This document shows, piece by piece, positions 1-64,000 of a stretch of 64,000 bases of DNA. Every line of letters starts with the position of its first letter. The stretch's first letter is position 1. The DNA comes from Chloroflexi bacterium HGW-Chloroflexi-2 (lineage in GTDB: Bacteria > Chloroflexota > Anaerolineae > Anaerolineales > Anaerolineaceae), in assembly GCA_002840735.1 (NCBI GenBank), contig PHBY01000002.1:186001-250000 (forward strand), read 5' to 3'. Position numbers and translations under genes: made by a program. A model generated the notes under the pieces. That model saw nothing but the letters and a program-made list of their open reading frames with translations. It had not been told where the DNA came from and did no database searches.

Positions 1-347
1 GAAAAATCAGATAAATTCATTGCATCATGGTTGTCCAATGCGCGAGAAAAACCTCTCCAAATCTGGGAGAGTATAACTCCGGAATTCCCACGAGCGCCCA
101 TCAAAGCTCCCTGGGCGACTGAATGAGCAATTTTGGATATTTTTTTCTCTCCGGAATTTTGGATTTCATTATATGCAGCTTGCATTGTTAATAGCATATT
201 TGTTCCTGTATCGCCGTCAGGAACTGGAAAAACATTTAAAGAGTTGACCAGTTGTTGATTTGTTCTAAGCCAATTTAAGCCAGCCTCAATTAGTAATTTA
301 AAAAGTTGACCGTCAACGGATTTAAAAGTCTTGAGTTCTTGATTCAT
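1..347 (-). CDS. fakA: DAK-domain fatty acid kinase catalytic subunit (partial)
   Basis: N-terminal part of a DhaL/DAK2-domain protein; the rest lies beyond the left edge. The translation shows the nucleotide-binding signature NVFPVPDGDTGTNM and the later GARGNSGVILSQ, both typical of FakA/YloV proteins, which phosphorylate fatty acids held by a DegV-type FakB protein. The ATG at 347 follows a GGAG ribosome site. It is downstream of the Asp23 gene on the same strand with a 37-base gap, so the two are probably cotranscribed, as yloU-yloV are in Bacillus. Family certain; substrate inferred from the family. Confidence 0.88.
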   Translation of the reverse strand, partial: MNQELKTFKSVDGQLFKLLIEAGLNWLRTNQQLVNSLNVFPVPDGDTGTNMLLTMQAAYNEIQNSGEKKISKIAHSVAQGALMGARGNSGVILSQIWRGFSRALDNHDAMNLSDF

Positions 348-384
348 AATTCTCCTAGTGAAATAGGTATTCTAATATAAGAAG

Positions 385-741
385 TTAATCCGTATCACTT
401 ATTCGCAATGCGCGAATGTGCACGTTTACTTTCTCAACTGGAATACCAATGGTTTTTTCAACCCGATAACGGACATTATTGCTAACTGATTCGGCTACCA
501 TCTTTATTCGAGTGCCATATTCAACAACGATAAAAAGATCGATCTCAATACTATTACCATCATATCTGACATCTACTCCCATGCTTGGGTCCTTGACGAT
601 TGCCTGGGCAATTCCTTCTGCGAAATTCTTAGCAGCCAAGCCCACCACACCATACGATTCTATGGCTGATTGGTGAGCAATCGTCGAGATGGCTCGGTGT
701 GAAACATAAATATTACCCATTGGATTTTTTATCTCTTTCAT
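385..741 (-). CDS. Asp23/Gls24 family protein
   Basis: A 118-residue protein of the Asp23/Gls24 (DUF322, YloU-like) family, with the typical pattern IAHQSAIESYGVVGLA near the N terminus and a C-terminal VNVHIRAL strand. The family is linked to the envelope and alkaline stress in Firmicutes; its role here is unknown. The reading frame stays open upstream to 846, but the ATG at 741 follows GGGAG by seven bases and begins the conserved part, so the longer N terminus is rejected. It lies between rpmB (divergent) and fakA (same strand). A second paralogue lies at 56783. Confidence 0.85.
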   Translation of the reverse strand: MKEIKNPMGNIYVSHRAISTIAHQSAIESYGVVGLAAKNFAEGIAQAIVKDPSMGVDVRYDGNSIEIDLFIVVEYGTRIKMVAESVSNNVRYRVEKTIGIPVEKVNVHIRALRISDTD

Positions 742-770
742 AAGTAATCTCCCTAACAAAAACACGAATC

Positions 771-799
771 TTGAAAAAAGATACGGTGTGTGGTAATAT
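771..799 (+). promoter_or_regulatory. sigma70-type promoter for rpmB
   Basis: TTGAAA (771-776), a 17-base spacer, then TAATAT (794-799), about 70 bases before the rpmB start. Both boxes are one or two bases from consensus. Read by eye only. Confidence 0.55.
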
Positions 800-870
800 A
801 TCAGATTGTTGTGTAAAGAACAATATAGTTGATGAAAAATTAGCACTCATTGGTGAAAGGATCCTTTATT

Positions 871-1056
871 ATGGCAAAATGTGAGAAATGTGGAAAGGCA
901 ACAACTTTTGGTCATAACCGCAGTTTTTCCATGCGTGCTACCAACCGGAAATTTAAACCCAATTTGCAAAAGGTTTCTGTTTTTGAAGGTGGCCGGAAAG
1001 TTCAGAAAGTACTTTGTACTCGATGCATCCGAACAATGGTTAAATCTGTAAATTAG
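871..1056 (+). CDS. rpmB: 50S ribosomal protein L28
   Basis: A 61-residue bL28 protein of the large ribosomal subunit. It begins MAKCEKCGKATTFGHNRSFS and is the zinc-binding (C+) form: a CxxC pair at the N terminus (CEKC) and a second pair near the C terminus (CTRC). The ATG at 871 is preceded by an AAAGGA ribosome site; the in-frame ATG-like start at 850 would add seven non-conserved residues. It is alone on its strand between two minus-strand blocks, with its own promoter at 771 and a likely terminator at 1086. Confidence 0.95.
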   Translation: MAKCEKCGKATTFGHNRSFSMRATNRKFKPNLQKVSVFEGGRKVQKVLCTRCIRTMVKSVN

Positions 1057-1085
1057 TCCACTTATTGAATTGCCAACAAAACGAA

Positions 1086-1114
1086 AGTCGCGGTTAATCC
1101 CGTGATTTTTGTTT
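1086..1114 (+). terminator. rho-independent terminator after rpmB
   Basis: An eight-pair stem, AGTCGCGG with CCGTGATT (two G-U pairs), loop TTAATC, followed by TTTGTTT. It lies between the convergent ends of rpmB and rpe, and the opposite strand is also T-rich after the stem, so it may act in both directions. Confidence 0.6.
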
Positions 1115-1117
1115 AAT

Positions 1118-1765
1118 CTAATAATTTCGTAATGCATCAACGCCAGCCTTAATTCCCTGGGGATAATCATAAATAGCAGTTGCTGCGACAATAACATCTG
1201 CACCTGCTTCGATTACAGATTTGATCGTATCTTTATTGATGCCTCCATCAACCTGCAATAAGATTTTTTGTGCAGATAGGTCAATCAATTTTCGAATTTT
1301 TTTTATTTTTGGCAACATCTCTGGAAGAAATTTTTGACCGGAAAATCCTGGATTTACAGACATTACCAATACCAAATCAATAAATGGCAGGACCTCCTCA
1401 ATTGATTCTGTAGGTGAGCCGGGATTCAATACGATACCAGCTTTACAACCCAATTCTTTGATTTGTTGAATCGTACGTAAAACATTTGGATTATTCTCAA
1501 TATGAATACTGATGTAGTCAGCCCCAGCTTTTGCAAAAGCTTCAATATGCCTTTCAGGTTGGTTAATCATCAAATGTACATCCAATGGTAAATTGGTTGC
1601 TTTTTTACAAAACGGCAAGAACATTGAACCAATGGTTATGTTTGGAACAAATTGCCCATCCATCACATCAATATGCAACCAATCAACTCCTGCTCGTTCT
1701 GTTTTTTTCAACTCTTCTTCAAAAGATAGAAAATCTAATGAAATTATGGATGAGGAAATAATCAT
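1118..1765 (-). CDS. rpe: ribulose-phosphate 3-epimerase
   Basis: A 215-residue TIM-barrel enzyme interconverting ribulose 5-phosphate and xylulose 5-phosphate in the pentose phosphate pathway. Diagnostic motifs in order: HIDVMDGQFVPN (metal His and catalytic Asp), DVHLMI, MSVNPGFSGQKF (phosphate loop) and LQVDGGIN (second catalytic Asp). Length is normal for the family. It starts seven bases after the stop of the upstream Ser/Thr kinase and is probably cotranscribed with it, matching the prkC-rpe association known in Gram-positive bacteria. Confidence 0.96.
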   Translation of the reverse strand: MIISSSIISLDFLSFEEELKKTERAGVDWLHIDVMDGQFVPNITIGSMFLPFCKKATNLPLDVHLMINQPERHIEAFAKAGADYISIHIENNPNVLRTIQQIKELGCKAGIVLNPGSPTESIEEVLPFIDLVLVMSVNPGFSGQKFLPEMLPKIKKIRKLIDLSAQKILLQVDGGINKDTIKSVIEAGADVIVAATAIYDYPQGIKAGVDALRNY

Positions 1766-1772
1766 TCGAAAT

Positions 1773-2831
1773 TTACCTGCCAGAATTTAATGAAAACCAA
1801 ATATAAAGCCAGAAGGGGATCAATCCACCTGCTAAAAGAAACGCTAATAATGCTAAAAGAGCTGTTTTCCAATCAAAAGTGCCAGATTGTTTTTTCTCGA
1901 CGGTCGAAAGGTTCGAACTGATTTTTGATTTTTTCTCAACAGAAGAAGAGTCAAGCAAGGCAGAAATTTGATTGTTTTGCGCATTGATTTTGTAAGATTC
2001 TTTCAAATTTTCCAATACTCTTCCAAATTGATCAGCAGTACGATATCGACTTGTTTGTTCTTTTGAAAGAACTTTGAGAATAATTTGGTCAAGCGTGAGT
2101 GGAACTTCGGGATTAAAATTTCGTGTAGAAACAGGCAACACTTCTTTGTGCATGCGTGTTAATTCGGTTGCATCCTTTGAGAAAAACGGTAATTTCCCAG
2201 TTACCATTTCATAAAGAACGATTCCTAATGAATACACATCTGAAGCGGGAGAAGGAGGAAACCCTTCAGCTTGTTCCGGCGAGAGATATTGAGGAGAACC
2301 CCACACATAAGCGTTTTTTTCATCAGGCAGAATGGTTGTTAATGCTCGTGCAATTCCGAAGTCCGTGACTTTTAATCTTCCATCAGGAGAGACAAGCATA
2401 TTGTGAGGTTTGATATCGCAGTGGATTAATCCCGCTCTATGGGCATAGCCAATGCCTTGAGCAGCCTGAATTATTAAGTCGAGAGCTTTATCTGTTGGTA
2501 TAACTTGCTGTTCACGAATCATGGATTTTAAATTTGTTCCGGGTACATATTCCATAATGATAAATAAACGTTCGCCATCTAAACCAAAATCATGAACCGT
2601 CACAATATTAGGATGTGAAAGATTAGCAGCTGCTTTTGCTTCCTGATGAAACCGTTTTCGAAACCCCTCATCTTTTGAAAAATCCGGTCGTAATATTTTT
2701 ACCGCAACATATCTTTCCAGATTCAAATCCTTTGCACGGTAAACAACTGCCATGCCTCCGGATCCTAATGTCTGGAGTAATTGATATCTATTCGCAAGGA
2801 TTGGTATCGCCGGATTAAGATTTTCAGTCAT
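1773..2831 (-). CDS. PrkC-like Ser/Thr protein kinase, C-terminal membrane anchor
   Basis: A 352-residue eukaryotic-like (Hanks) kinase. The catalytic domain covers about residues 16-275: glycine loop LGSGGMAVVY, ATP-binding Lys45 in VAVKIL, catalytic loop HCDIKPHN with Asp139, DFG at 157-159, and SPEQAEG before the APE-like region. The catalytic loop has Cys rather than Arg before Asp, so it is not an RD kinase. A polar linker leads to one membrane helix near residues 322-345, and almost nothing follows it, so unlike PrkC there are no external PASTA domains. The partner phosphatase could be the PP2C at 7320. Confidence 0.93.
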   Translation of the reverse strand: MTENLNPAIPILANRYQLLQTLGSGGMAVVYRAKDLNLERYVAVKILRPDFSKDEGFRKRFHQEAKAAANLSHPNIVTVHDFGLDGERLFIIMEYVPGTNLKSMIREQQVIPTDKALDLIIQAAQGIGYAHRAGLIHCDIKPHNMLVSPDGRLKVTDFGIARALTTILPDEKNAYVWGSPQYLSPEQAEGFPPSPASDVYSLGIVLYEMVTGKLPFFSKDATELTRMHKEVLPVSTRNFNPEVPLTLDQIILKVLSKEQTSRYRTADQFGRVLENLKESYKINAQNNQISALLDSSSVEKKSKISSNLSTVEKKQSGTFDWKTALLALLAFLLAGGLIPFWLYIWFSLNSGR

Positions 2832-2957
2832 ATTATTTGTAGCGATTATAACATAGGGGTGAAATCCATTTTAAAAATCGATTAAAATGAATGGAAGTTA
2901 ATTGACACGTGTTTTATGAATGTACACAAAATTTTTATTTTTTTAGGAAGTTATTAA

Positions 2958-3422
2958 ATGAAGAAAAATTGGCTGCCACTAATTATAGGATTTGTGATTA
3001 CCATTCTTGTCCTGTGTGCTGTTTTTATTTTTTTGATATTTCTTCCAAACAAACAAATATTGGATGAAAAGATCGCTTTAATTACAGTTATACCAGCACC
3101 GACATCGACTCCAATCGTTGGATTAACGATTTTCCCAACACCTACCATGGAAATAACTGAAACGATTGAAAATAATTACAAGTTCAAATTAGGAGAATTC
3201 GTTCAGATCACAGGGACATCTGGGGATGGATTGAGACTCAGATCTGAACCTGGTAGATCCTTCAGTGTCAATTTTATTGGGATGGATGCAGAAGTTTTTG
3301 AAGTAATCGATGGTCCTGTCGAAGCGGACGGATTTATCTGGTGGTACCTCGAAGCTCCTTACGATAAGAACAGAAATGGCTGGTCTGTCGATGAATACTT
3401 GCAGTTAGTTACAGTACCATAG
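2958..3422 (+). CDS. membrane-anchored SH3-domain protein
   Basis: A 154-residue protein with an N-terminal membrane helix (about residues 5-30), a Thr/Pro-rich spacer, and a C-terminal bacterial SH3 (SH3b) domain from about residue 75 containing GLRLRSEPG and WWYLEAP. This arrangement places SH3b outside the membrane, where such domains usually bind cell-wall or protein ligands. An AGGAAG ribosome site precedes the ATG. The DUF971 gene follows 10 bases later on the same strand. Exact role unknown. Confidence 0.75.
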   Translation: MKKNWLPLIIGFVITILVLCAVFIFLIFLPNKQILDEKIALITVIPAPTSTPIVGLTIFPTPTMEITETIENNYKFKLGEFVQITGTSGDGLRLRSEPGRSFSVNFIGMDAEVFEVIDGPVEADGFIWWYLEAPYDKNRNGWSVDEYLQLVTVP

Positions 3423-3432
3423 AGAGGTTTCA

Positions 3433-3786
3433 ATGCAGGTTAATAAATTATCACCATTAAAAATAAAATTAGATAAAAAAGAACGATTTTTATACATTGA
3501 TTGGAATGACAACCACAAAACGTGTATAGTTTTTGGATTATTAAGAGCTGCCTGTCCTTGTGCAACCTGCAGAGGAGGACATGAGAACATGAGCCCTGAA
3601 CCTGATTCTAATGTTTTTGAACTTGCACTACCAATTTCAAAAATGACTGAGATCGAGAAGCTGGATTTGGTGGGCAGTTATGGGGTATCTATCATGTGGT
3701 CAGATGGTCACCATTATGGTATTTACACATGGCAATATTTAAGGGCATTATGTGATTGTGAAGATTGTAGGATTAATAGAAGTTAG
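3433..3786 (+). CDS. DUF971 (GBBH-like) protein with two CxCxxC clusters
   Basis: A 117-residue DUF971 protein, related to the N-terminal domain of gamma-butyrobetaine hydroxylase. Two cysteine groups are visible, CPCATC (residues 41-46) and CDCEDC (107-112), consistent with a metal or iron-sulfur site. The conserved YGVSIMWSDGHHYGIYTW block of the family lies between them. It sits directly after the SH3 protein and converges with glnA (15-base gap). DUF971 proteins often occur near iron-sulfur carrier genes; none is seen here, so the function is open. Confidence 0.82.
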   Translation: MQVNKLSPLKIKLDKKERFLYIDWNDNHKTCIVFGLLRAACPCATCRGGHENMSPEPDSNVFELALPISKMTEIEKLDLVGSYGVSIMWSDGHHYGIYTWQYLRALCDCEDCRINRS

Positions 3787-3800
3787 ATACTATCAATCCA

Positions 3801-5219
3801 CTAAAAATCATAATAAGTTTCAATTTCATAAGGATGTGGACGAATTTGCACTTCTTTGTATTCACCCATCTTTTTAGAAATCCATAAATCAATCAAATTT
3901 TTAGAAAAAACATCGTTCTTAACCAAAAAATCATGATCCTTATCCAGAGAAATTAATGCTTCTTCAAGAGTGGAGGGTAATTTTTTGATTTTATTCCTTT
4001 CTTCTTGAGTCCACGAAAAAATATCTTCATCATATGGTCCAAATCCATTTTCCTTTGGACTAATTTTGTGGATTATCCCATCAATCCCCGCCATAAGCAT
4101 AGCTGCCATGGCTAAATATGGATTACAGGTTGCATCTGGAGGACGAAATTCAAATCTGACTTCATCCGGATTGGTGGCATATTTAGGAATTCGTATAGCG
4201 GCACTTCTGTTTCCGCGGGAAAAGAAAGCGTTCACAGGTGCTTCGTAGCCAGGAACGAGTCTCCGATAACTGTTCGTGCTTGGGTTTGTGAATGCAAGCA
4301 GAGCAGGTGCATGATAGAGTAAACCACCGATGTAAAATAAAGCAGTTTCACTCAAAAGGTTCTCTGACTCCGGGTCATAAAAAATGTTGGTTTTACCTTT
4401 TCTGATTTGTTGGTGAAAGTGCATTCCATTGCCTGCTTCTCCAAAAAGAGGTTTAGGAAGAAATGTGATGGAGAGATTTTCCTGAAAAGCAGTCATCTTT
4501 GTGATGTATTTAATAAGCATGGAAGTATCACCAGCTTTAAGAATTCCTAAAAGAGTTGTTTCTATTTCTTGTTGACCTGGACCCCCTACTTCATGGTGGT
4601 GATATTTAAAAGGTACTCCCATTTTTTCGAGATTGTCAGCCATCTTTGCTCTAACAGAAAAATAACGATCTTTGGGTGGAATTGCGTGGTAACCTCCGTG
4701 ATAAGGATTAACATTTCCGTTTCCAATTTTATTTGAATTCCAAAGTCCTTCTTCGGAATTTAAAAAGTATCGGGATTCATTTTTGGAATTTTGAAATGAA
4801 ACTTCATTGAAAATGTAAAACTCGAACTCTGGACCCCAAATACTTTTATCAGCGATTTGAGTTTCCTGTAAATATTTTTCTGCTTTTCTTGTTATTTCTC
4901 TAGGCTCATCTCGGAAAAGCACTTTTGTATCAGCTTCCACTGTGTTACAGATAAAACTGAGAGTTGGAATATCCCAGAAAATATCAATAAAAGCTGTTGA
5001 CAAATCAGGAATGAGTGCCATATCTCCAGATTGGACGTTCAAGAAACCAACACTAGATCCATCGAATCCAATGCCATTTTCCATCAAATTGGCATTAAAT
5101 TCGTTAGTAGAGATGGTTACATGATGCCATTTTCCCCATAGATCGCAGAATTTTAGATCAACCATTCGAATTTGTTTTAATTTTATGAATTCTTCAGCTT
5201 CCAAAAAATTGTCAAACAT
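3801..5219 (-). CDS. glnA: glutamine synthetase type I
   Basis: A 472-residue GSI enzyme making glutamine from glutamate, ammonia and ATP. Motifs: GFDGSSVGF, KYHHHEVGGPGQQEIE, FGEAGNGMHFHQ, NPSTNSYRRLVPGYEAP and FEFRPPDATCNPYLA. Length and C terminus (RPHPYEIETYYDF) fit the beta subtype. In those enzymes a Tyr about 70 residues from the end is adenylylated; the ungapped equivalent here is Phe401 in YDEDIFSW, so this control appears absent. GGGAGAAAG precedes the ATG. Neither glnB nor an adenylyltransferase gene is nearby. Confidence 0.96.
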   Translation of the reverse strand: MFDNFLEAEEFIKLKQIRMVDLKFCDLWGKWHHVTISTNEFNANLMENGIGFDGSSVGFLNVQSGDMALIPDLSTAFIDIFWDIPTLSFICNTVEADTKVLFRDEPREITRKAEKYLQETQIADKSIWGPEFEFYIFNEVSFQNSKNESRYFLNSEEGLWNSNKIGNGNVNPYHGGYHAIPPKDRYFSVRAKMADNLEKMGVPFKYHHHEVGGPGQQEIETTLLGILKAGDTSMLIKYITKMTAFQENLSITFLPKPLFGEAGNGMHFHQQIRKGKTNIFYDPESENLLSETALFYIGGLLYHAPALLAFTNPSTNSYRRLVPGYEAPVNAFFSRGNRSAAIRIPKYATNPDEVRFEFRPPDATCNPYLAMAAMLMAGIDGIIHKISPKENGFGPYDEDIFSWTQEERNKIKKLPSTLEEALISLDKDHDFLVKNDVFSKNLIDLWISKKMGEYKEVQIRPHPYEIETYYDF

Positions 5220-5407
5220 TATGTTCTTTCTCCCTGAATAGCATTTTCCTCATTTTAGGATATTTCGCTATCAAGCAAAAGTAACAGATATCTTATTCTG
5301 AAAGCGATTTGTCTAACTTCGAATAATACAAATTGATGCAATTATGAAGGTTGCATTTCTTAACATTGATGTTTATAATCATTTTCATATTAAAATCAGG
5401 TTCTTTT

Positions 5408-5421
5408 AGGAGGAAAAACTG
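5408..5421 (+). promoter_or_regulatory. perfect Shine-Dalgarno with CTG start
   Basis: AGGAGG (5408-5413) is followed after five bases by CTG (5419-5421), in frame with the downstream kinase and with no stop between. No ATG, GTG or TTG with a ribosome site is available nearby; the TTG at 5479 has none. This decides the kinase start. Confidence 0.6.
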
Positions 5422-7296
5422 GAAACACGACGGATTACTTCCAGTTTTAATTCATCAACATCAAACGCAGTAAAACAATTGGAATCGGGAATCGTACTTT
5501 TCAATCGATACCAAATCCAGGATGTAATCGGTATCGGAGGAATGGGATCGGTTTATCGTGCTAGAGATTTGCATTTTCCAAATGTGATTAAATTAGTCGC
5601 AGTTAAGGAAATGATAAATAATGCGCCAGACCCTTTGGTTCGGCAAACCATTATTCAAAATTTTGAGCGTGAAGCAAATATTTTAGTGACACTCAATCAT
5701 GTTGCGATCCCTCAAATTTTTGATTTTTTTTCTATTGACGAGCGATCATACTTAGTGCTGGAATATGTTCATGGAAAAGATTTAGAAGCAATACTCCAGG
5801 AAAATAAAGGTCCTTTACATGAAGATAATGTCACTATATGGGCCATAGAATTATGTGACGTGTTGGAGTATTTACATTCATACAAACCAGACCCCATCAT
5901 TTTCAGAGATATGAAGCCAAGCAATGTGATGATTAATCAACAAGGTAGAGTTGTCCTTGTTGATTTTGGCATTGCGAAAAACTTCAAAACAGGACAGAAA
6001 GGGACAATGATCGGAACCGAAGGTTATTCTCCTCCGGAACAATATCGTGGGGACTCGACACCAGTTGCGGATATTTATGCTCTCGGTGCTACTTTGCACC
6101 ATTTATTAACAAATCACGATCCAAGAATGGAAGCACCGTTTTCCTTTTCTGAAAGGAAAATTCGTTCAATTAACTCAAGAGTTTCTCTTGACCTTGAAGT
6201 TGTCATTGATACTGCCCTTCAATATAATCCTGAAGAGCGATTTCAGAGCGTTGCAGATATGAAAAATGCGCTATTATCGGTTGCAAAAAAGACTGGTGCT
6301 TTATCAAGGCTTCCGATATCCAAAAAGAGTGAATCTCAATCCGTTAAACCATTGTGGACATTTAAATGTGAGGATGAGATTCGTGGATCCGTTACTTTTG
6401 AGAATGGAAAAATATACTGCGGGAGTTATGATAACAATCTTTACGTTCTTGATGCTTCAGATGGATCACTCATATGGAAATTTCCAACATATGGTGGAAT
6501 TGTTGGGAAACCAGCAATTTTTGAAAATAATATTTATATTGGATCTGAAGATAAGAAAATGTATTGTATTTCTGCCTGGACTGGCAAAGAATTATGGACT
6601 TTTTCAACGGATGGTCCGATTAGGAGCTCAGTAAAAATTGCAGAAGGGCATGCATTTTTTGGTTCTGATGATGGCTATTTATACGCAGTAAATTTAATCA
6701 CTAATAAAATAACATGGCGGATCGATTCAGGATCTCCTATCCGAACCACTCCCTTTATTACAAGAGACAATGTCTATTTTGGAAATGAATATGGTGATTT
6801 TTTCTGTCTTGATTTTAGTGGACATGTGCGTTGGAGATTTAAGACCAAAAAAGCGATTACTTCATCCCCGATAGTGGATGGTGGGATGGTATATTTTGCA
6901 TCTCTCGATTCGACTTTTTATGCTTTGGATGCAAAGTCAGGATGGGTTGTCTGGCGTTTTAGGATGGAAAAGGGTTCAATTTCATCCCCCTGTAAATTTG
7001 AAAATTTTCTGGTTTTCGGTTCGGCTGATAACCACATTTATTGTTTAGAATCCGGTAACGCCAGGGAAATTTGGAGATTCAAAACTGATCATCAAGTCAG
7101 TGGTTCTCCCATAATTAATAACAATTCAGTTTATTGTGGATCTGCGGATGGCACACTTTATTCGCTTGAATTAAAAAATGGACAGTTACGATGGAAATTT
7201 AAAACTGAGGATCTTATTACCGGATCGCCAGTCATTATTAATGATATTTTATATATAGGATCCAGTGATCATCTGATTTACGCACTATATGCATAG
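5419..7296 (+). CDS. Ser/Thr protein kinase with C-terminal beta-propeller
   Basis: A cytoplasmic-looking protein of 625 residues if CTG 5419 is the start (605 from TTG 5479). The kinase domain has GIGGMGSVYRARD, Lys63 in VAVKEM, FRDMKPSN with Asp164 and DFG at 182-184. From about residue 330 come eight repeated blocks ending in W-[RKT]-F (LWTF, LIWKF, LWTFST, ITWRI, VRWRF, VVWRF, IWRFK, LRWKF), each with a Y-[FIC]-G-S strand: a PQQ-type seven- or eight-bladed propeller, probably a ligand or protein sensor. No membrane helix is seen. It heads the signalling operon running to 11180. Confidence 0.92.
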   Translation: METRRITSSFNSSTSNAVKQLESGIVLFNRYQIQDVIGIGGMGSVYRARDLHFPNVIKLVAVKEMINNAPDPLVRQTIIQNFEREANILVTLNHVAIPQIFDFFSIDERSYLVLEYVHGKDLEAILQENKGPLHEDNVTIWAIELCDVLEYLHSYKPDPIIFRDMKPSNVMINQQGRVVLVDFGIAKNFKTGQKGTMIGTEGYSPPEQYRGDSTPVADIYALGATLHHLLTNHDPRMEAPFSFSERKIRSINSRVSLDLEVVIDTALQYNPEERFQSVADMKNALLSVAKKTGALSRLPISKKSESQSVKPLWTFKCEDEIRGSVTFENGKIYCGSYDNNLYVLDASDGSLIWKFPTYGGIVGKPAIFENNIYIGSEDKKMYCISAWTGKELWTFSTDGPIRSSVKIAEGHAFFGSDDGYLYAVNLITNKITWRIDSGSPIRTTPFITRDNVYFGNEYGDFFCLDFSGHVRWRFKTKKAITSSPIVDGGMVYFASLDSTFYALDAKSGWVVWRFRMEKGSISSPCKFENFLVFGSADNHIYCLESGNAREIWRFKTDHQVSGSPIINNNSVYCGSADGTLYSLELKNGQLRWKFKTEDLITGSPVIINDILYIGSSDHLIYALYA

Positions 7297-7319
7297 CACA
7301 ATTGATCTGGGAGGGTAAA

Positions 7320-8216
7320 ATGGTAGATTTTTTTAAAAAATTATTTGGTAAAAAAAACAATATCTCAACCATTAAAGTAGAAACTGCTCCATTGTCCGAA
7401 GAGCAGTTAAAGTTTGTTACCAGAGAAGATCCTATTGTAACTCCTTCTCAAATTCTAGTTGGTGTAGGTCAGTCGGTTGGTCGACAAAGAGATCATAACG
7501 AGGATGCCTTATTTTATTTCAATTCAAATTTTGCGAATAGTTCCAAAGATATTTCTTTTGGTATATTTATTGTTGCAGATGGAATGGGGGGACATGAATA
7601 TGGAGAAGTAGCCAGTAGTGTAGCATCAAAAACACTGGGTGATTATGTCGTTCAGAAACTGTATTCTCCATTATTTAATCCAAGTTCAACGACACCTCCA
7701 AATGAGAGTATTCAAGAGATTATAGAAAATGGTATAAAGCTGGCTCAAAATGCAGTTATGCAAAAAGCTCCTGGTGGTGGGACTACCATAACAGCCGGGT
7801 TGATCCTCGGAGATCAAATAACGATTGGACATGTTGGAGATAGCAGATTGTATTTTATTTATCCGGATGGAAGAATTGAAGCTAAAACGAATGATCATTC
7901 ATTGGTTAAAAGGTTAGTAGATCTCGGACAAATATCTGAAACTGAAGCCAAAAATCATCCAAATAAAAATGTATTGTATAGAGCATTAGGTCAATCAGAG
8001 CCTTTTAGACCTGACCTAATGAACTTAACCATTCCAAAACCGGGGTACATCCTAATTTGTAGTGATGGTTTATGGGGAACCGTTGTGGACGAAGAACTTT
8101 TTAGATTAGCAACAAATTTTGAAAATCCCTCAGTCTCATGTTCAAAAATGGTAGATGCCGCAAATAAGGCAGGTGGTCCAGATAATATCAGTGTAATCTT
8201 AATTAAGATTTTGTGA
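7320..8216 (+). CDS. PP2C-type Ser/Thr protein phosphatase
   Basis: A 298-residue metal-dependent phosphatase of the PPM/PP2C family that should reverse the neighbouring kinase. Motifs: RDHNEDA, VADGMGGHEYGE (metal Asp), GGGTTITAGLI, HVGDSRLY, LICSDGLWG and GGPDNISVIL. A 65-residue N-terminal segment rich in Lys and polar residues precedes the domain. The ATG at 7320 follows GGGAGGG, so the upstream in-frame TTG is rejected. The gene lies 23 bases after the kinase and 4 bases before the J-domain gene. Confidence 0.94.
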   Translation: MVDFFKKLFGKKNNISTIKVETAPLSEEQLKFVTREDPIVTPSQILVGVGQSVGRQRDHNEDALFYFNSNFANSSKDISFGIFIVADGMGGHEYGEVASSVASKTLGDYVVQKLYSPLFNPSSTTPPNESIQEIIENGIKLAQNAVMQKAPGGGTTITAGLILGDQITIGHVGDSRLYFIYPDGRIEAKTNDHSLVKRLVDLGQISETEAKNHPNKNVLYRALGQSEPFRPDLMNLTIPKPGYILICSDGLWGTVVDEELFRLATNFENPSVSCSKMVDAANKAGGPDNISVILIKIL

Positions 8217-8220
8217 ACCT

Positions 8221-9687
8221 ATGAATTATTATAATTTATTGGGATTACCTTTTGATGCGACACAAGAAGAGATTAGGAAAGCTTATTTTGATTCTGCTAA
8301 AAAACATCATCCTGACCTCAATACATCTTTTGATTTGCAGGAACGATTTATCCAAATTCAAAATGCATATGAAACTCTAAGTAATGAGGAAAAAAGAAAA
8401 GAATATAATCAATATTTAGATTATCCACAAGCTGAAGATAAATCCATTCAAATAAATGCTTATTACAGCAGATCAATAATTCCATTAATTTCTGAAGCAC
8501 AAGCCTTTTATTTATTATTAGATATTTTTTCTACAAGGAATGTTAAGAAAGAGGACCTTCCGAATATAAATTTGTGTATTGTGCTTGATAAATCAACTTC
8601 CATGCAGGGGGAAAAAATGGATAAGTTAAAAAAAGAAATTATTAATCTTGTCCATGAGTTGAAACCTGAAGATCTTATATCCATCGTTACGTTCAGTGAT
8701 CGTGCAGAGACCGTAATACCTCCTATTAAGGTCAAAGATTTCGGAAACGAGGTTGCCAAAATATTCTCAATTTTTGCATCTGGTTCAACTGAAATCTTAA
8801 AAGGATTAGAAGAAGGTTTTTCTATATTACGAAATTTAGAAAATACTTCACCAAAGTTATTGTATTTAATAACTGATGGACATACATATGGAGATGAAGA
8901 AGAGTGCAACAGGATCGTTCAAGAAGCAAGTGATGAAGGAATAGTTTTCCAGGCAGTTGGTGTTGGGAAGGACTGGAACGATGATTTTCTTGATAATTTA
9001 TCAACAATTTCGGGGGGGGAAACACAATTTGTAAATTCATCCCAGGAATTGTATGATTCATTAAAGAAAAAATTGCATAATATTAGTGTTATTTTCTCTA
9101 AATCAGTAACAATTTCATTTAACTTGCATCCTAATGTTAGAATAAATTATGCGTTTCGGCTGAGCCCGGATTTATCACGATTAGATACTCGATCTGAAAT
9201 TAATTTGGGAAGTTTGTATTCTGGGCAGCATCTAAGAGTTATTTTTGAATTATTTATTGAGGAATTGCCCATAAATATCAACGAAATTAGATTATCCTAT
9301 GGGAGTATAAAAGTTGAAATTCCATCGAATCAAATTTACATGAAACGCTACTTTTACGATTTCAAAAGACCAGTATTACCAAAAGTTGAGAAAGAAAAAA
9401 TCCCTCCCGTTATCGTAAACGCTTTATCAAGCCTGTCACTTTATCGACTTCAAGAAAAAGCACGTGAAGATGTAAAAGAAGGAAATTATAATAATGCAAC
9501 CAGACGTTTAAAAAACTTAACAACTAATTTAATCAGTAAAGGAAATCGCGATTTAGCGAAAACAATCATGCAGGAAGTTGAAAATTTACAAAACAACAAT
9601 CAAATGTCTGAATTAGGAAAGAAAAAAATTAAATACGGAACAAGATCTTTATTGATGTTACCAGACCCTTTAAGGGAGGAAAAATGA
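8221..9687 (+). CDS. J-domain / von Willebrand A-domain fusion protein
   Basis: A 488-residue protein joining a DnaJ domain (residues 1-65, with HPD at 30-32) to a vWA domain (about 115-300). The vWA metal site reads VLDKSTSMQG, supplying the DxSxS of a MIDAS (Asp123, Ser125, Ser127). After a beta-rich region, the C terminus (about 400-488) is helical and charged, like the end of bacterial vWA proteins of the YfbK/TerD-associated type. It overlaps the FHA gene by ATGA. A J-domain would recruit an Hsp70 to a vWA-bound partner; this is inference. It has no membrane segment. Confidence 0.88.
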   Translation: MNYYNLLGLPFDATQEEIRKAYFDSAKKHHPDLNTSFDLQERFIQIQNAYETLSNEEKRKEYNQYLDYPQAEDKSIQINAYYSRSIIPLISEAQAFYLLLDIFSTRNVKKEDLPNINLCIVLDKSTSMQGEKMDKLKKEIINLVHELKPEDLISIVTFSDRAETVIPPIKVKDFGNEVAKIFSIFASGSTEILKGLEEGFSILRNLENTSPKLLYLITDGHTYGDEEECNRIVQEASDEGIVFQAVGVGKDWNDDFLDNLSTISGGETQFVNSSQELYDSLKKKLHNISVIFSKSVTISFNLHPNVRINYAFRLSPDLSRLDTRSEINLGSLYSGQHLRVIFELFIEELPININEIRLSYGSIKVEIPSNQIYMKRYFYDFKRPVLPKVEKEKIPPVIVNALSSLSLYRLQEKAREDVKEGNYNNATRRLKNLTTNLISKGNRDLAKTIMQEVENLQNNNQMSELGKKKIKYGTRSLLMLPDPLREEK

Positions 9688-10214
9688 TCGTTTGCCCAAA
9701 TTGCCATCACAAAGAATTACCTGGAGCACTTTTTTGTAGTGAATGTGGAGCGAGATTGATCTCATTAGATTATTTGACAACGCAATCCATAAAAAAGACT
9801 AACACTGATAATCTAAACGAGACAATTGTTGAAGATTCACAAAATTCAATTTCCACTCATGGTGATATTTTCAGTAAACAAGCTATTTCTTCAGATTTAG
9901 CCCTTTACCTGATTGAAGCAAAACAAACCCTTCAACTTGAAGGTAGATCTGAATTTACTTTAGGTAGGGTAGCTGAAGGACAACCTATACTACCTGACGT
10001 GGATCTTTCTCCTTTTGATGCATATGCACAGGGTGTTTCGCGTTTACATGCTGCTCTAAAATTAAATAAAAATCGAGTTGCTATAATGGATCTAGGTTCA
10101 TCCAATGGTACTCGGGTGAATGGACAAAAAATTGTTCCTCATGTTGATTATCCCATCAATCATAATGATCAAATTGCACTTGGTAAATTGAGGATACAAA
10201 TTTTAATTAAATAA
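9684..10214 (+). CDS. zinc-ribbon / FHA-domain protein
   Basis: A 176-residue protein. An N-terminal zinc ribbon has CPNC (residues 4-7) and CSEC (18-21). A variable linker follows, then a C-terminal FHA domain with the phosphothreonine-binding residues intact: LGRV, GVSRLHAAL, and DLGSSNGTRVNG. It is thus the likely reader of threonines phosphorylated by the kinase at 5419. It is translationally coupled to the J/vWA gene (4-base overlap). Similar kinase-phosphatase-FHA sets exist in type VI secretion loci, but no secretion gene occurs here. Confidence 0.9.
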   Translation: MIVCPNCHHKELPGALFCSECGARLISLDYLTTQSIKKTNTDNLNETIVEDSQNSISTHGDIFSKQAISSDLALYLIEAKQTLQLEGRSEFTLGRVAEGQPILPDVDLSPFDAYAQGVSRLHAALKLNKNRVAIMDLGSSNGTRVNGQKIVPHVDYPINHNDQIALGKLRIQILIK

Positions 10215-10224
10215 GGTAAATAAA

Positions 10225-10464
10225 ATGATTACTGTAATTGTCCATATAAATAATGAAGATCCAATCATGGGTGAAGTTGAAGAATTGCCACAACCGTCTG
10301 ATCAGATCATTATGCTTAAAAATCCAAGAAAAAAAGACGGGAAAGATGTTCATTATCTGGAACCAAATGTCAATTTAGTTATCTGGCCGTTTCATCGAAT
10401 AACTTTTATTGAGTTGATCCAGGATGTCGAAGAAGATGAAATTATCTCATTTGTAAGAGAATAA
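10225..10464 (+). CDS. small unknown protein in signalling operon
   Basis: A 79-residue acidic protein that I do not recognise. It looks mostly beta, with hydrophobic strands (MITVIVHI, NLVIWPFHRITFIELI) and an acidic end, and has no signal or membrane segment. It starts 10 bases after the FHA gene and ends 2 bases before the response regulator, so it is firmly part of the operon. The frame is open throughout and codon use matches its neighbours. Confidence 0.7.
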   Translation: MITVIVHINNEDPIMGEVEELPQPSDQIIMLKNPRKKDGKDVHYLEPNVNLVIWPFHRITFIELIQDVEEDEIISFVRE

Positions 10465-10466
10465 AA

Positions 10467-11180
10467 ATGGATGATGTTTTAAAGAACAAAACTATTTTAG
10501 TTGTAGATGATGAAGAGCGCATGGCTCGATTTATTCGACTTAATTTAGAACAAGATGGTTTTCAAGTCGTGGAAGCTTACCGTGGGATGCAGGCATTACA
10601 ACAATATCGAGATTCATTACCTGACCTGGTACTTCTAGATGTTATGATGCCAGATATTGATGGGTTTGAAGTATTGAGCATGTTAAGAGATATCAGCAAT
10701 GTGCCTGTTATTATGTTAACCGCTAAAGGTGAAGAAGATGATCGAGTGCGTGGTTTGGAGTTAGGCGCAGATGATTATGTCACAAAACCTTTTAGCCCCC
10801 GTGAATTGGTAAGTCGTGTGCGCGCTGTGTTACGGCGGACAGATTCTAGTTCAACTGATTCACCAGATGTTATTGAAGTAGATGAACATCTGAAATTGGA
10901 TTTCTCTAAACGTGAGATTTGGTTGGATGGCGAATTGGTTAAATTACGTCCAACCGAATATCGATTACTCTATCATCTCGTAAAAAACGCTGGCTGGGTT
11001 TTGACCTACGATCAAATTTTATCTCGTGTGTGGGGTTACGAGTACAGAGACGAATCCCATTATGTCAGATTGTATATAAATTATTTAAGGCAAAAAATTG
11101 AAAAAGATCCGTCTAATCCAATTTATATATTGACCGAAAGGGGAGTAGGTTATCGATTTGTCGATTATAGGAGAATATAA
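10467..11180 (+). CDS. OmpR/PhoB-family response regulator
   Basis: A 237-residue two-domain regulator. The receiver has the acidic pair at VVDDEE, phosphoacceptor Asp58 in LLDVMMPD, the Thr and Lys switch residues in MLTAKG and VTKPF, and a winged-helix DNA-binding domain from about residue 140 (LRPTEYRLLYHLVKN, RVWGYEY, YINYLRQKIEKDP, ILTERGVGYRF). No histidine kinase gene is adjacent, so it may be phosphorylated by a remote kinase or on Ser/Thr by the operon's kinase; the second idea is inference. Confidence 0.95.
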   Translation: MDDVLKNKTILVVDDEERMARFIRLNLEQDGFQVVEAYRGMQALQQYRDSLPDLVLLDVMMPDIDGFEVLSMLRDISNVPVIMLTAKGEEDDRVRGLELGADDYVTKPFSPRELVSRVRAVLRRTDSSSTDSPDVIEVDEHLKLDFSKREIWLDGELVKLRPTEYRLLYHLVKNAGWVLTYDQILSRVWGYEYRDESHYVRLYINYLRQKIEKDPSNPIYILTERGVGYRFVDYRRI

Positions 11181-11219
11181 GAAATTTATACAATTTTTAA
11201 TTTAACTATTTTATTATGG

Positions 11220-11238
11220 TATACTCTCCGGGAGTATA
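11220..11238. promoter_or_regulatory. inverted repeat upstream of thioredoxin
   Basis: TATACTC and GAGTATA are a perfect seven-base inverted repeat around TCCGG. TATACT within it also resembles a -10 box, and TATAAT-like sequence follows. It lies 29 bases before the thioredoxin start and could be an operator; no -35 box is convincing. Confidence 0.35.
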
Positions 11239-11266
11239 TAATTATGAATAGGTTTAAGGAGTAAAA

Positions 11267-11611
11267 ATGATATCAGAGCCCGTACATGTAACCGATGCTT
11301 CATTTGAAAAAGTTATTTTACAGTCAGAAATGCCTGTAATTGTTGATTTTTGGGCACCATGGTGTGGTCCCTGTCGAATGGTAGCACCTATATTGGATAA
11401 ATTAGCCAAAGAATATGAAGGAAAATTATTGGTGACAAAAGTAAACACAGATGAGAATCCTGATTGGGCAACAAGGTTTGGCGTTCAAGGAATCCCAACC
11501 ATGCTATTTGTTAGTGGTGGAAAAATTGCACATCGGCAGGTTGGCGCATTACCTGAAGGTATGTTAAGGGACGTGGTAGAACAATTTTTGGAAGTGGTTT
11601 CTGAAAATTGA
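11267..11611 (+). CDS. trxA: thioredoxin
   Basis: A 114-residue thioredoxin with active site WCGPC (Cys33, Cys36) in VDFWAPWCGPCRMVAP, the cis-proline loop FGVQGIPTMLFV and a C-terminal helix. No signal peptide, so it is a cytoplasmic disulfide reductase. The start ATG follows AAGGAG by five bases. It is probably transcribed alone: an inverted repeat lies upstream and a clear terminator downstream. The closest upstream gene is the response regulator, 86 bases away. Confidence 0.95.
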   Translation: MISEPVHVTDASFEKVILQSEMPVIVDFWAPWCGPCRMVAPILDKLAKEYEGKLLVTKVNTDENPDWATRFGVQGIPTMLFVSGGKIAHRQVGALPEGMLRDVVEQFLEVVSEN

Positions 11612-11634
11612 TTAGGATTTCGATCAAAATTAAG

Positions 11635-11667
11635 ATCCTCTGATTAATTTAAAGAGGATTTTTTTAT
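11635..11667 (+). terminator. rho-independent terminator after thioredoxin
   Basis: Perfect seven-pair stem ATCCTCT (11635-11641) with AGAGGAT (11653-11659), 11-base loop, followed by a run of T residues. Faces the convergent murA end. Confidence 0.85.
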
Positions 11668-11698
11668 TTCTACAATTTGAAAAAAACTATAAAGATAA

Positions 11699-12976
11699 TT
11701 ACACTTCTCTTGAGATGTGAGCTCCTAATTGCGATAGTTTCTTTTCAACTGATTCATATCCCCTGTCAATTTGACGAATATTGCGTAATACTGAAATACC
11801 TTTAGCAGATAATGCGGCTAACACCAACGCCATTCCAGCTCTTATATCAGGGCTTTCAAGGTTTTCACAAAACAACTGGGAGGGACCTTGAACAATACAC
11901 CGGTGTGGGTCGCATAAAACGATTTGCGCTCCCATCCCGACTAATTTATCTGTAAAATACATGCGACTCGGGTACATCCAATCATGAAATAACATCGATC
12001 CCTTTGATTGGATGGCTACGACAATTGCAATGCTCATCAGGTCAGTTGGAAAAGCTGGCCAGGGCATTACGCTTATTTCCGGAATCGCATTCCCAAGATC
12101 AGGTTCTATTAATAGAGGCTGGTCTTTCGGGACGAATAAATCATCTCCATTTGTTTCCCATATTACTCCAATCCTTTGGAAAACAAGACGTATCATATCT
12201 AAATATTGGTTGCCGGCATTATGAATGGTTATTTCCCCTTTGGTTACAGCTGCTGCTCCAATATATGAGACTACTTCTAGATAATCTGGTCCCACCGTAA
12301 ATTCACATCCATGTAGATTATCAACTCCTTCAATATGCAATGTGTTGGAGCCGATATTATCAATGTGAGCCCCCATTTTATTAAGGAAATGGCACAATTC
12401 CTGGATATGTGGTTCTGAAGCAGCATTACGGATGGTTGATTGACCTTTGGCTTTCACGCAAGCCATGATTGCATTTTCAGTTGCAGTTACACTGGCTTCA
12501 TCTAAAAGAATATCAGCTCCAGTAAGATAATTAGCATGAAAATGGAATGTGCGATCATATGTTACATCTACACCTAGTTTTTTTAATGCCAAAATATGTG
12601 TGTCTAACCTTCTTCTGCCGATCACATCACCACCAGGCGGTGGGAGGATCAAATTTCCAGAACGAGCAACCATAGGCCCGGCTAATAAAATTGACGCTCG
12701 AATTCGTCTACATAAATCAGGATCCAAGTTCTTAAAAGAAATATCTTTTGCGTGAATATACCAGGAATTGCTATTTCTAATTTCAATGGAAACCCCCAGA
12801 CTTTCGAGAAGATTCTTCATAGCTAATACATCCAGAATGTTTGGCATATTATGTAAAACAATTGGTTCATCAGTTAATAATGTGGCTGCCAATAAAGGTA
12901 ATGCTGCATTCTTATTACCTGAGGGAGTAAAATCTCCTTTCAACGAATATCCACCCTCAACGATAAATTTATCCAT
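11699..12976 (-). CDS. murA: UDP-GlcNAc 1-carboxyvinyltransferase, Asp variant
   Basis: A 425-residue MurA, the first committed peptidoglycan enzyme, transferring enolpyruvate from PEP to UDP-GlcNAc. SGNKNAALP (Lys22), RRIRASILLAGPMVAR and the later ATENAIMACVKA and GPDYLEV blocks identify it. The active-site loop reads PPPGGDVIGRRRLD: the usual catalytic Cys115 is Asp117 here. That exchange is known in mycobacterial and chlamydial MurA and goes with fosfomycin resistance. The ATG at 12976 follows GGAGGT; four upstream in-frame residues are rejected. Single gene, convergent with thioredoxin. Confidence 0.95.
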   Translation of the reverse strand: MDKFIVEGGYSLKGDFTPSGNKNAALPLLAATLLTDEPIVLHNMPNILDVLAMKNLLESLGVSIEIRNSNSWYIHAKDISFKNLDPDLCRRIRASILLAGPMVARSGNLILPPPGGDVIGRRRLDTHILALKKLGVDVTYDRTFHFHANYLTGADILLDEASVTATENAIMACVKAKGQSTIRNAASEPHIQELCHFLNKMGAHIDNIGSNTLHIEGVDNLHGCEFTVGPDYLEVVSYIGAAAVTKGEITIHNAGNQYLDMIRLVFQRIGVIWETNGDDLFVPKDQPLLIEPDLGNAIPEISVMPWPAFPTDLMSIAIVVAIQSKGSMLFHDWMYPSRMYFTDKLVGMGAQIVLCDPHRCIVQGPSQLFCENLESPDIRAGMALVLAALSAKGISVLRNIRQIDRGYESVEKKLSQLGAHISREV

Positions 12977-13154
12977 AACTACCTCCAATGTTTGATGTAT
13001 TTATTATAACTATATTGAGATGGATTAGCATTTTGGCACTCGAACGAAAAATTCAAGCTAAGAAATGGATTTAATGTTTAATTGGATATTGGTTGAAATT
13101 TAAAAATAATGTTTCTATTCTCACTGAAGAGATTTCAGTCATTATGTTGATTGA

Positions 13155-14459
13155 TTACTCATGATTAAGTTTGATTCGAGAATGAGATGAAGAATTTTTT
13201 ATTATGTTAATAATTTGTCGTAAACCAATCATTGCAAAAATAATCGTAAAAGGAATAGCAGGTAGGTAATATCTTTGAAAAGGTAATGCCAGTGACAATA
13301 AAATTTCAAAACTGAATAATATGAAACCACTTAAGAAAATTAATTTAAATTTGGTTGGAAGTGATGAAATAGATTTATAAAAACCAATTAAAAAAAAAAC
13401 GAGATAGATCGTTCCACCAAAAAGATTTCTGATAAAACCCCTATGAAGTGGATTCTTAAAATAATCAACAATCGATTGATTTAGATATTCTTGATAATTA
13501 CTGATTTCCTGTGGGATTGGTTGTAGAATAAAAAGTTGAGCAATAAATGCAACTGATCTTTTTGAAAATGAGTTGGTCAGGAATTCAGGGGAAACCGTTT
13601 CAATTGCATCAATTTGATTTCGAGATAATTCAATTCTTTGGTTCACCATTTGTTTCGCGACTTGTATCGGCTGTTTCCATGCGATTGGATTAAGGATTAA
13701 AAAAACACCAACCAAAAGTACAAAAAATAAAATAAATTGCATCATGAAATTTTTAAATTGATTTTTATAAATCCAAATTAATAATAATATTGCTAAAGGG
13801 ATGAGAAAAATCAGAATTTGTTTAGCATTAATTGCAAGCGCGATTGGAACTGCTGCCAAAAAGAACCATTTATTAGGAATTTTGGATAAAGTTAGCAAGC
13901 TAAGCAACAAAAAGAAAATCATTGACGACTCTGCCATGGCCCGTCGGGTGTGAAGAAGTAAAAGAGAATTAAAAGCGAATAATATTAAAGATAAAAAGAT
14001 TGATAAATTATCAGATTTAAAAACCTCTTTTACAATAAGCGCAAATAAAACGATGGAAAATGGGAAAAAAATCGCTGAGCTTAATCTGGATATTAATAAT
14101 AATTGATCGCCTGGAATAGCCTTCTGATTGTCATTCCATGATTTTGACCAATCCCAATCAAATGGAATAGATTCCAGTTTAAAAATAATGCGAAATATCC
14201 CTATAAAATATTTCGTTAAAGGCGCATCCAGTAGACGATAATTTTGCTCAATAGAATTTTGGACGGTCTCTTGAAAATATAAATCTGTTGTATGATTGAG
14301 TAAGAGTTCCACGTCTTTGCTCATATATATTTGAGTAGACTCATCGGGATGAAAAGGAACAATCACAAGATTTTTGAAATAAAAAAACATCCATAGAATA
14401 GAAAAAATACCGCAAATTAAATATAATAATCTTTTATTTTTTAACTGCCAGTTTACCAT
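13155..14459 (-). CDS. GT-C type membrane glycosyltransferase (GT39-like)
   Basis: A protein of 434 residues (444 if it begins at 14489) with about ten hydrophobic helices. The first outer loop has the acidic motif FHPDESTQIYMSKD, the place where GT39/ArnT/PMT enzymes carry their catalytic Asp-Glu. Such enzymes transfer sugars from polyprenyl-phosphate donors to protein or polymer outside the membrane. The best start, ATG 14459, shares the tetranucleotide CATG with the start of the divergent gene at 14458. No nucleotide-sugar gene is adjacent. Acceptor and sugar unknown. Confidence 0.75.
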   Translation of the reverse strand: MVNWQLKNKRLLYLICGIFSILWMFFYFKNLVIVPFHPDESTQIYMSKDVELLLNHTTDLYFQETVQNSIEQNYRLLDAPLTKYFIGIFRIIFKLESIPFDWDWSKSWNDNQKAIPGDQLLLISRLSSAIFFPFSIVLFALIVKEVFKSDNLSIFLSLILFAFNSLLLLHTRRAMAESSMIFFLLLSLLTLSKIPNKWFFLAAVPIALAINAKQILIFLIPLAILLLIWIYKNQFKNFMMQFILFFVLLVGVFLILNPIAWKQPIQVAKQMVNQRIELSRNQIDAIETVSPEFLTNSFSKRSVAFIAQLFILQPIPQEISNYQEYLNQSIVDYFKNPLHRGFIRNLFGGTIYLVFFLIGFYKSISSLPTKFKLIFLSGFILFSFEILLSLALPFQRYYLPAIPFTIIFAMIGLRQIINIIKNSSSHSRIKLNHE

Positions 14460-16071
14460 GATCCCAAAAATTCTTGATAATAAAGTCATTTCTATAATTA
14501 TATTACTGATTTTTCACTTTCTTTTTCGATTTCTATTAATGTCAATTAATGCTTTTCCATTTAATTCCGATGAAGCTATTGTTGGGTTGATGGCAAAGCA
14601 TATTCTAGACGGTGAAAATTTTATTTATTTTTATGGACAATCTTATATGGGTAGTCTGGATGCCTATCTGGTTGCCTTGGGATTTCTGCTGTTCGGTGAA
14701 AAAATTTGGGTTATTCGTCTCATACAGGTGATTTTATATGGTCTGGTCATTATTTTTTCGTATTTATTCGTAGATATTTCGTTTCAAAATAAAAAGATTG
14801 CTTTTGTAAGTTCAATTTTTCTTGTTTTTCCTGCAGTGAATGTAGTCCTGTATACAACAGTTTCATTGGGGGGATATGGCGAAGCCTTGTTATTGGGCGT
14901 TATCAGTTTTTACATTGCCGCATTTATATCAAAAGATTGTGAAAATCAAAAAAAGATCAATTCTGTTAACATCGGAATACTGGGTTTTCTGCTGGGAATT
15001 GGATTATATGCAAATCCAATCAGTTTAACTATGATAATACCTGCTATTCTATTTGTTACATGGAAAATAATGAAATCAGGTAAGTCTAAGAAGAAAATTT
15101 TCACTACATTTATTGTTTTACTAATTTTTTTCTTGCTTGGATCTGCATTATTTTGGTATTCATTATTATTGACTAATGGATCTTCAGTAATTCGTGAAAT
15201 AAGTGGGAGCGCGGTGGCGATCGAAAGCGAATCCTATCTTCAGAAAACAATTTCACATACCATTTCTCTGATTCTTTTTGGACCCACAGTGATTCTTGGT
15301 CTGCGGCCACCCTGGGATGTAAATTTAATTGGCAAGATTTTTATTCCGTTTGTTATTTTTTACTGGTTATTGGCAGTTTACTTATTCTTTAAAATAAGAA
15401 ATTATAAATTTGAAGAGGTTCAACTATTTGTTGCCTTGTTTGGAGTAATAATTTTTGTGGCAGGGGGGTTTGTTTTTACCTCATTTGGCATCGATCCTTC
15501 CGGTAGATATTTTCTTCCGATCGTTTTTCCATTGTGTGTTTTTTTTGGATATGCTTCTATCAAATTAAAAAACAAGCTGATCTATGCTCTGGGGATATTA
15601 ACTTTGGTATTTCAAATTTATGGCACCTGGAGATCGGGAAATGAAGAACCATATATTACGACCCAATTTTATTCTCCAGCTCAGGTAAATCATTCAAGAA
15701 TCGATGAATTGCAACAGTTCTTAATCGATAAAGAAGAATATTATGGATTTTCAAATTATTGGATTTCTTACCCGTTAGCATTTGTCAGTGATGAGAAAAT
15801 TATCTCTATTCCAAAATTACCTTACCATCTGGATCTTCGATACACTGAGCGTGACAATCGAATATCAAAATATAATACCATTATAGAAAATGGAATTTCT
15901 TATTTTTACATCACATCAAATAATCCGGAACTTGATGTCTTGCTTGTGACTGCTTTCCAGGAAAACCATATAGACTATCTATATAAACAAATCGATGACT
16001 ATCACATTTTTTACAATCTTTCCAAAAAAATAACCCCTGAAGAATTGGGTATCACCAATGAATTCAATTGA
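14458..16071 (+). CDS. GT-C type membrane glycosyltransferase
   Basis: A 537-residue polytopic protein. First outer loop FNSDEAIVGLMAKHIL contains the Asp-Glu expected of GT39-like enzymes, followed by YGQSYMGSLDAY, a motif common to this membrane protein type in Chloroflexota. About ten helices are followed by a soluble C-terminal part of 130 residues. There is no strong ribosome site. It overlaps the next gene by 14 bases, implying cotranscription. Substrate unknown. Confidence 0.72.
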   Translation: MIPKILDNKVISIIILLIFHFLFRFLLMSINAFPFNSDEAIVGLMAKHILDGENFIYFYGQSYMGSLDAYLVALGFLLFGEKIWVIRLIQVILYGLVIIFSYLFVDISFQNKKIAFVSSIFLVFPAVNVVLYTTVSLGGYGEALLLGVISFYIAAFISKDCENQKKINSVNIGILGFLLGIGLYANPISLTMIIPAILFVTWKIMKSGKSKKKIFTTFIVLLIFFLLGSALFWYSLLLTNGSSVIREISGSAVAIESESYLQKTISHTISLILFGPTVILGLRPPWDVNLIGKIFIPFVIFYWLLAVYLFFKIRNYKFEEVQLFVALFGVIIFVAGGFVFTSFGIDPSGRYFLPIVFPLCVFFGYASIKLKNKLIYALGILTLVFQIYGTWRSGNEEPYITTQFYSPAQVNHSRIDELQQFLIDKEEYYGFSNYWISYPLAFVSDEKIISIPKLPYHLDLRYTERDNRISKYNTIIENGISYFYITSNNPELDVLLVTAFQENHIDYLYKQIDDYHIFYNLSKKITPEELGITNEFN

Positions 16072-17569
16072 ATTGGAACGTAAGAAACAAAAAACATTAT
16101 TTTTTAACATCATCATATTTACGTTAGTTTTCTTTATGGCTGTCAGAGTGCCCATGGATTCGGATTTTTGGTGGCATATTCGTGCTGGACAATTGAGTTT
16201 GATGAACGATTCTCCAATACTGGAAGATCTGACAACATTTACTGTATTTAAATCTCCCTGGGTAAACCATAGTTGGCTTTCGCAGGTATTCTATTTTTTA
16301 ATTCAAAATTCACTTGGGAATATTGGTATCATGCTGAGTGTTACCATAATTGCAACGCTCAGCATTTTCTTTGTCTTCATTCGGCTTAAATCTAACCCTA
16401 TCAGTAACGGATTCACAATCTTGCTTTGTGTTATGACAACAGCGGTCGTTTGGTCTCCGAGACCTCAATTACTGACTTTATTGTTCTTTTCAATTTTAAC
16501 GTACTTATTAACAGAAAAATCGATCTTTTCAGATAAAATCCCAACCTTACTAATTCCTATCTTATTTTTAGTCTGGGGAAATCTGCATGCGGGTTTCAGC
16601 ATTGGTATTATCTTGATCATCACAATTTTTGCCGGTAATGCTTTGGATTTTCTTTTATCTAAAGGGAAATCAAATCAAAATCAATATAAAACACTCATAT
16701 ATTGGTTACTAATGATTGTTGTTTGTTCATTGATTGTCATGATCAATCCTAATGGAATCGGGATCTGGCAAGTGCAATTTAACACGATAAACCTCCCATC
16801 TTTGCAAAATCTCATACCTGAATGGGCATCACCGAATTTCCATGAGTTATATCAACAACCATTTTTGTGGTTGTGGTTATTATTGGTATTTTTCTTCATG
16901 GCAAATAGAACCAGCTATAAATTTGCCACGATTATTCCATTGCTCGTTTTGGGTGGACTTGGTTTCATATCCAGACGAAATTATGTTTATTTTGCAATAT
17001 TTACAATCCCTTTGCTTAGCAATGAATTGCAACGTTTTTTTGATATGTATATCAAGGATTCTCTCCCGGAAAAAGGAATTCTGAATAATATTAAAAATTT
17101 TAATAAAAAGTCTGATAATAAATTTTCGAAATTTATCAATCTTATTTTTGTTGGATTTTTATGGTTTGTAACAACTTGGAAAATTGTTTATCTGAGTTCT
17201 CCCATAATTTTTGATGTTTATGAGAAAATGAGTTTTCCAAAGGAAGCAATCACCGCCATAGAAAAGGAAGAATTAACCGATTTGCGGTGTCTTAATTCCT
17301 ATACGTGGGGTGGGTATATTTCCTGGAAATTACCAGAAATGAAAATTTATATTGATGGTCGAACTGATTTGTATGGTGAAAAACTAATCCAGGATTGGAT
17401 TGAAATGGTTAATGGTGAAGAAACCTGGATGGATAAATTTGAACTTTATGATATCAATTGTGTTTTCCTGGAAGAGGATAGACCCATTATTAATTTATTG
17501 GGGAATAACGGTTGGCAAGTGATTTATTCGGATAGTCTTTCCGTCATAATGACGAACCAGAATCAATAA
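16058..17569 (+). CDS. polytopic membrane protein, GT-C-like
   Basis: A 503-residue membrane protein with about ten helices. After helix 1 comes the loop MDSDFWWHIRAGQ, with an Asp-x-Asp that may be catalytic, then WVNHSWLSQVFYF. A soluble C-terminal domain contains WKLPEMKIYIDGRTDLYG. I know this motif set only from uncharacterised membrane proteins; the GT-C relation is inferred from topology and context. It is followed by a striking 18-bp hairpin at 17608. Confidence 0.65.
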   Translation: MNSIELERKKQKTLFFNIIIFTLVFFMAVRVPMDSDFWWHIRAGQLSLMNDSPILEDLTTFTVFKSPWVNHSWLSQVFYFLIQNSLGNIGIMLSVTIIATLSIFFVFIRLKSNPISNGFTILLCVMTTAVVWSPRPQLLTLLFFSILTYLLTEKSIFSDKIPTLLIPILFLVWGNLHAGFSIGIILIITIFAGNALDFLLSKGKSNQNQYKTLIYWLLMIVVCSLIVMINPNGIGIWQVQFNTINLPSLQNLIPEWASPNFHELYQQPFLWLWLLLVFFFMANRTSYKFATIIPLLVLGGLGFISRRNYVYFAIFTIPLLSNELQRFFDMYIKDSLPEKGILNNIKNFNKKSDNKFSKFINLIFVGFLWFVTTWKIVYLSSPIIFDVYEKMSFPKEAITAIEKEELTDLRCLNSYTWGGYISWKLPEMKIYIDGRTDLYGEKLIQDWIEMVNGEETWMDKFELYDINCVFLEEDRPIINLLGNNGWQVIYSDSLSVIMTNQNQ

Positions 17570-17607
17570 TACTATTCTTTGTATCATCTCAATAAATCGG
17601 GGCAAGC

Positions 17608-17645
17608 GGGTGTTATTGGCGTGCGTCCGCACGCCAATAACACCC
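17608..17645. repeat. perfect 18-bp inverted repeat (hairpin)
   Basis: Left arm 17608-17625 begins GGGTGTTATTGG and right arm 17628-17645 is its exact complement, with only TC between. Beyond the arms AGCGG (left) and CCGCT (right) can extend pairing around a TGA bulge. It sits between convergent genes, is GC-rich against AT-rich surroundings, and lacks a T-run, so it may be a bidirectional terminator or a REP-like element. Confidence 0.9.
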
Positions 17646-17669
17646 TGACCGCTAATTATTGAAAGGACA

Positions 17670-18470
17670 CTATTCGTCAACATAAAAATTTTGTATTTCT
17701 TTACTCGATTGATTATGAATGTTTTCTAAAACCGGGAATTCGTAGCGCCATTTGTAAACATTATTGATGTCAATTTGTGAAGATGAGAACCCTTGGTGAT
17801 TTTCAAAATTTGTTTGAATGACACCTAAATGATCAATAATTGAACTGTTTCCACCAAATTCTGTTTTATTAATATTTCCACAAATATTTGCAGAGACCAT
17901 GATCGTTTGATTTTCAATTGCACGGGCATGTAGCAGTACATTGAAATGATTGATTCTTTTTTGTGGCCATTGAGCGGGGAGGACGCAAATTTCGACATTA
18001 TTGTAAGCATAACTTCTGAAAATTTCCGGAAATCTCAAATCATAACAAATTGCCATTCCAATTTTTAAATTCCAAATATGCAGAATTGATAAATTATTCC
18101 CTGGTTTGAAATTTGTAAATTCATTCAAATGGGGAAACAGATTATTTTTGTTGTAAGTAGCAATTTGACCTTCCGGACTTACGATCACTAATTGATTAAA
18201 AAAACCTTCGTCCCCTTCAATTATGTAACTTCCTGCAATCAATAAATTCTTTTTTTGTGCAATCAATTGTAAACGAGAAATTATTTCCCGATTGGCTGTA
18301 TCTGCTTGATCCAAATTCTCAGTAAAACCACTTGTCCAAAGCTCCGGTAATACTACTAAGTGCTTTTCTGCTTCAGGCAACTTTAATAAATTCTGTTTTA
18401 CATTTTCGAAATTTTTTTCAAACTGGTCTAATAGACAATTTACCTGTAGTATAGAAAATGTGATAATCAT
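17670..18470 (-). CDS. carbon-nitrogen hydrolase (nitrilase family, omega-amidase-like)
   Basis: A 266-residue cytoplasmic amidohydrolase of the nitrilase superfamily. The catalytic triad is visible: Glu43 in LPELWTSGF, Lys108 in YNKNNLFPH, and Cys142 in GMAICYDLRFPE. The WTSGF and LRFPE contexts resemble YafV/Nit2 omega-amidases, which hydrolyse alpha-keto amides such as ketoglutaramate; this specificity is inference. It interrupts the glycosyltransferase region on the opposite strand and is divergent from the gene at 18514. Confidence 0.88.
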   Translation of the reverse strand: MIITFSILQVNCLLDQFEKNFENVKQNLLKLPEAEKHLVVLPELWTSGFTENLDQADTANREIISRLQLIAQKKNLLIAGSYIIEGDEGFFNQLVIVSPEGQIATYNKNNLFPHLNEFTNFKPGNNLSILHIWNLKIGMAICYDLRFPEIFRSYAYNNVEICVLPAQWPQKRINHFNVLLHARAIENQTIMVSANICGNINKTEFGGNSSIIDHLGVIQTNFENHQGFSSSQIDINNVYKWRYEFPVLENIHNQSSKEIQNFYVDE

Positions 18471-18513
18471 ATTTATCTTTTATAATAAGGAATATCATTA
18501 ACCTGGAATATAT

Positions 18514-19749
18514 ATGAACCGCAAACAACAGAGAACCATCAAAGAAACATTGCAGATCTTATTATTATTGATCATAGTAGGTTTATTTATTTTTGGCAAT
18601 CTGCAGTACACAGCTAAAAACCCTGGTGGAAATGATTTTCTTGTTCATTGGGTTGGCACTCAATCTTTTGTAAAAGAAGGGATTAGCCCATATTCTGATA
18701 ACGTAGCATTACGCATACAAAATCTGGTTTATGGACGACCTGCACAAGCAGGAGAACATGAACTAAGAGTCGCGTATCCTTTTTATTCAGTTTTCATATT
18801 TCTTCCCTTTTCTTTAATTGATGATTTCACTGTCGCCAGAGCACTATGGATGACTGCGTTGGAATTTTTAATAATATTTTCAACAATCATGATGATCAGA
18901 ATGGTGAATTGGAAACCCAAATTTCTGATTACATTTTTGATCATAGTGTTCAGTCTATTTTGGTATCATGGCTTACGATCAATCATTAATGGAAACGCGG
19001 TAGTTTTAATATTATTTTTAATCATATTGTCAATTTATGCGATTATCCATAAGCAGGATGAATTGGCGGGAATTTGTTTAGCCTTTATAACCATCAAACC
19101 TCAAGTAGTTTTTGCTTTTATAATTTTTTTGGTTTTTTGGTCATTATCAAACCGTAGATACAAAGTTATTTTTTGGTTTTTTGGATCATTAATAGCGTTA
19201 ATCGTATTAGGTTTATTTATTATGCCCACCTGGCCGATGGAATTCATTAGAGAAGTCTTTCGTTACCCGAGTTATAATCCTCCGGGAACACCGGCAACTG
19301 CATTGGCGGAAATCCTGCCTGGAATAGGCCGGCAACTTGGAATTATTTTATCTGTGGTGAGTGCTTTAATATTATTGGTTGAGTGGTTTTTTGGAAGATA
19401 TTCACGTGAGAATAAATTCATCTGGATTTCTTCACTAACATTAGCAATGGGTCAATGGCTTAATGTTCAAACTGATCCTGGAAATTTTCTTATCATGTTT
19501 CCTGCAATAATCTTAATTCTTCGGATCATCGAGGATCGCTGGAGAAATTCTGGTCAATGGATCATTCTATTGTTTTTAAGCGTACTTTTTTTTATTCCAT
19601 GGATAATTTTTATCAGAACCATTGATTTTGGATATCAACCTCTTCAAAATCCAATCATGTTTTTTCCTGTTCCGCTAATGCTAATAATTGGTTTATTTTG
19701 GGTGAGATGGTGGGTAAAGAATCCAGTCACAGATATTATCAATTCCTGA
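18514..19749 (+). CDS. GT87/DUF2029 membrane mannosyltransferase-like protein
   Basis: A 411-residue polytopic protein of the GT87 (DUF2029) type. Landmarks are the first outer loop NPGGNDFLVHWVGTQSF, the block SPYSDNVALRIQNLVYG, VAYPFYSVFIFLPFS, and TIKPQVVFAFIIFLVFW. Actinobacterial relatives are polyprenyl-phosphomannose dependent mannosyltransferases; whether that holds here is unknown. It overlaps the next gene by 43 bases in another frame, so the run 18514-24257 is one operon. Confidence 0.78.
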   Translation: MNRKQQRTIKETLQILLLLIIVGLFIFGNLQYTAKNPGGNDFLVHWVGTQSFVKEGISPYSDNVALRIQNLVYGRPAQAGEHELRVAYPFYSVFIFLPFSLIDDFTVARALWMTALEFLIIFSTIMMIRMVNWKPKFLITFLIIVFSLFWYHGLRSIINGNAVVLILFLIILSIYAIIHKQDELAGICLAFITIKPQVVFAFIIFLVFWSLSNRRYKVIFWFFGSLIALIVLGLFIMPTWPMEFIREVFRYPSYNPPGTPATALAEILPGIGRQLGIILSVVSALILLVEWFFGRYSRENKFIWISSLTLAMGQWLNVQTDPGNFLIMFPAIILILRIIEDRWRNSGQWIILLFLSVLFFIPWIIFIRTIDFGYQPLQNPIMFFPVPLMLIIGLFWVRWWVKNPVTDIINS

Positions 19750-21212
19750 AAAACAATAATCAAAAAATCACTGTAATTTTGATTTTTATTATTGGAATAA
19801 TATTAAGAATCTTATTCATTAGATCACGTGAAATTGCCTATGATGACGCCTTCAGTTATTTTTTGGCCCGAAGTCCTTTACAAGATATCATCTCTGGAAC
19901 TGCAGCTGATACAATGCCTCCGTTGTATTATTTCTTATTGCACTTCTGGATGAAAATAAGCGACAATTTGTGGTTCTTAAGATTATTGAATATTTCAATT
20001 AATTTAATTACTGCGTGGTTGGTTTTTGCAATCACAAAAGAACTATTTAATCCCTCAAGTGCATTGATTGCCACTTTCCTATTTCTGATTTCTCCCTTCC
20101 AGATTTATCACTCACAAGAATTAAGGATGTACGCAGTTTTACTGCTAGGGCAGGTTGGTTACTTTTATGCTTTTTTGAAGATTTTTCGTTCATCAGGAAA
20201 AATGAATTTTCTCTGGATTGCAGCGGGTGTTTTTTTTGGACTGATTGCAATGTATTCTCATAATCTGGGAATTATTGGTCTGATTTCAGTTAATGTGATA
20301 CTTCTGTTTAAACGAAATTGCAGAATTTTTAAGAATCTTTTCCTAGTTCAATTTTTCATTCTACTATTTTCAATTCCCTGGTTTTTGTATTTACCTCAAC
20401 AAATTGAGAAAGTTCAACAGGCATTCTGGACTCAAACGCCAGGTATTATCGATATAATCCAGGCTTTATTATCTCTCTTCGCTTTCTTACCCATGTCGAC
20501 TTTATTTACCGGCGTCGTTCTGATTATTATTGTCCAAAGTTTCATTCTTCTGTCAGTATTTTTATTTAAGAATAAATCAGTGAAATACTCAATTATTGCC
20601 TTGTTGATGTTTTTTCCACCTACAATAATATTTATTTTGTCTTTTTTTGTTAAACCTGTGTTTGTACCACGAATCTTTATACTGAGTTCGGTATGGTTTT
20701 TTATCTTGTTCGCGGCGTTTATTGAAAAGAATAAAAGCAACTATTTAGGAATAATAAATCTTGGTTTATTTATTTTCATTAGTATTATTTCATTACCTTT
20801 TTATTATCAATTTAATAACTTCCCGAGGTCTCCTTTTAAAGAATTAGCTAATACGTTGGAGAATTTTGGTCCTGAGGTGGTGGTCGTTCATGATAATAAA
20901 TTATCTTTCTTCCCAACGATGTCTCATATAGAGCGGGAAAATACTTATTATTTACAGGATCTGCCTGGCTCTCCAAATGACACATTGGCACATGACTCTC
21001 AATTGGCTTTAGGTTTTATTGCATGTGAGAGCATAGAACCTTTTTTGGAAATGGACAAGTTGGTTTTTGTAGTTTTCCAGAAAACATTGGATGAATATGG
21101 GCAAAGCAATTTAGATCACCCGGTCGTAGTAATTTTACGAAATGAGTATAAAGAGATAGAAAAATTTTATATAGGTGACATTGTGATATTCCGAGTCGAG
21201 GAGAAACGATGA
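19707..21212 (+). CDS. GT39/ArnT-like membrane glycosyltransferase
   Basis: A 501-residue GT-C protein. First outer loop EIAYDDAFSYFLARSPL has the acidic pair of the PMT_2/ArnT family, followed by TADTMPPLYYFLLHFW; HSQELRMYAVLLL is a further family landmark. About eleven helices and a soluble end. The ATG at 19707 is taken rather than the TTG at 19698; both overlap the preceding gene. The following gene overlaps by ATGA. Donor probably a polyprenyl-phosphate sugar. Confidence 0.8.
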   Translation: MVGKESSHRYYQFLKNNNQKITVILIFIIGIILRILFIRSREIAYDDAFSYFLARSPLQDIISGTAADTMPPLYYFLLHFWMKISDNLWFLRLLNISINLITAWLVFAITKELFNPSSALIATFLFLISPFQIYHSQELRMYAVLLLGQVGYFYAFLKIFRSSGKMNFLWIAAGVFFGLIAMYSHNLGIIGLISVNVILLFKRNCRIFKNLFLVQFFILLFSIPWFLYLPQQIEKVQQAFWTQTPGIIDIIQALLSLFAFLPMSTLFTGVVLIIIVQSFILLSVFLFKNKSVKYSIIALLMFFPPTIIFILSFFVKPVFVPRIFILSSVWFFILFAAFIEKNKSNYLGIINLGLFIFISIISLPFYYQFNNFPRSPFKELANTLENFGPEVVVVHDNKLSFFPTMSHIERENTYYLQDLPGSPNDTLAHDSQLALGFIACESIEPFLEMDKLVFVVFQKTLDEYGQSNLDHPVVVILRNEYKEIEKFYIGDIVIFRVEEKR

Positions 21213-22792
21213 GAAAGCGGGATTTTCTTATCCTTTATTTTCTCGGTTTAATTATTTTGTCCTTAACATTTATATTTCAATCGGATCCTGGTTATATGGA
21301 TTCTGAATTTTATTACCTAGGCGCTAAGCAAATAATAAACAGATCTATGGAAATCCCAGTTATTTGGAATTATCTGGATAACACATCAAGTTTTCCTGCC
21401 CCAATTTTCTCTTATTGGATGCCGTTTCCTTCTTTACTGGCTGCTTTTTCCATGTTAATTTTTGGTACCAGTTTCCTGGGAAGTCGAATAATTTTGCTGG
21501 TGATTGCGGCAGGATTGGCACCTTTTACCTATTGGATTGCTGTAAAAATCACGTCAAACAGATTTACAGGTATGATGGCTGGTTCAATGGCGATTTTTAG
21601 CGGGTATTATTTGAAATTTTTGACAATTCCAGAAACGATATTACCTTATATGTTTTTGGGAATTCTTTATTTTTATTTTTTTGAAAGATTTACTTCGAGT
21701 GACTATGAAAAAGAGGTCAATTCTAAGGATTTTTTATTCATGGGTTTGATAACCGGATTATTACATCTCACCAGGGTCGATGGAATTATTTTCTTCATTA
21801 TAGGATTAGCATTATTTATTTTCCTGTTTCTGAAAAGTAAAAAAAATATCAATAAAAAGTGGATATTAAACATTGTGATTTTTATTGGATCGTATTGTTT
21901 GGTTATGAGTTTTTGGTTTGTCTCTAACTTATATTTTTACGATTCAATTTTTGCACCTGCGACCTCAAAAGCTATCTGGATTGCAACTTATGACGATACT
22001 TTCATTTTTCCGGCATCAAAATTGAATTTGAATTATTGGTGGCAGAATGCTCTTGAATTGAGATCAGCCCAAATTTTTGATGCAATTAAACTAAACTTTG
22101 GTACTTTTCTTGGTGTTCAATTAATGATATTTGGTCTGCCTTTATTTATTTTTGGAGTTAAGAGAAATATTAAAAACCCTTTTATGCGCATAGGTATAGT
22201 ATTTTATTTAATGATATTTTTTTCTATGACCATAATTTTCCCATTAGCCGGAGAGCGCGGCGGTTTCTTGCATTCGGCTTCTGCAGTTCAAATATTGATA
22301 TGGATTCTGATCGCAGATGGATTACAGGGCTTTTTTGAGTGGGGGATAAGAAAGAGAAATTGGAATTTAAATCGAAGTCAAAGTATGTTTGGAACAGCAT
22401 TTATCGTCATCATTGCACTATTTACTCTTTTCGTTTATAAGAATGACGTCATAGGAGCTTCTACTCAGGAGTTAAAGTGGGAGCAAGATTACAAACAGTA
22501 TGAAAAGATTGAAGAAATAATTTTTCAGAAATCACTAAACAAAACGGATGTGATTATGATCAATAATCCACTTGGATATTATTATTCAACTGGGCGGTGG
22601 AGTATTGTTGTCCCTAATGCAGATGTTAATCAACTTCTTGAAGTCCTGCAACTTTTCGAAGTGAAATATCTGGTTTTGGATGAGAATTTACCAGAAAAAT
22701 TTAATGAGTATCATGATAATTTGATCAACACATATTTCAAATTTCTCCAGGAAACACAAACCGGAATAAAGATATATGAATATAAGAAGTAA
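21209..22792 (+). CDS. polytopic membrane protein, GT-C-like
   Basis: A 527-residue membrane protein with about ten helices. The first loop has DPGYMDSEFYYLGAKQI, then FPAPIFSYWMPFPSLL, and LTRVDGIIFFI after helix 6; the final 100 residues are soluble (GYYYSTGRWSIVVPN). The arrangement matches GT-C enzymes with acidic residues in loop 1. It overlaps both neighbours (4 bases upstream, 17 downstream), so translation is coupled. Specific function not recognised. Confidence 0.68.
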   Translation: MRKRDFLILYFLGLIILSLTFIFQSDPGYMDSEFYYLGAKQIINRSMEIPVIWNYLDNTSSFPAPIFSYWMPFPSLLAAFSMLIFGTSFLGSRIILLVIAAGLAPFTYWIAVKITSNRFTGMMAGSMAIFSGYYLKFLTIPETILPYMFLGILYFYFFERFTSSDYEKEVNSKDFLFMGLITGLLHLTRVDGIIFFIIGLALFIFLFLKSKKNINKKWILNIVIFIGSYCLVMSFWFVSNLYFYDSIFAPATSKAIWIATYDDTFIFPASKLNLNYWWQNALELRSAQIFDAIKLNFGTFLGVQLMIFGLPLFIFGVKRNIKNPFMRIGIVFYLMIFFSMTIIFPLAGERGGFLHSASAVQILIWILIADGLQGFFEWGIRKRNWNLNRSQSMFGTAFIVIIALFTLFVYKNDVIGASTQELKWEQDYKQYEKIEEIIFQKSLNKTDVIMINNPLGYYYSTGRWSIVVPNADVNQLLEVLQLFEVKYLVLDENLPEKFNEYHDNLINTYFKFLQETQTGIKIYEYKK

Positions 22793-24257
22793 AGAAAATT
22801 CCATATTTATCAATCATAATTTGCTATTAATTCTCGGAGGTATTATTGTTCAGGTTATTTACCTGGGAATTTCATTCAAATTTTTCGGGATTGGATTTCC
22901 TCTGGATGATTCCTGGATACATCAGACCTATGCAAGAAATTTAGTTGAATACGGTGGATGGTTTTTTATTCCTGGTATTCTTTCGGCAGGTTCAACTTCT
23001 CCTTTATGGACATTGTTTTTAACGCCAGGACATTTATTTCAGACTGATTTTTTTTATTATTGGACATTTTTTATATCCGGGATATTGTTCATTGGGTCAT
23101 CGATCGTTTTTCAAAAATTATTTGAAAAATTGATCGGTAAAACAACAAAATATCCCTGGGCTGGATTTTTATTTTTATTTGAATGGCATCTCGTTTGGTC
23201 TGTAAATTCAGGTATGGAAACAGTCCTTTTTATTTTTATTATTTTGTCGGTTTTTTATTATTTATTATCAAAAGTAAACAAGAATCTCTGGCTATTATGG
23301 ATCTTACTAGGAATTGTACTGTTTGTCAGGCCTGATGGATTAACACTTTTAGGACCTTTTTTATTAATAAATATAGTTAATATTCCCAAAAAAATCAATC
23401 ACTCACGGAAGAATTTTGTTTTTGGATTTCTGGTAGTGAGTATTTTTATGATCCTTTATGCATTGTTTAACATGCATTTATCCGGTGAGGTATTACCAAA
23501 TACTTTTTTTGCCAAACAAGCTGAATATCAAATGTTTTACGAAAAATCTCTTATTTCTAGATTTTTGGATATGTTTTTAGTTTCATTGACTGGTTCCGGA
23601 ATTTTATTACTTCCTGGCTTTCTTTATTATTTTTATGATTCGGTTAAGAAAGGAAGTTGGGAAGTGATTTCAGTTTATTTGTGGTTCCTAGGATATTTAT
23701 TAATTTATGCTACTCGATTGCCGGTGACATATCAACATGGTAGATATGTTATTCCGACGATACCTGTTTATTTCTTATTATCTGTGATTGGTATTTATTC
23801 ATTTTTCCAAGATTCAAAGACAAACCGGAATCTGGTGAAATTTGGTTATCAGTTATCCATCCTTGCTGTTTTATTAATATTTTTCATATTAGGTGGAAAA
23901 GCCTATGCAGAGGATGTTGCCATAATCCAATCCGAAATGGTTGAAACAGCCAATTGGATTAATAAGAATTTGCCACCAGATATTGTTATCGCAGCACATG
24001 ATATAGGTGCATTGGGATTTTTTGCTGGTCGTGAAATTATAGATTTAGCGGGATTAATTTCTCCAGAGGTAATTCCTTTCATTCGGAATGAAGATCAATT
24101 ATCAAAATATCTTGATGAGAAACATGCAGATTATCTGGTGATTTTTCCGGGATGGTATGACAAACTGGATCAGTCAAAAAAAGTAATTTATAGAACAAAT
24201 GGAATCTATTCTCCTAAAGCTGGAGGAGAAAATATGACAATATTTATTTGGGATTAG
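22776..24257 (+). CDS. polytopic membrane protein, GT-C-like
   Basis: A 493-residue membrane protein, last in the run of overlapping genes. Loop 1 reads GFPLDDSWIHQTYARNL with an Asp-Asp pair, followed by SAGSTSPLWTLFL; VRPDGLTLLGP and LPVTYQHGRYVIP occur later, and the soluble C terminus includes AAHDIGALGFFAGREIIDLAGL. This set is shared by a Chloroflexota membrane family annotated as glycosyltransferases. Sugar and acceptor unknown. Confidence 0.68.
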   Translation: MNIRSKENSIFINHNLLLILGGIIVQVIYLGISFKFFGIGFPLDDSWIHQTYARNLVEYGGWFFIPGILSAGSTSPLWTLFLTPGHLFQTDFFYYWTFFISGILFIGSSIVFQKLFEKLIGKTTKYPWAGFLFLFEWHLVWSVNSGMETVLFIFIILSVFYYLLSKVNKNLWLLWILLGIVLFVRPDGLTLLGPFLLINIVNIPKKINHSRKNFVFGFLVVSIFMILYALFNMHLSGEVLPNTFFAKQAEYQMFYEKSLISRFLDMFLVSLTGSGILLLPGFLYYFYDSVKKGSWEVISVYLWFLGYLLIYATRLPVTYQHGRYVIPTIPVYFLLSVIGIYSFFQDSKTNRNLVKFGYQLSILAVLLIFFILGGKAYAEDVAIIQSEMVETANWINKNLPPDIVIAAHDIGALGFFAGREIIDLAGLISPEVIPFIRNEDQLSKYLDEKHADYLVIFPGWYDKLDQSKKVIYRTNGIYSPKAGGENMTIFIWD

Positions 24258-24348
24258 TATTTTTTGGATTTTCTGGATACAGTATGCTAAAATATCAATC
24301 GATTTATTTCAATAAACGCTTTCTCAATAAAAAAATAGGAGTCAACAA

Positions 24349-25425
24349 ATGGCTGAAAATATGACGAGTGTCAATGAATTTTTAACTGAAATTGAGAATG
24401 AATATGAACAAGCACAAAAGACTTTAAAAGAAATAGATATGATGCTGGATCAAAGTCAGGCAGAATTATCAAAACTAATCCAAAGGAACACCTCAGCCAA
24501 TTCTCATTTACAACAAATTCAGAATCAATTTGACACCATTCCTAGAAGTGATATTCGTCAAGCATATAATTCAGCCCTTGATTCTCAACAAAGAATGTTA
24601 GTCATGCGCTCACAATTAGAAAAATTGCAAAACGATCAATCTAATTTAAAGAGAAAAGTTATATTAATTGATCAAATCAGACAATTTTTTCCTGATCAAC
24701 CATTATTGAATAAAACCGGAAAAACTGGTTCTCTTGTCTCATATGGTAGTGGAGATGGATTTTCTGTTCTAGAAATGATGATTAATTCACAGGAAACAGA
24801 ACGCCAGCGTTTATCTCGTCAAATGCACGATGGTCCAGCTCAGGCGTTATCAAATTTCATTGTGCAAACTGAGATTGCAGCCAGATTATTTGAGATTGAT
24901 AAAGAAAAAGCGAAAAATGAATTAGAAAATCTTAAAGGCGCAGCAATGTCTACGTTTCAAAAGGTGAGAAATTTCATCTCAGAGTTACGCCCAATGATGT
25001 TGGATGATTTGGGATTGTTTCCAACGATCAAAAAATATGTGGAAATCTTTAAAGAACAGCATGGAGTAGATGTCAATTTAACAATCAATAGTCAGGATCG
25101 TCGGTTTGAACCTTTCCTTGAGGTTATGGTATTTAGAGCTTTACAAGAATTAATGGGGAATGCTGTTCGACATAATCAGGATCAACCTGTTAAAGTTCAG
25201 ATTTCTGTTCAGATAGCCATGGATGACAATCAAATAAAAATTACTGTTTCGGATAATGGTAAAGGATTCAATCAAAATGAAACTAAATCCGGGTCTGGAT
25301 TAGGTTTGAAATTAATTCGTGATAGAGTCGAAATGCTTGGTGGATTTTATGATATTGATACAGCAACTGGTCAGGGCTGTAGAGTTTCTTTCACCATTCC
25401 GATCATTTCTTCTGAATTAGAATAA
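24349..25425 (+). CDS. DegS-like sensor histidine kinase (HisKA_3)
   Basis: A 358-residue soluble kinase. Residues 1-110 form a long coiled coil as in DegS, with no membrane segment, so it senses a cytoplasmic signal. Phosphoacceptor His160 lies in QETERQRLSRQMHDGPAQ; the ATPase domain shows NAVRHNQ (N box), DNGKGF and GSGLGLKLIRDR. A TAGGAG site precedes the ATG. No response regulator is adjacent; NarL-type partners lie only at 46784, so pairing is uncertain. Followed 26 bases later by the phosphofructokinase. Confidence 0.92.
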   Translation: MAENMTSVNEFLTEIENEYEQAQKTLKEIDMMLDQSQAELSKLIQRNTSANSHLQQIQNQFDTIPRSDIRQAYNSALDSQQRMLVMRSQLEKLQNDQSNLKRKVILIDQIRQFFPDQPLLNKTGKTGSLVSYGSGDGFSVLEMMINSQETERQRLSRQMHDGPAQALSNFIVQTEIAARLFEIDKEKAKNELENLKGAAMSTFQKVRNFISELRPMMLDDLGLFPTIKKYVEIFKEQHGVDVNLTINSQDRRFEPFLEVMVFRALQELMGNAVRHNQDQPVKVQISVQIAMDDNQIKITVSDNGKGFNQNETKSGSGLGLKLIRDRVEMLGGFYDIDTATGQGCRVSFTIPIISSELE

Positions 25426-25451
25426 TTTATTTTTTTATTTAGGAGTATTTT

Positions 25452-26624
25452 ATGTCAAAAACAATAGGGATTCTTACTGGTGGCGGTGATGTGCCAGGAT
25501 TAAATCCTGCGATAAAATCTGTTGTCGTTGGTGCAATGGAAATGGGTTACAAGGTTTTTGGAATTCGGAGAGGTTGGGCGGGACTTTTGCAATACGATTT
25601 AAATGAACCTTCAACTCATGAATATTATATAAAAGAATTAACTTACAACGACGTTCGTACAATAGATAGAACTGGAGGAACGTTTTTGCATACGTCCCGA
25701 ACAAATCCACAAAAAGTAAAAAAGTCGGACGTGCCAGGCTTTCTTAGCAAATCCAACTGGGGAAAACCTGTTAAAGGAATGGATGATTATGTAGATTTCA
25801 CGGACTATACACTTGATGTATTAGGACATCTAGGAATTGATACTTTAGTTCCAATTGGGGGGGATGACACATTAAGTTTTGCTGTCAGATTACACAAAGA
25901 AGGATATCCGGTGATTGGAATACCAAAAACAATGGATAATGATGTTTTTGGAACAGATTATTGTATCGGATTTTCTACCGCAATCACACGTAGTGTCGAA
26001 TTTATTACAAATATGAGGACATCAGTTGGCTCCCACGAACGGATTGGAATTATTGAATTATTTGGTAGGAATTCTGGGGAAACAAGTTTAATCAGTGCTT
26101 ATCTTGCTTATGTTGACAGAGCATTGATTCCTGAGGTCCCTTTTTCGATTGAAAAATTGTGTAATTTTATTTTGGAAGATAAGCGCGCAAATACCTCCAA
26201 TTACTCCATTCTTACAATTTCAGAAGGTGCAATCATTGAAGGTGATGATGTTTACGAAACCGGCGAAGAAGATGCTTATGGACATAAGAAATTAGGTGGC
26301 ATCGGTATCATTCTGTCTGAAAAAATTAAACGGATCACCGGGCAGAACACTATGGTTCAGCAACTTGGATATCTAATGCGGTCTGGGGCACCAGATTCTT
26401 TAGATCGAATGGTAGCAATGTCGTTTGGAAATCTTGTATCACAGTTATTGCGAAGAAAAGAGACGGGAAAGCTCGTCGCATTACACGGTGGAAAATATAC
26501 AACTGTTCCGATTGAAATGGTATTAGCAGGCAGAAAACGAGTAGACGTACCAGCTTTTTATGATATAGATCAATATAAACCCAAAATTAAAGATTTTATG
26601 GGTGTTCCGATGTTCTTAAGCTAA
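25452..26624 (+). CDS. pfp: phosphofructokinase, PPi-type active site
   Basis: A 390-residue phosphofructokinase (glycolysis, fructose 6-phosphate to fructose 1,6-bisphosphate). GGGDVPGLN binds phosphate donor; [11 protein letters not shown] carries Asp139 where ATP enzymes have Gly, and IPKTMDNDV carries Lys159 where E. coli ATP-PFK has Gly. The Asp/Lys pair is the established mark of pyrophosphate-dependent enzymes, so a reversible PPi-PFK is predicted; donor not proven. [12 protein letters not shown] and an FGRNSGETS block form the sugar site. A TAGGAG site precedes the start; a terminator follows. Confidence 0.88.
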
Positions 26625-26632
26625 TTGAGAAG

Positions 26633-26658
26633 ATGGGTGATTTCACCCATTTTCTTTT
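26633..26658 (+). terminator. rho-independent terminator after pfp
   Basis: ATGGGTGA (26633-26640) pairs with TCACCCAT (26643-26650), followed by TTTCTTTT. The Nudix gene starts 10 bases later, so the element partly shields it from read-through. Confidence 0.75.
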
Positions 26659-26667
26659 AGGATCAAT

Positions 26668-27162
26668 ATGGATAAACACAATCAGAATATATTACCTGGT
26701 CGTTATCAAGTTGTACCTAGAACGCTAATATTTATCAGAAATGATGATGAAATATTATTAATTAAAGGTGCAGTAGATAAAAAAATTTGGACTGGATTAT
26801 ATAACGGAATTGGTGGACATATAGAAAGGGGTGAGGATGCTTTATCCGCTGCACATAGAGAAGTGTTTGAAGAGACTGGTTTACGAAACATTCAATTAGA
26901 TTTACGGGCCATTATTTTTATTGATGTTGAGGAGTACCAAGGAATTTCAATGTTTGTTTTTCTAGGAAATTCTAAAAAAAAGGTTTTGGTTTCAAGTGAA
27001 GAAGGTAGGTTGGATTGGATAAAAATTGATCATATTCACAACTATCCCCTGGTCGAAGATTTGTATCAATTTATTCCAATGATTCTTAGCACTGAAAAGA
27101 AAATCCAATTTGGAAGATATTACTACAATGATGGAAAATTGGTGATGGAATTTAAAAAATAG
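26668..27162 (+). CDS. Nudix hydrolase
   Basis: A 164-residue Nudix protein with a complete box, GGHIERGEDALSAAHREV followed by FEETGL, giving the metal-binding glutamates. The start of the domain (PRTLIFIRNDDEILLIKG) resembles MutT/8-oxo-dGTP hydrolases. The actual nucleotide is unknown. It converges with rsmD with only 2 bases between stops and follows a terminator, so it may depend on a promoter within or near the hairpin region. Confidence 0.85.
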   Translation: MDKHNQNILPGRYQVVPRTLIFIRNDDEILLIKGAVDKKIWTGLYNGIGGHIERGEDALSAAHREVFEETGLRNIQLDLRAIIFIDVEEYQGISMFVFLGNSKKKVLVSSEEGRLDWIKIDHIHNYPLVEDLYQFIPMILSTEKKIQFGRYYYNDGKLVMEFKK

Positions 27163-27164
27163 GC

Positions 27165-27731
27165 TTATTCGTCAATAGGCCTTTGATAAAAAATAAACAA
27201 TGTTGAACCATATTGCCTTTGGTCAAATTCTCTAAAATTTTTCAATTCTATTGTTTTATATTCAACGGGGTGAATTTGGACTATTATCCAGCCATCATCG
27301 ATTACCCAATCAGGATTATGGTCGAGGATTTCAATGGTTTTTTGCCATAACCCTTTATATTGCGGGGGGGCGATAAATACATAATCATAAGACTTTTTTG
27401 GTGTTTTTTTCAAATAAACAAAAGTGTCGCTTTTTATCACCTCTGAGTATTGGTGAAATTTTGTATAAATCAAATTTCTTTTGATCGTTTCAATGGCAAG
27501 GGGATGTAAATCAATGATTGTTGCTGATTTTGCGCCACGACTTAATGCCTCAATACTGACACTCCCAGTTCCTCCAAAACAATCCAACCATGAAGAGTCT
27601 ATCAAGTCCGTTGAAATTATATTAAATAAAGCTTCTTTTGCGCGGTCTGTGATTGGTCTGGTACTATCCCCTGGAACTGATTGTATTCGCATCCCTTTTG
27701 CTTTTCCAGCAATTATTCGTAATGTACTCAT
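27165..27731 (-). CDS. rsmD: RsmD-type 16S rRNA (guanine-N2)-methyltransferase
   Basis: A 188-residue SAM-dependent methyltransferase. MSTLRIIAGKAKGMRIQSVP, RPITDRAKEALFNII and LDCFGGTGSVSIEALSRGA are typical of RsmD, which methylates G966 in 16S rRNA. The catalytic motif IV reads IAPPQYKGL, lacking the first Asp of the usual DPPY/F. It is the last gene of the minus-strand operon from 31917 and overlaps the ATPase gene by 4 bases (ATGA). Confidence 0.88.
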   Translation of the reverse strand: MSTLRIIAGKAKGMRIQSVPGDSTRPITDRAKEALFNIISTDLIDSSWLDCFGGTGSVSIEALSRGAKSATIIDLHPLAIETIKRNLIYTKFHQYSEVIKSDTFVYLKKTPKKSYDYVFIAPPQYKGLWQKTIEILDHNPDWVIDDGWIIVQIHPVEYKTIELKNFREFDQRQYGSTLFIFYQRPIDE

Positions 27732-28924
27732 TCTAAAATTTTATCCAGAACGGAATTAATTTCCTCATTTTCTGCTTCGTTATTTTCGATGAAATTATTG
27801 ATGTATGTTGAACGACGCAACCTAAGCGCCATAGGAGCAATCGATTTGATATCTTCGATTGTGATTTGATCACGATTTTCTGAGGCTGCCAAAGCTTTTG
27901 CTGCTTCAAACAAAGTTAATTCTGCTCTTAGAGAGTGAATATTTAAATCTTTTATTAATTCAATCCCATATTTTGCAATTTTTGAGTCAATTTTTACTTT
28001 CCAAACAAATTTTCTAGCGTTCTCTATTTCCTGTCTGGCTATATTATTTTCATCCCGGTAAATTTGAATAAATTCATACGGATTACTGAGATAGTGACTG
28101 ACTCGAAAATAGGCTTCTAATCTGTCAGCGTCATTATCAAGGCCTCGGGTAACCACCCTTAAACCAAAACGATCCATTATTTGAGGTCTGAGATTGCCTT
28201 CTTCTGGATTCATTGACCCAATTAATGTGAACCTGGAACGAAATGTTGATGACAAAGAAGCACTTCGCACGGTGTATTTCCCCATCGCTGCTGCGTCTAG
28301 AATTGAATTTATGGTTTCGTTTGATAATAAATTAACTTCATCGATATACAGGATATTTTTATCTGCAAGGGATAAAATACCTCTTTTAAGATGCATTTTG
28401 TTGTTTTTATGATAAATCTCATCTATGCTTCCTGTAACACTTTCCAGGTCTGTATTTAGAGGTAATTCTATTATCTTTACTTTTGAAAATTCTGAAATTG
28501 ATATATTTTCTGCATATTTTTGAGCACATTCAGGACAAACACCATCGATTCCATTCACATCAATATGTTCTGGTAAGCAACCGAATTGGCATGAACTACT
28601 TTCCACAAAAGGTAGAATATCTACCAAACCTTTCACTGAGGTGGTTTTAGCAGTTCCTCTGGGTCCAATTAATAGTACACCGCCTATATTGGGATTAATA
28701 ATTGTAAGAATTAAAGCCAATTTCATTTCATATTGGCCAACAATTCCTAAGAATGGATAAAATAATGGTTCCGCAATTCCTGAATCATGTTGAAAATCAT
28801 AGTGGCTAATATTCTTTCCCGAAGCAATATCAATCAGTTCTTTTAATGATCTGATATTTGTATTATTGACATGCGGAGTTTCAGATTTTCCAGGGTTGTG
28901 TTCTTCGAAATTATCCAATGACAT
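27728..28924 (-). CDS. BchI/ChlI-like AAA+ ATPase
   Basis: A 398-residue AAA+ protein of the magnesium-chelatase subunit I family. Walker A is GPRGTAKTTSVKGL and Walker B ILYIDEVNLLSN; the sensor region GSMNPEEGNLRPQIMDRFGL is typical of BchI. An inserted segment has four Cys (CQFGC, then CPEC), perhaps a zinc site. No BchD, BchH or other pigment gene is near, so chlorophyll synthesis is not implied; such lone ATPases often act as MoxR-like chaperones. ATG 28924 overlaps the GtrA gene by 14 bases; the further start at 28975 would overlap by 65. Confidence 0.85.
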   Translation of the reverse strand: MSLDNFEEHNPGKSETPHVNNTNIRSLKELIDIASGKNISHYDFQHDSGIAEPLFYPFLGIVGQYEMKLALILTIINPNIGGVLLIGPRGTAKTTSVKGLVDILPFVESSSCQFGCLPEHIDVNGIDGVCPECAQKYAENISISEFSKVKIIELPLNTDLESVTGSIDEIYHKNNKMHLKRGILSLADKNILYIDEVNLLSNETINSILDAAAMGKYTVRSASLSSTFRSRFTLIGSMNPEEGNLRPQIMDRFGLRVVTRGLDNDADRLEAYFRVSHYLSNPYEFIQIYRDENNIARQEIENARKFVWKVKIDSKIAKYGIELIKDLNIHSLRAELTLFEAAKALAASENRDQITIEDIKSIAPMALRLRRSTYINNFIENNEAENEEINSVLDKILE

Positions 28925-29369
28925 CGTTATACGTCCAAAATCGATTTGCGAAAAAATTCCAGAACAAGACGACAAGAATTAAAAATGCTAAAGTTAAATT
29001 ATATCCAATAAAGGTCGGTGTTAATACAAAGGAAGCAGGAATTATACGGTCTACAATTGACAATACTAACTTTTCAATAGGGCTGAATAAAAGACTTCTT
29101 ATCCCTAAACCAACTAAACTCACAACTGAAAATTGAATAAATTGTTGTTGAAAGCGTTTGGCTCGTGAATCTGGGTATGTCCAATATCTATTCAGCAGGA
29201 AATTGCTGAGCACCGCGCAAATAAAAGAGATAATACTGGCGTGAAAAGGTTTAAATTTCACGAAATGAATCAAAAGATTAAAAACACCAAAATCAATGAT
29301 TGCCCCAAAAGCTCCAACTATACCAAATTTTACGAATCTTTTTTGTTCTTTTCGATTTGAAATTATCAT
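28911..29369 (-). CDS. GtrA-family membrane protein
   Basis: A 152-residue protein with four membrane helices and the family start [20 protein letters not shown], plus [14 protein letters not shown] and [11 protein letters not shown]. GtrA proteins are thought to help flip polyprenyl-phosphate sugars across the membrane. That fits the many GT-C enzymes in this window and the sugar-nucleotide enzyme encoded just upstream, with which it shares an ATGA overlap. Confidence 0.9.
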
Positions 29370-30325
29370 TTAATTCCCAATTTTGTTCGAAAATAAGGTA
29401 TTGTTTTGGATAAACCTTGTGTTAATGAGTATTCTGGTTCCCAATTTAATAAGGTTTTAGCTTTTGATATATCTGGTCTTCTTCGTTCTGGGTCATCACC
29501 CAGTCGCATATCGTCTTTAACAACGATTCCAGCGGGATTATTAATGATTTCATTAATTTTTAGAGCTAATTCTAAAACTGACATTTCAACTGGATTACCA
29601 ATATTGATGGGTTCATGGACATCTGAAAGCAATAAACGATATATTCCGTCAATTAAATCATCAACATAACAGAAACTTCTTGTTTGTGAACCTTCACCAT
29701 AAATCGTTAATGGTTCATTTCTTAAGGCTTGTTGAATAAAATTCGGGATGACTCGACCGTCATCCAGTCGCATCCTTGGACCATAGGTGTTGAAAATGCG
29801 AACAATGCGTGTATTGATACCATGAAATCGATGATAGGACATTGTTAATGCTTCCGCAAAGCGCTTGGCTTCATCATACATCGAGCGCGGTCCAGTGGGA
29901 TCTACATGTCCCCAGTAAGATTCTTTCTGCGGATGTTCTTTTGGATCACCATAAATTTCACTGGTTGAAGCTAGTAAAAAGATTGCATTGTTTGCTTTTG
30001 CGACACCAAGTGCGTTATGCGTTCCTAATGCACCTGCTTTCATTGTCTGAATTGGAAGATTTGGGTATCCATAAGGTGATTCTTTATTCGGACTGGCAGG
30101 AGAGGCGAAATGCAGCACTGCATTTAAATTGCCGGGAACAAATATAAAATTTGACACGTCTTGCCTTATGAATGAAAAATTTTCATTTGTAGAAAGGTGG
30201 GCGAGATTTTGTGGATCACCCGTTAAAAAATTGTCCATACCAATTACTGAATGACCTTCGAGCAATAATTTTTCACATAAGTGTGATCCTAAGAATCCAG
30301 CTGCGCCTGTTAGTAAAATCCTCAT
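29366..30325 (-). CDS. UDP-glucuronate decarboxylase-like SDR epimerase
   Basis: A 319-residue extended SDR protein. NAD-binding [10 protein letters not shown], the active-site [16 protein letters not shown] and [11 protein letters not shown] (Tyr and Lys), and [16 protein letters not shown] follow UDP-xylose synthase (UXS). It probably makes UDP-xylose from UDP-glucuronate. The ATG at 30325, five bases after the upstream stop, has GGAAATAA before it; the in-frame ATG at 30340 would overlap the upstream gene and add five residues. Upstream of gtrA in one operon. Confidence 0.88.
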
Positions 30326-30330
30326 TGTTA

Positions 30331-31917
30331 TTATTTCCATTCTATTCGAGTTATTAATCCATCACCTGTAATCTGATGAGTGGAAAATTGGTCATTCATA
30401 TTGATTATCCATAAATTTCCCTGATAAATGAAACCTAGCTGACAAATTTGATCATCTGTACATGGTGAGGAATAGATTTTTTGAGGTTCCAGTCCTTGCA
30501 TATCGTCTAGCGGGAAAATTGTTTGTGAATTAGAGCCATCACGATCGCTGACGGTAAAACGGTACCTGCTTGATTCACTATTTTCAGGAAAAATTGCTTC
30601 AAGAAATCCTATTTGATACTTATCTTTAATTTCAGATGACTGAATTATTGTTGGAAATGCAAACATCCCCACATTCTCGTTTGCAGTCACTGATTGGTTG
30701 GTTTGAGTGTCTACTGCTTTGAGATCAAAAATTGGTGAAAGTTCAGGATTTTCTTGAGATGGATCATTACGGTGATCGACCCAATAAATGAAACGATTGT
30801 CTTTTGACCAGGAAAAAGGTGATACCCAGGCCCAATCACTTTTCGTTTGGTAAGGAATAATATCCGTAATGATTTCTAATTCCTGGTCCTCTATATTAAT
30901 TAAGCCTAATGCATCAGGTCTAATAAATGCAAGTTTTTTTCCATCTGGACTGAATTGGAAATTTGTTCCCCACCAACCGTAAATTCCACCAGAATTACTT
31001 TCGATGACCTCTTCAGTACGCAAAACTTTTCCATCCGCCCCCAGTGTTAATTCTATTAAGTTGTTGTTTGCCTGCCATCCTGGTGCCACATCTCGAGGTT
31101 CAACCGTAGAAGTAAGAACTGAAAGCGTATTTCCTGGAATCCACTCTGCGAAATGGATCACATTATCAATTTTGAGATAAACCGGTTCTGAATCTTCAAT
31201 TTCGGTATTGATCACCCAGAGTTCATTGATAGCTTCTTCCTTTTCACTAATCTGAGTGAATAATAACCATTTTCCATTGGGAGAAATCCTCAAAATTCGA
31301 CCATCCAGTTTTCCATTCGTAAGAATTGGTTTGCGATTTGAAGTTTGATCTTGCATCATCCAGGCATTACCAGAAGATAGATAGATTATTTTGCCATTTA
31401 TTGGGATTGAATTGAATGGTGATTGAACGCCTATCATTATGATTTCTGGTTTTGGATTAACAATTTCAACTCTCCGAATTTCAGTTCTTGAAAATAATTG
31501 CCCGTTTTCAAACAAAAGGCGATAAGTTATTTCACGTATTCCATTTATACCTGGTTGGATGAGAATGTTTTGCCTTTCGGGAAGAGCTTCATTCCTGACT
31601 GTTTGTTGTTCGAATGGAATAACAATTTCTTCTGTCTCAAACTTTTCCTCGACACGGATAATTTTTATTGAAACAGGTTCAGTAATGACTGTGAAAACTG
31701 GTGGATCTACTTTATCTAATGGATTAAGAACTATTTCTTGGGAAGATAAAACGGTTTGTATTGTGGACCCAATTTCAATTTCCAAAGATATTTTTTTTTC
31801 GTCTATAATTATTTCAATTGGGATAGAAGTAATTTCGGATTGGGTGGTACAACCTTGAAAGGTAAATACTACAATCAGTAGAAGAATCAATGCATTAAAT
31901 AAATTGAATTTTGGCAT
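30331..31917 (-). CDS. lipoprotein with G5 domain and beta-propeller
   Basis: A 528-residue secreted lipoprotein: signal peptide with lipobox ending TFQGC (Cys23). Residues about 75-160 form a G5 domain ([15 protein letters not shown], then [18 protein letters not shown]), a module found on cell-wall binding and hydrolysing proteins. From about 185 to the end, TolB-like repeats such as [21 protein letters not shown] and [13 protein letters not shown] indicate a propeller. It should face the outside of the cell membrane. First gene of the operon down to rsmD. Confidence 0.82.
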
Positions 31918-31998
31918 TTAGAGTATCACAACGTTAGTGCCTAACTAATATAGATAATCAGGTATAATTTTGGTTTATTACAACTAGGCAATTATAGC

Positions 31999-32571
31999 AT
32001 GATAGAAAATAATGACCCACAAACAATACCAAATCTGGTTTCAGGCATAGAAGCCATTTTATTTATTTCTGGATCACCGGTTCAAGTTTCTCATTTGGCA
32101 GATACATTTAATGTAACATCTAAAGAAATTGATGCCAATCTTGATGTTTTGGAACATGATTTGATTAATGGAAGGGGAATCAGGTTATTAAGATATGGTG
32201 GAAAAGTTCAACTAACTTCTTCACCAGAATATTCAGAGTTGATTGAAAAGTATTTAGGCATAGAAACAACATCGAAATTGTCCCGGGCAGCACTGGAAAC
32301 ACTGGCAATAATTGCATATAGACAACCGATAACCAGACCAGGAATCGATGCTATAAGAGGTGTGAACAGTGATGCTGTTTTGAAAAGTTTGTTGAGCAAA
32401 GGTTTAATTGAGGAAAACGGAAGAACTGAAGGACCGGGTCGTCCGATTTTATACGGAATTACCGAAGAATTTCTCCAATATTTTGGGTTGGGTTCAATAG
32501 GCGAACTACCTGAATTATTTAGCGATGATTTGGAAGATATTACAAATAATATTGGAATACTAAAGGATTAA
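31999..32571 (+). CDS. scpB: segregation and condensation protein B
   Basis: A 190-residue ScpB, part of the SMC-ScpA-ScpB complex that compacts and separates chromosomes. Two winged-helix domains; diagnostic are GIEAILFISGSPV, LLRYGGKVQLTSSPEY, and SRAALETLAIIAYRQPITRPGI. It is 2 bases before rluB, the usual arrangement; scpA is not in this window. A TATAAT at 31963-31968 may belong to its promoter but no good -35 box is seen. Confidence 0.95.
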   Translation: MIENNDPQTIPNLVSGIEAILFISGSPVQVSHLADTFNVTSKEIDANLDVLEHDLINGRGIRLLRYGGKVQLTSSPEYSELIEKYLGIETTSKLSRAALETLAIIAYRQPITRPGIDAIRGVNSDAVLKSLLSKGLIEENGRTEGPGRPILYGITEEFLQYFGLGSIGELPELFSDDLEDITNNIGILKD

Positions 32572-32573
32572 GA

Positions 32574-33395
32574 ATGGCTGAAGAGCGGTTACAAAAAATA
32601 CTGGCAAAAGCTGGTTATGGCTCAAGAAGAGCAAATGAAGAATTAATATCGGCTGGTAGGGTGAAAGTAAATGGAAAACTTGCTTTTTTGGGTATGAAAG
32701 CAGACCCAACTCTTGATGAGATTTCTGTTGATAATTCAATTATTCCAAAAGAAGAAGCTTCATTATATATAGCCTTATATAAACCCAGAGGGATATTATC
32801 TGACAATGCACCGCTGGATAATAGGAAAAGTATCAGAGATCTCATCGATTTGGAAGGTCATTTTTTTACAGTTGGACGTCTGGATATGGAGAGTGAAGGT
32901 CTCATGATTCTTACAAATGATGGCGAATTGACGAATCGTCTCACGCATCCTCGTTATGGTCATGAAAAAGAATATTTGGTTTTAGTCGCAAAAAGACCAG
33001 ATGAAGAACAATTAGAAATTTGGCGTAGAGGAGTTGTTTTAGAAGATGGATTTCGTACAGCTCCAACAAAAGTTAGCATTCATAAATGGCATGGTAAGGG
33101 TGCCTGGCTAAAAGTGATATTACGTGAAGGTCACAAAAGACAAATTCGTGAAATCGGTCGTGTGATTGGTTTGCCTATTGTCAAATTAATTAGAGTAAGA
33201 ATTGCTTCCATAAATCTAGGCAATCTGAAATCAGGTGAATGGCGATATTTAACCCCAGATGAAGTGAAACAATTAAAAATGAGTGGGGAGGGGAAATTAG
33301 CTTCCACTGATAATAAAAACCGTATGAAGAAATTTTCTCCAAATTCAAGAAATAAGAAATTTGCTGAAAAAGCAAATTATAGAAAAAAGGAATAA
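32574..33395 (+). CDS. rluB: RluB-type pseudouridine synthase
   Basis: A 273-residue RsuA/RluB family enzyme. An N-terminal S4 RNA-binding domain (ERLQKILAKAGYGSRRANEE) is followed by the catalytic domain with Asp104 in GRLDMESEGLMILTNDGEL and KEYLVLV. It isomerises a uridine of 23S rRNA in relatives. The last 40 residues are basic and disordered-looking. Cotranscribed with scpB. Confidence 0.93.
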   Translation: MAEERLQKILAKAGYGSRRANEELISAGRVKVNGKLAFLGMKADPTLDEISVDNSIIPKEEASLYIALYKPRGILSDNAPLDNRKSIRDLIDLEGHFFTVGRLDMESEGLMILTNDGELTNRLTHPRYGHEKEYLVLVAKRPDEEQLEIWRRGVVLEDGFRTAPTKVSIHKWHGKGAWLKVILREGHKRQIREIGRVIGLPIVKLIRVRIASINLGNLKSGEWRYLTPDEVKQLKMSGEGKLASTDNKNRMKKFSPNSRNKKFAEKANYRKKE

Positions 33396-33417
33396 ATTAA
33401 TAACACAAGTTTAAATA

Positions 33418-34131
33418 TTATTGGATTTCTAAGAGATCCTCCAGTAATGCGTAAACTTCATCAGAAAGGTTGATATTCTTAGCCATTTTTCTAAATCGAT
33501 CTTTGACCTTTTCGAAAGGCATTATCAGAATATTATCTTTTTCAAAATTTCCAGAAATTGATACATTTTTATTTAAGAGTAGGACAAGCAATTTTAATTC
33601 TGGATTATCATCGTTTTTCGTTTTTTCTTTTAGAATCTTTTCAAGTTCTTTTTTGTGATGTTTATACTCAGATAGGGGATTGGGAAAATATTCTTTCTGT
33701 AAGAGTCTATTTACTAAGGAATTCCTTTTATGTGTCCAATTTTCTTTGTTTTCATCATAGATGATTTCACCATCAATAAATGTTGGAACAATGGACCATA
33801 AGCCTGCAGGTCCAATTAATAAATGATGAATTGATGAGCGGTAGTGAAAAATTTGAAATCGGTCATCCAATCCCTTAAACGTTTTGTCAATTAATTCATC
33901 TGGTCTCGGGGATTTTCCAAATCGATTGGTAAAAAATCCACTAACAGAAGATAGTAAAACTCCAACAATCATGATGGAAAAAAATATTGTGAATAAGTTT
34001 GGGTTTGAAAATATTTCTTCAGAAAACACAGCAATGAGACCAATAAGCATACACCCTAAACTTACCCAACGAAGAATTTTACCAATGGTTGCATTTCGTT
34101 GCACTGTTTTTTGATCAATGATGATTTTCAT
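33418..34131 (-). CDS. NERD-like membrane protein
   Basis: A 237-residue protein with two adjacent N-terminal helices (about residues 18-65) and a soluble C-terminal part. The stretch FQIFHYRSSIHHLLIGPAGL with later WSIVPTFIDGEI resembles the NERD nuclease-like fold core, but the catalytic Asp/Gln-x-Lys pattern is not clearly present, so nuclease activity is not claimed. It starts 3 bases after plsX on the same strand. Confidence 0.6.
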   Translation of the reverse strand: MKIIIDQKTVQRNATIGKILRWVSLGCMLIGLIAVFSEEIFSNPNLFTIFFSIMIVGVLLSSVSGFFTNRFGKSPRPDELIDKTFKGLDDRFQIFHYRSSIHHLLIGPAGLWSIVPTFIDGEIIYDENKENWTHKRNSLVNRLLQKEYFPNPLSEYKHHKKELEKILKEKTKNDDNPELKLLVLLLNKNVSISGNFEKDNILIMPFEKVKDRFRKMAKNINLSDEVYALLEDLLEIQ

Positions 34132-34134
34132 AAT

Positions 34135-35136
34135 TTATGCTTCAACTGAAATTTGCTTTTCAATGGCTGTTTGAATTTCACTGATTAGATTTAATTCAAC
34201 ATCTTGTTGGGCTGCTTTTATCCCATTGAAAATTGCCACAGAATTTGAGCGTCCATGTCCGATGAAGACAAGCCCATTAACTCCTAATAATCGGCCCGCT
34301 CCTACCTGGCTTGGATCCATCATTGTTTTTATTCGATTGAACGCGGGTTTTACAAGCAGACCACCCAGGCTAGTTATTACTCCAGACTTTATATCCTCTT
34401 TAATTATGTCTGTCATCATTTTTCCAATTGCTTCACTGGTCTTAAGAAAAACATTTCCAGTAAAACCATCACAAACAACTACATCCGTTTCGCCTGCAAA
34501 TACTTCTTTAGGTTCGACGTTTCCAATAAAATTAAAATCTGCTTTTTTCATCAAATCTTTAGATTCTTTGATGAGCTGGTTCCCTTTTCCTTCTTCTTCT
34601 CCATTTGAGAGCATTGCTACTCGGGGACTCGTGATGTTTAGAACTTTCTTAGCAAAAATACTCCCAATGATTCCAAATTGAACAAAAAAATCTGGTCGAC
34701 AATCTGCGTTTGCGCCAATATCCAGAACTACACATTGACCTTTTCGGGTTGGAAAAACAGTGGTTAATGCTGGTCGTTGAACCCCTTGCATTCTTTTTAA
34801 AATTGAGATTGCATTAAATAGTGCCCCTCCAGTGTTACCTGCGGTTACAAATGCCTGTCCCTTACCCTCCTTTAGCAATCTTAAGCCAACTGCCATGGAA
34901 TTATTTGGTTTCCTTCGAGATGCTTCCACTGGTTTATCAGTCATTTCTAAAACATCAGGGGCATCGATGATCTGAATCTTATTCGAATCAAAATTTGGTG
35001 GTAAATGTTTCTTAATAATTTCTGTATTACCCACCAGAATTAAATCAACGCCTAATTGTTGTACTGCTAAGATCGCGCCTTCAATCTCAGGAATTGGATA
35101 ATTATCACTTCCCATTGCGTCTAAAATGATTGTCAT
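34135..35136 (-). CDS. plsX: phosphate acyltransferase PlsX
   Basis: A 333-residue PlsX, which converts acyl-ACP to acyl-phosphate for phospholipid synthesis. Visible family blocks: ILDAMGSDNYPIPEIEGA, ASRRKPNNSMAVGLRLLKEG, AFVTAGNTGGALF, DIGANADCRPDF, VVCDGFTGNVFLKTSE and HGRSNSVAIFNGI. GGGAG precedes the ATG. No plsY or acpP next to it; a second acyltransferase lies at 50142. Confidence 0.96.
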   Translation of the reverse strand: MTIILDAMGSDNYPIPEIEGAILAVQQLGVDLILVGNTEIIKKHLPPNFDSNKIQIIDAPDVLEMTDKPVEASRRKPNNSMAVGLRLLKEGKGQAFVTAGNTGGALFNAISILKRMQGVQRPALTTVFPTRKGQCVVLDIGANADCRPDFFVQFGIIGSIFAKKVLNITSPRVAMLSNGEEEGKGNQLIKESKDLMKKADFNFIGNVEPKEVFAGETDVVVCDGFTGNVFLKTSEAIGKMMTDIIKEDIKSGVITSLGGLLVKPAFNRIKTMMDPSQVGAGRLLGVNGLVFIGHGRSNSVAIFNGIKAAQQDVELNLISEIQTAIEKQISVEA

Positions 35137-35272
35137 ATCAGTCTCCCTTTTTATTATTTTCTATGAAGAATTTTACTGTAGTTTTCAAATATCAAAATTT
35201 TTATTACTTCTTCTAATGAATGAAAGAATTGGAATGATCGGTTATTTTTTGTTGGATCATGAGCGTGTTTTC

Positions 35273-35300
35273 TTGACAGTAGTGTAATAGAGATTATAAT
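35273..35300 (+). promoter_or_regulatory. sigma70 promoter for tRNA-Leu
   Basis: TTGACA (35273-35278), 16-base spacer, TATAAT (35295-35300). Both boxes match consensus exactly and end 12 bases before the tRNA. Confidence 0.85.
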
Positions 35301-35312
35301 AACGAAGCATTT

Positions 35313-35394
35313 GCGCTGGTGCTGGAATTGGCAGACAGGCATGGTTGAGGGCCATGTGCCGCAAGGCGTGAGGGTTCAAGTCCCTCTCAGCGCA
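35313..35394 (+). tRNA. tRNA-Leu (GAG)
   Basis: The cloverleaf folds by eye: acceptor GCGCTGG with TCAGCGC, D arm with GGAATTGGCAGAC, anticodon stem CATGG/CCATG around TTGAGGG (anticodon GAG), a class II long variable arm GCC-GCAA-GGC, T arm GAGGG-TTCAAGT-CCCTC, and discriminator A. It reads CUC/CUU. The 3' CCA is not encoded. A consensus promoter precedes it and a terminator follows at once, so it is a one-gene transcript. Confidence 0.96.
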
Positions 35395-35397
35395 CTA

Positions 35398-35424
35398 AGA
35401 GACCATTCTTCGGTCTCTTTTTTT
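35398..35424 (+). terminator. rho-independent terminator after tRNA-Leu
   Basis: AGAGACC (35398-35404) pairs with GGTCTCT (35412-35418), followed by six T residues that run into the end of the convergent prenyltransferase gene. Confidence 0.88.
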
Positions 35425-36394
35425 ATATGGTTCTTTGTGTTACAAAACAAGCTAATTCTTCCAGTGCATCTCTTTCAATCCCAGCGGGAAGGTGGTGCAG
35501 TGCTTTTAGACAAAATTCGATATGGGAATTTGCCTTTTCAAAACTTTCCTGGATCGCCGTACTATTGCGAATATTTTGAATTAAATTTTCCAAAATATTG
35601 ATTGGTGGGTTGCAATCAAATTTAAAAAATTCTTTTGTTAAATTATCATCAGCATTTTTATCAAAATAAATGATAGACGGCAAAGTAATTAAACCAAGAC
35701 GTAAGTCTCCACCAACTGGTTTTCCGAGTTTTTCCTGGTTCGAAGTGAAATCCAAAATGTCATCAATAATTTGGAATGCGATACCCAGTTCATAACCAAA
35801 CTGTCTGAGATATTCTTTTTGTGAGCGATTTGCATTTGAAATCATTGCGGCAGCTTTTGTGGATGTCTCAAATAATGAAGCTGTTTTTGCGTAAATTCTT
35901 TCATAATACATTCCAAGGTCACCAACACAATGACTGGAAAACATTTGAGCAATTTCACCATTAACAATTGTACCCAGGGTATTCGCAAATAATTTCATCA
36001 CTGGTATTGAATTTGTGTCAGCAGCTAATTTTGCCGCTTTGGCAAACATAAAATCTCCCGTGAGGATTGTGGCTGCTGGTGACCATTTGGAATTTAATGT
36101 TGGAATTCCGCGACGGAGTAAGGAGCCATCTATCAAATCATCATGAACTAAAGTTGCTGTGTGTAATAATTCAATTGCGGCAGATAATGTAATAAGTCTT
36201 TCTATATCACCATTAAGTAATTTACCAACCAATAATGTTATATTTGGCCGTATTCTTTTACCGCCAGATGAAATTAGGTGATCTAAAGCTGCTTGGAGAT
36301 CACCATTATATCCTTGAGCCTGTTGTCTCATTAAATTTTCAACAGCGAGGATTTCATCTGATACTAAACTTTGAAAACGGTTTAAAATGTTCAA
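35423..36394 (-). CDS. trans polyprenyl diphosphate synthase
   Basis: A 323-residue all-helical prenyltransferase condensing isopentenyl diphosphate onto allylic diphosphates. First Asp-rich motif LVHDDLIDGSLLRRG (Asp85-Asp89), GGKRIRP, and second motif IIDDILDF are intact. It probably makes the long chain of a quinone or a lipid carrier; chain length cannot be read by eye. It follows tatD with no gap and is the last gene of a minus-strand run from 38607. Confidence 0.92.
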   Translation of the reverse strand: MNILNRFQSLVSDEILAVENLMRQQAQGYNGDLQAALDHLISSGGKRIRPNITLLVGKLLNGDIERLITLSAAIELLHTATLVHDDLIDGSLLRRGIPTLNSKWSPAATILTGDFMFAKAAKLAADTNSIPVMKLFANTLGTIVNGEIAQMFSSHCVGDLGMYYERIYAKTASLFETSTKAAAMISNANRSQKEYLRQFGYELGIAFQIIDDILDFTSNQEKLGKPVGGDLRLGLITLPSIIYFDKNADDNLTKEFFKFDCNPPINILENLIQNIRNSTAIQESFEKANSHIEFCLKALHHLPAGIERDALEELACFVTQRTI

Positions 36395-37189
36395 TCATTG
36401 CTCCCAAGTGAAGATTTTGTTCGCATTTTTCGTTGTTACCTCTGATACCCATTTTAACGGTTTTTCTGTTAAATGAGCAATTTTTTCGGCAATGAATTTA
36501 ATATTTGCCGGCTCATTTGGTTTACCCCTATGAGGAAGGGGAGATAAGAAAGGAGAATCAGTTTCCAATAAGATTGAATCTATGGGCAGTTTCTTTACAA
36601 TCTCATGTTTATCATGAGAATTTTTGAAAGTGATTGGCCCGCCGATCCCTAAAAGGAATCGATGCTTTGTAATCAAATTAGCCTGTTCTAGATTCCCTTC
36701 AAACGCATGCATTATTCCGAGATATCGATCTGGCTCCGATATACCTATTATTTGTTGCCATTTAATTAAAATTTTAAAAATTTCATCAATGGCATTTCTG
36801 GAATGGATAACTACAGGCAATCCGGTTCTTTCTGATAACTTAAGCTGCTCTTTAAAAACATGCAATTGAATTGATTTTGGACTGTGTTCACGAAAAAAAT
36901 CCAAGCCAATCTCTCCAATCGCTTTAACTTTTGGATGTTTAGTGAGGTCGTGTAAGATTGTATAACTATCTTTATTCCATTTAATTGCATCGTTAGGGTG
37001 GAACCCAATTGCAGCATAAACAATTTCAAACTGCTCTGCAATTTTTATTGCTTGTAGGCTAGATTCAAGGTCAATTCCTGGGACCAAAATCCTGTAAATG
37101 TCATTATTGATTGCATTTTCGATAATTTCTTCCAAATTGGATTCAGATTGCATCATATTTAAATGACAATGAGTATCAACCAGGTGCAT
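36395..37189 (-). CDS. tatD: TatD-family metal-dependent hydrolase
   Basis: A 264-residue TIM-barrel hydrolase. Metal ligands appear in DTHCHLN, GEIGLDFF, VVIHSRNA and LLETDSPFLSP. TatD proteins are deoxyribonucleases or D-aminoacyl-tRNA hydrolases. Its start overlaps the stop of the phosphohexomutase gene by one base, and the prenyltransferase follows immediately, so all three form an operon. Confidence 0.93.
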   Translation of the reverse strand: MHLVDTHCHLNMMQSESNLEEIIENAINNDIYRILVPGIDLESSLQAIKIAEQFEIVYAAIGFHPNDAIKWNKDSYTILHDLTKHPKVKAIGEIGLDFFREHSPKSIQLHVFKEQLKLSERTGLPVVIHSRNAIDEIFKILIKWQQIIGISEPDRYLGIMHAFEGNLEQANLITKHRFLLGIGGPITFKNSHDKHEIVKKLPIDSILLETDSPFLSPLPHRGKPNEPANIKFIAEKIAHLTEKPLKWVSEVTTKNANKIFTWEQ

Positions 37190-38607
37190 TAATCAATACC
37201 TGCAATCTGTAAACCATCCTGAAGAATTAATTGTACTTTGTCTGCATACGTGGTTTCACAATATACGCGAATGATTGGCTCTGTGCCTGAAAATCGAATG
37301 AGAAGCCATCCACCATCTTCTAATGAAAATTTAAATCCATCGGATGAATTCAGGTCTAGAACTTTTAATCCGGCAATCGATTCAGGCTGAGCATTCAAAA
37401 TATTTAGTTCTTTTTGATTTCTATCTCCAGAAAATGGACTATCAATACGATCATAGTAATGTTCTCCAACCACAGAAAACAACAACTTCAGAAGTTCAGA
37501 TGGAGTCTTTTTTAATTTCACCATCATGTCGAGAAAATATAATCCTGCAAGAATACCATCACGTTCCGGTACATTTCCTCGAAAAGCGTAACCACCAGAT
37601 TCCTCTCCACCAATTAATGCATTGGTTTCAATCATTTTGGGAGCCACATATTTGAAGCCTACACCGGTTTCATGAACTGGTACATTGTAAATTTTTCCTA
37701 ATTTATTCAACATTGATGTGGTAGATAAAGTTTTAACAATTGCCCCTCGCTCATTTTTTACTTCCAGCATGTAATAAGCCAATAACGCATATACCTGTAA
37801 TTGATTTAAGAATATACCATTCTCGTCCCCAATGCCTACCCGGTCTCCATCTCCATCAGTTATCACTAACACATCTGCAGCCATTTCTTTGGTTTTCTGT
37901 AAACCCACATCAATGTTTGGCGGGATGGGTTCTGGTCGAGACATTTCTGGAAAAATGGGATTTCGGTGATTATGAATTTCAATAACTTCTGTTTTGCCCC
38001 CAGATAATAATTCGGTAAACCAATTTGAATTATTTCCCCACATTGGGTCAACCAATATTTTTAATCCAGCATTTTTAATCGATTCCAGATCTACTAATGT
38101 TGATATATGCTTCTTATATGTAATGGATGCATCAAAATAATTAACTTTTCCAGAAGCTAAAGCATCCTCAAATGGAATTCTTTTCGCATCTTTAACACTC
38201 TCAGGAATGAGTTGCTCGATTCTTTTTAAATCTTCGGGAGGAATCGCTCCTCCAAATGGATCCCTGACTTTAAATCCATTATCAGTTGCTGGGTTATGAG
38301 ATGCAGTGATATTAATTGCACCAACAGCCTTTTTGTTTACGACTGAAAAGGAAATTACAGGTGTTGGTGTTGCATCTTGTGTCAAATAAACAGTAAATCC
38401 ATTGGCTGTAAGTACTTCTGTAGCTGCTTTGGCAAAATTTTCTGAATGAAATCTTTTGTCATAGCCAATAATGACTGACTTTCCTTGATAACCCTTTTCG
38501 ATAAGGTAAGCTGCAAATCCATGTGAACATCTTCTTACATTATCAAAAGTATATTCTTCGGCAATAACCGCTCGCCAACCATCAGTACCAAATTTAATTA
38601 TTGACAT
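37189..38607 (-). CDS. phosphoglucomutase/phosphomannomutase
   Basis: A 472-residue alpha-D-phosphohexomutase. The four active-site segments are clear: phosphoserine loop [15 protein letters not shown], metal loop [12 protein letters not shown], sugar loop [10 protein letters not shown] and phosphate loop [12 protein letters not shown]. It interconverts hexose 1- and 6-phosphates for sugar-nucleotide synthesis; glucose or mannose preference is not decidable here. Confidence 0.93.
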
Positions 38608-38802
38608 TAAATCTCCTCAAACCTTTGGACTATTATGGGTCATATTATAACAACAAGTTTGGGACAAAAATAATTTTTATAGATCCAATAATTGATGCTT
38701 CCAAAATTTAAATCTGGAAAAGATTTATCAATTTCTTGTGGGAACGCTGGTTATTCATGATTATAATAATCAATGAAACTACGATAGAACGTTGAGGAAT
38801 AA

Positions 38803-39084
38803 ATGAATTACATTCCAGGAATAACCATTAGCTTGTTATTTGCTTTACTGATAGGATTTATATTTCATTTTTGGAAAGGTGGCGGGATATTTCGATTATT
38901 TTTTATTCTTATTTTTTCAGCCATTGGCTTTGGGATAGGTCAGTGGGTTGGTTTTTCTCTCGACTCTAATTTCTTGAAAATTGGGTGGGTATTCCTAGGC
39001 TTTGGGGTTTTGGGATCAATTCTTTTTTCGTTTATTGCAATTTGGTTGACGAATATTCGTTTGGAAAAACAGGATAAAAGATAA
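38803..39084 (+). CDS. small membrane protein
   Basis: A 93-residue protein with three hydrophobic helices (near residues 5-25, 28-50 and 58-85), ending in a charged tail (NIRLEKQDKR). Not recognised. It overlaps the trmI start by one base (TAATG) and has GAGGAA before the ATG, which supports expression. Confidence 0.65.
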   Translation: MNYIPGITISLLFALLIGFIFHFWKGGGIFRLFFILIFSAIGFGIGQWVGFSLDSNFLKIGWVFLGFGVLGSILFSFIAIWLTNIRLEKQDKR

Positions 39085-39914
39085 TGTGGAATAATACTTC
39101 GAAAGTTGCATCCATTGGAGATCTTGTTCAATTGGTAGGATTGCGGCATAAAAGTTACATATTTAATGTAGTTGAGGACAAAGAATTACACACACATCGG
39201 GGAATTATAAAGCATGATGATTTGGTAGGTCTTCCATTTGGAAGTGTAGTGCACAGTCATAATGAGTCGCCTTTTTTTCTGTTACAGCCATCGCTTTCCG
39301 ACATTTTGTTGGACTTGAAGAGAATTACCCAAATTTTGTATCCAAAAGATATAGGTTACATTTTATTGAAGATGGGGATTGGGGAAGGACAACATGTGGT
39401 TGAAGCTGGCACTGGATCCGGTGCAATGACCATTGCATTAGCTTATTCAGTTGGAAAAGCCGGAAAAATCACATCTTACGATCAAAAAAAAGAATTTCAA
39501 AACCTGGCAAAGAAAAATTTAAGTCTTGTTGGATTAGAAGAAAGGGTTGAATTTAAAATACGAAATATTGAAGAGGGATTCGATGAAACAGAGGTGGATG
39601 CTCTTTTCTTAGATGTGATGAATCCTTATGATTACATTCCACAAGTGAAAGCAGCCATAAAACCAGGCGGCTTTTTTGGATGTTTAGTACCAACAACAAA
39701 CCAGGTATCCAGATTGTTGCATCAATTACGATTGAATCAATTTGCTTTTTTGGAAGTCGTAGAAGTTTTATTAAGATTTTATAAACCTGAACCCGAACGA
39801 TTAAGACCAACGGATCGAATGGTTGCTCATACTGGTTTTTTAATTTTTGGCAGACCGCTATTAAGTGAATTAGATTTGGATAATGACAAAGAAAAAGAAA
39901 TTCTTGATATTTAA
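39084..39914 (+). CDS. trmI: tRNA (adenine-N1)-methyltransferase TrmI-like
   Basis: A 276-residue SAM-dependent methyltransferase of the TrmI/Gcd14 family, which makes m1A58 in tRNA. The N-terminal domain (HRGIIKHDDLVGLPFGS) precedes the SAM motif HVVEAGTGSGAMTIALA; FLDVMNPYDY and a PTTNQVSRLL block match the family. Common in archaea, actinobacteria and Chloroflexota. Confidence 0.92.
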   Translation: MWNNTSKVASIGDLVQLVGLRHKSYIFNVVEDKELHTHRGIIKHDDLVGLPFGSVVHSHNESPFFLLQPSLSDILLDLKRITQILYPKDIGYILLKMGIGEGQHVVEAGTGSGAMTIALAYSVGKAGKITSYDQKKEFQNLAKKNLSLVGLEERVEFKIRNIEEGFDETEVDALFLDVMNPYDYIPQVKAAIKPGGFFGCLVPTTNQVSRLLHQLRLNQFAFLEVVEVLLRFYKPEPERLRPTDRMVAHTGFLIFGRPLLSELDLDNDKEKEILDI

Positions 39915-39937
39915 TTTTTTACTCATTCGGACAACCA

Positions 39938-40552
39938 ATGAAATCTAATTGCAAATCTTTAGATATTAAACGAATCCAACATTTATTGGATATTGAACGA
40001 AAAAAAAGAAATGAGATAAGCTCACAAATTTCCCAAAGCGCTCTAAAAAAAGCAGCTATTTTAATCCCATTTGTTTGTGTCGATGGATGTTGGAGTCTTT
40101 TATTTACTCGACGCGCAGATAGTTTATCTAATCATCGCGGCCAGGTCTCTTTTCCTGGTGGAGGCATGGATGAAGAAGATGGTACGCTTGTTGAAACTGC
40201 TTTGAGAGAAGCAAATGAAGAGATTGGATTAAAAAGAACTGGCATTCATATCATTGGTCTAATGCCGGATTTTGTTACCAATTCAAATTATCTGGTTACA
40301 CCCATTGTTTCCTGGGTAGAATGGCCTGTTCCTCTTGAAATTTCCAACCATGAGGTTAGCAGGGTATTCACAATTCCAGTCAGTTGGCTTATGAACGCAA
40401 ATAATTGGGAAGAACGATTATATTCAAATCCCAAAGGGTTATACGGCACTGTTATTTTTTATAATTTATATGATGGCGAATTGCTATGGGGAATATCAGC
40501 AAAAATTACAATAGATTTATTCAGTATTCTGGACGAAAAGATATTTAACTAA
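39938..40552 (+). CDS. CoA-pyrophosphatase-type Nudix hydrolase
   Basis: A 204-residue Nudix protein. It has the coenzyme-A signature LLFTRRADSLSNHRGQVSFP before the Nudix box (GGGMDEEDGTLVETALREAN followed by EEIGL), as in NudL/YeaB enzymes that cleave CoA to phosphopantetheine and ADP. It follows trmI on the same strand and faces the L25 gene. Confidence 0.9.
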   Translation: MKSNCKSLDIKRIQHLLDIERKKRNEISSQISQSALKKAAILIPFVCVDGCWSLLFTRRADSLSNHRGQVSFPGGGMDEEDGTLVETALREANEEIGLKRTGIHIIGLMPDFVTNSNYLVTPIVSWVEWPVPLEISNHEVSRVFTIPVSWLMNANNWEERLYSNPKGLYGTVIFYNLYDGELLWGISAKITIDLFSILDEKIFN

Positions 40553-40554
40553 AT

Positions 40555-40587
40555 AAATAAAAAGAGGTTGCCTATATGGCAACCTCT
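40555..40587 (-). terminator. rho-independent terminator of rplY
   Basis: On the minus strand AGAGGTTGCC and GGCAACCTCT make a perfect ten-pair stem (plus-strand 40563-40587) with an ATATA loop, followed by TTTTATTTATT. The plus side lacks a T-run. Confidence 0.9.
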
Positions 40588-40607
40588 GGTTCGATAATAA
40601 AAGAAAA

Positions 40608-41267
40608 CTAAAAGTCTCCGTCTTCTTTTTTGCCTTTCTCGATTACTTCTGGTTCAACTTCAGTTGTTTCGAGTTCTTCTTCCTCAGCAACTTCGCCTTC
40701 TTCTTCGACTGCTGGTCGACTACTACTGGCAAAAACAACCATCTCTTCAGGGTTGGAAAGAACTTCAATGTTTTCAGGGATAACAATATCTTTTACCAAA
40801 ATTGAATCACCAACTTCTTTTAATTGTGATATATCCACAGTGAAACCTTCAGGAAGATCCTGTGGGTAAGCTTCAATTTCAATTTGATTGATCCCCGTTG
40901 ATAATATGGCATCAAATTCTTTGACAGCCGATGATTCTCCTTCAAAATGAATTGTTACAGAAGCTCTGATTTTCTCCGATAGGGAGACTGCTTGAAAATC
41001 AACATGTTTTAGCGTTCTTAAAATAAAATCTATTTGTTTCTCTCGGACCAGGGATGGATACTCTTTTCCTTCAAGAACAATTGTGACCAGACTTGAACTG
41101 GTTACCGTAGAGAGTACTTTTGTGGCATCTCTTAGATCAAGGGAGATTGCTTTGGAGTCAATTTTGTTTCCGTAAATAATTCCGGGTAATTTCCCCTGAC
41201 GACGAAGTTGTTTTACTTGCTTGCCAATAACCGTACGTGGTTCGGCGTTTAAAATGATTTTTGACAT
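40608..41267 (-). CDS. rplY: 50S ribosomal protein L25 (CTC form)
   Basis: A 219-residue bL25 of the long CTC/TL5 type that binds 5S rRNA. The N-terminal 5S-binding domain starts with LNAEPRTVIGKQVKQLRRQG and GIIYG; the second beta domain ends near residue 185, and a Glu-rich tail follows. It has its own promoter, a structured leader and a strong terminator, so it is a single-gene unit. Confidence 0.95.
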   Translation of the reverse strand: MSKIILNAEPRTVIGKQVKQLRRQGKLPGIIYGNKIDSKAISLDLRDATKVLSTVTSSSLVTIVLEGKEYPSLVREKQIDFILRTLKHVDFQAVSLSEKIRASVTIHFEGESSAVKEFDAILSTGINQIEIEAYPQDLPEGFTVDISQLKEVGDSILVKDIVIPENIEVLSNPEEMVVFASSSRPAVEEEGEVAEEEELETTEVEPEVIEKGKKEDGDF

Positions 41268-41330
41268 TATTACCTTCCTTGAGCGCCTCTTACCTTTAAG
41301 GTTACCTTCGCTCTTATAAATTTATTTCAG
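41268..41330 (-). promoter_or_regulatory. structured leader of rplY mRNA
   Basis: In the minus-strand leader GAGCG and CGCTC (plus 41281-41313) can close a hairpin around nested AAGGTAACCTT sequence, ending close to the AAGGAAGG ribosome site. It could permit translational control by L25 or 5S rRNA mimicry; this is inference. Confidence 0.35.
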
Positions 41331-41336
41331 TTGTGA

Positions 41337-41364
41337 ATTTTATCATTGAATTTGTAATCGTCAA
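41337..41364 (-). promoter_or_regulatory. sigma70-type promoter for rplY
   Basis: On the minus strand TTGACG (41364-41359), 16-base spacer, TAAAAT (41342-41337); the first matches consensus at five of six bases, and so does the second. Confidence 0.65.
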
Positions 41365-41620
41365 ATGATAATAAATATTTCGAATTAATTTGCCCATTCT
41401 GCCAGTTATCTCGGGTTTAAGGATCCGAAAAACAATTATGTGTCACTATGATGTTAATGAGAGGATTAATTGTCGAGTATTTTTGGAATATTTTAAGAAT
41501 ATTATAATGATATTGATACCAATTTATGATCAATAACACTTAAAATTTCGTGTATATTTTCAAAAAGAGAGATGAAATCTTAAAATTTCTCCAATTTCAA
41601 AAAATAGGACATAGATAATA

Positions 41621-41649
41621 TTGCACTAGGTTCTTTTATTGACTAGAAT
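41621..41649 (+). promoter_or_regulatory. likely promoter of the ABC-transporter operon
   Basis: TTGCAC (41621-41626), 17-base spacer, TAGAAT (41644-41649), 58 bases before the binding-protein start. A small hairpin GGGAT-TAACT-ATCCC (41662-41676) lies in the leader. In the rest of 41365-41620 I see nothing beyond AT-rich DNA. Confidence 0.5.
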
Positions 41650-41707
41650 AAGTTGTCTAAAGGGATTAACTATCCCAACCTATTTATCACTTCATTAGGA
41701 GGAAGAA

Positions 41708-42835
41708 ATGAAGAAATTTAAATACATTGTTTTTGTGTTAGTTCTTTCAATGGCATTGGTTTTGAGTGCCTGTCAACCGACAGCTACGCCAGAACCTGCA
41801 CCTGTTGAAGAACCTGCCGAACCGGTTGTTGAACCGACCAAAACACCTGAGCCAACTGCTGTGCCACCAACACCGGAACCTGAACCGATGGTAACAATTG
41901 GTACAGCTGAAAACCCAATCAAAGTTTTGTTTGTTCCTTCGGTTGATGCGAATGTAATCGTATCTGGTGGTGAAATGATGGCAGAAGCGCTAAAAGCTGC
42001 TACAGGATTAGAATTTGAAGTCGTTGTTCCGACATCTTATGCTGCCACAGTAGAAGAAATGTGCGCATCCCCTGACAATACTATGGGTTTCATCCCCGCA
42101 ACTCCATATGTAATTGCCAATGAACTTTGTGGAGTGGATGTGGCATTCAAAGCTATTCGAAGAGGATATAGTGTTTATTGGGCTCAAATTCTTGTTGCGC
42201 GTGACAGTGGTATTGAGAGTTTAGAGGACTTAAATGGGAAATCCTGGGGTTTCCCTGATGGTGCGTCAACATCAGGTTTTCAAGTTCCTAGCGCATGGTT
42301 TGGAGAACTAGGTATAGTACCTGGAGAACGGGTTGAAACTGGAGGTCACAACCAATCTGTCGCTGCTGTCTATAATGGTGACGTTGATTTTTCAACATCA
42401 TTCTATTCACCTCCTGCGAAACCTGAAGGTGAAACACCTTGGAATGTTGGAGATCCTGCCGATATTCCTGAAGATTTAATTGATGAGTGTGTTGTTGATG
42501 ACAGTGGTCTAGTTTGCGGTGGATGGACAGTATTAGACGCACGTGCAAATATTCGAACTGAGGCTCCAGATGTAGTTGAAAAAGTTAAGATATTAACATT
42601 GACCCCAGAAATTCCGAATGACACGCTATCATTTAGTCCAGAATTCCCAGCTGATTTACGGGCATTAATTGAAGCCGCGCTAATCGAATTTGCTAAAACC
42701 GATGCATGGAAAGCTTCAATTGGTAGTGTCGATTTCTACAACTGGACTGGTTTAGATGTTGCAGTAGATGCGGATTATGATGTAATCCGATTGGTTGCAA
42801 ATGCCAACGGTACGACATTAGATAATTTCAGATAA
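41708..42835 (+). CDS. phnD: phosphonate/phosphite-type ABC binding lipoprotein
   Basis: A 375-residue lipoprotein: signal peptide with lipobox LSAC (Cys22), then a Pro/Thr/Glu-rich linker to about residue 65, then a PhnD-like periplasmic-binding fold (KVLFVPSVDANVIVSGGEMM, MGFIPATPYVIANE, SWGFPDGASTSGFQVPSAWF, GHNQSVAAVYNGDVDFSTSF). Relatives bind phosphonates, phosphite or phosphate; the ligand is not fixed by sequence. An AGGAGG site gives strong initiation. First gene of the transporter operon. Confidence 0.9.
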   Translation: MKKFKYIVFVLVLSMALVLSACQPTATPEPAPVEEPAEPVVEPTKTPEPTAVPPTPEPEPMVTIGTAENPIKVLFVPSVDANVIVSGGEMMAEALKAATGLEFEVVVPTSYAATVEEMCASPDNTMGFIPATPYVIANELCGVDVAFKAIRRGYSVYWAQILVARDSGIESLEDLNGKSWGFPDGASTSGFQVPSAWFGELGIVPGERVETGGHNQSVAAVYNGDVDFSTSFYSPPAKPEGETPWNVGDPADIPEDLIDECVVDDSGLVCGGWTVLDARANIRTEAPDVVEKVKILTLTPEIPNDTLSFSPEFPADLRALIEAALIEFAKTDAWKASIGSVDFYNWTGLDVAVDADYDVIRLVANANGTTLDNFR

Positions 42836-42853
42836 ACAAAAATTTTAATTCAA

Positions 42854-42890
42854 CCCCGAATGGCACTGACCATTCGGGGAATTTTAATTA
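42854..42890 (+). terminator. intercistronic hairpin after phnD
   Basis: CCCCGAATGG (42854-42863) pairs perfectly with CCATTCGGGG (42870-42879), then AATTTTAATTATT. Between binding-protein and ATPase genes, it probably acts as partial terminator or 3' stabiliser so that more binding protein is made. Confidence 0.8.
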
Positions 42891-42902
42891 TTAGGATTTG
42901 AT

Positions 42903-43655
42903 ATGCTTGAAATTAAAGACCTGGTGAAGATTTATGACGGTAATGTTCAGGCCCTAAAAGGTGTTAGTTTTTCTGTGCCAAAAGGACAATTTCTGGCTGT
43001 TATTGGATTAAGTGGTTCCGGAAAATCAACCTTGTTGAGATGTATCAATCGATTAATTGAACCAACATCCGGAAAGATTATCTGGCATGGAGAAGATATA
43101 ACAGCAGCCTCAGACGATGAATTAAGAACTATTCGAAGAAGAATTGGGATGGTATTTCAACATTTCAATCTGGTATTAAGATCAAATGTAATCACGAATG
43201 TTTTAAGTGGTCGTCTGGGTTATGTAAATCCACTAATGAGTCTAATTAATCGATTTCCTAAGAAAGACATTGAAGATGCCCTAATCAGATTAGATCGGGT
43301 TGGAATCAAAGACAAAGCTTATCATAGAGCCGACGAGCTAAGTGGTGGTCAGCAACAGCGAGTTGGTATTGCTCGTGCAATGATACAAGACCCAGAAATG
43401 ATTCTGGCGGATGAGCCAGTTGCTAGTTTGGATCCGGTTTTGGCGCATAGTATTATGCAGTACCTGGAAAAATTAAATAAAGAAGAAGGCGTAACCGTTT
43501 TATGTAGTTTACATTTTTTGGATATTGTTCATCGTTATGCTGATCGGGTAATCGCCTTAAATGATGGTATCGTTGTATTTGATGGTTTACCAACTGAGAT
43601 TGATGATACAAAATTTAAAGAAATTTATGGAAAAGAAGCCGAACGAGTCGGCTGA
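42903..43655 (+). CDS. phnC: phosphonate-type ABC transporter ATPase
   Basis: A 250-residue ABC ATPase of the PhnC type. Walker A GLSGSGKSTLLRC, Q-loop MVFQHFNLV, signature ELSGGQQQRVGIARAM, Walker B MILADEPVASLDP and the switch His in CSLHFLD. It energises the permease encoded 11 bases downstream. Confidence 0.93.
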   Translation: MLEIKDLVKIYDGNVQALKGVSFSVPKGQFLAVIGLSGSGKSTLLRCINRLIEPTSGKIIWHGEDITAASDDELRTIRRRIGMVFQHFNLVLRSNVITNVLSGRLGYVNPLMSLINRFPKKDIEDALIRLDRVGIKDKAYHRADELSGGQQQRVGIARAMIQDPEMILADEPVASLDPVLAHSIMQYLEKLNKEEGVTVLCSLHFLDIVHRYADRVIALNDGIVVFDGLPTEIDDTKFKEIYGKEAERVG

Positions 43656-43666
43656 GGAAGGGAAAT

Positions 43667-45481
43667 GTGAAGAACTCAAAATCAGCACTTCGCTCGATCG
43701 GTTTAGGTTTGGCTATTTTATTTGCGTTGGTAACTTATGCATATGGATTTAAAGTAACAAAAGTAAATTTGGAAGAGACGAAATCAGAGCGAAGACAAAC
43801 GCAGTTAATTAGAATATTGCGTGCCTTGGCAAAACCTGATATTGTTGAATTTGATAAAGAACAAGTGAAATTAGAAATTCCTTTTTATGTTCCTTGTCCA
43901 GAGGGCGGATTTGAACCAGAAGTTGTAGACAAAACAATAGCTCATTTCGAGCCGGAAGCCTATTGCGCTGATCCGGGTACAAAAATGATATTCCGTGGTT
44001 CTAACTTTGAACCGAATGTAAAAGGACCAATAAATTTCCTTCCACCAAGTGGTGTAACTCTGGGAATGGGAATATTCGAAACCGATGAAAATGGTAATTT
44101 TGAAATCACAGTTACGATTCCTCGACGTCCTGAAACAGAGATTCAATACATTGAAACAGTGACAAGCAAAAATGTTGGAGAACCTCGGTTCACACGAACT
44201 GCTATCGAAACATGGGACAAAATTATTGAAACAGTTTTCTTAGCATTATTAGCAACTACATTAGGAACGTTACTTGCTGTTCCATTAAGCTTTTTCGCAG
44301 CAAGAAATCTGATGAAAGACGTTACGAGTCCTATTATTGTGGTCTCTTTAAACCTGATCGCTATTCCTATTGGTATAGTATTAGGAGGTAGTGGTGCTAC
44401 TTGGATGAGGGATTTAAGTAATTTGATCGCCGTTAATGGTTGGGTCATACTCCTCTCAATTATTGTAGGATCAGTAGTCGCATATGGTTTATTTAAATGG
44501 GCTGTTCCTCCGGAAGAATTAGAACCAGCAAGTGGCAAAATCAGATTTGTGCGGTCGTTAACTTTGGTATTGATCACATTAATCAGTGTTTTTGTATTAT
44601 TTATGGTTAGTAAATTAATGATCATAATTGGAACCACCGCAAGCGGGAAACTTGGAGGTTTTGGATTTTTAGGATCATTTTTTGCTGATATTGGCGATAT
44701 TTTGGGTATGATTATGGTACTTGTGACAGCGCTATTGGGTGCTGGTGTACTTTCTGGTATAGGCGGCAAAACTGGAAATTTATTATTAAAAAAATTTACT
44801 CCACAGATACATAGATTGCTTGGAATAATTTTCGGTGGAATTGCTGGAGTTGTATGGTTTTTGATCATCATGGGTGGTATAAATTGGGTTTATCAAATAA
44901 ACCAGCCTTTAATTGTCAGAACAATTCCCGCTATATTAGGAGCTATTACCGGAATAATTCTGGGCACTATATATAAACCCAAAGCCCCAGTTCCAATCGG
45001 TATGGCTGTGTATTTAATTTCAAGAACCATTTTCAATGTTTTACGATCGATTGAGGCATTGGTAATGGCAATTGTATTTGTTGTTTGGGTAGGAATTGGT
45101 CCATTTGCCGGTTCTCTGGCACTCGCATTACATACCATAGCTGCATTGGCAAAATTATATTCTGAACAGGTAGAATCAATTATGACTGGTCCAATCGAAG
45201 CGGTATCTGCCACTGGTGCGAACCGGTTACAAACTATTGTGTATGCGGTTATCCCCCAAATTATTCCACCTTATATCTCCTTCACCATGTATCGATGGGA
45301 TATTAATGTGAGGATGTCCACAATCATTGGATTTGCTGGTGGTGGTGGTATTGGTTTTCTATTACAACAAAATATTAATCTTCTAAACTACCGTGCGGCA
45401 TCTGTGCAAATGCTTGCAATTGCAGTTGTTGTTGCCTCAATGGATTACATCAGTTCGAAGATAAGAGAACGTATAGTTTAG
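43667..45481 (+). CDS. phnE: PhnE-type permease with extra external domain
   Basis: A 604-residue permease, over twice the usual PhnE length of about 270. Residues 1-30 are helix 1; about 60-180 are an external domain with two Cys and an immunoglobulin/IPT-like stretch (GTKMIFRGSNFEPN); transport helices begin near 185 (ETVFLALLATTLGTLLAVPL); about 240-440 carry added helices; the C-terminal third has the typical EAA region (IEAVSATGANRLQTIVYAVI) and RMSTIIGFAGGGGIGFLL. GTG start after AGGAAGGG. A terminator at 45508 ends the operon. Confidence 0.87.
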   Translation: MKNSKSALRSIGLGLAILFALVTYAYGFKVTKVNLEETKSERRQTQLIRILRALAKPDIVEFDKEQVKLEIPFYVPCPEGGFEPEVVDKTIAHFEPEAYCADPGTKMIFRGSNFEPNVKGPINFLPPSGVTLGMGIFETDENGNFEITVTIPRRPETEIQYIETVTSKNVGEPRFTRTAIETWDKIIETVFLALLATTLGTLLAVPLSFFAARNLMKDVTSPIIVVSLNLIAIPIGIVLGGSGATWMRDLSNLIAVNGWVILLSIIVGSVVAYGLFKWAVPPEELEPASGKIRFVRSLTLVLITLISVFVLFMVSKLMIIIGTTASGKLGGFGFLGSFFADIGDILGMIMVLVTALLGAGVLSGIGGKTGNLLLKKFTPQIHRLLGIIFGGIAGVVWFLIIMGGINWVYQINQPLIVRTIPAILGAITGIILGTIYKPKAPVPIGMAVYLISRTIFNVLRSIEALVMAIVFVVWVGIGPFAGSLALALHTIAALAKLYSEQVESIMTGPIEAVSATGANRLQTIVYAVIPQIIPPYISFTMYRWDINVRMSTIIGFAGGGGIGFLLQQNINLLNYRAASVQMLAIAVVVASMDYISSKIRERIV

Positions 45482-45507
45482 TTGAACTAACACTAATACA
45501 ACTAATT

Positions 45508-45549
45508 AAAAAGATCAGAAATTGAATATTGTTTCTGCTCTTTTTAATA
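45508..45549 (+). terminator. rho-independent terminator of the transporter operon
   Basis: A 14-base arm AAAAAGATCAGAAA (45508-45521) pairs with TTTCTGCTCTTTTT (45532-45545) with one mismatch; the T-run is part of the right arm. Confidence 0.8.
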
Positions 45550-45597
45550 TTTCGCATAGCCAATTATTATCAAATTTGAATTATAATAAATCCATCT

Positions 45598-46800
45598 ATG
45601 ACATCTAACAAAATCATCAATCAGGAATTTAAATTGAAGGGGAGTGCAGATCTGGCATTTGCAGTGGTTGTATTAGCTTCATATTTCGCAATGTTTAGTT
45701 CGCTGAGAGAGACAAATTTTGTCAAACTCCTGATTATGGTTATTTTAGGAATAGCTTATATAGCGATTGGTATCTATGGATATAATTTTATTTCCAAACA
45801 AAGTTCGTTTTTTTGGATTTTGATTTATTTTCTAATACAAATCCCAATTGGTTCGATCATAGTTTTTCTAGGTAATGGATCTGGATTTTCTGCAATACTA
45901 TTACTGCCTTTAGCGGGGCATGCAGTCGTTTTAGCACCTGGGTATTGGTTATATTTGATAAATTTACTTATCGTATCAGGATATGTCTGGGCTGTTCGGC
46001 AATATACCGGGAACTTAAGTGAGGTTTGGTCTTCACTCCCAACAATACTTGCTGGGTTAATTTATATTATGGTTTTTACTCAAATGGCTATTGACGAAGA
46101 AAGATCAAAGAGAGAAGTAGAAAGATTGGTATTAGAACTTGAAGATGTGAATGAAAAACTCAGATCTTACGCAAATGAAGTTGAACAATTAACCGTGATA
46201 AAAGAACGCAACCGTATTGCCAGAGAAATTCACGATGGTTTAGGCCACTATTTAACAACGATTCACATGCAATTGCAGGTTGCGCAGGCTGTTATAGATG
46301 AGAATCCAGACAAAGCCAAAGACTCAATTGAAAAAGCAAGATCACAATCGCAAATTGCATTAATTGATGTGCGTCGTTCAGTATCAACATTACGTTATGA
46401 TCAAACCGAAAAAGAATCAATTAAAGACGCACTTGATCGTGCCATGAGACCATGTGATTGGATTGGAATTCGGTCGCATTTGGAAATAATTGGGGATGAG
46501 AAGGGTTTGGATGAGACGGTGCGATCAACAATTTATAGAATCGTTCAGGAAACAGTCAATAATACATGTAAATACTCTAAAGCTGACAATTATTATTGCC
46601 AAATAAATTATTCAGACAGTGAAAATTTATCCTTAATTATTTATGATGATGGTATTGGAATGAGTGAATTTCGTTCCGGTTACGGGTTACAAGGACTTAG
46701 AGAAAGAATTGAGCTCCTTGATGGTACTTTGAATTTTCAAACTTTCCCCCAAAAAGGCTTTAGAATAGAAATAGAGTTGCCCTATGATCAAAAAAATTAA
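45598..46800 (+). CDS. membrane sensor histidine kinase (HisKA_3)
   Basis: A 400-residue kinase with about five or six helices (residues 15-165), a coiled linker, and the dimerisation/phosphoacceptor segment IKERNRIAREIHDGLGHYLT with His212. The ATPase part has VNNTCKYSKA and DDGIGMSEF, GYGLQGLRERI. The membrane part has almost no external loops, suggesting an intramembrane sensor. It overlaps its response regulator by 17 bases. Confidence 0.93.
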   Translation: MTSNKIINQEFKLKGSADLAFAVVVLASYFAMFSSLRETNFVKLLIMVILGIAYIAIGIYGYNFISKQSSFFWILIYFLIQIPIGSIIVFLGNGSGFSAILLLPLAGHAVVLAPGYWLYLINLLIVSGYVWAVRQYTGNLSEVWSSLPTILAGLIYIMVFTQMAIDEERSKREVERLVLELEDVNEKLRSYANEVEQLTVIKERNRIAREIHDGLGHYLTTIHMQLQVAQAVIDENPDKAKDSIEKARSQSQIALIDVRRSVSTLRYDQTEKESIKDALDRAMRPCDWIGIRSHLEIIGDEKGLDETVRSTIYRIVQETVNNTCKYSKADNYYCQINYSDSENLSLIIYDDGIGMSEFRSGYGLQGLRERIELLDGTLNFQTFPQKGFRIEIELPYDQKN

Positions 46801-47440
46801 ATTATTAATAGTTGATGACCAGGAATTATTCCGTGAAGGATTAATGACATTATTATCTATTAAAAATGATTTCGAAGTGGTGAGTCAATCAAGTTCTGGT
46901 GAAGAAGCAATATTAGCTGCAACGAAGTTCTTACCTGAAGTCATTTTAATGGATTTGCGCATGCCAGGCATTGGTGGTGTTGAAGCGACAAAACGAATTC
47001 TACAACAGCATCCTGGTATTAAAATAATCGTCCTCACAACTTTTGATGAAGATGATCTTGTTTTTAATGCTTTACATGCTGGAGCGGTTGGCTACTTATT
47101 AAAAGATGTCTCGCCTGAAAAATTATTTGAAGCAATCCGAACTGCAAATAAAGGAGAATATTACTTACTACCTTCGATTACCGCAAAAGTGATGGCGGAA
47201 TTCACCAGACTACCAAGAACCCCTAAAATTGAACCTGGTAGTCAATATGAGAATTTATCCAGACGAGAATTGGAGATTTTGAAAATGGTTGCTACTGGAA
47301 TGAGTAATAAAGAAATCGCAATGTCTTTAGTTATTGCTGAAGGTACCGTAAAAAATCACCTGACAAGTATATTTAATAAATTGGATGCTCGGGACAGAAT
47401 GCATGCAGTTCTCATCGCAAAAGAGAGTGGCATAATTTAA
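46784..47440 (+). CDS. NarL/LuxR-family response regulator
   Basis: A 218-residue regulator: receiver with VDDQ and phosphoacceptor Asp57 (LMDLRMPGIGG), Lys in YLLKDVSPEKL, and a C-terminal LuxR helix-turn-helix (LSRRELEILKMVATGMSNKE, then TVKNHLTSIFNKL). Partner of the kinase at 45598. It may control the transporter upstream or the membrane gene downstream; neither is shown. Confidence 0.95.
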   Translation: MIKKIKLLIVDDQELFREGLMTLLSIKNDFEVVSQSSSGEEAILAATKFLPEVILMDLRMPGIGGVEATKRILQQHPGIKIIVLTTFDEDDLVFNALHAGAVGYLLKDVSPEKLFEAIRTANKGEYYLLPSITAKVMAEFTRLPRTPKIEPGSQYENLSRRELEILKMVATGMSNKEIAMSLVIAEGTVKNHLTSIFNKLDARDRMHAVLIAKESGII

Positions 47441-47526
47441 TAGGAATCTATCATGACCATAGCCACATGACTTAAACGAAATTAATCAATAAAATTTACT
47501 TTGAAAGTTTTTTTGAGGAAATTCAT

Positions 47527-48216
47527 GTGAACCCTAAGAGGATTTTTCATAATGGTATTGTCCAAATAATCATAAGTGTTTTATTAGCAGCACTTACCTC
47601 ATTTTTATATTTAATGATTTCTGAGTTTACACCATCAACATTTTCAATTTTAGGCATATCTTTCATTAGTTTCGGATTAATTTGGGGATTTTTATTCATT
47701 ATTATTTACCTCTCGAAACAAATTCCAGTTGTCTGGCTTTTATTTCCTTTTTTTATATTAACTTCCATTGGATTACCATTCTTACTACAAGAGATCAATT
47801 TATTAGATTTTTTTCTTTATATTGGTGTTGATATCGGCATTTGTTTGTTAATTGCAGGAATATATTGGAAATTATTCGGTTTGATAATACCAGGAGCCTT
47901 GCTTGTTGGAATTGCGCCTGGTCTGTACTTTGCCTGGGAAAACACCACTGCAAACAACCCTTTAGAACAAATAGGAATTATGCTGGTAGGTTTTGCGTTT
48001 GGATGGGGATTAATTACGGTAACCTCCAGAACTTTAACTAAAAAAATTATTTGGTGGCCATTAATTCCTGGTGGAATTTTGGCTGTTGTTGGGTGGGGAT
48101 TGTATATTGCCGGAAATCCTGAAAGTGCTATTGGTTTCATTGGTAATACTGGATCTGTTGGTTTGATAATCTTTGGTATTTATATTTTATTAATGAGAAG
48201 AAGTTTTCATCAATAA
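47527..48216 (+). CDS. polytopic membrane protein
   Basis: A 229-residue protein with seven or so hydrophobic helices and no large loops; glycine-rich C-terminal helices (PGGILAVVGWGLYIAG). It begins at GTG 47527 after GAGGAA. Not recognised. It follows the two-component genes by 86 bases and may be their target. Confidence 0.65.
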   Translation: MNPKRIFHNGIVQIIISVLLAALTSFLYLMISEFTPSTFSILGISFISFGLIWGFLFIIIYLSKQIPVVWLLFPFFILTSIGLPFLLQEINLLDFFLYIGVDIGICLLIAGIYWKLFGLIIPGALLVGIAPGLYFAWENTTANNPLEQIGIMLVGFAFGWGLITVTSRTLTKKIIWWPLIPGGILAVVGWGLYIAGNPESAIGFIGNTGSVGLIIFGIYILLMRRSFHQ

Positions 48217-48244
48217 CAAAATCCTCTATAGGAGTATAATTGCA

Positions 48245-48272
48245 ATCCTGAATTTTTCAGGATCTTTTATTT
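48245..48272 (+). terminator. hairpin with T-run before typA
   Basis: ATCCTGAA (48245-48252) pairs with TTCAGGAT (48256-48263), then CTTTTATTT. It ends upstream transcription or attenuates typA, whose ATG is at 48285. Confidence 0.7.
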
Positions 48273-48284
48273 AATAGGTGAATT

Positions 48285-50138
48285 ATGTTAACAAAACGAG
48301 AAGAAATTCGCAATATTGCGATAATTGCACACGTAGACCATGGGAAAACAACTTTATTGGATGCGATGTTAAAACAAACCAAAGTGTTTGCTGAGCACCA
48401 AATTGTCAATGAGAGAGTTATGGACTCTTATGATCTTGAGAGAGAACGAGGAATCACGATCCTCTCAAAAAACACATCTGTTGTATATCACGATTTACGT
48501 ACAAATAAGGAAATAAAAATAAATATTATTGATACGCCTGGACATGCCGATTTTGGCGGCGAAGTCGAACGTGTATTAAATATGGTGGATGGAGTTCTTC
48601 TTCTGGTGGATGCGGCTGAGGGTCCTATGCCACAAACCAGATTTGTATTAAAAAAAGCATTGGCTATGGGGAAAAAACCAGTTGTGGTTATCAATAAAAT
48701 TGATCGAAAAGATGCTGTTCCCCAAAAAGCACTCAATGATACTTTTGATTTATTTATTGAGTTAGGTGCTGATGAAAATCAAGCAAGTTTTTCAATTGTT
48801 TACTGTAATGCTGTGTTAGGAAAATCCAGCTTTACTGATTCTGAATTAGAAGATGATTTACAAGCCCTGTTTGAGACCATCATTGATCAAATTCCAGCAC
48901 CAGAAGTTGATAAAGATGCTCCTTTTCAGATGTTGATAGCCAACCTTGGATACGATGAACATTTGGGGACAACCTGTCTGGGAAGAGTCTTTTCAGGTAC
49001 TGCAAATGAAGGTGAAAATATTATTATCATTAAAAATAATGATCAAATTGTGAGTGAAAAAATTAAATATCTATTTGAATTTGAAGGGCTTAAAAAGAAA
49101 AGAGCAAAACAAGTCACAGCTGGAGATATTGCCTTCATCGCCGGAATCCATGAAGTAAGTATTGGAGAAACTCTTTCTTCCCCTGAAAACATTAATCCTT
49201 TACCAAGAATCACAGTTGAGGAACCGACTGTGAAGATGAGCTTTGAAGTTAATAATTCTCCATTTTCTGGAAGATCGGGAAAATTTCTTACAACCCGTCA
49301 AATTCGAGAACGTTTATATCGAGAAACAAAAAGCAATATGGCTTTGCGGGTTGAGGACACGGAGTATGCAGACCGTTTTGTTGTATCTGGAAGAGGAGAA
49401 TTACATCTTGCAATTCTAATTGAGACAATGCGACGCGAAGGATATGAATTCCTTGTATCCAGACCCGAGGTGATATTTCATGAGGACGAAAATGGCAAAT
49501 TACTTGAGCCTTATGAAGAAGCAATTATCGAAGTGGTGAATGATTATGTAGGTGTGGTAATTGAATTGTTTGGAGGTAGAAGGGGTCAATTATTAAGCAT
49601 GGAGAATAAATTGGATGCGACTATTCTTCGCTACCAGATTCCAACAAGAGGATTACTCGGACTGCGACAACAGTTTATGACGATTACACGCGGCCAAGGG
49701 ATTATTCACACAATCGTTTCAGGATACTATCCTCATGCAGGCGAAGTTCCCACTCGAAAATCAAGTTCTTTAGTTGCCTGGGAAAATGGTGTTTCCAGTA
49801 CCTATGGTTTAAAAAATGCAGAAGAAAGGGGAACTTTATTTATAGAAGCAGGTACAGAGGTTTATGAAGGGATGGTAATCGGAGAAACATTCAATGAGAC
49901 TGATATCACCATCAACGTTTGCAAGAAAAAACATCTTACCAATATGCGCTCCGCCAATAAAGATCTCGAATATCGACTATCAACGCCACGCGAATTATCC
50001 CTTGATGAAGCTATGGAATTCTTGGCCGATGATGAACTTCTAGAAGTAACGCCAAATGTATTTCGTATCCGCAAAAGAATTCTCAACTCAGATGATAGAG
50101 GAAAAGCGTTAAAAGCCAAATTAACCTCCTTGGAATGA
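48285..50138 (+). CDS. typA: ribosome-associated GTPase BipA/TypA
   Basis: A 617-residue translational GTPase. G1 AHVDHGKTTLLDAML, switch with RERGITILSKN, G3 DTPGHADFGGEVERV, G4 NKIDRKDA; then domain II, an EF-G-like domain (RVEDTEYADRFVVSGRGELH) and the TypA C-terminal domain (GEVPTRKSSSLVAWENG). It binds 70S ribosomes and aids assembly and stress adaptation. Full length. Confidence 0.97.
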   Translation: MLTKREEIRNIAIIAHVDHGKTTLLDAMLKQTKVFAEHQIVNERVMDSYDLERERGITILSKNTSVVYHDLRTNKEIKINIIDTPGHADFGGEVERVLNMVDGVLLLVDAAEGPMPQTRFVLKKALAMGKKPVVVINKIDRKDAVPQKALNDTFDLFIELGADENQASFSIVYCNAVLGKSSFTDSELEDDLQALFETIIDQIPAPEVDKDAPFQMLIANLGYDEHLGTTCLGRVFSGTANEGENIIIIKNNDQIVSEKIKYLFEFEGLKKKRAKQVTAGDIAFIAGIHEVSIGETLSSPENINPLPRITVEEPTVKMSFEVNNSPFSGRSGKFLTTRQIRERLYRETKSNMALRVEDTEYADRFVVSGRGELHLAILIETMRREGYEFLVSRPEVIFHEDENGKLLEPYEEAIIEVVNDYVGVVIELFGGRRGQLLSMENKLDATILRYQIPTRGLLGLRQQFMTITRGQGIIHTIVSGYYPHAGEVPTRKSSSLVAWENGVSSTYGLKNAEERGTLFIEAGTEVYEGMVIGETFNETDITINVCKKKHLTNMRSANKDLEYRLSTPRELSLDEAMEFLADDELLEVTPNVFRIRKRILNSDDRGKALKAKLTSLE

Positions 50139-50141
50139 TTA

Positions 50142-51182
50142 ATGCTACAAACAAACCTAATTAAATACCCTCGTAGAACCTTTATCAGGCGAATTTTAAA
50201 AGGATTAGCCAGAATATTAGTTGTTGTGTTATTAAAAATCGAAATTACTGGTTTAGAAAATATTCCTAAAACCGGTCCTTATATCCTTGTTGGAAATCAC
50301 GTATCCTCACTTGAACCAATATTGATGGTTATTCTTACACCTCATCAATTAGAATACTTAGGAACTGGTGATATTCCGATTGATCCGAGAATGTCTTTGA
50401 TAACAAGTTTGTATCAATTTATCCCGGTGATGCGTGGACAAATAGATCAAAAAGGTTTACAAAACGCATTAGCAGTCCTGGAGCTAAAAGGTGTCCTGGG
50501 TATATTTCCAGAAGGCGGTATTTGGGAAAAAAATCTTAAAGAACCAAAAATTGGCACCAGTTGGATCGCGTATAAGTCAAAAGCGCCTATTGTGCCAATT
50601 GGATTTATTGGAATGAACGGAGCCATGCAAAAAGCACTTTCATTCAAACGACCAAAAGTGTCTATTAAAATTGGAAAATTATTGACTTATGATGAGATCT
50701 TTTCTACCGACCAATCAATAAAACAATTGATGAATCAAGGTGCTTTAAAAATAATGGGAGAAATTTCTGCATTATTACCACCAGACGAAATCATTAACCC
50801 GGACCAGTACATAGCAAAGGATCTAGAATTCATTCTTATTGATGATAATAAATCAGAAACAAAAATAAGTTTTCCAAATTTGAAAGATTTTTCATTGGTG
50901 ATAGAACATCCTGTCATTATGGATGTTTTTAAACGAAATTTAAAATTACCTGTTGGGTCGCTGATTCTGCGAAACCAGCCAACCTCAGTTCACAAAATTG
51001 AAATCGGATTACATGCCATACAAAATTACATACACACAAATCCAGGATTTCTATCTTATCGATTCGGAATTGATCGGTCTTTAAAAATGAATGCTGGCAT
51101 TGCAAATTTTCTAAGAATTTTGGAAGAAAACAAAAATAATTTTTCAAAAATTTTGATCAGATTTAAAACTGAGGACAATTAA
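50142..51182 (+). CDS. 1-acylglycerol-3-phosphate acyltransferase with extension
   Basis: A 346-residue PlsC-like protein. The acyltransferase domain (about 1-215) has VGNHVSSLEPILM, where the usual HX4D is HX4E, then the phosphate-binding FPEGGIWEKN and APIVPIGFIGM. The remaining 130 residues are not recognised and lack membrane segments. It starts 3 bases after typA and shares a TTAA with the convergent flavoprotein, the two stop codons overlapping. Confidence 0.82.
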   Translation: MLQTNLIKYPRRTFIRRILKGLARILVVVLLKIEITGLENIPKTGPYILVGNHVSSLEPILMVILTPHQLEYLGTGDIPIDPRMSLITSLYQFIPVMRGQIDQKGLQNALAVLELKGVLGIFPEGGIWEKNLKEPKIGTSWIAYKSKAPIVPIGFIGMNGAMQKALSFKRPKVSIKIGKLLTYDEIFSTDQSIKQLMNQGALKIMGEISALLPPDEIINPDQYIAKDLEFILIDDNKSETKISFPNLKDFSLVIEHPVIMDVFKRNLKLPVGSLILRNQPTSVHKIEIGLHAIQNYIHTNPGFLSYRFGIDRSLKMNAGIANFLRILEENKNNFSKILIRFKTEDN

Positions 51183-52357
51183 CTTTTCATTTGTCCAGCT
51201 ATAATTCCAGAAATAAATGCCCAGTGCAAATTAAATCCTCCACAAGGCCCAAATACATCCAAAACTTCACCTGCAAAATAAAGCCCCGGGCAAAGCTTAG
51301 ACTCTAATGATTCAGGATGGATTTGTGAAGATTCGATTGCCCCTGTCGAAATCTGAGCGAATTCAAAATCTCGTGTACCAATTATTTTCTCAGTAAACTT
51401 CATCTTCTCGATCAAATGACGTAAATCATTCATTTTGAAAGGTGAATTAACGTCTAAGTCCAAATTCAGCAAAAGTTGGTCAATTATTTTTTTATTAAAA
51501 ATTGAAAGGAGGGGAGTTGATAAATAAAGAAATTTGTCTTCGCTGACATTTTTGAGAAAATCCTGGGGTAATAGCGAGGAAAAATCAATTTCAATATTTA
51601 AATTGTTTTTTTGATGCACCAAATGACTCAGGTTCATCACACCTGGACCATTCAGTCCCCATTCTGTGAAAATAATGTTTCCAAAGTCAGACCCAATAAC
51701 TGATTTGTGATCCAGAATTCGTAATGTAGCATCTACTCTCACACCATTAAGAGATTTCGTTTTGTGTTTACTTGTTTTTATTGGAGCCAGTGCTGGAAAT
51801 GCGGGAATTAAATTATGTCCAAAGTTCAATAAAGACTGAAAAATTGCATCACTTGCGTTTAGTTGTGGGTAGGCTTTTCCACCTGAGGCTAAAATCAACT
51901 TGTCAAATTCAAATAATTTTCCGGAATCAGTTTTCAATTGAAATTTGTTTTTCATTTTGATAAAACTTGATACACTGGTATTTCTATAAATTTTTACATT
52001 TAGCGAGTTCAAATGATCTTCTAAGAATGAAGCGATGTTTCGTGCTGAATTAGAAAGAGGGTATACCCAACCATCATCGGTATGATAAGTATAAATTCCT
52101 AATTTTGAAAAGTATTCATTCAAAAAGGCGTAATCATATTTGTGGATTAATTCCTGAAAGTAAAATTCTTTGATTGATCGATAAAGACCAGGTGACACAT
52201 TCACGTTAGTCAGATTGCATCGACCGGCACCAGTAGATGATAATTTTCGCCCTAGAAAGTTATTTTTGTCAAAGATTGTTACATCAGAATATTTTTTTCT
52301 TGCTTCTATTGCTGCAAAAATACCAGAAGACCCACCGCCAATAATACCAATTTTCAT
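51179..52357 (-). CDS. HI0933/BaiN-family FAD-dependent oxidoreductase
   Basis: A 392-residue flavoprotein. FAD-binding GIIGGGSSGIFAAIEARK, the family mark STGAGRCNLTNVN, LASGGKAYPQL and the C-terminal YFAGEVLDVFGPCGGFNLHW with AFISGIIAG. Family members act on varied substrates (BaiN on bile acids); none can be assigned here. Stop overlaps the convergent acyltransferase gene. Confidence 0.9.
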   Translation of the reverse strand: MKIGIIGGGSSGIFAAIEARKKYSDVTIFDKNNFLGRKLSSTGAGRCNLTNVNVSPGLYRSIKEFYFQELIHKYDYAFLNEYFSKLGIYTYHTDDGWVYPLSNSARNIASFLEDHLNSLNVKIYRNTSVSSFIKMKNKFQLKTDSGKLFEFDKLILASGGKAYPQLNASDAIFQSLLNFGHNLIPAFPALAPIKTSKHKTKSLNGVRVDATLRILDHKSVIGSDFGNIIFTEWGLNGPGVMNLSHLVHQKNNLNIEIDFSSLLPQDFLKNVSEDKFLYLSTPLLSIFNKKIIDQLLLNLDLDVNSPFKMNDLRHLIEKMKFTEKIIGTRDFEFAQISTGAIESSQIHPESLESKLCPGLYFAGEVLDVFGPCGGFNLHWAFISGIIAGQMKS

Positions 52358-52481
52358 TTCCTTATTTTACCTTTTATTATTAGGATTTTTAAATTAGAAT
52401 TCGACTATAATACTAGAGATCAAAATCAAATTATGATAAGATTCAAATTTATTGGTAAAAAAAAATTTAAAGGCTGCATAA

Positions 52482-53822
52482 ATGAACATTGAACTTCACA
52501 ACTGGCGTCAAAAATTTTCTTCAGCGATTTTGTCTGAAGTTATTAATAAAATCACTTATAAACAATTACAACTGAATTCAATTCCTCATGACTTTCATTA
52601 TCCTGCTCCTAAACCTGGGCACAAATATGTTCTTTATGCACATATTCCATTTTGTGAAAGCCTCTGTCCATACTGTTCTTTCAATCGCTTTATTTTTAAT
52701 GATGCAAAACTGAAATCCTACTACCAAAATCTGCGTCGTGAAATGGAGATGCTGGCGGAGATTGGTTATGATTTTGTTAACCTTTATGTGGGTGGTGGTA
52801 CTCCTACGGTAGATTTGAACGAATTAACAGCGACAATTGATTATGCAAAGAGCTTGTTTTCAATCAATGAAGTATCCTGTGAAACCAATCCTAACCATCT
52901 AACAAAAGATATTTTAGGAGAATTAAAGGGTCGCGTTGACCGCTTATCGGTTGGTGTGCAAAGTTTTGATGATAAATTATTGCGTCAGATGAGCAGGTAT
53001 GAAAAGTTTGGATCAGGCGATCAAATTCTGGAAATTATTCAAAATGCAGTAGGAATTTTACCTTCTTTGAATATTGATATGATTTATAACCTGCCTGACC
53101 AAACGGAAGAAAGTCTCATCAGAGATCTTGAGTATATAAATAAATCTGGTGCTGAACAAACAACTTTTTACCCATTAATGAGTGCCCCATCCGTAAAAAA
53201 AGCCATGGAAAAAACACTGGGGCAATTAGATCACACCAGGGAATTTAAATATTTTCAGATCATCAGTGAAAAGCTTTCCGATGTGTATCATCCAAGTTCT
53301 GGTTGGACTTTTTCAAGAAAAGATTCGACTATGTTAGACGAATATATAGTTCAATATGAAGAATACGTTGGCACTGGGTCGGGTTCCTTCAGTTATCTGG
53401 ATGGCAATTTATTGGTGAATACGTTCTCACTCAGACAATATGAAGAAAAAATTAATTCTGGTACTTTTCCTGTTTACAAAATCAAACACTTCACCAATTA
53501 TGACAAGAAAAGATACAGATTCCTCGTGGAAATGTTTGATTTATCGCTGAATAGTGAAAAATTCCAAAAAGATTTCAAAATACCTCTGGTTTTGGGGCTA
53601 TTTCCAGAAATGATGTTCATGTGGCTTTCTGGAGCTTTCGGAAAATGGGAAAAAGGTCGTATTCATCTCAAACCAGAAAGTCGTTATCTTCTCGTTGTGA
53701 TGATGAGAGAGTTCTTCTCCAATGTAAATATTTTAAGAGACCAGGCTAGATCCGCTTTATCAAAAGAAGAGCGATTAATGTGTGTCGTGAATGAAAAGCT
53801 CTATCACAACGAATTTGCGTAA
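52482..53822 (+). CDS. HemW/HutW-like radical SAM protein
   Basis: A 446-residue radical SAM protein of the coproporphyrinogen oxidase-like class. The 4Fe-4S motif is IPFCESLCPYCSF (Cys58, Cys62, Cys65), followed by VGGGTPTVD, ETNPNHLT and RLSVGVQSFDDKLL. The C-terminal half differs from HemW and more resembles the anaerobic haem-handling HutW/ChuW group; no haem genes are nearby, so the function is open. It converges with the next gene with no gap. Confidence 0.85.
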   Translation: MNIELHNWRQKFSSAILSEVINKITYKQLQLNSIPHDFHYPAPKPGHKYVLYAHIPFCESLCPYCSFNRFIFNDAKLKSYYQNLRREMEMLAEIGYDFVNLYVGGGTPTVDLNELTATIDYAKSLFSINEVSCETNPNHLTKDILGELKGRVDRLSVGVQSFDDKLLRQMSRYEKFGSGDQILEIIQNAVGILPSLNIDMIYNLPDQTEESLIRDLEYINKSGAEQTTFYPLMSAPSVKKAMEKTLGQLDHTREFKYFQIISEKLSDVYHPSSGWTFSRKDSTMLDEYIVQYEEYVGTGSGSFSYLDGNLLVNTFSLRQYEEKINSGTFPVYKIKHFTNYDKKRYRFLVEMFDLSLNSEKFQKDFKIPLVLGLFPEMMFMWLSGAFGKWEKGRIHLKPESRYLLVVMMREFFSNVNILRDQARSALSKEERLMCVVNEKLYHNEFA

Positions 53823-54446
53823 TTAGTTGTTATCTGGTGTTGCTAACGAAAATTGGTAAGAATACTTATTTAGAAATAGCCCTCTTACTGGCTCTCCAGT
53901 AGATTGGGTTATTAAATAATCAGGATTCTGGTGGATTGTCAATCTCGGAAATAAATTGGGGTGATTAGGGTCATATATTTCCAGATCCATTGTAGATCCA
54001 TTTTCCTCGTAACCCGTTACCAGAACCTGATGATTATGCGTTGGATTCTGAAAAAGGCTTGATCGGATTATCACAATGGGAGCTGGTAATCCATCATGCA
54101 ATCTTTCCAGGATTTTGGGTAATTCATCCTGGATCGTTTTTTGCATAGATTTTGAGGTTGATAAACTTGCGAATTTAATTATCTTAAATATGACCGAAAT
54201 TGAAACGCTTTGTGTTTGTCTTTTCCATAAATATTTCGTATAGCTTAGTGGTAATTCTTCAACAGCACGATAACAAGGCAATTTGCTTTGTTCAAAATAG
54301 TAGTCAAGAGCTGAAAATACCATGCCGCCACACATTCCATAAATAAAGTTGCTCTTAATCATTTTGACAATTTTAGATAAACCTGTAAATTCAAAACGAT
54401 TCGGAAAAGAAAAACCATGTGATAGGGGATTGAAATTTGTTTTCAT
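53823..54446 (-). CDS. papain-fold (C39-like) putative cysteine peptidase
   Basis: A 207-residue cytoplasmic-looking protein not firmly recognised. The order YGMCGGMVFSALDYY (Cys39), PTHNHQVLVTGYEE (His139) and LEIYDPNHP (Asp159) fits the Cys-His-Asp triad of papain/C39-like folds. No signal peptide. ATG 54446 is preferred to TTG 54461 because it starts just after the recombinase stop (54451). Possible roles: peptidase, amidase or an inactive relative. Confidence 0.6.
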   Translation of the reverse strand: MKTNFNPLSHGFSFPNRFEFTGLSKIVKMIKSNFIYGMCGGMVFSALDYYFEQSKLPCYRAVEELPLSYTKYLWKRQTQSVSISVIFKIIKFASLSTSKSMQKTIQDELPKILERLHDGLPAPIVIIRSSLFQNPTHNHQVLVTGYEENGSTMDLEIYDPNHPNLFPRLTIHQNPDYLITQSTGEPVRGLFLNKYSYQFSLATPDNN

Positions 54447-54450
54447 TACA

Positions 54451-55428
54451 TTATTTATCAAAGATTTCGTTATAACCTTTATCTAGTTCATCGTCATTAA
54501 TGTGCGCATATCTTTGGGTGATGGCAATGTTTGTGTGCCTTGCTAGCGATTGAGCTAATTTTAAATTACCAGAGTATTGAAGAACTCTGGTCACATAATA
54601 ATGTCGAAATGAGTGTGGGGTAATTGTACCAACTGCATCCTTACCAAGATATTGTTCCACTCTACTGGCTACAATCTTTCGTCCTGTTGTTGTCGTGATC
54701 GGTTTGATTTTTTTGCCAGCACCTTTGTCGTGGCGAGCAAATATTGGCAAAGAGGACAGAGGTACACCAGTTGAACCATCCATTGTCGACCGAATTTTCA
54801 GGTAATCCTTTATGGCAGTAATAGAGCGATCAGAAAATCGTACAATTCCTTCACGATTGCCTTTACCAATTACAATAGCTTTCTTCTCAAACCAATCAAT
54901 GTCTCCGCGACGTAAATTACAGGCTTCGTGAACTCTGAGACCAGTATCAGCCAGGCTAATCAAAAAAGCTTTATCTCGAAAATTTACCAATGTATCTGTT
55001 TTATTCTCTGTCGGATTAAGATTTATGTTCGAAATCTGAATCAGTAATGTCTCAATATCAGATTTTGGAAATTGCGGTAACCTTTGTCGAGGAATTCTCG
55101 CTCGTGTGCGAACCAGCATTCGGATGGACTGAATGTTTACATTACTGAGATTTTCCGAGACCAGATATTCAAAATAACCTACAACAGCAGTAATATATAA
55201 TCTTTCAGTGGTGGGGGAGTAAACCTTTAAATCATTGATAAATAACGCAAAATGCTTTTCAGATAATTGATTACATGGTTTATTCTCTACATCAATTGCA
55301 GCATCCTGTAAACAGTTTTTAAAAACATTTAAACCGTTTTGATAAGTGCGATGTGTATTTTCACTTCTCGCAAGAGAAATCGTCCGCAAATAGTTCTTTA
55401 TTGAAATATCAATTGGTATCATATACAC
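54451..55428 (-). CDS. XerC/D-like tyrosine recombinase
   Basis: A 325-residue tyrosine recombinase. N-terminal SAM-like core-binding domain (about 8-95); catalytic residues all present: Arg165 (ADTGLRVHEACNLRR), Lys189 (VIGKGNRE), His272 and Arg275 (PHSFRH), His298 (LARHTN) and nucleophile Tyr307. It could be a chromosome-dimer XerC/D or an integrase of a mobile element; there are no phage genes and no tRNA or repeats beside it to decide. A peptidase-like gene follows 4 bases later. Confidence 0.9.
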   Translation of the reverse strand: MYMIPIDISIKNYLRTISLARSENTHRTYQNGLNVFKNCLQDAAIDVENKPCNQLSEKHFALFINDLKVYSPTTERLYITAVVGYFEYLVSENLSNVNIQSIRMLVRTRARIPRQRLPQFPKSDIETLLIQISNINLNPTENKTDTLVNFRDKAFLISLADTGLRVHEACNLRRGDIDWFEKKAIVIGKGNREGIVRFSDRSITAIKDYLKIRSTMDGSTGVPLSSLPIFARHDKGAGKKIKPITTTTGRKIVASRVEQYLGKDAVGTITPHSFRHYYVTRVLQYSGNLKLAQSLARHTNIAITQRYAHINDDELDKGYNEIFDK

Positions 55429-55777
55429 ATTATATTATCAAATAAACCACAAATTTGAATATATTAATTTAGAACAATATTCCTACTAATTTCACTTTGG
55501 TATTTTTTTATTTGTAAGGGGAGATGGATTTTCAAAATACATAAATTCTAAATGCATTCTTATAACAAGCTTATAATATATTTTTGTAAATGTTACATAT
55601 TGGTAATAATAAATTTATGGAAGAAATTTTTGTTGCAAATTACCAGAAAAAATGAGAACGTTTACCTTACATTTATGGTATTGATAATGCATCTTATCGA
55701 AACCATAAGTAAAAAAATCACCCCCCTGCTCCTAAGCATGGGTTTCAAGGTTTGAAGAAAATGACTAAAAGAGTGTG
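55429..55777. other. AT-rich intergenic region
   Basis: The largest recombinase-side gap. It contains no convincing gene, RNA, promoter or repeat pair by eye; a short C-rich run occurs near 55720. It could hold a recombination site for the adjacent recombinase, but no inverted core repeat is evident. Confidence 0.5.
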
Positions 55778-55936
55778 ATGATGGACATCAATAAACAAAT
55801 TGTCTTTTTACCTGACAATGATTTACAAGCAACCACCCACTTTTATAAACCATTTTTCGACTTCATTAAATGTAAGCATCGCTGTAATGCCAAATGCAGT
55901 CACAACAATCCCAAAACACGAGAAGGTAATTTATGA
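55778..55936 (+). CDS. 52-residue Cys-rich small protein
   Basis: An open frame of 52 residues starting ATG ATG (55778 or 55781) and ending in TGA that overlaps the ATG of the esterase (ATGA). It carries Cys32, Cys36, Cys40 and His42 (CKHRCNAKCSH), a compact set that could bind zinc. No strong ribosome site; a weak GAG lies ahead. Not recognised. The coupling to the esterase and the protein-like composition are the support. Confidence 0.5.
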   Translation: MMDINKQIVFLPDNDLQATTHFYKPFFDFIKCKHRCNAKCSHNNPKTREGNL

Positions 55937-56697
55937 TTATTTCCAATTTTCAGAATCCAGACCTGGATGGTAGCTCTTTTTCCTTAAAGGGCAATAATGG
56001 TATTTGTGTAATATTAATCCACGGATTTACAGCAACAACGGTAGAAGTCAGACCGATTGCAGAATACTTAAATCAGAATGGTTTTTCGGTTAATGCACCT
56101 TTATTACCTGGACATGGCACCAGTCCAGAGGATTTGAACAGGCAAGCCTGGAGAAACTGGGTCGACTCTGTTGTAGAAGTTTACAATCAATGCAGAGTTG
56201 ATCATGAGAAAATTTTTATAGGGGGTGAATCCATGGGTGGTGTGATTACCTGTTATCTTGCAGCCATGTTTCCTGAGGTAAAAGGAATTATGTTATACGC
56301 ACCAGCTATAAAAATTGAAAAATTAGGATATTCAAAATACATCAGGTTCTTCAAAAAAGTAATACCGAAAAAAAATATCAAAGAAGTACAGGAGAAGGAT
56401 GTATTTCCCTGGCAAGGCTATAAAGTTAATCCTACACGAGCTGCTTACCAATTGTATTTATTACAAAAAAATGCCATAATTAATTTGAATAAGATCAAAC
56501 AACCAGCCATTATTTTCCAGGGAAAATCAGACAAAACAATTTCACAGGACGGCCCAAAGTTGATTTACAATAATATTCATTCAACCTATAAAGAATTTGT
56601 TTTATTAGAAAACTCTGAACATTGTGTTTTACTGGATAAAGATTTTAAGTTTCTGGCAAGAAAAACACATGATTTTATAAAAACTTTCCAATTATAG
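55933..56697 (+). CDS. alpha/beta-hydrolase, Est30-like carboxylesterase
   Basis: A 254-residue hydrolase. Oxyanion-hole motif LIHGFTATTVEV, PLLPGHGTSPEDL, nucleophile Ser100 in GGESMGG, Asp in FQGKSDKTIS and His in NSEHCVLLDKD. The pattern matches monoglyceride lipases/carboxylesterases of the Est30 type, active on short esters. No signal peptide. AAGGT precedes the start; the preceding small ORF overlaps it. Confidence 0.9.
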   Translation: MIISNFQNPDLDGSSFSLKGNNGICVILIHGFTATTVEVRPIAEYLNQNGFSVNAPLLPGHGTSPEDLNRQAWRNWVDSVVEVYNQCRVDHEKIFIGGESMGGVITCYLAAMFPEVKGIMLYAPAIKIEKLGYSKYIRFFKKVIPKKNIKEVQEKDVFPWQGYKVNPTRAAYQLYLLQKNAIINLNKIKQPAIIFQGKSDKTISQDGPKLIYNNIHSTYKEFVLLENSEHCVLLDKDFKFLARKTHDFIKTFQL

Positions 56698-56782
56698 ACG
56701 TGAAAGTAAATAGAAATACCTTATTACTCCTTTAGGTTATAATAAACATTAACAAACTTGGTACTTTAATATGGAGAAAAAA

Positions 56783-57136
56783 ATGACAACAACTTCTAAA
56801 ACTCCTGGGAAAACCACTATCGCGCTTGAGGTATTAGTGACAATTGCTAAATTAACTACTCTTTCCGTTGATGGTGTCAGTCGAATGGCAACGGTGCCAT
56901 CAGAAATGAATCGTATTTTTAAACGAGGAGTTAGCGAAGGAGTAAAAATCAGTGTTGATGAAGATGTGGTATACGCTGATTTATACGTTATTCTTAAGAA
57001 TGATTTTAACGTGCGGGATGTTTCTCACAACATTCAGTCCAATGTTTCAAGAGCTATATCCGAAATGGTTGGTATGGATGTTGGCAAGATCAATGTTCAT
57101 GTTGAAGATATTGAAATTAATTCTTTAGAACATTAA
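56783..57136 (+). CDS. Asp23/Gls24 family protein (second copy)
   Basis: A 117-residue Asp23-family protein paralogous to 385-741, with ALEVLVTIAKLTTLSVDGV and KINVHVEDIEIN. The ATG at 56783 follows GGAG by seven bases; the ATG at 56771 supplies that very GGAG and has no site of its own. It is 4 bases before nusB, as is common for Asp23 genes in Firmicutes and Chloroflexota. Confidence 0.86.
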   Translation: MTTTSKTPGKTTIALEVLVTIAKLTTLSVDGVSRMATVPSEMNRIFKRGVSEGVKISVDEDVVYADLYVILKNDFNVRDVSHNIQSNVSRAISEMVGMDVGKINVHVEDIEINSLEH

Positions 57137-57140
57137 TCAA

Positions 57141-57587
57141 ATGAAAGCTCGTACAAAAGCACGCGGTATTGCACTACAGGTATTATATGAATATGATGTA
57201 GCAGGCCATTCACCTTTCGCCTCATTAGAATACAGATTAGAAGAAGATCCACTAGAAGCCAACCTGGTTCAATTTACTATTGAAATTGTTTCTGGAGTTG
57301 TTCCAATTATTGAACTTTTGGATGAATTGATTGCTGTTCATGCGCCTGAATGGCCGATGGATCAGTTAGCCATTATTGATCGCAATATATTAAGAATTGC
57401 CTTATGGGAATTTGCCGTTGGAAAATGCACTCCCATAAAAGTTGCGATTAATGAAGCGATCGAGCTTTCTAAAACATATGGATCTGATTCGACGCCAAGG
57501 TTTGTAAACGGAGTACTCGGAAGTCTGGCAAACCAACTAAACGAAATTGAACAAAAGGTGATTAACAATTTGTCAAAAGATCAGTGA
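57141..57587 (+). CDS. nusB: transcription antitermination factor NusB
   Basis: A 148-residue all-helical NusB, which joins NusE/NusG in rRNA antitermination. ARTKARGIALQVLYEYDVAG, DQLAIIDRNILRIALWE, TPIKVAINEAIELSKTYGSD and RFVNGVLGSLA are family blocks. It lies between the Asp23 gene and a large lipoprotein gene with tiny gaps, in one operon. Confidence 0.96.
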   Translation: MKARTKARGIALQVLYEYDVAGHSPFASLEYRLEEDPLEANLVQFTIEIVSGVVPIIELLDELIAVHAPEWPMDQLAIIDRNILRIALWEFAVGKCTPIKVAINEAIELSKTYGSDSTPRFVNGVLGSLANQLNEIEQKVINNLSKDQ

Positions 57588-57594
57588 GGATATG

Positions 57595-60048
57595 ATGAAA
57601 TTTCAAAAATTTGATTTTCTTTTCAAATTCATTTCTCTTGTTGTTATTTTCGGATTACTCCTCACGGGTTGCTCCAATCTCCCTGAAGATGCTTCAAACA
57701 ACATTATTATAGACAAACCCGAACAATACCAACAGGAACTAACCTATACTGAGGTGGAATTTATTTTAGAAATTCCCAAGCCTATTCAAAATGAAATTGT
57801 TTTTGAACAGGTTGATGATATTACTGGAATTGAAATAAATCCCACCAGATACGTGATGGAAAAGCTGGATGACAATCATTACAAATTAATTTTGCCTGTG
57901 AGAGTTCCCTCACTGATCAAGTATCGTTTTTACAAGAATAATGGTTTACCCATTTACGAATCCAATGCATTCAATCAAGTGATTGAATATCGAATGGCTT
58001 ACATTAATTCTCCATCTTCCATAAATAATCAGCTCACAAATTGGAAAGATGAACAATATGCGTATAATTATGGCCGCGTCTCTGGCCAAGCAATAAATGC
58101 GCAGACAAATTCGCCGATACCCAACGCATTGGTCGCCGTTGGTGGGGTTCATAGTTATACGAATTCTTTAGGGAATTTTATAATTGAAAATCTTCCTCCA
58201 GGAAAACATAATTTGACCATTATAAGCACTGATGGAGAATATCAAACTTTTCAACAGGAAGCGATTGTTGGCGAAGGATTAACAACACCGGCTTCAATCG
58301 GTTTGTCGGCTTCAAAATTTGTAACTGTTTCTTTCATCGTAAAACCTCCTGAAGACAATCCAGATCAAGCTCCTTTGAAAATTCTGGGTAACACATATCA
58401 ACTTGGCAATGTATTCGGAAATATTTACAACGGCACAAGTATTGCTCCAGCCAGAGCGCCTAGATTGTCTGCACTTCCTGACGGTAATTATTCCATTACA
58501 ATGAGTTTACCGAGTGGTTTTGATTTGCGATATAAATATTCGCTTGGGGATGGTTTTTGGAATGCCGAACTCAATTCCGAAAATAATTTCGTTGTGAGAC
58601 AAATAATCGTCCCGGATAAGGATACGATTATCCATGACTTCATTCAAAGTTGGAAATCAAACAATTCACAAAGTGTTGAGTTTGTTGTAAATGTTCCTGA
58701 AAATACTCCCAACACCGATAAAATTTCCATTCAATTTAATAGTTTTGGGTGGTCTCCACCCATTCATATGTGGCAAATCAGTGATTATCAATGGACGTAC
58801 CGGCTTTTTGGTCCATACCATCTTCTTAGTAAAATTGAATACCGGATTTGCAGAAACGATGCTTGTGGATCTGCCGATGACGGATCTGCACCAGTTAATG
58901 GATACTCTTTTAACACCTCAAGTCTACCAGAGGTATTGAATGTGAATGTAACTCAATGGAAAGGATGGGATCAAGAAGTTGATGCCCCTTCATTGATCGC
59001 ACCAGAAATAATTAATCGTGGATCTGATTTCATTGCGGGTTTCGCATTTTCAGATAATTACAATGTGAACACACCAATCTATGTTGAATCGGCATACAAA
59101 AACATTCTTGGCGTAAATGCAAACACGATCGTAATCCCCGTTAAATGGACATTGCAATCATTGAATCCTGTCGTATTATCACCAATTACTGGAAAGAATC
59201 CTCTTTGGAAAGATCTGGTTTTGATGATCCAAAAAGCCCAAAACCAAAACTTGAAGGTATGGCTTTCTCCAGCGATTGAATTGTCCCCATTGTCTGTCAA
59301 GCAATTAGTACAACAAGATTTACAAACCAATTGGCAACAGAATTTTTCATCATTAAATATTGAATTTATGATCTTTGCAGCTGATTTGGCAAATTACATG
59401 AATATAGAGGGAGTCATCTATCCTACAGACATTCTCCACTTGAATAAAATAGAAAATTATGAAAGCCTGTCTGAGATTATGAAATCTGATACTATTTCTC
59501 AGATCAGCAATATCAAATCAAGATTTAAAAATAAAGTTTTCATTTCATTAGGAGATAATACAAATCCTTCTCCAGGTCTACTTGAAGCTGTCGATGGTTT
59601 CGTTTTTACTCCAAAAATTAATTTTGTGGAATCAGAATATGTGAGGGTAGATTATCAATCAACTTTCAAAGCTTATCTGGACGATTATATATTTACTAAT
59701 TTTTCTGTTTACAATAAACCAATTTTTATAAATTTAGATATTCCATCTGTGAAAGGTGTAGAGTACGGTTGTGTAATTTTGGAAGAAGAATGCTATGATT
59801 TTGAAATATTCAACCAATTAGATAATAGTTCCCAAACGATGGAATTAGAAGTAGACTTGGTAACCCAGGTCGAACTTTACAATTCAGCTTTCAAAGCTAT
59901 CAATGAAACAGAATGGGTAAATGGCATAATATCTCAGGGATACAATCCTCAAGTTGCAATTATGGACTCCAGCAGCTCTACACGGGGTAAACCTGCAATA
60001 GGTGTGTTTTGGTATTGGTTCCCAAGGATGTTAGGGATTAATAAATAA
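57595..60048 (+). CDS. large modular lipoprotein with sugar-binding and barrel-like domains
   Basis: An 817-residue lipoprotein (818 from ATG 57592; the second ATG has better spacing to TGAGG). Lipobox LLTGC gives Cys26. A carboxypeptidase-regulatory-like repeat covers about 155-235 (GQAINAQTNSPIPNALVAVG). A starch-binding-like beta domain covers about 365-455 (NVPENTPNTDKISIQFNSFG). From about 470 to the end is a TIM-barrel-like region (VKWTLQSLNP, LKVWLSP, GKPAIGVFWYWFPRMLG) that resembles glycoside hydrolases such as GH113. Catalytic acids cannot be assigned. Follows nusB. Confidence 0.75.
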   Translation: MKFQKFDFLFKFISLVVIFGLLLTGCSNLPEDASNNIIIDKPEQYQQELTYTEVEFILEIPKPIQNEIVFEQVDDITGIEINPTRYVMEKLDDNHYKLILPVRVPSLIKYRFYKNNGLPIYESNAFNQVIEYRMAYINSPSSINNQLTNWKDEQYAYNYGRVSGQAINAQTNSPIPNALVAVGGVHSYTNSLGNFIIENLPPGKHNLTIISTDGEYQTFQQEAIVGEGLTTPASIGLSASKFVTVSFIVKPPEDNPDQAPLKILGNTYQLGNVFGNIYNGTSIAPARAPRLSALPDGNYSITMSLPSGFDLRYKYSLGDGFWNAELNSENNFVVRQIIVPDKDTIIHDFIQSWKSNNSQSVEFVVNVPENTPNTDKISIQFNSFGWSPPIHMWQISDYQWTYRLFGPYHLLSKIEYRICRNDACGSADDGSAPVNGYSFNTSSLPEVLNVNVTQWKGWDQEVDAPSLIAPEIINRGSDFIAGFAFSDNYNVNTPIYVESAYKNILGVNANTIVIPVKWTLQSLNPVVLSPITGKNPLWKDLVLMIQKAQNQNLKVWLSPAIELSPLSVKQLVQQDLQTNWQQNFSSLNIEFMIFAADLANYMNIEGVIYPTDILHLNKIENYESLSEIMKSDTISQISNIKSRFKNKVFISLGDNTNPSPGLLEAVDGFVFTPKINFVESEYVRVDYQSTFKAYLDDYIFTNFSVYNKPIFINLDIPSVKGVEYGCVILEEECYDFEIFNQLDNSSQTMELEVDLVTQVELYNSAFKAINETEWVNGIISQGYNPQVAIMDSSSSTRGKPAIGVFWYWFPRMLGINK

Positions 60049-60093
60049 TATTTCGGAACGATTTAAAGTAACCCAGATGAAGACCGTTTCTTT

Positions 60094-60118
60094 ATTTGCG
60101 TCTGTTTTATACGCAAAT
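60094..60118. terminator. hairpin between convergent genes
   Basis: ATTTGCGT (60094-60101) pairs with ACGCAAAT (60111-60118), loop of nine bases. Neither side has a good T-run, so it is at most a weak bidirectional terminator. Confidence 0.45.
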
Positions 60119-60137
60119 ATCAAAAGAGTTCAATAAA

Positions 60138-60896
60138 TTATTTTGAAGTAGAGATATACATCATTAAAAGTGAAGAAATAATCAAAAAAGGCGCATAAGG
60201 GATTGGTGTAAAAAGTTCATATCTTTTTCGAACTTTCAAAATAACCATATAAATTGCACTGAATATTCCCCCAAAAAGAATTGCAAAAAACAATAAAACA
60301 GCTATTCTTGGCCACCCAAATAACAATCCTAGAATAGCTGTTAAATTTACATCACCATAACCCAAAGCAACCTCATCCAATGTTTCGCCTCTTTTTTTCG
60401 CTATCCATTTTGAGAACAAAATGCCAAATAAATATAGTCCATACATAAACAAAAAGCCAATTCCCCCACCCAGAATTGTTTTTTGCCAGCCATTGAGATA
60501 AAGTCCGATAATTGTGAACAGGATCGCGCCAAAAATACTGACTGGATGAAGGATAAGTCTATGCTCAAGGTCAATAATAAAAACCAGGTATAAAAATGAA
60601 ACGATGATCAGCGACAGATAAATTCCGGAATATTCCGGAGGAAATAAATATAATAGAACATATGTTATAATAAATATAATTGGTAATAAAAATCTTCTTT
60701 TACCTGGCTTTGTTTGACAATGCGGACATGCCTTGAATGAAACATATCTCGTTAATTCAAACGTTTGCTGGCATTCGGTACAAATGGGTGAAAGAGTCAT
60801 CTTTCTAACAATTGGCAGAGTATCTGCTAAATGATTAATCAGTATACTTACCAAAATGCTTAGTGGAATCAACCAAAAAAGATTTAATAAATTCAT
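60138..60896 (-). CDS. prepilin peptidase (A24 family)
   Basis: A 252-residue integral membrane aspartic peptidase that trims type IV prepilins. It has the cytoplasmic zinc motif with CTEC and CPHC, an Asp in FIIDLEHRLILHP, and the second catalytic Asp in LGYGDVNL, with seven or eight helices. No pilin or assembly ATPase gene is adjacent. It is divergent from the mrfA-like gene. Confidence 0.9.
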   Translation of the reverse strand: MNLLNLFWLIPLSILVSILINHLADTLPIVRKMTLSPICTECQQTFELTRYVSFKACPHCQTKPGKRRFLLPIIFIITYVLLYLFPPEYSGIYLSLIIVSFLYLVFIIDLEHRLILHPVSIFGAILFTIIGLYLNGWQKTILGGGIGFLFMYGLYLFGILFSKWIAKKRGETLDEVALGYGDVNLTAILGLLFGWPRIAVLLFFAILFGGIFSAIYMVILKVRKRYELFTPIPYAPFLIISSLLMMYISTSK

Positions 60897-60947
60897 AAAA
60901 TGTCCTAATAAAATCTAAAACCGTAAGAAAGACTTCCTACAAATTAT

Positions 60948-63509
60948 ATGTCAAAAGATTCCCAAATTAATAGTTTTTTTGAAAAATGGATTTACTCAGA
61001 AGATATTTCTGAAAATATAACCCATATTCAAACGAAAAATAATTTTTATGGGGATTTGAGAGAAATACCAGCATTTATCAATTCAGAATTAAAAATTACA
61101 TTGCAAGAAATTGGTATAAATTCTCTCTATTCACATCAATTACAGGCCATAAAATTAATTTTTGACGGGAAAAATACAGTCTTAACAACAGGACCGTCTA
61201 GCGGAAAATCCTTAGCGTATACATTGCCTATCTTAAATGCTCTTTATCAAAATGAGAATTCAAATGCGTTATTATTATTTCCAACAAAAGCACTCGCATA
61301 CGACCAATTAACCCATTTTAAAGAGTACATAGACAATAGCCAAAATAACAATCTCTGGAAAAAGGATGTTCTAAAGAAAATCAGTGTGTACGATGGCGAT
61401 ACACCAAAGGAAATTAGATCTTCCATTAGAAAACATGCCCAGGTAATACTGACAAATCCAGATATGTTGCATGTGGGAATTCTTCCCAATCATTTTTTAT
61501 GGGAAAAATTCTTTGAAAATCTAAAATTTATAATTCTCGATGAATCCCATATCTATCACGGCATTTTTGGTTCCCATGTCGCAAACGTCATCAGAAGATT
61601 AAAAAGAATTCTCTCTTTGTATAATCAAAAACCTGTTTATATCTGTACATCAGCAACAATAGGCAATCCAATCGAATTTCTGAGTAAGCTGGTTGAAGAC
61701 GAATTCGTGCTTGTATCAGAGGATGGATCTCCTCAGGGGAGAAAACAAGTTGTTTTTTACAATCCCCCCTTATTAAATGAGGATTTGGGTATTCGCAAGA
61801 GCAGCCATCAAGAAGCACTTAAAATAGTTAGTGAACTTCTTGAAAACGGAGTTCAATCTCTTGTATTTCAAGGTACCAGAAAAGAAGTAGAAAAAAGTTT
61901 AAAAAGGATTAAGGAACAGAACACAAATAAAAAAGACTATTTTTCAGCCGCATATCGAAGTGGTTATTTAGCCAACGATCGACGAAAACTTGAAGAAGAT
62001 TTTCGCTCAGGAAAAATAAATGTATTGTTTTCAACAAATGCATTAGAGCTTGGTGTTGATATTGGGGGTTTAAAGTGCGTAATTTTATCTGGTTATCCTG
62101 GCTCAATCAGTTCAACATTGCAACAGATTGGTAGAGCTGGCAGAAAACAATCTGAGTCTCTCGCGATATTGATCGCAAGCATGAATCCAATTGATCAATA
62201 TATCATCAAACGCCCAGAGTATCTTTTTATCAATAGTCCCGAAAAAGCAATCATAAATCCGAATAATCCTAATATTTTGCTTGAACATCTTAAAATCTCA
62301 TTATATGAACTGAGCTTTGTGGAGGGTGAAAAGTTTGGTAATTTATCATGGGACCAGACAAGGGCTTTACTTGATCTTTTAATCGAAAATGGTTATGCAC
62401 GAAAGAACAATAATAAATATTTGATTGTTGATTCATCGAAATTCCTGAATGATATATCTCTGCGTAATTTGGGTGGCAACACTTTGAAATTGGTTGATAT
62501 TACAAATGATAAACATCGCATCTTTGGAGAAATTGATTATTCCAGTAGTTTGTGGATGGTTCATCCAAATGCTATTTATTTGCATTTGGGAGTTCAATAC
62601 ATTGTTGAGAACATGAATTTTGAAACCAATGAAGTTTTGTTGGCAGAATCAAATGTAGACTATTTTACGGAGCCAAAAATTGATAAGACAATTGCGCTTA
62701 TTGAACAAACTCGATCAAAATCCTTGAATAATTTGGATTTATTCTTTGGAAAAATTAAGGTTACTCAGACAGTAATTGGGTATAAAGAAATACTTTGGGA
62801 AAGTCACCAAAAAATCTCAGAGGATGTGTTGGAATTACCCGAAATTGTCCTGGATACTGAAGCTTTTTGGTTTTATATTCCAGATTCAATCAAAAACGAG
62901 TTAATTAATGAAAAATTCGTATTCAATTATAAAAATGAATATGGTCCCGAATGGAATAAATACAAGGATTTAATTCGCAAAAGAGATAACTGTACCTGTC
63001 AAAATTGCGGCATACAAGAAAATGATACTGCGCATCACATTCACCATAAAAAACCAATAAAATTGTTTGAATCGATTGAAGAAGCAAATCATCCATCAAA
63101 CCTTGTAACCTTATGTGCGAAATGTCACCGACTGGCTGAAATTCAAGTTAAAGTGAAAAGTGGTATGAATGGTTTGTCCTATTTGTTAAAAACCTTATCA
63201 CCTATTTTTATTTTATGTGGACCTGAGGATATTGATGTAATTTTGGATTCAAAAAATGAGATCACCGGATTTGAAAACTCAATTCTAATGTACGATAACA
63301 TTTCATATGGACTTGGATTAAGTTTGGAACTATATAATAATTTTCACATGATTTTGCCTGAAATGTTGAAGCATGTTAAAGATTGTGGATGCCATCATGG
63401 CTGCCCTTCCTGTGTTGGGCCAGTGTCCGACGAAGGATATGGTGGAAAAGAAGAAACAATTAGATTGCTTGAATTAATCATGGATTCTATATATGGATAC
63501 CGAATATAA
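60948..63509 (+). CDS. mrfA: MrfA-like DEAD/DEAH helicase with inserted HNH domain
   Basis: An 853-residue SF2 helicase of the YprA/MrfA (DUF1998) type. Walker A TGPSSGKS (Gly82-Ser88), DESH (198-201), motif VI QQIGRAGRKQSES. Residues about 665-735 form an HNH nuclease domain: Cys684-x2-Cys687, His696/His697 with His699/His700, Asn718, Cys723-x2-Cys726-His727. The family's four-Cys cluster follows at 813, 815, 819 and 822. Without the HNH the length (about 770) equals ordinary MrfA. It overlaps the exonuclease gene by 17 bases. Family role: nucleotide-excision-like repair of mitomycin damage in Bacillus. Confidence 0.9.
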   Translation: MSKDSQINSFFEKWIYSEDISENITHIQTKNNFYGDLREIPAFINSELKITLQEIGINSLYSHQLQAIKLIFDGKNTVLTTGPSSGKSLAYTLPILNALYQNENSNALLLFPTKALAYDQLTHFKEYIDNSQNNNLWKKDVLKKISVYDGDTPKEIRSSIRKHAQVILTNPDMLHVGILPNHFLWEKFFENLKFIILDESHIYHGIFGSHVANVIRRLKRILSLYNQKPVYICTSATIGNPIEFLSKLVEDEFVLVSEDGSPQGRKQVVFYNPPLLNEDLGIRKSSHQEALKIVSELLENGVQSLVFQGTRKEVEKSLKRIKEQNTNKKDYFSAAYRSGYLANDRRKLEEDFRSGKINVLFSTNALELGVDIGGLKCVILSGYPGSISSTLQQIGRAGRKQSESLAILIASMNPIDQYIIKRPEYLFINSPEKAIINPNNPNILLEHLKISLYELSFVEGEKFGNLSWDQTRALLDLLIENGYARKNNNKYLIVDSSKFLNDISLRNLGGNTLKLVDITNDKHRIFGEIDYSSSLWMVHPNAIYLHLGVQYIVENMNFETNEVLLAESNVDYFTEPKIDKTIALIEQTRSKSLNNLDLFFGKIKVTQTVIGYKEILWESHQKISEDVLELPEIVLDTEAFWFYIPDSIKNELINEKFVFNYKNEYGPEWNKYKDLIRKRDNCTCQNCGIQENDTAHHIHHKKPIKLFESIEEANHPSNLVTLCAKCHRLAEIQVKVKSGMNGLSYLLKTLSPIFILCGPEDIDVILDSKNEITGFENSILMYDNISYGLGLSLELYNNFHMILPEMLKHVKDCGCHHGCPSCVGPVSDEGYGGKEETIRLLELIMDSIYGYRI

Positions 63510-64000
63510 GAAAAAATTAGAATCATTAGGGGTGTATTTTGGATCTAACGACTCGATTGAATTTAAATCCAAGAAAAAATTAACGACAATAAAAATATCA
63601 GGAACCAAAAAAATCAATTCTTTAGGCGAATACTTCTATATTGAGCACCAATATACAACGAACTATATCCATGGCTCCATTCCTTTTGATCATTTTTTTC
63701 CACCCAATTCATTTTATTCAACTCCGGAATCGGACAGCAATTTTGTTTTGAATAAATGTATTTTTCTTGATACAGAAACAACTGGTTTAGCAACTTCCGG
63801 TGGAACTTTTGCTTTTATGGTTGGAATTGGTTGGTTCGAAGAAAACCATTTCACATTACGACAATATTTTCTTGTAACACCAGACCAGGAAGAAGCTATG
63901 TTGCTTGATTTGGAAAATCTATTGTCATTGCATCAATGTATAGTCACATACAATGGTATCAGTTTTGATAATCCAATTCTAAAGTCTAGATTTAAATATC
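63493..64000 (+). CDS. mrfB: MrfB/YprB-like DEDD exonuclease (partial)
   Basis: The first 169 residues of a YprB-like protein; the rest lies beyond the right edge. RNase H-like exonuclease motif I is FLDTETTGLATSGG (Asp, Glu) and motif II is TYNGISFDNPILKSRF. In Bacillus MrfA and MrfB act together on mitomycin lesions, so this is the expected partner of the helicase, with a 17-base overlap of coding sequences. Confidence 0.88.
   Translation, partial: MDTEYKKKLESLGVYFGSNDSIEFKSKKKLTTIKISGTKKINSLGEYFYIEHQYTTNYIHGSIPFDHFFPPNSFYSTPESDSNFVLNKCIFLDTETTGLATSGGTFAFMVGIGWFEENHFTLRQYFLVTPDQEEAMLLDLENLLSLHQCIVTYNGISFDNPILKSRFKY

Follow-up and report, generated by a model that had tools for sequence, protein, structure and literature searches.

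Results

The phn operon and its enlarged permease

The window, by which we mean the whole stretch of 64,000 nucleotides that was analyzed, carries phnD, phnC and phnE on the same strand with short gaps between them, and these genes form an operon. The genes and the features of their products are the following:

41708..42835, + strand: phnD, binding lipoprotein of 375 aa; Pro/Thr-rich tether, then the Phosphonate-bd domain
42401..42535, + strand: extra two-Cys segment of PhnD (about residues 232-276), seen by length comparison with other PhnDs
42903..43655, + strand: phnC, ATPase of 250 aa; TIGR02315 at 335.2 bits (cut-off 266.1)
43667..45481, + strand: phnE, oversized permease of 604 aa with a GTG start
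43685..43759, + strand: TM1 of PhnE (residues 7-31); a helix at 7-31 in the model, hydropathy peak at 14-24
43769..43837, + strand: interfacial helix and Pro (residues 35-57); invariant Arg43, Arg49, Arg52 and Pro57
43895..43966, + strand: Cys77 to Cys100, both invariant in 77/77 aligned relatives
43937..44170, + strand: Ig-like beta-sandwich (residues 91-168) of the predicted structure, neocarzinostatin-like fold
44216..44317, + strand: core TM2 (residues 184-217), aligned in other PhnE forms; mean major-residue frequency 0.85
44318..44992, + strand: six-helix membrane insert (residues 218-442), from predicted structure, length conservation and topology
44993..45478, + strand: remaining permease core with the EAA coupling motif (residues 443-604); PF00528, type I TMD matches

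PhnD matched the Pfam family PF12974 (2.1e-38) and exceeded the cut-off of the broad phosphate/phosphite/phosphonate-binding family TIGR01098 (135.5 vs 112.05 bits), and it fell below that of the PhnD equivalog TIGR03431 (87.6 vs 261.1 bits). PhnE, scored as a whole protein over two stretches, exceeded the NCBIfam cut-off of TIGR01097 (234.5 vs 216.7 bits); in a six-frame search, which scores one stretch, it reached 209.6 bits, under the same cut-off. PF00528 was also matched (47.1 bits vs a cut-off of 26.4; 2.9e-12 at residues 429-592). The sequence-only reading had given the coordinates, strand and length of this permease correctly and had set its 604 residues against about 270 for the family, in agreement with the 252 positions of the TIGR01097 model and with conventional PhnEs of 262-319 aa (n = 12, chosen for their short frames; one more has 361 aa). 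Alignment with other PhnEs indicated that the usual core comprises only about residues 184-217 and 443-604, and in the window PhnE this core is not continuous but split by an insert of 225 residues. Directly 3′ of phnE lie a histidine kinase and a LuxR-type response regulator (45598-47440), and genes of the same clusters stand close behind phnE in few relatives, for example L047, L086 and L089.

A scan of species genomes, with a query that included the insert, found 488 relatives, the best 80 of which were kept. Each of these 80 has one long frame of the insert kind (three are cut by contig ends); most are labelled Anaerolineales, Anaerolineae or Chloroflexi, and records not labelled MAG are among them, namely Levilinea saccharolytica, Longilinea arvoryzae and Leptolinea sp. 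PhnC lies directly 5′ of PhnE in 74 of the 80 named loci (68 by strict gap; in the other six it overlaps an over-long PhnE frame), and PhnD was detected in 72. It is hardly credible that the long open reading frame is an annotation or assembly artefact such as a gene fusion or a read-through: we found no point in support of this, and the single open frame recurs throughout the best 80 of the 488 relatives, records not labelled MAG included.

An external domain behind the first helix

The external domain with two cysteines, which had been described behind helix 1, was recovered with Cys77 and Cys100 present in 77/77 aligned relatives, and the two residues probably form a disulphide. The AlphaFold2 model (77 sequences) has a beta-sandwich at residues 64-169, and its helical insert spans about 220-440. 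Superposition of residues ~90-168 on neocarzinostatin (2cbm) gave a VIA Z of 7.8 and an rmsd of 2.0 over 79 residues, a value of Z below 8 that may reflect merely a common arrangement; neocarzinostatin-type Ig-like sandwiches were the best fold matches of residues 91-168, and MalF-P2 was not among the matches listed. Pfam assigned no family to the external domain of the window copy and three weak families among 19 members, and the profile of the domain gave two chance-level matches to solved chains. A phmmer search of the window PhnE against solved structures, in which the same domains might have been found in a characterized PhnE, returned no PhnE hit. The interfacial stretch at residues 32-60, which is placed outside, is rich in Lys and Arg (5.86 per sequence), contrary to the simple charge rule.

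The PhnE core superimposed on MetI, OppB and OpuA chains with VIA Z values of 10.6-11.7, as for a type I importer TMD. Since the core was modelled at low confidence (pLDDT blocks of 44-59 at TM2 and of 52-78 C-terminal to the insert), no reading is drawn from its details.

A six-helix membrane insert in the permease core

The additional helices that had been noticed within the transport core correspond to residues 218-442, which lie between core helices 2 and 3 in the cytoplasmic TM2-TM3 loop. Predicted alone, the insert folds into six helices (mean pLDDT 92.3, pTM 0.80) with short strand-like residues at either end, fitting a plug-in domain, and its length varies only from 222 to 227 residues in 77/77 aligned sequences. 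The numbers of Lys and Arg per loop alternate along the insert (2.32 in, 0.26 out, 3.10 in, 0.58 out, 1.68 in, 0.30 out, 1.83 in), and this positive-inside pattern over 77 sequences predicts that both of its ends are cytoplasmic. Its mean major-residue frequency is 0.50, compared to 0.86 for the core. Conservation reaches 90% at 16 positions of the insert, which hold Gly, Pro, Ala or aromatic residues; several of these positions (322-343, 407, 409) lie at the outer side, and because none of the 16 is charged, a structural rather than a catalytic role fits.

We considered two origins for the insert. A degenerate second PhnE core was unsupported by hhalign of the insert profile against the core profile (probability 0.3%), and the hits to known Pfam families were scattered and weak, the commonest occurring in 6/77 members with a best E of 0.00034. 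The insert profile gave one chance-level match to solved chains (E 1.9), Foldseek with the insert alone gave a best E of 1.3 and none at 0.001, and VIA gave a best Z of 7.7 over 85-97 residues, a range common for helical bundles. Absent or weak matches do not prove the fold to be new.

Distribution and history of the added domains

Among 61 genomes, the own genome and its relatives, 21 have long-form PhnE loci (L001-L020 and L036, where L012 is cut and L036 is cut and just 38% identical), and other PhnE forms occur in many more of them. The insert profile A6 matched 43/346 genomes of the class, an occurrence that is beyond chance, and the narrower profile A2 matched 8/301 genomes of the phylum, all of the own order; because A6 found more in the class than A2 did in the whole phylum, both counts are lower bounds. 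In 32 of 35 stretches around the class matches the insert match shared one frame with a PhnE core; L153 and L158 had insert matches of 14-16 bits without a core, and L157 had none at threshold. The insert was not matched in plasmid records, and the PhnD matches there, among the ten listed of 201, were at most 31.3% identical. Three of the 80 kept loci with long-form PhnE (L110, L116, L122) are on Acidimicrobiia-labelled contigs, which may reflect either transfer out of Chloroflexota or misbinned contigs. Alignments A4 and A6 comprise the window sequence and all named loci except L060, L075, L110 and L116 (76 of 80), and A1 and A3 omit L012.

In a tree of the core (122 rows), all insert-bearing rows formed one clade of 65 rows with a support of 100/96. 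It lies within a wider clade of 109 rows (100/99), 90 of which are in frames with the external domain, and the 13 rows outside it belong to conventional PhnEs, namely the 12 of 262-319 aa and the one of 361 aa. This nesting suggests that the external domain was gained first and the insert later, once, in a tree that is midpoint-rooted and has long branches among some conventional rows. It was built from L001, L002, L021-L040, every third locus of L047-L126, and L127-L181; where the core was not nearly whole, the row was lost (L036, L116, L147 and the second subunit of L133), and L153, L157 and L158, having no core, have no row. By hand, L134 (3032) and L156 were labelled as insert-bearing on a partial match, and L030 and L031 as short; L127_1, one of the 65 rows of the insert clade, carries the label insert-free, although the contig start truncates it too early to judge the insert and the residues it begins with resemble the end of the insert.

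Two adjacent PhnE genes were present in seven loci of the insert clade, one of these pairs (L127) being cut. In the six others (L129, L133, L134, L137, L139 and L143) exactly one subunit carries the full external domain. Both subunits match the insert, although in 5/6 the match of the subunit with the external domain is partial. One external domain per importer is thus apparently enough in these pairs, in keeping with a dock for a single binding protein. Among the separate tandem pairs that lack the insert, the external domain was found by profile in both subunits in 7/8, and the eighth, L023, reads alike; by the same profile, neither half of the fused double PhnEs of L025-L028 and L180 contains it.

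Further forms of PhnE, at L021-L028, L029-L035 and L037-L040, have an N-terminal membrane extension, occur as tandem pairs, or consist of two fused cores; the extension showed a weak, sub-threshold likeness to DUF5683/DUF6677 in six proteins scanned. L030 and L031 carry a different and shorter insert where the six-helix one would sit, and they belong to a clade that lacks the latter. These short inserts were rejected as homologues (hhalign 4.8% with a two-sequence profile; other clade) and were treated as a putative separate insertion, and the TM2-TM3 loop of PhnE may be an insertion hot spot.

A PhnD segment that accompanies the insert

The stretch matching residues 230-277 of the window PhnD is 44-63 residues long in 90/90 PhnDs paired with insert-bearing PhnEs and 5 residues long in 17/17 PhnDs paired with PhnEs that lack this insert. 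The 90 comprise 72 from the window and the named loci, that of L036, and 17 from class loci; L062 (cut) was omitted, as were five of the 22 class-locus PhnDs that were too cut (L140, L147, L149, L155 and L160), and the PhnDs of L030 and L031 are counted among the 17. Both cysteines of the segment are present in 76/90. The phmmer alignments of PhnD to PtxB and HtxB stop at the segment, from which it appears that these characterized proteins are without it.

Four further PhnD-like proteins next to a normal PhnD in insert-form loci likewise have a stretch of 5 residues. A second stand-alone PhnD-like protein (~342 aa) lies upstream of the normal PhnD in L055, L069, L079, L098, L107 and L115, that of L107 being an over-long frame.

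A pairing of the PhnD segment with the external domain was discarded, because the segment is missing from systems that have this domain but not the six-helix insert. Across the sequences compared, the segment tracks the six-helix insert and not the external domain, and this co-occurrence is the new element of our findings. Because it is the insert that co-occurs with the change in PhnD, the sequence-only reading, which had stressed the external domain, probably put its emphasis on the less specific addition. The insert and the segment each mark one clade, so that they represent one co-gain and not repeated events; their co-occurrence suggests that they work as a pair.

It is possible, if somewhat less likely than the model set out in the Discussion, that the insert is a mere lateral scaffold or stabilizer of the permease dimer, unrelated to PhnD, and that the segment arose coincidentally in the same lineage. 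The low conservation of the insert relative to the core, its confinement to one clade and the partial match retained by the domain-bearing subunit of 5/6 tandem pairs would all be consistent with this scaffold. It is opposed by the distribution of the PhnD segment, which is present in 90/90 PhnDs with the insert, the early-branching L148, L151 and L152 included, and in 0/17 without it.

Fusions of PhnD to other binding domains

In 14/80 insert-form loci, PhnD is fused behind one or two other binding domains, with a single PhnC and PhnE behind. The fusions are to SBP_bac_8 in L047, L060 and L072, to SBP_bac_3 in L065, L068, L071, L113 and L125, to Bmp in L067 and L080, and to Bmp plus SBP_bac_3 in L105, L117, L121 and L124 (domains assigned by Pfam in L047, L072, L067, L080, L065, L071 and L121, and by phmmer in the others). 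A literature search that covered few subscription journals found no report of unrelated binding domains fused to PhnD. These sugar-, amino-acid- and nucleoside-type domains could mean that the permease is an engine for several receptors and carries other cargo, and the 14 loci with such a domain ahead of PhnD are the evidence for it. We regard this as quite unlikely, because the window PhnD is unfused, fusions also occur in systems without the insert (L025, L026 and L031), and extra permease genes lie upstream in 8/14 fusion loci (Pfam-scanned in L047, L071, L113 and L121, assigned by blast cluster in the other four), so that the added binding domains may serve those permeases.

Substrate and phosphorus metabolism

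Tyr111, Ser187-Thr188-Ser189, His214 and Asp305 of PhnD are conserved, and the matching motif residues bind phosphate in Synechococcus PhnD1, according to the available part of the article (PMC10284923). Thr306 replaces the capping Tyr of PhnD1, which indicates that the ligand may differ. The proposal that the extra domain preselects substrate found no support, the oxyanion-binding residues lying in PhnD as usual.

The set had been described as free of phosphonate-degrading genes, and none lies beside phnDCE in the part of the window that was read. In the own genome, PhnJ of C-P lyase, for which a search had been recommended, gave no matches, with an E. coli control over the cut-off; phosphonatase reached 46.1 bits at best (cut-off 220), PhnW 164.6 bits (cut-off 400.8), and PhnA gave no matches. 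The search set consisted of these four, and a control genome exceeded the cut-off for PhnJ only. Of the 61 genomes, one exceeded the cut-off for PhnJ and six that for phosphonatase; two of these six, G017 and G041, also have a long PhnE, and relatives may thus use phosphonate. The genome with PhnJ is G046, where the enlarged PhnE pair and PhnJ lie on separate contigs; the contig with PhnJ bears a smaller PhnE-like frame of 316 aa.

PstC-family permeases were over the cut-off in 59/61 genomes, and since the own genome also has Pst-type permeases, a role in phosphate uptake would be redundant. E. coli PhnCDE takes up phosphate, according to the available text of the source (PMC6469041). This uptake, the oxyanion residues and the lack of a catabolic gene over the cut-off among the four searched together favour a phosphorus oxyanion as the ligand. 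Annotations as "phosphonate transporter" in these bacteria say little on phosphonate use.

Discussion

A model for the enlarged importer

PhnD, PhnC and PhnE would together form a type I ABC importer, presumably with a PhnE homodimer since there is a single PhnE gene, and its cargo would be a small phosphorus oxyanion: phosphate, phosphite or a simple phosphonate. PhnD would act as a tethered lipoprotein, and the Ig-like domain projecting from the TM1-TM2 loop may keep it near the pore, much as MalF-P2 does with MalE. The insert, a putative self-contained membrane module in the cytoplasmic TM2-TM3 loop, would flank the core without lining the pore, and its extracellular loops may meet the extra PhnD segment, providing a second, lineage-specific dock or a lateral scaffold. 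We consider the chances of this model, with an external domain that grips the lipoprotein in the manner of MalF-P2 and an insert that docks or scaffolds, to be about evenly balanced. The domains, their positions and topology, the conservation, the single clade and the co-occurrence with the PhnD segment come from sequence and prediction and are its basis; the homodimer, the disulphide, the placement of the insert beside the core, the docking and the ligand are what we infer from them.

That the external domain docks the lipoprotein, as had been proposed, is plausible by analogy: its position behind an early helix like that of MalF-P2 and its single copy in 6/6 tandem pairs of the insert clade agree with such a role, whereas its presence in both subunits of most insert-free pairs does not. 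A bolder and rather doubtful version holds that the insert and the PhnD segment match each other and were acquired jointly, as a receptor dock embedded in the membrane that would be new to ABC importers, and that some relatives add chimeric lipoproteins in which two or three unrelated binding domains share one PhnCE engine.

Comparison with known systems

The permeases of type I importers are usually viewed as a small conserved core of helices with optional loops. A six-helix domain within that core, predicted at high confidence, confined to a single clade and passed on along with an altered binding protein, offers a clean case for the study of how receptors are recognized or retained at the permease. 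No report of an enlarged PhnE was found in a literature search that covered few subscription journals.

In the eight-helix type I permease MalF, the P2 domain is an extracytoplasmic domain of ~180 residues between helices 3 and 4 that touches the binding protein, according to the available parts of two articles (PMC2246101, PMC3150292). Both MalF-P2 and the external domain of PhnE are extracytoplasmic and follow an early helix, a parallel drawn from position and not from any match of sequence or of the folds listed; unlike PhnE, MalF is not described as having a six-helix insert in the available text of these sources (PMC2246101, PMC3150292). The MalG1/MalG2 proteins of Thermotogales belong to another family, and no added membrane helices are described for them in the part of the article at hand (PMC2246101).

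The picocyanobacterial PhnD1CE system shares the oxyanion site of STS, His, Asp and Tyr with the window PhnD, and most strains with PhnDCE are without known phosphite or phosphonate catabolism, as stated in the accessible portion of the source (PMC10284923). That portion does not mention an extra segment in PhnD1, whose capping residue is Tyr compared to Thr in the window PhnD (PMC10284923). As in some of the relatives analyzed here, more than one binding domain serves a single importer in GlnPQ; its tandem domains are joined to the permease, according to the bibliographic listing (PMC8025302), whereas in the relatives domains of unrelated families are joined to PhnD.

The closest counterparts are the PhnEs of PhnCDE importers (TIGR01097), with which the window PhnE shares the core helices, the EAA region and the operon partners. 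The 12 conventional PhnEs that we fetched (262-319 aa) differ from it in having neither the external domain nor the insert. The window PhnE is a variant of this known importer type, to which its added parts would contribute in the manner proposed above.
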